DNA of 23,665 nucleotides, taken from positions 1 through 23,665 of the IMG/VR virus record IMGVR_UViG_3300017762_000079; one strand, given 5' to 3'. Made by a program: the position numbers and the translations under genes. This DNA comes from a virus. The notes under the pieces were generated by a model. The model did no database searches, was not told where the DNA came from, and was given only the letters and a program-made list of their open reading frames with translations. Positions 1 through 23,665 of the stretch are shown piece after piece (the first letter of the stretch is position 1; every line of letters begins with the position of its first letter).

Positions 1-108
1 AAGTATGGAGTTGGTAAGATTGATATTGAACATCCACAGTTCAATAGTATTTGCAATCTTAGAAATAAGGTAGTAGAATTTATTGAACAAGAAACGTGGA
101 GTAAGTAA
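1..108 (+). CDS. C-terminal end of an unidentified protein (5' truncated)
   Basis: The first reading frame is open from the window edge to a TAA stop whose last A is also the first base of the next gene's ATG. It encodes the last 35 residues of a protein (begins KYGVGKIDIE, ends FIEQETWSK). The 1-nt overlap with the following gene and the matching strand indicate a real coupled gene and not chance. No motif is visible in so short a piece and I do not recognise the family. Confidence 0.6.
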   Translation, partial: KYGVGKIDIEHPQFNSICNLRNKVVEFIEQETWSK

Positions 109-593
109 TGAACATATTTTATTTTGATGAGTGTCCGGTTGTATCAGCAGAAGCACAGCCAGATAAGATGTTAGTGAAGATGCCACTTGAAACAGCTCAG
201 ATGCTTTGCACAGCTCATAGAGTTTTAGACGGTGATGAGTATGCAGATAGTGTAGGACTTTACAAAACTGCATACAAGAATCATCCATGTACTATCTGGG
301 CAAGAGAGTCAAGCAGTAATTACTCATGGTTGTATCAACACTTCTTAGCACTTGGTATGGAATACAACTACAGGTATGGTAAGACTCATGCAAGTATTAT
401 AAAACTTGAAGAGCCTTTAAGTAAGATGCCTGATAACATTACACATACAAGTATGACACCACTTGCACAGGCTATGCCAGATGTATACAAAGATAGCGAC
501 CCTATCGTAGCATACAGGGACTATGTGATACACGAGAAACATTACGCACAATGGAACAAGAACAGGGAGAAACCAATATGGTGGACAATATGA
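108..593 (+). CDS. Conserved marine-phage protein of unknown function
   Basis: A complete 161-aa ORF starting MNIFYFDECP, with the pattern LVKMPLETAQMLCTAHRVL near residues 22-40, a central YRYGKTHA, and a C-terminal YVIHEKHYAQWNKNREKPIW. From memory, this MNIFYxD...KM.LETAQ...TAHR...YRYGK...W arrangement recurs in cyanophages and other marine phages, usually as a hypothetical protein; I do not know a proven function. It is soluble, with no signal peptide or membrane segment. The ATG overlaps the stop of the preceding frame by 1 nt and its 3' end overlaps the next gene by 16 nt, so it belongs to the plus-strand early operon. Confidence 0.85.
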   Translation: MNIFYFDECPVVSAEAQPDKMLVKMPLETAQMLCTAHRVLDGDEYADSVGLYKTAYKNHPCTIWARESSSNYSWLYQHFLALGMEYNYRYGKTHASIIKLEEPLSKMPDNITHTSMTPLAQAMPDVYKDSDPIVAYRDYVIHEKHYAQWNKNREKPIWWTI

Positions 594-763
594 TAGATGG
601 TTTTTTAAATCCAATGACTAAGGAAGAGTTTAGAGCATGGGAAGATTATGTTATTAAATATAATCACGATAATCCTACAGACCAAATGGCTTACGAAGTT
701 AATTGGAAAGATGATATATATAAAGTTAAGTTATTAAATTTAAAGGTTGACAATGAGGGATAG
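578..763 (+). CDS. Small hypothetical protein
   Basis: A 61-aa protein beginning MVDNMIDGFLNPM. An upstream in-frame ATG at 551 exists, but the ATG at 578 is preceded at a good distance by a purine-rich GGGAG (about 566-570), whereas 551 has no ribosome binding site; I therefore prefer 578. The product is rich in acidic and aromatic residues (EEFRAWEDYVIKYNHDN) and has no membrane segment or recognisable motif. Its stop codon (761-763) lies inside the spacer of the strong promoter at 747-775, so the gene marks the end of this transcription segment. Function unknown. Confidence 0.6.
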   Translation: MVDNMIDGFLNPMTKEEFRAWEDYVIKYNHDNPTDQMAYEVNWKDDIYKVKLLNLKVDNEG

Positions 764-775
764 GTGTGGTATAAT
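747..775 (+). promoter_or_regulatory. Perfect sigma70-type promoter upstream of the non-coding region
   Basis: TTGACA at 747-752, exactly 17 nt, then TATAAT at 770-775. All twelve hexamer bases match the bacterial housekeeping consensus at the optimal spacing. Transcription would start around 780-783, exactly where the roughly 400-nt ORF-free region begins. This implies transcription by the host RNA polymerase and suggests the region below is made as an RNA or as a long leader of the gene at 1182. Confidence 0.85.
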
Positions 776-780
776 AGCCA

Positions 781-1180
781 CTTGTTTTCAAGGTATGTCT
801 AAGGGTGTAGCCCTCAACTAACCTTCCTGAACCTGAAGGCATACGATTTTATCGTGCTAGTTTCTGGTCTAGTGCCACTAAAACCAGACTGATTTTAAAA
901 GTTTAGTGTTAGATGAGCTTACTGTAAAATCCTTAAAGGTGGTCGTAAGATAAAGGTTGGAATGAGTGCTAGAACCCATCGTCCATCACACTAATTAGTT
1001 GCTCTCTACTTTAGCAGGTATGGGTTTTGAGAATAAAATAAACTCATCCATGTGGCTAGAATATGAGCCTTTGTAAAAACTTTTCTGGAACGATTAGGTC
1101 GCCTTGAAGAAGTTAAGGATGAATGAAGGATAAGAACTACACCGTAGCCTTCACTAGCTACTCTTTTAACACGAGGGTTA
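781..1180 (+). ncRNA. Candidate structured non-coding RNA or long 5' leader
   Basis: About 420 nt between the stop at 763 and the ATG at 1182 has no ORF longer than about 18 codons, which is unusual in so compact a genome. It follows a perfect promoter directly. Stems I can pair by eye: CTTG/CAAG (781-784/789-792, TTTT loop); GTATG/CATAC (793-797/840-844) enclosing AGGG/CCCT (802-805/811-814) and CCTTC/GAAGG (822-826/835-839); TCTGGT/ACCAGA (863-868/883-888) with inner TAGT/ACTA; AGAACCCAT/ATGGGTTTT (971-979/1020-1028, one G-U); CTCAT/ATGAG (1043-1047/1063-1067); TGAAGG/CCTTCA (1124-1129/1148-1153) enclosing CTAC/GTAG (1137-1140/1144-1147). No tRNA, tmRNA, RNase P, 6S or intron core is recognisable. 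The 3' boundary is uncertain and no U-tract terminator is seen. Confidence 0.6.
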
Positions 1181-1181
1181 T

Positions 1182-1436
1182 ATGAATTTATATTTTAAAT
1201 CAACAACACTAGACAGGCAGATAGGTTGGACATGGAAAGACATGGACAAAGCTTATTGGGATACATGGATACCTAAGAAGTCTGATATCAAAATCATTAC
1301 AAGACTTAACAAAGAACAAAAGAAACAAGTACTTGATGAACTCTGGGAAGATTTACAGAGTGCTATACAATTTACACGAGATAGAAACAATGCAAGAAGA
1401 AGAGCAAAAAGACTTGCACAAAAACAAAAAGTATGA
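1182..1436 (+). CDS. Small basic hypothetical protein
   Basis: An 84-aa ORF (MNLYFKSTTLDRQIGWTW...) whose ATG follows GAGGG at 1173-1177, an adequate ribosome binding site. The N-terminal half is aromatic-rich (WTWKDMDKAYWDTWIP); the C-terminal half is strongly basic and probably helical (RDRNNARRRAKRLAQKQKV), which would fit nucleic-acid binding. It lies just before SSB at the head of the replication operon. Family not recognised. Confidence 0.65.
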   Translation: MNLYFKSTTLDRQIGWTWKDMDKAYWDTWIPKKSDIKIITRLNKEQKKQVLDELWEDLQSAIQFTRDRNNARRRAKRLAQKQKV

Positions 1437-1472
1437 TAGACTCCGAACACTTAATACTAAAAACAAACCTAT

Positions 1473-1479
1473 AGGAGGT
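1473..1479 (+). promoter_or_regulatory. Strong ribosome binding site of the SSB gene
   Basis: AGGAGGT, the best Shine-Dalgarno match noticed in the window, lies 8 nt before the ATG at 1488. It fixes the start and fits the high expression expected for a stoichiometric single-stranded DNA-binding protein. Confidence 0.8.
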
Positions 1480-1487
1480 ACAAATAT

Positions 1488-1901
1488 ATGTATGAGTATG
1501 TAGATGGCAAAGCTATGTGGGCAAATATCAGCACACCAAACACTAAGTTTGAACCACATAAGTACGGAATAGTTGTGCTGACTGACGAAGATACTGCTAC
1601 TAGATTAGAAGGTCTTGGTTTATCAAGAGTTAGAACCAGAGATGGTCAACCTAAATATGATGAACCTGCTTTCTCATTCAGTAGAAAAGTAGATAGACAC
1701 GATGGGACAACCAATCCTGCACCTAAATTAGTTGACAACGATGGCAACGATTTAGATATTAGTGTTGGTAATGGCTCAGAAGTTACTGTGAAAATTAAAC
1801 CTTACACAGGAAAGTATGGTACTTTTGCAGAGTTAATAGCTGTAAAGGTTACTAATTTAGTTGAATATACTGAACCTAGTTCAGATAACGAGGAGTTTTA
1901 A
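1488..1901 (+). CDS. Single-stranded DNA-binding protein, T7 gp2.5-like
   Basis: A 137-aa protein that should coat single-stranded DNA during phage replication. It begins MYEYVDGKAMWANISTPN and shows the beta-rich pattern expected of an OB fold (YGIVVLTDEDTATRLE, AFSFSRKVDR, GSEVTVKIKPY, YGTFAELIAVKVTNLVEY). It ends in an acidic tail with a terminal aromatic residue (SSDNEEF), the hallmark by which T7 gp2.5 and other SSBs contact polymerase and helicase. Its position immediately upstream of primase-helicase and polymerase supports the call. It is shorter than T7 gp2.5 (about 230 aa) but close to SSBs of other marine podoviruses. Assigned from the tail, size and context; the fold is inferred. 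Confidence 0.8.
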   Translation: MYEYVDGKAMWANISTPNTKFEPHKYGIVVLTDEDTATRLEGLGLSRVRTRDGQPKYDEPAFSFSRKVDRHDGTTNPAPKLVDNDGNDLDISVGNGSEVTVKIKPYTGKYGTFAELIAVKVTNLVEYTEPSSDNEEF

Positions 1902-1903
1902 TT

Positions 1904-2155
1904 ATGATTATTACTATTAAAAATGATGACGGTGAATCAGTCTATGATGTTTCAATGATTGAAGACGAACAGAAGAGAACTAACGCAAGTGTTTCTATCA
2001 ATAAGATAGGTACATTAAATGTGTTGGTAGAAGCTTTGAACTTTGCTTCACAAGGACATCAGAATAATCTTGAAGCTGTGCTAAAGGATAGTCCTGAAGC
2101 TAAAGTTGAACAAGAAGAAACTGAAACTGAAGAAGAGTCAACAGACGAATCTTAA
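1904..2155 (+). CDS. Small acidic hypothetical protein
   Basis: An 83-aa ORF preceded by AGGAG (1891-1895) inside the end of the SSB gene, so the two are translationally linked. The N-terminal part is a short beta-rich segment (MIITIKNDDGESVYDVSMIE); the C-terminal 20 residues are almost all Glu, Thr, Ser and Asp (EQEETETEEESTDES). No domain is recognised. Location between SSB and primase-helicase suggests a replication accessory role, but this is inferred from position only. Confidence 0.7.
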   Translation: MIITIKNDDGESVYDVSMIEDEQKRTNASVSINKIGTLNVLVEALNFASQGHQNNLEAVLKDSPEAKVEQEETETEEESTDES

Positions 2156-2173
2156 TTCATAGTGAGGGCTAAC

Positions 2174-3841
2174 ATGGATAAAACTTGGGATAAGTTACAT
2201 CAACCTTGTCCACTTTGCGGAAGTAGTGATGCTGTAGGAATCAATGAAGATGACTCAGCAAAATGCTTTAGCTGTGGAGAGTTTATGCCTAGCTATACTA
2301 AAGCATGTGGAGGAAAGGATATGCAAACAGTTACAACAACACCAACTAAACAACCTGATATGGTAGATGAAGGAAAGTTTTCAGCATTAACTGATAGAAA
2401 AATTTCTGTACAAACTGCTCAGAAGTATGGGGTGAAATGTGTACACGACTTACAAGGTAATGTCGTTAAGCATTTGTATCCTTATTATAATGGGCATGAG
2501 TTATCAGCTACTAAGACTAGGAACTGTAGAGATAAAGACTTCTATGTTTCTGGAAGTTATAACGATACAGGATTGTTTGGTCAACAACTTTTCAAAGGCG
2601 GTAAATATGTTACCGTTACTGAAGGGGAATGTGATGCTATGGCTACTTATGAACTGCTTGGTTCTAAGTGGGCTGTAGTATCTATCAAACGTGGTGCCAA
2701 TGGTGCAGTAAGAGACATCAAGGAAAGCTTAGAGTTCTTTGATAACTTTGAAAACGTCATCATTGCTTTTGATAAAGATAAGGCAGGACAAGAAGCTAGT
2801 ATTAAAGTTGCTAGACTTTTCAAACCCGGAAAGGCTAGGATAGTTACCTTACCTAACGGATGGAAAGACCCTAACGACATGCTAAGAAATAACAAACATA
2901 AAGAGTTTGTTGAAGCTTGGTGGGCTAGTAAAGTTTATACACCTTCTGGTGTTATAAATGTTTCTGAACAACGTGAGAAGTTCCACAATCGTGAGAGAAA
3001 AGAAAGTGTACCTTACCCATACGAAGGACTGAATAAGAAACTCTATGGTCTTAGACAAGGTGAACTTGTAACTCTTACAGGTGGTACAGGACTTGGTAAA
3101 TCAAGTGTAACACGTGAACTTGAACATCATCTTATCAAGAACACTACAGATAATGTAGGCATCATTGCATTAGAAGAAGATTGGAGAAGAACTATTGACG
3201 GTATCTTATCCATTGAAGCTAATGCTAGATTATATGTTGACCAAGTAAGAGATAGATTCAGTAAAGAAGAACTAGATAAGTTCTTTGATATACTTTATGA
3301 CGGTGAGAATAAGAATAGAGTATGGGTTCATTCTCATTTTGGAACTAATGACATTGATGATATCTTTACTAAACTTAGATTTATGATTATAGGTTGTGAT
3401 TGTAAGTGGGTAGTCGTTGACCATCTACACATGCTAGTAAGTGCTGTGCATGAAGGAGATGAGAGACGTGCCATTGATACAATTATGACTAGGCTTAGAA
3501 GTTTGGTAGAAGAGACAGGTGCAGGAATCATTTTGGTTTCACACTTGAGACGTGTTGATGGTAACAAAGGACATGAGAATGGTATTGAAGTATCTCTATC
3601 TCATCTAAGAGGTTCTAATAGTATTGGACAACTTAGTGATTGTGTGATAGCATTAGAACGTAATCAACAATCAGATGACCCTGATGAAGCAAGAACAACA
3701 AAGATGCGTATATTAAAATCAAGATACACAGGCGATGTTGGTATGGCTTGTAGGGTTATATATGATGCAGAGACAGGCAGACTATCTGAACTAACAGATG
3801 AAGATATTACTTTTGATGATAGTTTGGACGAGGCATTTTAA
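2174..3841 (+). CDS. Bifunctional DNA primase-helicase, T7 gp4-like
   Basis: A 555-aa replication protein that unwinds the fork and synthesises primers. Numbered from the ATG at 2174: an N-terminal zinc ribbon CPLC (Cys12, Cys15) and CFSC (Cys31, Cys34) for template recognition; a TOPRIM domain with TEGECDAM (about 149-156) and the metal-binding AFDKDKAG (about 198-205); a hexameric RecA/DnaB-type helicase with Walker A GGTGLGKSS (303-311), Walker B WVVVDHLHM (about 412-420), and downstream IILVSHLRR and SHLRGSNSIGQLSD. It ends in an acidic stretch with a final Phe (DDSLDEAF), as T7 gp4 does for polymerase contact. A GTG at 2162 is in frame, but GAGG sits just before the ATG at 2174, so I take the latter. 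The 3' end overlaps the polymerase start (TAATG). Confidence 0.95.
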   Translation: MDKTWDKLHQPCPLCGSSDAVGINEDDSAKCFSCGEFMPSYTKACGGKDMQTVTTTPTKQPDMVDEGKFSALTDRKISVQTAQKYGVKCVHDLQGNVVKHLYPYYNGHELSATKTRNCRDKDFYVSGSYNDTGLFGQQLFKGGKYVTVTEGECDAMATYELLGSKWAVVSIKRGANGAVRDIKESLEFFDNFENVIIAFDKDKAGQEASIKVARLFKPGKARIVTLPNGWKDPNDMLRNNKHKEFVEAWWASKVYTPSGVINVSEQREKFHNRERKESVPYPYEGLNKKLYGLRQGELVTLTGGTGLGKSSVTRELEHHLIKNTTDNVGIIALEEDWRRTIDGILSIEANARLYVDQVRDRFSKEELDKFFDILYDGENKNRVWVHSHFGTNDIDDIFTKLRFMIIGCDCKWVVVDHLHMLVSAVHEGDERRAIDTIMTRLRSLVEETGAGIILVSHLRRVDGNKGHENGIEVSLSHLRGSNSIGQLSDCVIALERNQQSDDPDEARTTKMRILKSRYTGDVGMACRVIYDAETGRLSELTDEDITFDDSLDEAF

Positions 3842-5571
3842 TGGACTTAGTATTTGACATAGAAACAGATGACCTAAAAGCAACCCTAATACATTGTTTA
3901 GTTGCTCAAGATATGGACTCTGGAAAGATATATAAATATCCACCAGATAAATTGACTGAAGGTTATGAACTGTTATCTAATGCAGATACTTTAATAGGAC
4001 ATAACATCATCGGATTTGATATACCAATGGTAGAGAAGTTCGGTGGTGTTGACTTGTCAAAGATACCGGTCATTGATACGCTTGTATTGTCTAGGTTATT
4101 TAATCCCAACAGAGAAGGTGGACATAGCCTTGAGAAGTGGGGATATAAATTAGGCTACCATAAGATAGAGTTCTCAGACTATCTTAACTATTCCAAAGAG
4201 ATGTTAGACTATTGTGTTAGAGATGTACAAGTCAATGCTTTAGTTCTAAAGAAACTTAGAGAAGAAAGTAAAGGATTTTCTAAACAGTCTATATCTATAG
4301 AACAAGACATAGCTAGAATAATGAAACAACAAGAGTTAAATGGATTCAAGTTTGATGAAATGAAAGCTCAACTTTTATTAGCTGAACTAAGAGAAAAGAA
4401 ACAAGCCATTGAAGATGAAGTTCATAATACATTTAAACCTAAATGGGTAGATGATAAGTTAGTCACACCTTACATAAAGAAAGACGGAGACTTATCTAAA
4501 CGTGGACTTACAGATGATGAGTATCAAAGATGTTTAGATACAAATAACTTTGAACCTTTTATGAGACAAACACTACAGGATTTTAATCTTGGTAGTCGTA
4601 AACAGATTGGAGAATATCTTGTAGACTTTGGTTGGAAGCCAGAAAGGTTTACACCTACAGGTCAACCAATAGTAGATGAGAAAACTCTATCAGCAATCAC
4701 ACATATACACGAAGCCAAACTTATAGCAGACTTTTTACTGCTTCAAAAACGTATAGCTCAAGTTGACTCTTGGGTTGAAGCTGTTCAAGAAGATGGAAGA
4801 GTTCATGGCTTTGTAATACCTAACGGTGCTATCACAGGTAGGATGACACATAGAAATCCTAACATGGCACAGGTACCGGCAGTCTATAGTCCTTATGGTA
4901 AAGAATGTAGAGCATGTTGGACTGTAGAAGAAGGTAATGTTTTACTTGGAGTTGATGCTTCTGGTCTTGAGATTAGAATGTTAGCTCATTATATGAATGA
5001 CGAGGAGTACACAAATGAAATCATTAACGGAGACATACACACCTCTAATCAAAAACTTGCACAGCTTGAATCAAGAGATAAGGCGAAGACATTCATCTAT
5101 GCCCTCATGTACGGAGCAGGAGATGAAAAGCTTGGCTCTGTGGTTGGAGGAAGTACAGCAGATGGTAAAAGAGCTAGACAATATTTCTTTGATAATAAAC
5201 CTACATTTAAAGCTCTTAGAGACAGAGTACAAAGAGCATCAGCAAAAGGTTATCTCAAAGGATTAGACGGTAGAAAACTTTATATACGTAATGCTCATTC
5301 AGCTTTGAATACTTTACTTCAAGGAGCAGGTGCTATTATAATGAAACAAGGATTAGTTTTATTAGATAACGTATTAAAATTAAATGCAGTAGAATATAAG
5401 TTTGTTGCTAACATACATGATGAATGGCAGATAGAAGTACCAGAAGATAAAGCTGATTTTGTTGGAGAGTTTGCTGTAGCTAGTATTGTAAAAGCAGGAG
5501 AACATTTTAATCTTCGTTGTCCTTTGGATGGCGAATACAAAATAGGAGACAACTGGAGTGAAACCCACTAA
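3841..5571 (+). CDS. polA: Family A DNA polymerase with 3'-5' exonuclease, T7 gp5-like
   Basis: The replicative polymerase, 576 aa, shorter than T7 gp5 (704 aa). The proofreading domain is intact: Exo I FDIETD (5-10), Exo II LIGHNIIGFD (51-60), Exo III YCVRD (124-128). The polymerase domain shows RMTHRNPNMAQVP (about 334-346), motif A GVDASGLEIRM (370-380), the O-helix motif B RDKAKTFIYALMYGAGDE (412-429) and motif C IHDEW (525-529). The residue equivalent to T7 Tyr526 is Tyr420; in environmental surveys Tyr here is generally associated with virulent phages. The reduced length seems to fall between the exonuclease and the palm/thumb. Start overlaps the primase-helicase stop. Confidence 0.95.
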   Translation: MDLVFDIETDDLKATLIHCLVAQDMDSGKIYKYPPDKLTEGYELLSNADTLIGHNIIGFDIPMVEKFGGVDLSKIPVIDTLVLSRLFNPNREGGHSLEKWGYKLGYHKIEFSDYLNYSKEMLDYCVRDVQVNALVLKKLREESKGFSKQSISIEQDIARIMKQQELNGFKFDEMKAQLLLAELREKKQAIEDEVHNTFKPKWVDDKLVTPYIKKDGDLSKRGLTDDEYQRCLDTNNFEPFMRQTLQDFNLGSRKQIGEYLVDFGWKPERFTPTGQPIVDEKTLSAITHIHEAKLIADFLLLQKRIAQVDSWVEAVQEDGRVHGFVIPNGAITGRMTHRNPNMAQVPAVYSPYGKECRACWTVEEGNVLLGVDASGLEIRMLAHYMNDEEYTNEIINGDIHTSNQKLAQLESRDKAKTFIYALMYGAGDEKLGSVVGGSTADGKRARQYFFDNKPTFKALRDRVQRASAKGYLKGLDGRKLYIRNAHSALNTLLQGAGAIIMKQGLVLLDNVLKLNAVEYKFVANIHDEWQIEVPEDKADFVGEFAVASIVKAGEHFNLRCPLDGEYKIGDNWSETH

Positions 5572-5977
5572 GAAAGACCAAAAGAAATTTGATTTAGATT
5601 TACAGTATGGAGAGATAAGAGAACAAAAGATAGCAGACATGCTAACAGGTAAGAAGATAGAAGTTAAATCAGAAAGAGATACATGGATGAAGACAGGTAA
5701 CATATGTATTGAATATGAATCATGGAGTAAACCATCTGGTATCAGAGCAACTGAATCAGATTACTGGTTTCATAATTTATGTGTAGGAGACAATGAGTTT
5801 TGTACATTAGTATTTAAAACAGATGTACTTAGAACTATAGTTGATGAGCTTGATAGTTTTAAAACTGTATGTGGTGGAGACCACAACGCTAGTAGAATGT
5901 TCCTTGTTAGTCTTCAAAAATTATTTTCATCAGATGTAATTAAAGCTTTCAAGGAGTCAGAAGATGAAAAAAAATAA
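5558..5977 (+). CDS. Putative PD-(D/E)XK-type nuclease
   Basis: A 139-aa protein with a GTG start (5558) that overlaps the polymerase end by 14 nt, with AGGAG upstream (5543-5547). The N-terminal helix YGEIREQKIADML (17-29) followed by KKIEVKSERDTW (32-43) and NICIEYE (48-54) fits the E...ExK core of PD-(D/E)XK enzymes. The WMKTGNICIEYES segment resembles small phage resolvase or restriction-type nucleases I have seen in marine phages. Its place between polymerase and exonuclease favours a role in DNA processing or host DNA breakdown. Catalytic activity is inferred; the fold class is moderately supported. Confidence 0.65.
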   Translation: MKPTKKDQKKFDLDLQYGEIREQKIADMLTGKKIEVKSERDTWMKTGNICIEYESWSKPSGIRATESDYWFHNLCVGDNEFCTLVFKTDVLRTIVDELDSFKTVCGGDHNASRMFLVSLQKLFSSDVIKAFKESEDEKK

Positions 5978-6839
5978 AAAAACACTTGACACATTAGTAG
6001 AAGATATATATAATAAATTGTCGGCTTTAGGAAAAGGCGAACATCTTGACATAGATGAGGACACAATAGAACAGTTTGGAGAGTCCATGAAAGAGATTCT
6101 CTACTCTTGGTCACACCCTAGTCCACGAGGTAAACCTGCCTTACGTATGTCTAACATAGGCAAACAGCCTAGACAATTGTGGTACGAAATGAACTCTGAA
6201 TCTGATACAACAGAGGTCATCTCTCCGCCTACATTTATTAAGTTCTTGTATGGACATTTACTTGAAGAGATAGTTTTATTTCTTGTTAAGTTATCTGGAC
6301 ATGAAGTTACTAATGAACAAAAAGAAATAACTGTATCCGGAATCAAAGGACACATGGACTGTGTTATTGATGGAGAAGTTGTAGATGTAAAGACTGCTTC
6401 TGGTTTTGCATTTAAAAAGTTTAGAGACGGGACACTAGCAGAGGATGATGCTTTTGGTTACATGGCTCAACTTGCAGGATACGAACAAGCAGAAGGAACT
6501 AAAAACGGTGGCTTCCTTGCTCTCAACAAAGAGTCTGGGGAGTTAGCTATGTTTAAACCTGATAACTTTGATAAGCCTAATATCAAAAAGAAAATAACTG
6601 ATATTAAAAAAGCTGTTAAGTTATCTACTCCTCCTGATAAATGTTATGATGACGAACCAGATGGTAAGTCTGGTAACATGAAACTTGCTAGAGGTTGTGT
6701 ATACTGTAGACATAAGTTTGAATGTCATAAAGATGCTAACGATGGTAAAGGTTTAAGGGTGTTTAAATATTCAACAGGTTATAGATACTTAACTCAAGTA
6801 CCTAAACCACCTAATGTTATAGAGGTAACACAGATATGA
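5964..6839 (+). CDS. RecB/Cas4-family PD-(D/E)XK exonuclease
   Basis: A 291-aa protein with the ordered motifs of the RecB/Cas4-like nuclease family: GHLLEE (97-102), GHMDCVIDG (129-137, metal Asp132), VVDVKTASG (139-147, Asp141 and Lys143), and the QLAGY helix (169-173). Four cysteines (227, 245, 248, 254; CVYC...C) near the C-terminus could bind an Fe-S cluster, as in Cas4 and AddB. It probably replaces T7 gp6 exonuclease in DNA degradation, primer removal or recombination. The ATG overlaps the previous gene by 14 nt and is preceded by AAGGAG (5951-5956). A perfect promoter (5986-6014) lies within codons 8-17. Confidence 0.85.
   Translation: MKKNKKTLDTLVEDIYNKLSALGKGEHLDIDEDTIEQFGESMKEILYSWSHPSPRGKPALRMSNIGKQPRQLWYEMNSESDTTEVISPPTFIKFLYGHLLEEIVLFLVKLSGHEVTNEQKEITVSGIKGHMDCVIDGEVVDVKTASGFAFKKFRDGTLAEDDAFGYMAQLAGYEQAEGTKNGGFLALNKESGELAMFKPDNFDKPNIKKKITDIKKAVKLSTPPDKCYDDEPDGKSGNMKLARGCVYCRHKFECHKDANDGKGLRVFKYSTGYRYLTQVPKPPNVIEVTQI
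5986..6014 (+). promoter_or_regulatory. Perfect sigma70-type promoter inside the exonuclease gene
   Basis: TTGACA at 5986-5991, 17 nt, then TATAAT at 6009-6014, matching the housekeeping consensus at every hexamer base with ideal spacing. It would start transcription near 6020, inside the exonuclease ORF, and so drive the genes that follow: the 82-aa ORF, endonuclease I, the DUF3310-like gene, nrdA and nrdB. No functional evidence is available beyond the match. Confidence 0.6.
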
Positions 6840-7084
6840 ATGGTAGAAAAGCAAAAGCCTTAAGAAGAAAAGCAGAAGAACTTCTTATTAGTTGGATAAG
6901 AACTATGGTGCCTGAAGGAGAAGATGCTACTAAGATTACTAAGAAAAACTTACATGAGTTTCTACCAGAACAAACACATATCTTTGCTAACAATAGATTT
7001 ATGTTAAGTGCATTTAGTCTTAGATGGTTTTATAAAAAGGTAAAGAATAATCCAAACATTACTTTGGAAGATTTGAATGCCTAG
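6836..7084 (+). CDS. Small basic hypothetical protein
   Basis: An 82-aa protein whose ATG overlaps the exonuclease stop (ATGA) and is preceded by AGAGGT (6821-6826). The N-terminal helix is strongly basic (MNGRKAKALRRKAEELL), followed by a mostly helical region with SAFSLRWFYKKVKNNP. The name-giving family is not recognised; similar small basic proteins are common beside phage exonucleases. Its 3' end overlaps endonuclease I by 8 nt. Confidence 0.75.
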   Translation: MNGRKAKALRRKAEELLISWIRTMVPEGEDATKITKKNLHEFLPEQTHIFANNRFMLSAFSLRWFYKKVKNNPNITLEDLNA

Positions 7085-7511
7085 AAGAGTACCAAGAAAG
7101 CCAAGACCCAAAAAGATTAACGTACCTAAAGGATACGATAGTGCTTGGGAATATGATATACATCAAACACTTCTCAAGGATTGGAAACATCATTGGGATA
7201 CTATAGAGTATGTTGTTCAACATAAGTATGAAGCAGACTTTGTAAAAGTTATAGATGGTAAAACAATATTACTAGAAGCTAAAGGTAGGTTCTGGGACTA
7301 TGCAGAGTATAGTAAGTACTTACATATTAGAAAAGCATTACCTGATAATTATGAGTTAGTTTTTCTTTTTCAAAAACCTTACTCACCTATGCCGGGTGCA
7401 AAGGTAAGAAAAGATAAAACAAAAAGAACTCATGCTGAATGGGCAGAGACAAATAATTTTACATGGTATAGTGAAGAGACATTACCGGAGGAATGGAAAA
7501 GTGAATTATAA
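7077..7511 (+). CDS. Endonuclease I (Holliday junction resolvase), T7 gp3-like
   Basis: A 144-aa junction-resolving enzyme expected to cut branched DNA before packaging and to help degrade host DNA. The catalytic set matches T7 endonuclease I in order and spacing: Glu25 in SAWEYDIHQ (T7 Glu20), Asp54 in KYEADF (T7 Asp55), Glu67 and Lys69 in LLEAKGRF (T7 Glu65, Lys67). The C-terminal LPEEWKSE corresponds to T7's PAEWIKE. The N-terminus is very basic (MPRRVPRKPRPKK), unlike T7, and may bind DNA. It is the third nuclease-type gene within 2 kb. Confidence 0.9.
   Translation: MPRRVPRKPRPKKINVPKGYDSAWEYDIHQTLLKDWKHHWDTIEYVVQHKYEADFVKVIDGKTILLEAKGRFWDYAEYSKYLHIRKALPDNYELVFLFQKPYSPMPGAKVRKDKTKRTHAEWAETNNFTWYSEETLPEEWKSEL
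7487..7491 (+). promoter_or_regulatory. Ribosome binding site selecting a GTG start
   Basis: GGAGG lies 9 nt before the GTG at 7501, in frame with an ORF that is also open from an ATG at 7432. The 7432 ATG lies deep in endonuclease I and has no such site. This motif therefore decides the start of the next gene. Confidence 0.7.
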
Positions 7512-7773
7512 ATTTAACGAAGATAAAATACTAAATGAACTAAAAGCATACGTAGGTAATACATATGCTCAACACTATGCTAACGGTAAGTACCAAGCAA
7601 CTGATATGATAATTGATTCTGGATACGGAGAAGGATTCTGTCTTGGAAACATTATGAAGTATGCTATGAGGTTTGGAAAGAAAGACGGAAAGAACAACTT
7701 AGACTTATATAAAATAATACACTATGCTATAATAGCAATCTACGTAAACAATAAGGAACAAGACAATGGTTGA
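7501..7773 (+). CDS. DUF3310-like protein
   Basis: A 90-aa protein (GTG start, MNYKFNEDKILNELKAYV). The central part, HYANGKYQATDMIIDSGYG followed by FCLGNIMKYAMRFGKKDGKNNLDLYKIIHYAI, matches the DUF3310 pattern I know from phages: HY......D.I......F..GN..KY..R...K.....DL.K...Y. T7 gp1.7, a nucleotide kinase, belongs to a related group; a role in nucleotide supply would fit the adjacent ribonucleotide reductase genes, but that is inferred. It overlaps nrdA by 8 nt. Confidence 0.75.
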   Translation: MNYKFNEDKILNELKAYVGNTYAQHYANGKYQATDMIIDSGYGEGFCLGNIMKYAMRFGKKDGKNNLDLYKIIHYAIIAIYVNNKEQDNG

Positions 7774-9661
7774 AGATAAGATAGGAACTAAGCCTTACTT
7801 AGGAATTGAAATAGACTATGACAAAGAAAAGACATTTGATAAATTTAGTTTAGACACACTCAAAGATAGATATTTTTGGGAAGGAGAAACACATGCACAA
7901 GAAGCATTCGCAAGAGCCTCCGTCTTCGGAGCAACATTCAAAGGGGAGACCGATTTTGAGTTGGCTCAAAGACTTTATAACTACGCTTCCTCTCGTTGGT
8001 TCATGTTCAGCACTCCTATTCTTAGTAACGGGGGTACCACTCGTGGGCTTCCTATCAGTTGTTTTCTCAATTATGTTCCTGACAGCAGGGGTGGTTTATC
8101 TGCTCACTATGATGAGAACATATGGTTGGCAAGTTCGGGTGGAGGCATTGGTGGATATTGGGGCGATATTAGGAGCAACGGTATTTCAACTACTCATGGC
8201 AGTCGTTCTACTGGTTCTATTCCTTTCATCCACGTAGTAGACTCACAGATGTTAGCCTTTAATCAAGGCACAACAAGACGTGGTTCTTATGCAGCTTACA
8301 TGGACATATCTCATCCGGAGATTGAAGAGTTTATTAACATGAGAAAAGAATCTGGTGGAGATATAAACAGAAAGAATCTTAATCTTCACAACGGTATAAA
8401 TATTACCAATGCATTTTTACAAGCTGTACAAAATGATGAAGACTGGAGATTGATTGACCCTAAGACTAATGAAGCTGTTAAGACTATCAATGCTAGAGAA
8501 CTATGGTGGCAGATAATAAATGCTAGAGCTGAAACAGGTGAGCCTTACATGGTCAATATTGATAAGTGTAACGAAGCTTTACCTAAAGCACAAAAAGATT
8601 TAGGACTTAAGATACGTCAAAGTAACTTATGTTCTGAAATAACTTTACCAACTGATGAAGAAAGAACAGCAGTATGTTGTTTGTCTTCTGTAAACTTAGA
8701 ACACTTTGATGACTGGTCAAAGGACGATAACTTTATACAAGATTTAATAACCATGCTTGATAATATAATCCAACATTATATTGACAATGCAATAGATACA
8801 ACACAACTAGGAGAATATAGTGCGAATTTTAAACGCTTTCAAAAATATGTTAAAGAAGGTAAAGAAGGCTTTACCAAGAGTGCCTACTCAGCGTATCGAG
8901 AAAGAAGTCTCGGTCTTGGTGCTATGGGTTTCCATGCTTATCTTCAACGTAGGTCACTTCCTTTTGAGGGCATTTACGCAACTGGGTTTAACTTTAAGGC
9001 ATTTACTTACATTAAACTCAAAGCGACAGAAGCAACTAAAGAGTTGGCTATTGAAAGGGGTGAGGCTCCTGATATCCATGGTAGCGGTAAGCGGAATGCT
9101 AATCTCCTTGCTATTGCTCCTAATGCTAGTAGCGGTATCATTTGTAGTGGGACTTCTCCTAGCATTGAGCCTTATCGTGCTAACTGCTATACTCACAAAA
9201 CTTTATCCGGAAGCTATCAAGTAAAAAATAAATACCTTGAAAAGCTTTTAAAATCTAAAGGATTGAAAGGTAAAGAGTTAGAGAATCTTTGGAAAGATAT
9301 ATCAGGTAGTGATGGTTCTGTTCAACACTTAGATATACTTACTGATGATGAGAAAGAAATATTTAAAACAGCTAATGAGATAAATCAAATATGGATTGTT
9401 GAACATGCTGCAAAACGACAGGAGTTTGTGTGTCAGGCACAGTCTGTCAACCTGTTCTTTACTTTACCAAAAGCAACAGAACCTCAAGAAGTACATGATG
9501 AATATATGCAGTACGTAAATGATGTTCATTGGTATGGTATGAACAAACTTAAATCGCTTTACTATTTCCGTTCTAATGCTGCTCGTACAGTAGAAAATGT
9601 AAATGTTAAAGTACCAAGAATAAATTTAGAAGATACAGAATGTATCGCATGTGAGGGATAA
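7766..9661 (+). CDS. nrdA: Class I ribonucleoside-diphosphate reductase, large (alpha) subunit
   Basis: A 631-aa catalytic subunit that reduces ribonucleotides to deoxyribonucleotides for phage DNA synthesis. Key residues: Cys99 in PISCFLNYV (E. coli Cys225), the N-x-C-x-E triad Asn287/Cys289/Glu291 in SNLCSEI (E. coli Asn437/Cys439/Glu441), Cys304/305 in CCLSSVNL (E. coli Cys462), radical-path Tyr599/Tyr600 in SLYYFRS, and the C-terminal redox pair Cys626/Cys629 in CIACEG. It is about 130 residues shorter than E. coli NrdA and starts too close to the catalytic barrel for an N-terminal ATP cone, so allosteric activity control is probably absent, as in many phage enzymes. AAGGAA precedes the ATG. 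Two stretches are clearly more GC-rich than the rest (see findings). Confidence 0.96.
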   Translation: MVEDKIGTKPYLGIEIDYDKEKTFDKFSLDTLKDRYFWEGETHAQEAFARASVFGATFKGETDFELAQRLYNYASSRWFMFSTPILSNGGTTRGLPISCFLNYVPDSRGGLSAHYDENIWLASSGGGIGGYWGDIRSNGISTTHGSRSTGSIPFIHVVDSQMLAFNQGTTRRGSYAAYMDISHPEIEEFINMRKESGGDINRKNLNLHNGINITNAFLQAVQNDEDWRLIDPKTNEAVKTINARELWWQIINARAETGEPYMVNIDKCNEALPKAQKDLGLKIRQSNLCSEITLPTDEERTAVCCLSSVNLEHFDDWSKDDNFIQDLITMLDNIIQHYIDNAIDTTQLGEYSANFKRFQKYVKEGKEGFTKSAYSAYRERSLGLGAMGFHAYLQRRSLPFEGIYATGFNFKAFTYIKLKATEATKELAIERGEAPDIHGSGKRNANLLAIAPNASSGIICSGTSPSIEPYRANCYTHKTLSGSYQVKNKYLEKLLKSKGLKGKELENLWKDISGSDGSVQHLDILTDDEKEIFKTANEINQIWIVEHAAKRQEFVCQAQSVNLFFTLPKATEPQEVHDEYMQYVNDVHWYGMNKLKSLYYFRSNAARTVENVNVKVPRINLEDTECIACEG

Positions 9662-9663
9662 TT

Positions 9664-10647
9664 ATGAGCTTATTAAATACGAGAGACTACTACAAACCAT
9701 TTGAATATCCATGGATGTTTGACTACTATGTACTGCAGAATCAAATGCATTGGATGCCAGAATCTGTACCGTTACATACAGATGTTAAGGATTGGCAAGA
9801 ACTAACAGACAAAGAAAAGAATTTACTTACACAAATATTTAGATTGTTTACTCAGTCAGATGTGGATGTAGGTGCAGGATATATAGATAAGTATATGCCT
9901 ATCTTTAAAAAGCCTGAAGCAAGAATGATGATGGGTTCGTTTGCAAACATGGAATCAATACATCAACATGCTTATAGCTTATTACTTGATACAGTTGGAA
10001 TGCCTGAGATAGAGTACAAAGCTTTTGCAGAGTATGAAGAGATGTCAGACAAGCATGATTATGTTGGTAACTTTAAACCTACCAAAGCTAAGAAAGAAAG
10101 TATTGCAAAAACTTTAGCAGTTTATTCAGCTTTTACAGAAGGACTACAGTTGTTTAGTAGCTTTGCAATCTTATTAAACTTTCCAAGGTTCGGTAAGATG
10201 AAAGGTATGGGTCAGATAGTTACCTATTCTATACGTGATGAGTCTATGCACGTTGAAGCAATGACAAAGTTATTCAGAGAGTTTATAAAAGAGAACATAG
10301 AAATATGGACAGATGATTTCAAGAAAGAACTATATGAGATATGTAGACATATGGTAGAGCTTGAAGATAAGTTTTTAGATTTAGTTTTTGATATGGGAGA
10401 TATTCAAGGACTAACTAAAAAAGATATGTATGCTTACAATAGATACATAGCTGATAGAAGGTTACTTCAACTTGGTCTTAAGACTAACTATGACCAAAGA
10501 GAAAATCCTCTTGGTTGGATTGATGAAGTTACCGGAGTAGAACACCAGAACTTTTTTGAAGGTAGGGCTACTACCTACATGAAGGCAGGGCTAAGAGGTA
10601 GACAGGACAATATTAAATTTACAAATTTAGAGGAGTCCCATGATTAA
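9664..10647 (+). CDS. nrdB: Class I ribonucleoside-diphosphate reductase, small (beta) subunit
   Basis: A 327-aa radical-generating partner of NrdA. Di-iron ligands: Asp66 or Asp68 in FTQSDVDVG, Glu97 and His100 in NMESIHQHAY, Glu159 in AFTEGLQLF, Glu193 and His196 in RDESMHVEA. The radical tyrosine is Tyr104, four residues after His100 just as E. coli Tyr122 follows His118, so a tyrosyl-radical class Ia-type centre is expected. Begins 2 nt after the nrdA stop, with GAGG upstream. Length is normal for phage NrdB. Confidence 0.95.
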   Translation: MSLLNTRDYYKPFEYPWMFDYYVLQNQMHWMPESVPLHTDVKDWQELTDKEKNLLTQIFRLFTQSDVDVGAGYIDKYMPIFKKPEARMMMGSFANMESIHQHAYSLLLDTVGMPEIEYKAFAEYEEMSDKHDYVGNFKPTKAKKESIAKTLAVYSAFTEGLQLFSSFAILLNFPRFGKMKGMGQIVTYSIRDESMHVEAMTKLFREFIKENIEIWTDDFKKELYEICRHMVELEDKFLDLVFDMGDIQGLTKKDMYAYNRYIADRRLLQLGLKTNYDQRENPLGWIDEVTGVEHQNFFEGRATTYMKAGLRGRQDNIKFTNLEESHD

Positions 10648-10858
10648 TAAACAAGAAGCTAACCTAGTTAGTTTCAAGATTGTCTTAACAAGAGATAATA
10701 AAATAATGACAGAGTTTAGTATGTTACCAGAGGATATGGTTGATGAAGTATTTCCTCCTGATGATAGACCTCTTATGAGAACTATTATTAGAAACGGTAA
10801 AGCTAAATTAGAAAACTTACACGATTACTTTCAAAGAGAACTTAATGCTCTTGAATAG
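10640..10858 (+). CDS. Small hypothetical protein, last gene of the plus-strand operon
   Basis: A 72-aa ORF (MINKQEANLVSFKIVLTRDN) whose ATG overlaps the nrdB stop by 8 nt, with GAGG upstream. It is soluble and mixed alpha/beta, with FPPDDRPLMRTIIRNGK in the middle; no family recognised. In this position some marine phages carry a glutaredoxin or thioredoxin for the reductase, but no CxxC motif is present here, so I do not assign that. Its 3' end overlaps the convergent cyclase gene tail-to-tail by 17 nt. Confidence 0.7.
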   Translation: MINKQEANLVSFKIVLTRDNKIMTEFSMLPEDMVDEVFPPDDRPLMRTIIRNGKAKLENLHDYFQRELNALE

Positions 10859-12584
10859 TGTAAATAATTATCTCATCTTTTTTACCCTTTACTTTTATAG
10901 GGTCTAAATAACGAGTGGGTATATCAGAGTTCATAGCTGTGGTATACCCTATTACAATATCTTCTCCAACTTCTTTAGTAGAACTCTCTAGTCTTGCAGC
11001 TAGATTGACAGCATCACCTATTGCAGAATAATCAAACCGTGTTTCACTTCCCATATTCCCTACTACTGCTTCTCCTGTATTTATACCTATTCCTATTTCG
11101 ATTCCTAATTGTGCTTCTTCCATATCTCGGTGTATCTGTAATGCTGCTTGGATGGCTTTGGTCTCGTGTTCAGGAACATCTATTGGTGCATTAAATATAG
11201 CCATCATTGCATCACCAATATATTTATCTACCATACCGTCATACTTTTTAACCGCATCAGCTTGTATCGTTAATGCTTTATTCATAATCTCTGTAACTTG
11301 TTCAGGTTCTAATCGTTCTGACAAACTTGTAAAGCCACGAACATCTGTAAATAAAAACGTACAACGTCTTCGTTCTCCGCCTAACTTCAGAAGCTCTGGA
11401 TTATCTTGTAATTGTTTTACTTGTCTTGGGTCAAGGTAATGTTCAAATTGTTTCTTGATTTGTTGTCTAAGTTTGTATTGAGTTCTAAAGTTTAAATAAA
11501 ATTGTAACGTAGCAATAAGTGTCATACTTATTAAAGTCCAAGTCACATCTATGAGTATGTTACTTTGTATGACACTATATCCAAAGTACCCTGTTCCTGC
11601 CATCAAAGAACCAACTGATACAATACCCCATGTGATACCTAATCGTGCTATTAGAAGAGCTGTGAGGAAGCCACAGACTAATAATAATAATAGTTCTACT
11701 ACTAACCTATAATCAGGTATGTAAGGTGTGTCCATCAACATACTTTCTGATAGAGCTGCTTGTATTTTATGTGGTTCTAATAATCCAACTGGTGTTGCAA
11801 CTTGTGGTGATATTCCTTTAGCTGTGAATCCTACAAATACAAAAGTAGATTCAACCTTGTCAAGCTCTTGTAAAGTTATCTGTGGTGTATCTACCCAACT
11901 AATCCATTTACGACCAAGACTATCTGTAGAAACGGGTGGAATACCTCTTACTCTAACCTGTTCTATTCCATTCAGATTTGTTACAATCTGATAAGTACGA
12001 CCACCTCCTAGTATTTTTAAAACTTCCGTTCCAAAAGAAGCAACCCACCCATTATCTGTTTGTTGTAGTAAAGGTATACGCCTTACTAAATTATCTACAT
12101 CTACTGGTGCAGAGATAGCACCTTGACTAGCTGACTGTTTTAAAACATCTATGTTCTCTAAAAATCCTTGAGCTTTTGGTAAGGATACTATTGGTCCTTT
12201 GATAACTGTACCGTGTGTAGCAGGATAACTATTATTGTTTACTTCTGGCATAGCGATAACACTTGCAGAACTTTGTAAGGCTTTAGCAAACTCATCATCT
12301 CCACCCATTCTATCTTTGTGTGGAAATAACATAACCCAACCTACGCCATACGCACCTACATTTATTATATCGTTGTGAATCTTTGCTAAGTTTTGACGAG
12401 GTAAAGGATATCCTCCCATATCGTCTAGGTCTTGTTCAGTAATGTTAAGGATTGTAAAGTGTCCGGTAGCATTTTGTTGAGGTACAAGAGCATCAAAGGT
12501 TTTGAGTCTTAGTACTTCTAGTGGGACACTATTAAATAGTAATGGTAGTGTTAGTAAAGCTAATAGTAAGGATGACCACTTCAT
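10842..12584 (-). CDS. CHASE2-domain class III adenylyl/guanylyl cyclase
   Basis: A 580-aa membrane cyclase. An N-terminal helix (about 4-20) anchors an extracytoplasmic CHASE2-type sensor (about 22-290: LEVLRLKTFDAL, ILNITEQDLDDMGGYPLPR, a DNLVRRIPLL segment, FVFVGFTAKGI). Three membrane helices follow (about 293-314, 318-338, 344-365), then a cytoplasmic catalytic domain (about 400-580). Catalytic residues: metal ligands Asp414 (FTDVRGFTS) and Asp458 (GDAMMAIF), purine-contacting Lys454 (DKYIGD), and transition-state Asn527/Arg531 (DAVNLAARLE). The second specificity position is Ser520 (YSAIGD), where class IIIb enzymes usually have Thr; Lys plus Thr/Ser points to ATP and thus cAMP, not proven. 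It is the last gene of the late operon, coupled by ATGA to the gene before. CHASE2 cyclases are normally bacterial sensors, so finding one in a phage is unusual. Confidence 0.92.
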   Translation of the reverse strand: MKWSSLLLALLTLPLLFNSVPLEVLRLKTFDALVPQQNATGHFTILNITEQDLDDMGGYPLPRQNLAKIHNDIINVGAYGVGWVMLFPHKDRMGGDDEFAKALQSSASVIAMPEVNNNSYPATHGTVIKGPIVSLPKAQGFLENIDVLKQSASQGAISAPVDVDNLVRRIPLLQQTDNGWVASFGTEVLKILGGGRTYQIVTNLNGIEQVRVRGIPPVSTDSLGRKWISWVDTPQITLQELDKVESTFVFVGFTAKGISPQVATPVGLLEPHKIQAALSESMLMDTPYIPDYRLVVELLLLLVCGFLTALLIARLGITWGIVSVGSLMAGTGYFGYSVIQSNILIDVTWTLISMTLIATLQFYLNFRTQYKLRQQIKKQFEHYLDPRQVKQLQDNPELLKLGGERRRCTFLFTDVRGFTSLSERLEPEQVTEIMNKALTIQADAVKKYDGMVDKYIGDAMMAIFNAPIDVPEHETKAIQAALQIHRDMEEAQLGIEIGIGINTGEAVVGNMGSETRFDYSAIGDAVNLAARLESSTKEVGEDIVIGYTTAMNSDIPTRYLDPIKVKGKKDEIIIYTIQEH

Positions 12585-12970
12585 TTCATAATCTCATAAT
12601 TGTTTATGACTACAAGTGTTAAAGTTATATTTATACCTGTCATGTATTTTTTACTAGAATTTTTAGAAATAAATCCAGCCACTATTGCTTTATGTAATAA
12701 TAGCTCCTCTAGTTTTGGTTTCTTAGGAAGTAAAAAATTTTTTTCATATACGTCAGGTTTTTTTGTTCCTTCTATAGTTGTATAAACATCTAAAGCATTT
12801 AGAGTCCAAAAGAGTATTATTTGATTTTTTGTTGGAGGCTCGTTGTAATCTCCTACATTAAAAAGAAATTCTTTTTTAGGTGGGATATATGCAGGAGGTT
12901 GTTCAGGTATTGTTAAGTCTAGCTCAGATTTTAAATTTAATGATAGTAAAAGTAAAAACAAATATTTCAT
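12581..12970 (-). CDS. Small membrane protein of unknown function
   Basis: A 129-aa protein with a hydrophobic N-terminus (MKYLFLLLLSLNL) resembling a signal peptide or anchor, a Pro-rich stretch (IPEQPPAYIPPKK), a hydrophobic helix containing LNALDVYTTIEG (about 57-68), a conserved-looking YEKNFLLPKKPKLEELLLHKA, and a final helix TGINITLTLVVINNY. The LNALDVYTT...E.N.LLP pattern resembles small DUF5658-like bacterial and phage membrane proteins of unknown function (from memory, moderate). It lies between the FecR gene (1 nt gap) and the cyclase (ATGA overlap), so it is probably part of the same signalling or surface module. Confidence 0.7.
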   Translation of the reverse strand: MKYLFLLLLSLNLKSELDLTIPEQPPAYIPPKKEFLFNVGDYNEPPTKNQIILFWTLNALDVYTTIEGTKKPDVYEKNFLLPKKPKLEELLLHKAIVAGFISKNSSKKYMTGINITLTLVVINNYEIMK

Positions 12971-12971
12971 A

Positions 12972-14081
12972 CTAATTATCCTGTGTAATTTTTATAGTAG
13001 AGTCTCCTCCACCATTAACTATTATCTGTGTACTTTTACCGTTTTGAATTAAGATAACAGTATAAGCATTCTGTTTGTCTAAGTCTAAACGTATCGTATC
13101 TTCTAAAGTTTTATAAAACGTAATAATATTATCAGTTATAAAAGTATTAATCTGTGTCTCAGAATCATATCCAACTTTTGTTCCTTTTAAATCTATATCA
13201 GTTTTTAAAAGTGTTTCAGTCTGGTCTAACTCATTTACATCTTCTATGATATCTAACAAGTCTTCAAGAAAGTTTACATCAAGGTAATTGATATCTAGTT
13301 CTGTAAACTCTAGCTCATCTTCTGCAAGATAATCTACTTCTAAATCATCAAACTCAAGGAAATCAACATCAAGAATGCTAGTGCTACTCCCTCCATCTTC
13401 TCCTTGTTCATTCTCTTGTACTTCCTTCGGTGCATTTACTATTAACATGTTATCAATTAACTCAAGAGTCAAGTCAAGGATAACGGGTTTGGTTGGTTCA
13501 GTCTCGTACATTGAAACTGTTGTAGCTTGGTAAGGCTTGTTAAGTGTTACCTGCCCCATAGCTGTTGCGACAACTATCTCTCCACTTGGAAGACCATCAT
13601 CGTCTGGTAATAATATAACTAAACTTCTACCTAATTCATCTACAGTAACTGTAAAATCTGTACCACGAATACCTATCGTAGCACTAGGAGTTTGTATTAG
13701 TATATTTTCTTTATCTATTGTAGCTAATTTACCAGTGATAAATCTTGCAGTACCACTGGCAAACTGAAGTGCCATCTTAGATTTAGATGGGTCGGGGTCG
13801 TATATAAACTCATCTATTATTAATTCAGAATGTTCAGTAAGTCTAACTTGACTGTCATCTAAAAAAGTAATGCCCAGCCTTCCGTTAGAAGTTTGGACAT
13901 TATCGTAACTTTCTATGTTAAAATCTAATGCAGCTTGAAAAGTGTCATCCCTGACTACTCTACCAGCTCCATTAAGTTCTGTTATGTTTCCAATATTAGC
14001 AGCTTGTGCTTGTACCTTGGTCGTTTTGAATGACACAAACAGTACCATTATTACCATTAGATAAAATTTTAAGCCAGTCAT
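12972..14081 (-). CDS. Secreted FecR-domain protein with acidic repeats and curlin-like tail
   Basis: A 369-aa exported protein. Signal peptide 1-26 (KFYLMVIMVLFVSF...VQAQA). The FecR domain (about 33-180) has NGRLGITFLDDSQVRLTEHSEL and the signature TPSATIGIRGTDFTV (131-145). Then come a Ser/Gly linker (about 228-236) and a very acidic Leu/Asp-rich repeat region (about 236-288; LDVDFLEFDDLEVDYLAEDE). The last 30 residues (IQNGKSTQIIVNGGGDSTIK) resemble a curlin repeat. FecR-type domains usually act in the periplasm as signal receivers or binding modules. There is no sigma factor, anti-sigma domain or TonB receptor here. The ORF overlaps the curlin gene by 86 nt in another frame and no clear ribosome binding site precedes it; a start at Met9 (14057) is possible. 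Confidence 0.88.
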   Translation of the reverse strand: MTGLKFYLMVIMVLFVSFKTTKVQAQAANIGNITELNGAGRVVRDDTFQAALDFNIESYDNVQTSNGRLGITFLDDSQVRLTEHSELIIDEFIYDPDPSKSKMALQFASGTARFITGKLATIDKENILIQTPSATIGIRGTDFTVTVDELGRSLVILLPDDDGLPSGEIVVATAMGQVTLNKPYQATTVSMYETEPTKPVILDLTLELIDNMLIVNAPKEVQENEQGEDGGSSTSILDVDFLEFDDLEVDYLAEDELEFTELDINYLDVNFLEDLLDIIEDVNELDQTETLLKTDIDLKGTKVGYDSETQINTFITDNIITFYKTLEDTIRLDLDKQNAYTVILIQNGKSTQIIVNGGGDSTIKITQDN

Positions 14082-14712
14082 TGTCTTGTGTACTCAGTTG
14101 TTGAATGTTAAAAGTTCTGTTATCACCTGTTTGGTCAAGATAAAAATATCCACCTGCATATCCTGAACCTGTAAAGTTTACAGTGTTATCATCTCCATCT
14201 ACATCAACATAGTTAGTAGCACCATCATAGTTTATATCAAAATCAAATGTGTTACTATCACCATTGACAATCCAATCTAAATCTAATGTTGCAGCCAATG
14301 CAGTTGTACCATGGTCTAAAGTAAATGTATTAGAACCCCCAGTAACATCAACATTATAATTAGAGTTATCAATACCAAAAGTATTTGTTGGGTCTCCTTG
14401 TATAGTAAATGTATTACTATCACCATCAAACTCAAAAAATCCTGTTATAGAATCACCATAAATATCTCCTAAAAATTTATTAGTATTTCCTATTTGATTT
14501 ATATCTAAAGTTAAATTAAGACCATCTAAATCTAATGCATTCATGCTTCCTGCAGCAGACTGTAATCCACCTATGATATTGCCTGAACCTAACTGCTCTA
14601 AATCTATATTAGCTGTAGCACCTGATTGGTCAACATATATTTCGTTATCAGCCCCGTATAGTAGCGATGCACTCGTCATCACAACTAGGCTCATCAATTT
14701 TAATGTTTTCAT
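13996..14712 (-). CDS. Secreted curlin-like repeat protein (CsgA-like fibre subunit)
   Basis: A 238-aa exported protein with a signal peptide (MKTLKLMSLVVMTSASLLYGA, cut before DNE). The mature part is about ten degenerate repeats of the form (Q/D)-x-G-x-x-N: QSGATAN (29-35), QLGSGN (40-45), QIGNTN (73-78), DGDSN (96-100), QGDPTN (105-110), GGSN (125-128), NGDSN (150-154), DGATN (163-167), DGDDN (172-176), QTGDN (194-198), each followed by alternating hydrophobic residues such as TFTIQ. This is the strand-turn-strand pattern of curlins (S-x5-Q-x-G-x2-N-x-A-x3-Q in CsgA). It is very acidic, and has two C-terminal cysteines (226 and 238) that curlins normally lack. Lying directly behind csgF-csgG, it is the likely substrate of that secretion pore. 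Amyloid formation is inferred. Confidence 0.82.
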   Translation of the reverse strand: MKTLKLMSLVVMTSASLLYGADNEIYVDQSGATANIDLEQLGSGNIIGGLQSAAGSMNALDLDGLNLTLDINQIGNTNKFLGDIYGDSITGFFEFDGDSNTFTIQGDPTNTFGIDNSNYNVDVTGGSNTFTLDHGTTALAATLDLDWIVNGDSNTFDFDINYDGATNYVDVDGDDNTVNFTGSGYAGGYFYLDQTGDNRTFNIQQLSTQDNDWLKILSNGNNGTVCVIQNDQGTSTSC

Positions 14713-15505
14713 ATTCCCAATAGCCTCTCTCTATTCCTGTATATATTATATTTAATACTCCAGTCTCTATTGCTTTTTGTAAAGCTATAGAAACACTTTC
14801 GTTCTCAGCAACTCCTCCTTCTATTTCTACCAGTTCAGTACCGGCTTCTATAAAACGAAACACATCCTGAGAAACACTTGTAGATATAATGCTTTTAGAA
14901 ACTAAAGTTTCCATCAACACTTCTCCAGTTGATACAGAAACTAATCGCAATGATATAGTAACTGTATCTTCTCTATACTGTTTACTATTACCTATACCTA
15001 GATATCTAGCACCAGCACCTCCAGATTTGAGGTTAGCCTCATAACTAACAACTCCTCCCTGAACCAATAACCCTGCAAATAGCAAAGGTTTCATTTTGTT
15101 ATCTTCTTTAAATTCTTTACGAGTACTTCTAATTAACTGTCTTTCTTTTGTTAGGTCATCTAAACCTACACGTTCTACTACTCTAAAAAATTCACCACCT
15201 GCTGCATGTTTAAAAGCTCTAATTAAAAATGCTTCAGGAGCTTGTGTAATAGCTGTACTAAACAAAGCAAACGAACTATTACTTCTACGTTGACCTGTTA
15301 AGTCTCTAAAGCTATTAGGGTATATAGCTATAGTTGGTCTTGCTTTTGCACTTGGTAAGTTTTTTAATTCTTCTGATTGTAAGTCTAATGTTGAACTAGC
15401 TTTAATATCTTGTGTTAATACTAAATCTTGATTCTTATTTAATACTGCACAACTAGAAATAAAAATCACCAACAGGCAAAGATATAGTCGTTGTATTACC
15501 ATCAC
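14648..15505 (-). CDS. csgG: CsgG-type curli secretion lipoprotein (outer-membrane pore)
   Basis: A 285-aa protein close in length to E. coli CsgG (277 aa). The N-terminus has a lipoprotein signal with Cys19 (LLVIFISSC). The CsgG domain is well preserved: TIAIYPNSFRDLTGQRR, SSFALFSTAITQAPEAFLIRAFK, FFRVVERVGLDDLTKERQLIR, VVSYEANLKSGGAGARYLGIG, QYREDTVTISLRLVSVSTGEVL, QDVFRFIE, and IETGVLNIIYTGIERGYW, each aligning in order with E. coli CsgG (for example NVKSGGVGARYFGIG and NLRVVNVSTGEIL). CsgG forms a nonameric outer-membrane channel for curlin export. It overlaps csgF by 53 nt and the curlin gene by 65 nt in other frames. The C-terminal extension IKIDEPSCDDECIATIRG is not like E. coli. Confidence 0.95.
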   Translation of the reverse strand: MMVIQRLYLCLLVIFISSCAVLNKNQDLVLTQDIKASSTLDLQSEELKNLPSAKARPTIAIYPNSFRDLTGQRRSNSSFALFSTAITQAPEAFLIRAFKHAAGGEFFRVVERVGLDDLTKERQLIRSTRKEFKEDNKMKPLLFAGLLVQGGVVSYEANLKSGGAGARYLGIGNSKQYREDTVTISLRLVSVSTGEVLMETLVSKSIISTSVSQDVFRFIEAGTELVEIEGGVAENESVSIALQKAIETGVLNIIYTGIERGYWEYENIKIDEPSCDDECIATIRG

Positions 15506-15947
15506 TGTCCGTTATATTTAAAGTTATTATTCCATCGACAACACTATATTCTATTCTGTTGCCCTCTAATTCTAGTACACCACTATCACTTGGAGTTTCA
15601 CCAAATAAATTTTCTACTAACTGTCTAGATAATTGTGCATATATTCTAGACTCTAAATTTCTTATAAATCTTGCAAGTGTTGTATTCTCTTTATCTCTTT
15701 CTATCTGGTCTTGAAGTGCTTTAATCTCTGCCTTCAATGCTTCTTTACGATTAAACTCTTGGTTTTGTATTGTCAAATAATGTGATGATGCACCAATACC
15801 ACTAAAGCTAGGACTCTTAAATTTAAATACTATCTCATCTGCAATACTTCCAACAGACCAGAATATTATTAACATAGACCAAAAGAACATACAAAACTTG
15901 CAGTTCCTTGAGGCTTTATCACTTTTAAATGTAGGTACTAATTTCAT
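15453..15947 (-). CDS. csgF: CsgF-type curli assembly protein
   Basis: A 164-aa secreted partner of CsgG (E. coli CsgF 138 aa). Signal sequence with a long N-region (hydrophobic core MFFWSMLIIFWSVGSIA, about 20-36, cut before DE). The mature start EIVFKFKSPSFSGIGASSHYL corresponds to CsgF [20 protein letters not shown], the segment that plugs into the CsgG channel. The C-terminal half, LELEGNRIEYSVVDGIITLNITDSDGNTTTISL, matches CsgF's [31 protein letters not shown], and the protein ends DFYF as CsgF ends in STDF. A charged helical insert (KEALKAEIKALQDQIERDKE) lies between. I use the ATG at 15947 because the stop of the upstream 40-aa gene overlaps it (ATGA). A start at Met20 is possible. Confidence 0.88.
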   Translation of the reverse strand: MKLVPTFKSDKASRNCKFCMFFWSMLIIFWSVGSIADEIVFKFKSPSFSGIGASSHYLTIQNQEFNRKEALKAEIKALQDQIERDKENTTLARFIRNLESRIYAQLSRQLVENLFGETPSDSGVLELEGNRIEYSVVDGIITLNITDSDGNTTTISLPVGDFYF

Positions 15948-16066
15948 AATATTTTATCGTTTATCCAAAACATCAACAACATAAATCCAAATACTAATAC
16001 TTGTACTATAGAAGCAACTGTAATCTGCTTCATAGGATGTACTTTTTCTAAATCATTTAAGTTCAT
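15944..16066 (-). CDS. 40-aa single-helix membrane peptide
   Basis: A short ORF encoding MNLNDLEKVHPM followed by one hydrophobic helix (about residues 14-35, ITVASIVQVLVFGFMLLMFW) and a polar NDKIL tail. Its ATG shares a base with the stop of the holin-like gene (TAATG) and its TGA overlaps the csgF ATG (ATGA), so it exactly fills the space between two coupled genes; this arithmetic is the main evidence that it is translated. It may be a lysis-cassette peptide (holin, antiholin or spanin part) or a partner of the curli module. No homologue recognised. Confidence 0.65.
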   Translation of the reverse strand: MNLNDLEKVHPMKQITVASIVQVLVFGFMLLMFWINDKIL

Positions 16067-16353
16067 TAATCTTTTCTCTGGTCTTTCTTTCCATCTGCTC
16101 TCGCTAATCTATCTACGTCTACTTGTATACCCATAGCTGTTCTTACCATAGAGTCTATACGTATCATATCATTGTCCATTTGTCTTACTCTATCTATTAA
16201 TGCAACTATCATACCGTGCTGTGTATCTAACTTTTTATGTACATCATTTATTAAAGCATTAAATAATTTATATACCATCCATCCAGCAGCAACTGCAAAA
16301 GCTGCAGGAATACCTACAGTTTCTAAGATGGTCATAAAGTCTCTAGAGTCCAT
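16066..16353 (-). CDS. Holin-like membrane protein
   Basis: A 95-aa protein with one N-terminal membrane helix (about 12-32, TVGIPAAFAVAAGWMVYKLF) followed by a charged amphipathic region (INDVHKKLDTQHGMIVALIDRVRQMDNDM) and a basic C-terminus (DGKKDQRKD). Size and layout (short N-terminus, one helix, cytoplasmic charged tail) resemble BhlA/UviB-type holin-like proteins and similar proteins in marine podoviruses. It lies between a three-helix membrane protein and a 40-aa membrane peptide, as expected for a lysis cassette after virion genes. It shares the TAATG junction with the upstream gene, with AAGGAA as ribosome binding site. Function inferred. Confidence 0.6.
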   Translation of the reverse strand: MDSRDFMTILETVGIPAAFAVAAGWMVYKLFNALINDVHKKLDTQHGMIVALIDRVRQMDNDMIRIDSMVRTAMGIQVDVDRLARADGKKDQRKD

Positions 16354-16796
16354 TATCTTCCTTTTGCTAAACTACCACCAAAGTACATGCCAATAATAGC
16401 TGATACTAAGTTAGTGTCTAATTGTGTAATTACAAGTCCTTGAAAAGTTACCCATTCAAATACTTCTCTACCGGGTTTAAAAAACAAAAAGCCCGGATTC
16501 CAATTTGTATAACCTACAGTAACATCTACAGTAGGATAATAAACAGCTACAAGTTTTGGTAAAAGAACAATAGCAAAGACTGATGTTAATGCTATAATTC
16601 TTCTAGTCCATGCAAATCCTTTATCTTTTAACCCATGGTCAAGTGATTGCTTCTTAGCTTTCATGTCAAACTCACCACGAGTTATAAGAAGTTTTTGAGC
16701 TTCTGCTTTAGCCTTACGACTTTCAGACCAAATACTCATCACTCCACCAAGCACTGTAGATGCTAACATTGTTACTATTTCAAATGGAAATCCCAT
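16353..16796 (-). CDS. Three-helix phage membrane protein (possible holin)
   Basis: A 147-aa protein with hydrophobic segments at about 5-22 (FEIVTMLASTVLGGVMSI), 65-86 (RIIALTSVFAIVLLPKLVAVYY) and 124-142 (VITQLDTNLVSAIIGMYFGG). A charged loop (SESRKAKAEAQKLLITRGEFDMKAKKQ) follows the first helix. Three helices and position after the large internal virion gene resemble the 3TM holins of gene transfer agents and phages, but I cannot confirm the family. No obvious ribosome binding site precedes it; it begins 15 nt after the 1530-aa gene. Confidence 0.6.
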   Translation of the reverse strand: MGFPFEIVTMLASTVLGGVMSIWSESRKAKAEAQKLLITRGEFDMKAKKQSLDHGLKDKGFAWTRRIIALTSVFAIVLLPKLVAVYYPTVDVTVGYTNWNPGFLFFKPGREVFEWVTFQGLVITQLDTNLVSAIIGMYFGGSLAKGR

Positions 16797-16811
16797 ATTA
16801 ATTTAAAATTA

Positions 16812-19800
16812 TTATTGTTTTTGTTCTTGTTGTCGAAGAAGTTCATCTCTTTGTTTTATAAGTGTCTCTCTATATTCTGCTAACTCTTCACTGCTCATGT
16901 TTTTTATCTTATTTTGAAATTTTTCTTTTTCTCTTTTAGCGATAACTTCATCAATATAAACATGTTCTTCTTCTTCTGTTAATCCTAGACTTAACATTCC
17001 TCTATGCATATATTCATGTGGCTCTGTTATTTCTTTCATAGAATCATCTTTAGTAGAAGATAATAACAACTCATCAGTTCCCGACATATATCCCCCACGT
17101 ATAGCAGGAGAACCTTTACCAAACTGACCTAAATTATTTTTTAATGTATATTTATCATAAAAAATAGCACTTATCGGGTCAATAGCTCTATAAATTTTTG
17201 GTCTTGTTCCATACTTATTTATACCTTCTCTACCTTTAATTTCATAAGGGTCTCCAGTTACCACACGAGGGTCGTATTCTGGGTCTCCACCATGAAATCC
17301 TCTACCTTGAGGGTCATTACGTAAAGCTCTTTCACTCATTTTTTCAGCAGTTATTTCACGATTAAAACTATCTGATTCTTCTTTTGGTAAATATACTTTA
17401 CCTTTTACTTTTGAAAATGTTTCAAGTATTTTATTAACATTAGTAGGTAAATAACGAAAATCTTTTTCAGAAACAGAATTAAATTGTTTATTAAATGTAT
17501 CAACTTCTTTATTTAATTTATCAGCTCTAACAATTCTATCTTCTAAATTTTTTAAATGAGCTTCTGGATTTTCTTCACGATTACCATAAGTTCCGGGTTT
17601 TAACCATTTATTATTTATAGCTTCTGTAACTTCTTTGATATTTCCTTTTTTAAAAACTTCTCTTAAATCATCTAAATTTTTTCCACCTATTTGCTCTCTC
17701 ATTTTACTTTTAGGATTTAATATTGTATCTAAAAAATAATCTATGTTAGCTTCATTAGAATCTTTTAAATTATTGTCTTTTAAAAATTGCTGATAACCTT
17801 CTTTATGTAATTTTGTTGTAAGTTGAAATAATCCTTTACCTAATTTACTATTACCAACCTCCTGTTGTTTGTAACTAAAAGTTCCTTTATATTCATTTCT
17901 ACCTGATTGTTCATTAAAAACTTTTATACCTGTTTCTTTATCTATGTTAGCCATTATCCCAACAATAGCCTCATGTCTTAATCCTTTTTCTTTTAAATAA
18001 AAATAAACATTTATTTTATTTGTTTGTGATTTAGGCATACCACCTTCAGCTAAACCTAACCTAGCCATTTGTTCAGAATAAGGACTACCTGTAAAAGGGT
18101 CAACTCTATCTGCTGGATTTTCTTTAGTGTATGGTACGTCATCCTTACCTTCTACTAAACCGCCTGTTGAATATAAAGGTATGTAAACTTCTTCTTCTTC
18201 TTCTTTAGTTTTTGTTTTTCTAGTTAAACCTGCAGCTTTATCAGCTTCTCTAGCAGCAGATTTTATTTCTTTATAAGCTTCAGGATTTGTACTTCTTAAC
18301 AAAGCTATTCCCGGAACTTCATCAACTGCAAAAGTTAATGGACCTGTCCAGTCATCAAATATTCTTAATATGTCATCAACTGCAGGACCTGTAAATCTTT
18401 GAGTAACAGACCTTATAAAGTTATCATATTCTAAACCTTTTTGAGTTCTATATAATTGTTCAGTTGGTCCTAATAAACCTGTTCTAACTGCAGCATCTAA
18501 AACTTCATCTCCTATATCTTTTTCGCCACTTTCAAGGTCTTCTAAATTTTGACCTTTACTTCTAAGAGTATTACCAAACATAGCTATAGCTGTCATAGCA
18601 GTAACACCTGAAAAAACTTGAGGAGTTCCTACAAACTCTTTACCTCTAACATCTTTAGCTACTTCTCTAGCTGCATTTTTTAATACAGTATTACTAAAAG
18701 CAGTAGGAAATCCCATTAAACCAAAAGCCCATCTTGTACTAGGCATTGAATGCCATAAAGGTTTCTGGTTAGCTGCAGCAGTAGGATTCATAATAACTTC
18801 ATCTACATATCTTGCAGCACTAGGTAAAAAGTTTTCATCATAAAACTTACCAGAAGCTTTGCCTCCAGACTGAACCCATCTTTTACCTGCTGTTACATCT
18901 ACACCTAATTCTTTTAATTCGTTAGTAAGTCTTATCTTTCTTTTTGCAGAAATACTTTTATTCGTAGCAAGTTCATGTAAGTTTTCATACATCTTAGCTT
19001 TACCAACATTAAAACTTGTAAGCTGTACAAATCTTGTCCAGTCATGTAGAAAATTTATTTTAAAGAATTTATTTTGTGCTTGAGTTGCACGTCTTCCAAA
19101 ACCTTGACCATACATAGCAAGAGACCTGTCTTCTCCAGCTCTATTCATAGCTCTGTTAAATCTGTTTAACTCTTTTAAAGATTCTGGTCTAGCATCTGCA
19201 ATATCTTTTTTAACTACATCATTCCACCACATCTTTCTGTAGTCTCCTGCAGTTTCCCAGAGTATTCTTATTCCTCCTTTATCTACACCAGACTCTGTTT
19301 TACCTTTTTGAAAAGCTTTTTTACCTGCTCCTCTAACTAAAGGAACAGCAACTTCTGATAAACTGGTTATAGTAGCAAGAGGAAGTAAAGCTAATTGGTT
19401 TCCAACTACAGCAATGTCTGATAAAGTTCTACCGATTACATTATCTATTTGTTGAACTTGACCAGTAGTAACTAAATAAATATTTTCTAATCTTTTATAT
19501 TCTTCTGATGTAAGTTTTTTACCTTTAGAAGCTAATTCTTCTTTTATAGGATTTATAAATCTTACTATAAACTCATCTAAATCTTCCCCTAATCCAGACT
19601 TTCGTTGAATAAAACTAGAAGATTGATGTATATAATCATTTAATAAATTTTCAACATTATTGTCTAAATAATCAAGAATATTATTTTCATCTATGTTTTT
19701 AAGAGTTCTCTCTTTTGTTAAACCGGGAGTACGTTTTGAAAAATATGCTCCCTTGGTAGCTCCTTTACCAATAGTTGCTAATTCAGTATAGCTTTTACCA

Positions 19801-21404
19801 GTTACTGTAGAAGGATTAATTATTTCTTCTAATAACTCTTTAACTTCATCATTAGTTTTTAAACCTTCTTTAGCTTTTAACTCTTTAACTAACTTACCTT
19901 CTATACCTTTATCCAAATTTCTTATTTCAGTCTTAACATCTCCATAAGAAAAACCTCTAGGTAAATAATTTTTTATTAATCCAATTTCTAAACCTTCTTT
20001 CTTTGCATCGTTTCTAATTTCAGTCATTAGTTTTTTAATACTTTGACCGGCTGTTATGACATCGTCTGTTGTCTTATCTGTTAAGTTAAAAGCTTTTTCT
20101 AATTTAATTTGTCTTCCATCAACTGTTACAGTTTTCCTACCTGTTCTTAAGTAATAAGCTAGTGCATCATTAACATTGTCTGCAATTCTTTGACGTTTAA
20201 AAAAACTTTGTGTTTCTGCTTTAGGAGCATCTTTAAATGGAATTTTAAAAAACGAATCTCTTGAACCTAATTTAGGAACTGTAACTGTGCCTTTAGTTTT
20301 TAATGGGTCTAAAATAGCTTTTAACTGTTCGCTTCTAAAACCTATTAAGGAGTTGACATCTTCATAAAAACTTCTGTTTGAAACTTTTTTAGATATATCA
20401 TAATCTTTTGCAGTTATGCTTCTAGCTGCATCATATCTAAAATATTTTACAAGTTTGTCAAGTGTTGGAGAAGCTTCCATTTTATCTAATAATAAAGCAG
20501 TAGGTTTATTAACAAAACCTGTAAGTTTTCTCATATTAGGCGTAACGTAGTCTACTATAGCATCTGTTTTTTCTATTACTTTATCAATAGTACCTAACTT
20601 ATAATCTTCGTTACCATCAATTCTTGCAGCTCTTCTATCAGCTATAGACTTATTAAACTTTGTATATCCTGCACCAGCTCCTCTTAAAACAGCAGGAATA
20701 GCTGCAGTTACAGCTCCCATAGCTAAACTTTCTTCAGGACTTACTTCTTCTCTTCTATCAGTATTTACATCTGCATGTTGTTTAGTAAAGTTTGCAGTGC
20801 TGCCATAAATAAAACCTTCTGTACTAGCAGCAACAGTTTTAGCATTTTTACTCATAGGAGCTTTTATCTTTTGACCGGGAAGTTTAGCTACTCCTTTAGC
20901 AACACCTTCAGCTATTTCTTTATTAGCTAATTTTTTTAAACTAGACTGTACAGCTTTACCAGCAGCTATACGAGCTGCAGCAGAAGTTCCTCCTGTCCAA
21001 GGAACAAGTAAAGCACTAGCTATCATAGTAGGGTCTGTTACAATTTCTTTAGTAACATTAGCACCTGCACGTACCCATTCACCAAAGCCACCTACATCTG
21101 CATTATCAAATTTACTACGTAGATATTGATAATCTGTTTTTTGTTGGTCAGTAAACTTACCACTATCAAAAACCATTTGAGTAGCATCAGCTAAATTATA
21201 ATCAGCACCTCTAAAATAACCAAATAAATCTCCAACAGTTTCTCCTTCTCCTAAAGATGTTAAAAATCTTTCTGTTACTTTATTAAATTCTTCGTCTTTT
21301 CTTAAATCAGTAAGAGTGTATTTTTGTTGAGGAACATAACTAGACACAGTAAATGCGTTAGTATTTTGTTTGTATTTACTAAGGTCTCCAAATGTAGTAG
21401 GCAT
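16812..21404 (-). CDS. Giant internal-virion-type protein with tail lysozyme and HExxH domain
   Basis: A 1530-aa protein, the size class of T7 gp16, which is ejected to form the DNA-entry channel. Hydrophobic segments occur near 123-147 (IVTDPTMIASALLVPW), 228-246 and 663-690 (IAVVGNQLALLPLATITSL), plus a GVTAMTAIAMFGN stretch. A Gly-rich linker (GGLVEGKDDVPYTKENPADR) of a type I know from marine phages precedes a phage-tail-lysozyme-like domain at about 1128-1300 (HEAIVGIMANIDKETGIKVF, with Glu1157 the likely catalytic acid, then LGKGLFQLTTKLHKEGYQQF). The C-terminus carries HEYMH (1463-1467), a zinc-metallopeptidase HExxH motif, with further acidic residues downstream. T7 gp16 has its transglycosylase at the N-terminus, so domain order differs. 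AAGGA precedes the ATG. Confidence 0.85.
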   Translation of the reverse strand: MPTTFGDLSKYKQNTNAFTVSSYVPQQKYTLTDLRKDEEFNKVTERFLTSLGEGETVGDLFGYFRGADYNLADATQMVFDSGKFTDQQKTDYQYLRSKFDNADVGGFGEWVRAGANVTKEIVTDPTMIASALLVPWTGGTSAAARIAAGKAVQSSLKKLANKEIAEGVAKGVAKLPGQKIKAPMSKNAKTVAASTEGFIYGSTANFTKQHADVNTDRREEVSPEESLAMGAVTAAIPAVLRGAGAGYTKFNKSIADRRAARIDGNEDYKLGTIDKVIEKTDAIVDYVTPNMRKLTGFVNKPTALLLDKMEASPTLDKLVKYFRYDAARSITAKDYDISKKVSNRSFYEDVNSLIGFRSEQLKAILDPLKTKGTVTVPKLGSRDSFFKIPFKDAPKAETQSFFKRQRIADNVNDALAYYLRTGRKTVTVDGRQIKLEKAFNLTDKTTDDVITAGQSIKKLMTEIRNDAKKEGLEIGLIKNYLPRGFSYGDVKTEIRNLDKGIEGKLVKELKAKEGLKTNDEVKELLEEIINPSTVTGKSYTELATIGKGATKGAYFSKRTPGLTKERTLKNIDENNILDYLDNNVENLLNDYIHQSSSFIQRKSGLGEDLDEFIVRFINPIKEELASKGKKLTSEEYKRLENIYLVTTGQVQQIDNVIGRTLSDIAVVGNQLALLPLATITSLSEVAVPLVRGAGKKAFQKGKTESGVDKGGIRILWETAGDYRKMWWNDVVKKDIADARPESLKELNRFNRAMNRAGEDRSLAMYGQGFGRRATQAQNKFFKINFLHDWTRFVQLTSFNVGKAKMYENLHELATNKSISAKRKIRLTNELKELGVDVTAGKRWVQSGGKASGKFYDENFLPSAARYVDEVIMNPTAAANQKPLWHSMPSTRWAFGLMGFPTAFSNTVLKNAAREVAKDVRGKEFVGTPQVFSGVTAMTAIAMFGNTLRSKGQNLEDLESGEKDIGDEVLDAAVRTGLLGPTEQLYRTQKGLEYDNFIRSVTQRFTGPAVDDILRIFDDWTGPLTFAVDEVPGIALLRSTNPEAYKEIKSAAREADKAAGLTRKTKTKEEEEEVYIPLYSTGGLVEGKDDVPYTKENPADRVDPFTGSPYSEQMARLGLAEGGMPKSQTNKINVYFYLKEKGLRHEAIVGIMANIDKETGIKVFNEQSGRNEYKGTFSYKQQEVGNSKLGKGLFQLTTKLHKEGYQQFLKDNNLKDSNEANIDYFLDTILNPKSKMREQIGGKNLDDLREVFKKGNIKEVTEAINNKWLKPGTYGNREENPEAHLKNLEDRIVRADKLNKEVDTFNKQFNSVSEKDFRYLPTNVNKILETFSKVKGKVYLPKEESDSFNREITAEKMSERALRNDPQGRGFHGGDPEYDPRVVTGDPYEIKGREGINKYGTRPKIYRAIDPISAIFYDKYTLKNNLGQFGKGSPAIRGGYMSGTDELLLSSTKDDSMKEITEPHEYMHRGMLSLGLTEEEEHVYIDEVIAKREKEKFQNKIKNMSSEELAEYRETLIKQRDELLRQQEQKQ
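17004..17018 (-). other. HExxH metallopeptidase-like motif in the 1530-aa protein
   Basis: Codons for HEYMH, residues 1463-1467, in the context TEPHEYMHRGMLSLGLTEEEE. This is the two-histidine zinc site of gluzincin/metzincin-type peptidases, with acidic residues 14-24 positions further on that could supply the third ligand. Short motifs can occur by chance, so activity is unproven. Confidence 0.5.
17504..18017 (-). other. Tail-lysozyme-like domain within the 1530-aa protein
   Basis: Residues about 1130-1300 of the large virion-type protein. The pattern is helix-loop with IVGIMANIDKETG (putative catalytic Glu1157), then GLFQLTT, then a long helical region ending NKWLKPGTYGNREE. This matches the phage tail lysozyme (lysozyme2-like) layout, in which a particle-borne enzyme locally opens peptidoglycan during genome entry. 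Boundaries are approximate. Confidence 0.7.
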
Positions 21405-21416
21405 GTAGGTTAATCC

Positions 21417-23141
21417 TTATTTATAAGTTACTGATGGAACCCATTTTAAAGTATCGTCTATTTGCTGAACAACAAACGAAACTGTAAAGTCTTCATCATC
21501 GACAGTATATTCTTTACCAACTCTATCAGGTCTTAAAGTTTGTTCATTTCCTTCATCATCTTTATATTTTCTATTTTGTAAGTATTTATACTCGTTTAAA
21601 TTTTGAGCATGTACATTAGCTGTATCTGGTATAATTGGTAAATTTTCTACATCCGGATTTACATATTCAATACCATGAGTAGGTTCTTGAAAAGTGAACT
21701 GTCTTCTTAACCAACCTCTATTATATTCATCATCTGTAGTACTTCCACCTTTTCCTATAGAAACTCCTTCTAATTGCATATCCATTGCAGTTTGTAAAGC
21801 TTCTATATCATTCATATCATATTTGTTCATAAGATGTGTTTTAGCTCTTATGACATTACTAACATAAACACTAGATAAACCTGTAGCATCTTGACCGTCT
21901 GTTCCAAAGTCACCGTCTATCATTGATAATATTTTACTAGCTTCAGTTTCTTGACCTATCATTGAATTTATTTGAGAAACAACTTCTAATCTATTGTCTT
22001 TGTTTCTTATTTCTTCTGTAGCGTTCATTTCATCTCTAGTTATACCCATACCTAAATCATATAAGTCTCTTTCTTTAACTGTTAAGAAATCTGTTGGGTC
22101 TAAATTAGGAGCATCTTCTCTGATACGTTCTACTTTAGTAAATGTAGAAACAAAGTCTGATAAATTATTTTCTTGTATTTCATCAAGTTCTTTTATTTTA
22201 CTAATTTTTAAACCTTTTCTATATGCATAAATAATATTATCTTCTAATTCTTTTGCTTCTTGTGAGCCTTCTATAATATTTTTAAATTGTGCATCTTCTA
22301 TAGATTTTAAAACTTCTTTTTCTTTTTTCTCTTTTTTAAGAGCTTTTGTTTCATAGAAAAAACTATCTTCTTTGGCTTTAGTTTCACCTGCTTTAATTTC
22401 TTTGTTTATTAATTCTTCTCTGCCTTTAACAGTTTCCATGTAAGGTATTGTAGATTCTTGTTGAACTCTTTTAGCTTTTGCATCTTCTAAAGCTTTTAAA
22501 AGTTCCATTTTCTTTTGTTCACCAACACCAAAAATTTTACTAAATGCAGATTTAATAAGTCCTTGTTTATAAGGGTCATCTTCTACTGCAGCTAATGCAG
22601 CTTGATATTCTTCTTTAGCTGCTTGATTAAATTTTGTAAAGGTTTGTGTAGTTACTGCTGCATTTCCAGCTTGAGCTTCTATATAATCTTTAGCTTCTTT
22701 TCTTTTTTCATCTAAAAGCGACATCGCAGATTCATAACTTTCAGGAGTTAAATCTGCTTTACTTATCCTTGAATAAGGATTAGTTCCTAATTGAGCTTGT
22801 AATTCTAAATCTTGATTAAATAATTCAGAAGCTTTTTTTTCTATATAAGCATCAGGATTTTCTTTATAACTTAAATAGTCTGCTCTAGCTTGTGTTTTTT
22901 TATTATATATTTCTTCATTATTATCAAATATATCTTGATACTTATCTTTAACATCATTAGAAGAATCAATAATACTTTGTTTTTGTTGGTTTTGTAAAGC
23001 TCCAAAAGTATTCATAACTACAGAAGCTAGTAAAGCTCTCTTAGCTTCTTTTTTATCTTCTTTTCTTCTACCAGCTAATAACGAACCAGCTAACTGACCG
23101 TATGCTTGACTACTACCTTTAAAATAATCTTCTATAGCCAT
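21417..23141 (-). CDS. Coiled-coil internal-virion-type protein
   Basis: A 574-aa protein (MAIEDYFKGSSQAYGQLAGSLL) rich in Ala, Glu, Lys and Gln, and largely helical with probable coiled coils (NKKTQARADYLSYKENPDAYIEK; residues about 200-300 are nearly all charged helix). A hydrophobic patch AKRALLASVVMNTFGALQ lies near residues 33-50. There are no cysteines or enzyme motifs. Its position immediately before the gp16-like gene equals that of T7 gp14/gp15, so an internal core or ejection protein is likely. That is inferred from context and composition. Start shares TAATG with the upstream gene's stop and has AGGAG upstream. Confidence 0.7.
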   Translation of the reverse strand: MAIEDYFKGSSQAYGQLAGSLLAGRRKEDKKEAKRALLASVVMNTFGALQNQQKQSIIDSSNDVKDKYQDIFDNNEEIYNKKTQARADYLSYKENPDAYIEKKASELFNQDLELQAQLGTNPYSRISKADLTPESYESAMSLLDEKRKEAKDYIEAQAGNAAVTTQTFTKFNQAAKEEYQAALAAVEDDPYKQGLIKSAFSKIFGVGEQKKMELLKALEDAKAKRVQQESTIPYMETVKGREELINKEIKAGETKAKEDSFFYETKALKKEKKEKEVLKSIEDAQFKNIIEGSQEAKELEDNIIYAYRKGLKISKIKELDEIQENNLSDFVSTFTKVERIREDAPNLDPTDFLTVKERDLYDLGMGITRDEMNATEEIRNKDNRLEVVSQINSMIGQETEASKILSMIDGDFGTDGQDATGLSSVYVSNVIRAKTHLMNKYDMNDIEALQTAMDMQLEGVSIGKGGSTTDDEYNRGWLRRQFTFQEPTHGIEYVNPDVENLPIIPDTANVHAQNLNEYKYLQNRKYKDDEGNEQTLRPDRVGKEYTVDDEDFTVSFVVQQIDDTLKWVPSVTYK

Positions 23142-23665
23142 TACTCTTCTCCTTTACTTAATAAACTTTTTATCTCTGGACCTTTTTCTTTTACTTGTGC
23201 TAATATACTTTCAGGAACTACATTAGTATCAATCTTAGAAGGCTCTATATTTTTAGTAGCTCCTTTCTTAATATCTGTTAATGCGTTTTTAAATTCATTT
23301 AATTTATTATCTCCATCTTCTAACTCATCTTCTTCATCAAATTCATCTAAGTCATCACCTTCTATATTATATTTAATGTTAGCTTCTTCACCTATAGCCA
23401 TAATAGTATACATAACTGGCTCGGCTAACATCATCATAACATCAGGATTTATTTTACCTTCGTTAAACTTTGCATATAAAATAGCAGTTCCTAAATCTGC
23501 AACTGCTGCACCTTGAGCTAAAGCAGAAACAATATTTTTCATAGCTTCAGGTTGCATTAAAGAACCTACAATATCATCTAAAGCTTCTCTAGGATTTGTA
23601 AAATCTGGTGGAGTTTCCCAAGGATAAGGATTTTCTGCATCTCTTGTCAAGCTTTGTCCCGGTAT
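23141..23665 (-). CDS. Marine-phage structural-type protein, 5' end beyond the window
   Basis: The frame is open from the stop at 23141 to the window edge. A TTG at 23650 could be read as a start, but the residues before it (IPGQS) continue in frame. The joined stretch IPGQSLTRDAENPYPWETPP strongly resembles the N-terminus (IPGQSLT.EP.N.P.E.PP) of a protein family I remember from cyanophages and other marine phages. So the true start is most likely just outside the window. Middle region: VADLGTAILYAKFNEGKINPDVMMMLAEPVMYTIMAIGEEANIKYN, then a very acidic stretch (DDLDEFDEEDELEDGD). Function unknown; position suggests a virion or assembly role. Confidence 0.75.
   Translation of the reverse strand: MPGQSLTRDAENPYPWETPPDFTNPREALDDIVGSLMQPEAMKNIVSALAQGAAVADLGTAILYAKFNEGKINPDVMMMLAEPVMYTIMAIGEEANIKYNIEGDDLDEFDEEDELEDGDNKLNEFKNALTDIKKGATKNIEPSKIDTNVVPESILAQVKEKGPEIKSLLSKGEE

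Follow-up and report, generated by a model that had tools for sequence, protein, structure and literature searches.

Structured RNAs of phages usually consist of single conserved domains. In T4-type phages, mobile regulatory cassettes, the promoter early stem-loops, were reportedly described by Arbiol et al. in 2010. GOLLD and ROOL are ornate phage RNAs, large and rich in pseudoknots, whose function is unknown (PMC12286853). In the operator of T4 gene 32, UUAAA/UAAA repeats and the ribosome-binding site (RBS) come after a pseudoknot (PMC535899). Candidate structured RNAs of Pelagibacter include ribosomal-protein, ffh and SAM leaders, and phages are not mentioned there (PMC2704228).

The leader treated here precedes a replication operon in the window, that is, the whole 23,665-base stretch of an IMG/VR virus record. 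Comparison with IMG/VR relatives indicates that this leader is pieced together from RNA modules that are each conserved on their own, and that several of these form pseudoknots (Table 1).

Table 1. Features of the leader and the following genes in the window
Feature	Position	Strand	Remarks
Sigma-70 promoter	747–775	+	12/12 consensus; putative start near 782
Module A	791–846	+	Stem 793–799/838–844 around hairpin UAG-CCCUCAA-CUA; compensatory outer-stem pairs
Invariant UAGCCCUC in module A loop	808–815	+	Complementary to GAGGGYTA Shine-Dalgarno sequences
Small hairpin ACGA..TCGT	843–855	+	Variable loop; missing from some relatives
Module B, H-type pseudoknot	857–887	+	Both stems show compensatory changes; all cells (100%) paired
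Module C, first copy (C1 variant)	902–995	+	cmsearch 51.5 bits, E 5e-11
Module D	998–1051	+	Possible kissing hairpins; seen again in other leaders and L190
Module C, second copy	1052–1161	+	cmsearch 87 bits, E 3e-20; covariation
Shine-Dalgarno GAGGGTTA, first gene	1173–1180	+	Complement of 808–815, one G-U pair
First operon gene	1182–1436	+	84 aa, without known family
gp2.5-like ssDNA-binding protein (SSB), second gene	1488–1901	+	PHROG 112, E 2.3e-8
Shine-Dalgarno GAGGGCTA, primase/helicase	2164–2171	+	Perfect complement of 808–815
DNA primase/helicase	2174–3841	+	PHROG 239, E 6.9e-178

Promoter, extent and genomic setting

The promoter consists of TTGACA (747–752), a 17-nt spacer and TATAAT (770–775) with an extended -10 TG at 767–768, giving the 12/12 match that the preliminary description, which called it perfect, had stated. 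A promoter matching 11–12 of the 12 positions is kept in 63/64 distinct upstream stretches of the relatives. Since no T7-type RNA polymerase was found in six near-complete relatives of 45–50 kb, while those of HTVC168P and HTVC021P were detected as positive controls, this promoter most likely serves the host RNA polymerase. In three relatives (L056, L080 and L009), another sigma-70-like promoter, reading TTGACTTTCAAAATTAGATATGTTATAAT or close to it, is seen at the leader end.

The preliminary description had placed a structured region devoid of any plausible protein at 764–1181. The leader itself is real and its non-coding nature holds, with 37 stops across the three + frames of 782–1181 and a longest open stretch of 31 codons; its extent is corrected to about 782–1161, to which the Shine-Dalgarno stretch up to 1181 is added. 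The stop codon of the upstream gene comes directly before position 764, and the leader ends at the RBS of the first operon gene. From promoter to first downstream start, the leaders of relatives measure 157–938 nt with indels of any length. A frameshifted gene, whose detection in close relatives would by the description's own account have refuted it, was rejected because of the stops in all frames, the length changes of any size and the covarying stems, and no such coding gene was met in the relatives.

Downstream, the first gene is followed by those for SSB, an 83-aa protein, primase/helicase and PolA in this order. The nearest isolates at the protein level are the Pelagibacter phages HTVC115P, HTVC104P and HTVC103P, with about 40–47% identity. 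Elsewhere in the window, curli-secretion genes occupy 10842–15947 on the - strand, including those for CsgF (15453–15947), CsgG (14648–15505) and a curlin-like repeat protein (13996–14712), together with genes for a FecR-domain protein and a CHASE2 adenylate cyclase; the genes of this region are shared by 6/6 near-complete relatives at 54–91% identity. A pyrimidine-dimer glycosylase-like protein is encoded at 108–590, two genes 5′ of the leader, and its homologs are also found near C modules on other contigs.

Shuffling of the modules

A search with the SSB protein yielded 80 viral loci, to which scans with single-module patterns added further ones. By blastn, identity is 72–91% in most loci across the promoter and the leader's initial ~170 nt, and beyond this point blocks are absent, present or swapped between loci. 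With module borders set by eye and motif, the order in the window is A, small hairpin, B, C1, D and C, and 45 orders are counted among 90 distinct leaders, an approximate figure because it depends on motif annotation. The order differs in 51 of 60 leader pairs whose SSB genes are at least 98% identical, so recombination of the modules far outpaces divergence of the flanking genes; for example, the leaders L031 and L033 have different orders and yet are identical over the compared SSB stretch.

Folding of single sequences gives no signal. The minimum free energy of the leader is ordinary for its composition when compared with shuffles (z = 0.25), and that of the individual modules ranges from z = -1.25 to 0.57. 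Thermodynamics was therefore excluded from the evidence, and the stems needed comparative proof. The seven or more stems counted in the preliminary description are, taken alone, not above chance, but many helices are backed by compensatory base changes across relatives, a kind of check that it had called for. Rfam 15 has no family reaching the gathering score in the window or 17 related loci, and at E up to 10 only sub-threshold matches, none of them credible, appear in the window and none in the 17 loci; ARAGORN finds neither tRNA nor tmRNA in the window or 16 related loci. The GOLLD and ROOL models of Rfam likewise match neither the window nor the 17 loci. When the window leader, the L080 leader and the L190 array were compared by blastn with 50,697 phage records, no match was obtained, and no published counterpart of this RNA was found in the literature under the terms tried.

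In module A, which occurs in about 100 viral contigs, the outer stem changes on both sides from GUC/GAC to ACU/AGU. The stems of module B, CTAG (857–860/869–872) and CTGGT/ACCAG (864–868/883–887), are replaced in relatives by CAAG/CTTG or CGAG/CTCG and by CTAGT/ACTAG, respectively. Module K, a pseudoknot common in relatives and missing from the window, combines AGTG/CACT with GGGTA/TACCC, AGGCA/TGCCT or GGTTA/TAACC; 100% of its cells are paired, and its covariation score is 0.314 against at most 0.151 in slid controls. UUUUAA linkers are also present in the leader. In addition, a 23-nt apical element caps stems that otherwise differ widely (L232, L221, L239 and leaders with TAAATCCTAGATTAAATTCGGGG), among them a terminator-like hairpin in L232, and resembles a transferable loop for binding protein or RNA.

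Module C

The second C copy of the window is closed by P1 (1052–1059/1154–1161) and contains a nested pseudoknot helix P4, TGAAGG (1124–1129)/CCTTCA (1148–1153), which crosses P1b. The covariation score for hand-drawn P1, P1b, P3 and P2 is 0.449 against at most 0.170 for slid controls in a MAFFT alignment of 16 sequences, 0.634 against at most 0.134 in 58 distinct cmsearch sequences (91.5% of cells paired; two-sided changes in 17 of 20 pairs), and 0.229 against at most 0.060 in 40 distinct further sequences from a pattern scan (95.5% paired). Alignments made with cmsearch follow the structure and are biased in its favour, which does not apply to the MAFFT alignment, and the E-values of the covariance models are rough. 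P4 appears as CACG/CGTG, CATG/CATG, CGCA/TGCG, GTTGGA/TCCAAC, ATTGGA/TCCAAT and GTGGG/CCCAT, and its own partners score 8.5 versus 6.0 when re-paired, with none of 500 re-pairings attaining 8.5. Hardly any variation is seen in the unpaired core (UGUAAAA and AUGAGAACUAAACC), and the P2 loops are swapped freely and hold other modules. Module C, missing from Rfam 15, is thus well supported by these comparisons as a real new RNA family, and its core would be compatible with a candidate riboswitch aptamer.

Module C is present in more than 100 viral contigs, often 5′ of SSB or primase genes, and whole contigs usually have one C locus. Outside the group of the window, 77 further records carry it, 60 of which have at least 1.5 kb downstream; in 60 further loci it lies outside ORFs, ahead of at least 24 downstream protein families. 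SSB, primase, polA or a homolog of the first operon gene lies within 4 kb 3′ of C in 36 of the 77, and C is directly 5′ of primase in about a dozen of them. Because many of these contigs share replication genes, and that of L195 the curli genes, they are mostly distant relatives. In some contigs C stands immediately 3′ of an upstream gene with no good promoter, so it need not be the leader at a transcript start.

Two exact patterns of C gave no match in 84,980 prokaryotic species genomes. Among 14 INPHARED phage records, mostly pelagiphage and roseophage isolates, only five sub-threshold matches were obtained, and the two inspected are chance matches inside portal genes; the model search found C in none of HTVC115P, HTVC104P and HTVC103P. 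HTVC115P has a 400-nt gap ahead of its SSB gene (7519–7921; L246 3020–3422) with a promoter-like site and a stretch faintly resembling C (GATACTGTAATCCTG..CAGGAGTTGTATG), without a model match. Matches to the C2 pattern within coding DNA (L204, L212–L215) were discarded. In L207 (6100–6600, reverse complement), C is embedded in many CTCATGGACG/GTCCA repeats, a setting unlike all others; an interrupted tRNA was considered there and dropped, ARAGORN finding none.

Complementarity to Shine-Dalgarno sequences

In the window, the sense strand has GAGGGYTA only at the Shine-Dalgarno sites of the first gene and primase, and these two rank first and second by duplex energy among 37 ORF starts, primase being the best. 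GAGGGYT is found at 52 of 59 first genes behind leaders, and the remaining seven resemble misplaced starts. In two relatives (L009 and L080), the first gene is replaced by a different inserted ORF with the Shine-Dalgarno sequence GGAGGGCTAT retained. Furthermore, GAGGGYTA is used at the RBS of 7/111 gene families when the phages carry module A and of 1/269 when they do not. GAGGG Shine-Dalgarno sequences are generally more frequent in phages with A (GAGGGATA in 9 families), and this excess may be a simple preference.

A conserved segment complementary to an RBS, as in an anti-Shine-Dalgarno riboregulator, is thus present, its match within the single genome being at chance level: against 25 annotated RBSs of the window, the 8-nt complementarity of the leader does not stand out from shuffles (485/500), and the idea therefore rests on comparison between genomes. 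Because the segment is invariant, it gives no covariation for a long-range pairing, while the C/U variation at the RBS keeps pairing with G. Complementarity and enrichment point only indirectly to a regulatory leader.

Possible function of the leader

The promoter, the non-coding nature, the compensatory pairs, the shuffling and the position of the leader are apparent from the aligned sequences; for the control of the replication genes, the following mechanism is proposed. Host RNA polymerase would transcribe the leader from the consensus promoter, ahead of the replication operon. The modules of this leader, most of them pseudoknotted, would fold independently of one another, and their array stops at the first gene's Shine-Dalgarno sequence. 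CCCUC (811–815) in the loop of module A would pair with the GAGGGYUA of the first gene and primase, and ribosomes would be kept off until the leader refolds or a protein binds. Modules C, D, B and the pseudoknots may serve as interchangeable structural or protein-binding inputs, and the leader would in this manner set translation, and perhaps stability, of the replication genes. A probability of roughly 0.55 is assigned to such a modular cis-acting 5′ leader working via module A with the other modules as inputs. More tentatively, the arrays might be viewed as a combinatorial phage riboregulator, in which shuffled C and its partners, with an anti-Shine-Dalgarno module at the 5′ side, act in cis, possibly in trans, on a few phage genes. 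The preliminary description had offered a new phage regulatory RNA or a riboswitch-like leader of the first gene and the replication operon. That the RNA is new and structured, and that it serves these genes as a leader, are both backed by covariation, conservation and synteny; its make-up of interchangeable modules, one of them a widespread family, lay beyond what that description could see.

An autogenous operator as in T4 gene 32 would suit the H-type pseudoknots (B, and K in relatives) found 5′ of the Shine-Dalgarno sequence with UUUUAA linkers in between, an arrangement recalling the T4 operator with its pseudoknot, repeats and RBS (PMC535899); SSB would nucleate on a pseudoknot, spread over the U/A-rich stretch and the RBS, and silence its own operon. 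SSB is indeed encoded within the operon, and the array is often found 5′ of SSB or primase. However, SSB is not the first gene, several contigs have the array 3′ of SSB and 5′ of primase, and the conserved structure of C, F and D far exceeds a nucleation site, which makes this reading unlikely. A trans-acting multi-domain RNA, an sRNA or decoy cut from the 5′ end of the transcript, whose module A targets the GAGGGYTA of several mRNAs, would suit the strong promoter, the modular turnover and the complementary motif that phages with A have at several genes not homologous to one another, but the array ends at the RBS in nearly all leaders with no strong terminator before the gene, and the enrichment at distal targets is modest; such an RNA seems improbable.

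The modules might instead protect or cut a polycistronic mRNA without sensing anything, comparable to the RNase III sites of T7. While C often lies directly between two genes on other contigs, and pseudoknot arrays could block nucleases, the conserved unpaired core of C exceeds what a cleavage or blocking hairpin needs, and this explanation is quite doubtful. RNA antiterminators of the put type work as nascent RNA close to the transcript start. One that modifies host RNA polymerase for a long operon would agree with the host-type promoter at the leader start of a phage without its own T7-type RNA polymerase; shuffled modules, leaders of up to 900 nt and intergenic C copies lacking a good promoter render it highly improbable.

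If the cis-acting control of translation is correct, the locus probably represents a new kind of RNA leader that times translation of replication genes in uncultured marine phages. Dozens of close phages keep the promoter and the genes and reshuffle the modules, from which RNA domains appear to recombine like protein domains. The leader offers a compact system for assigning roles to modules in translation, stability, and protein or ligand binding, and raises questions about the fast turnover of modules and about replication timing in phages without their own T7-type RNA polymerase. Marine viromes and metatranscriptomes can be searched for module C straight away.

Comparison with known systems

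Like the window leader, the Pelagibacter candidate RNAs are leaders that emerged from comparative analysis of marine sequence, but they are bacterial (PMC2704228) and the present one comes from a phage. Among systems whose working has been described, the T4 gene 32 operator (PMC535899) is the closest, by likeness only: both are leaders of replication genes with an H-type pseudoknot 5′ of the RBS and U/A-rich linkers. They differ in that the window leader has many modules instead of one pseudoknot, another spacing, SSB as the second gene, and a C core with no counterpart in T4. GOLLD and ROOL share with it the character of a large, pseudoknot-rich, phage-encoded RNA, whereas they are found near tRNA islands and the window leader is a mosaic of small modules 5′ of replication genes. 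As with the cassettes of T4-type phages, putatively regulatory RNA of phage intergenic regions shuffles between loci and genomes; in contrast to those simple promoter and stem-loop units, covarying pseudoknotted domains are shuffled here, and the promoter stays put.
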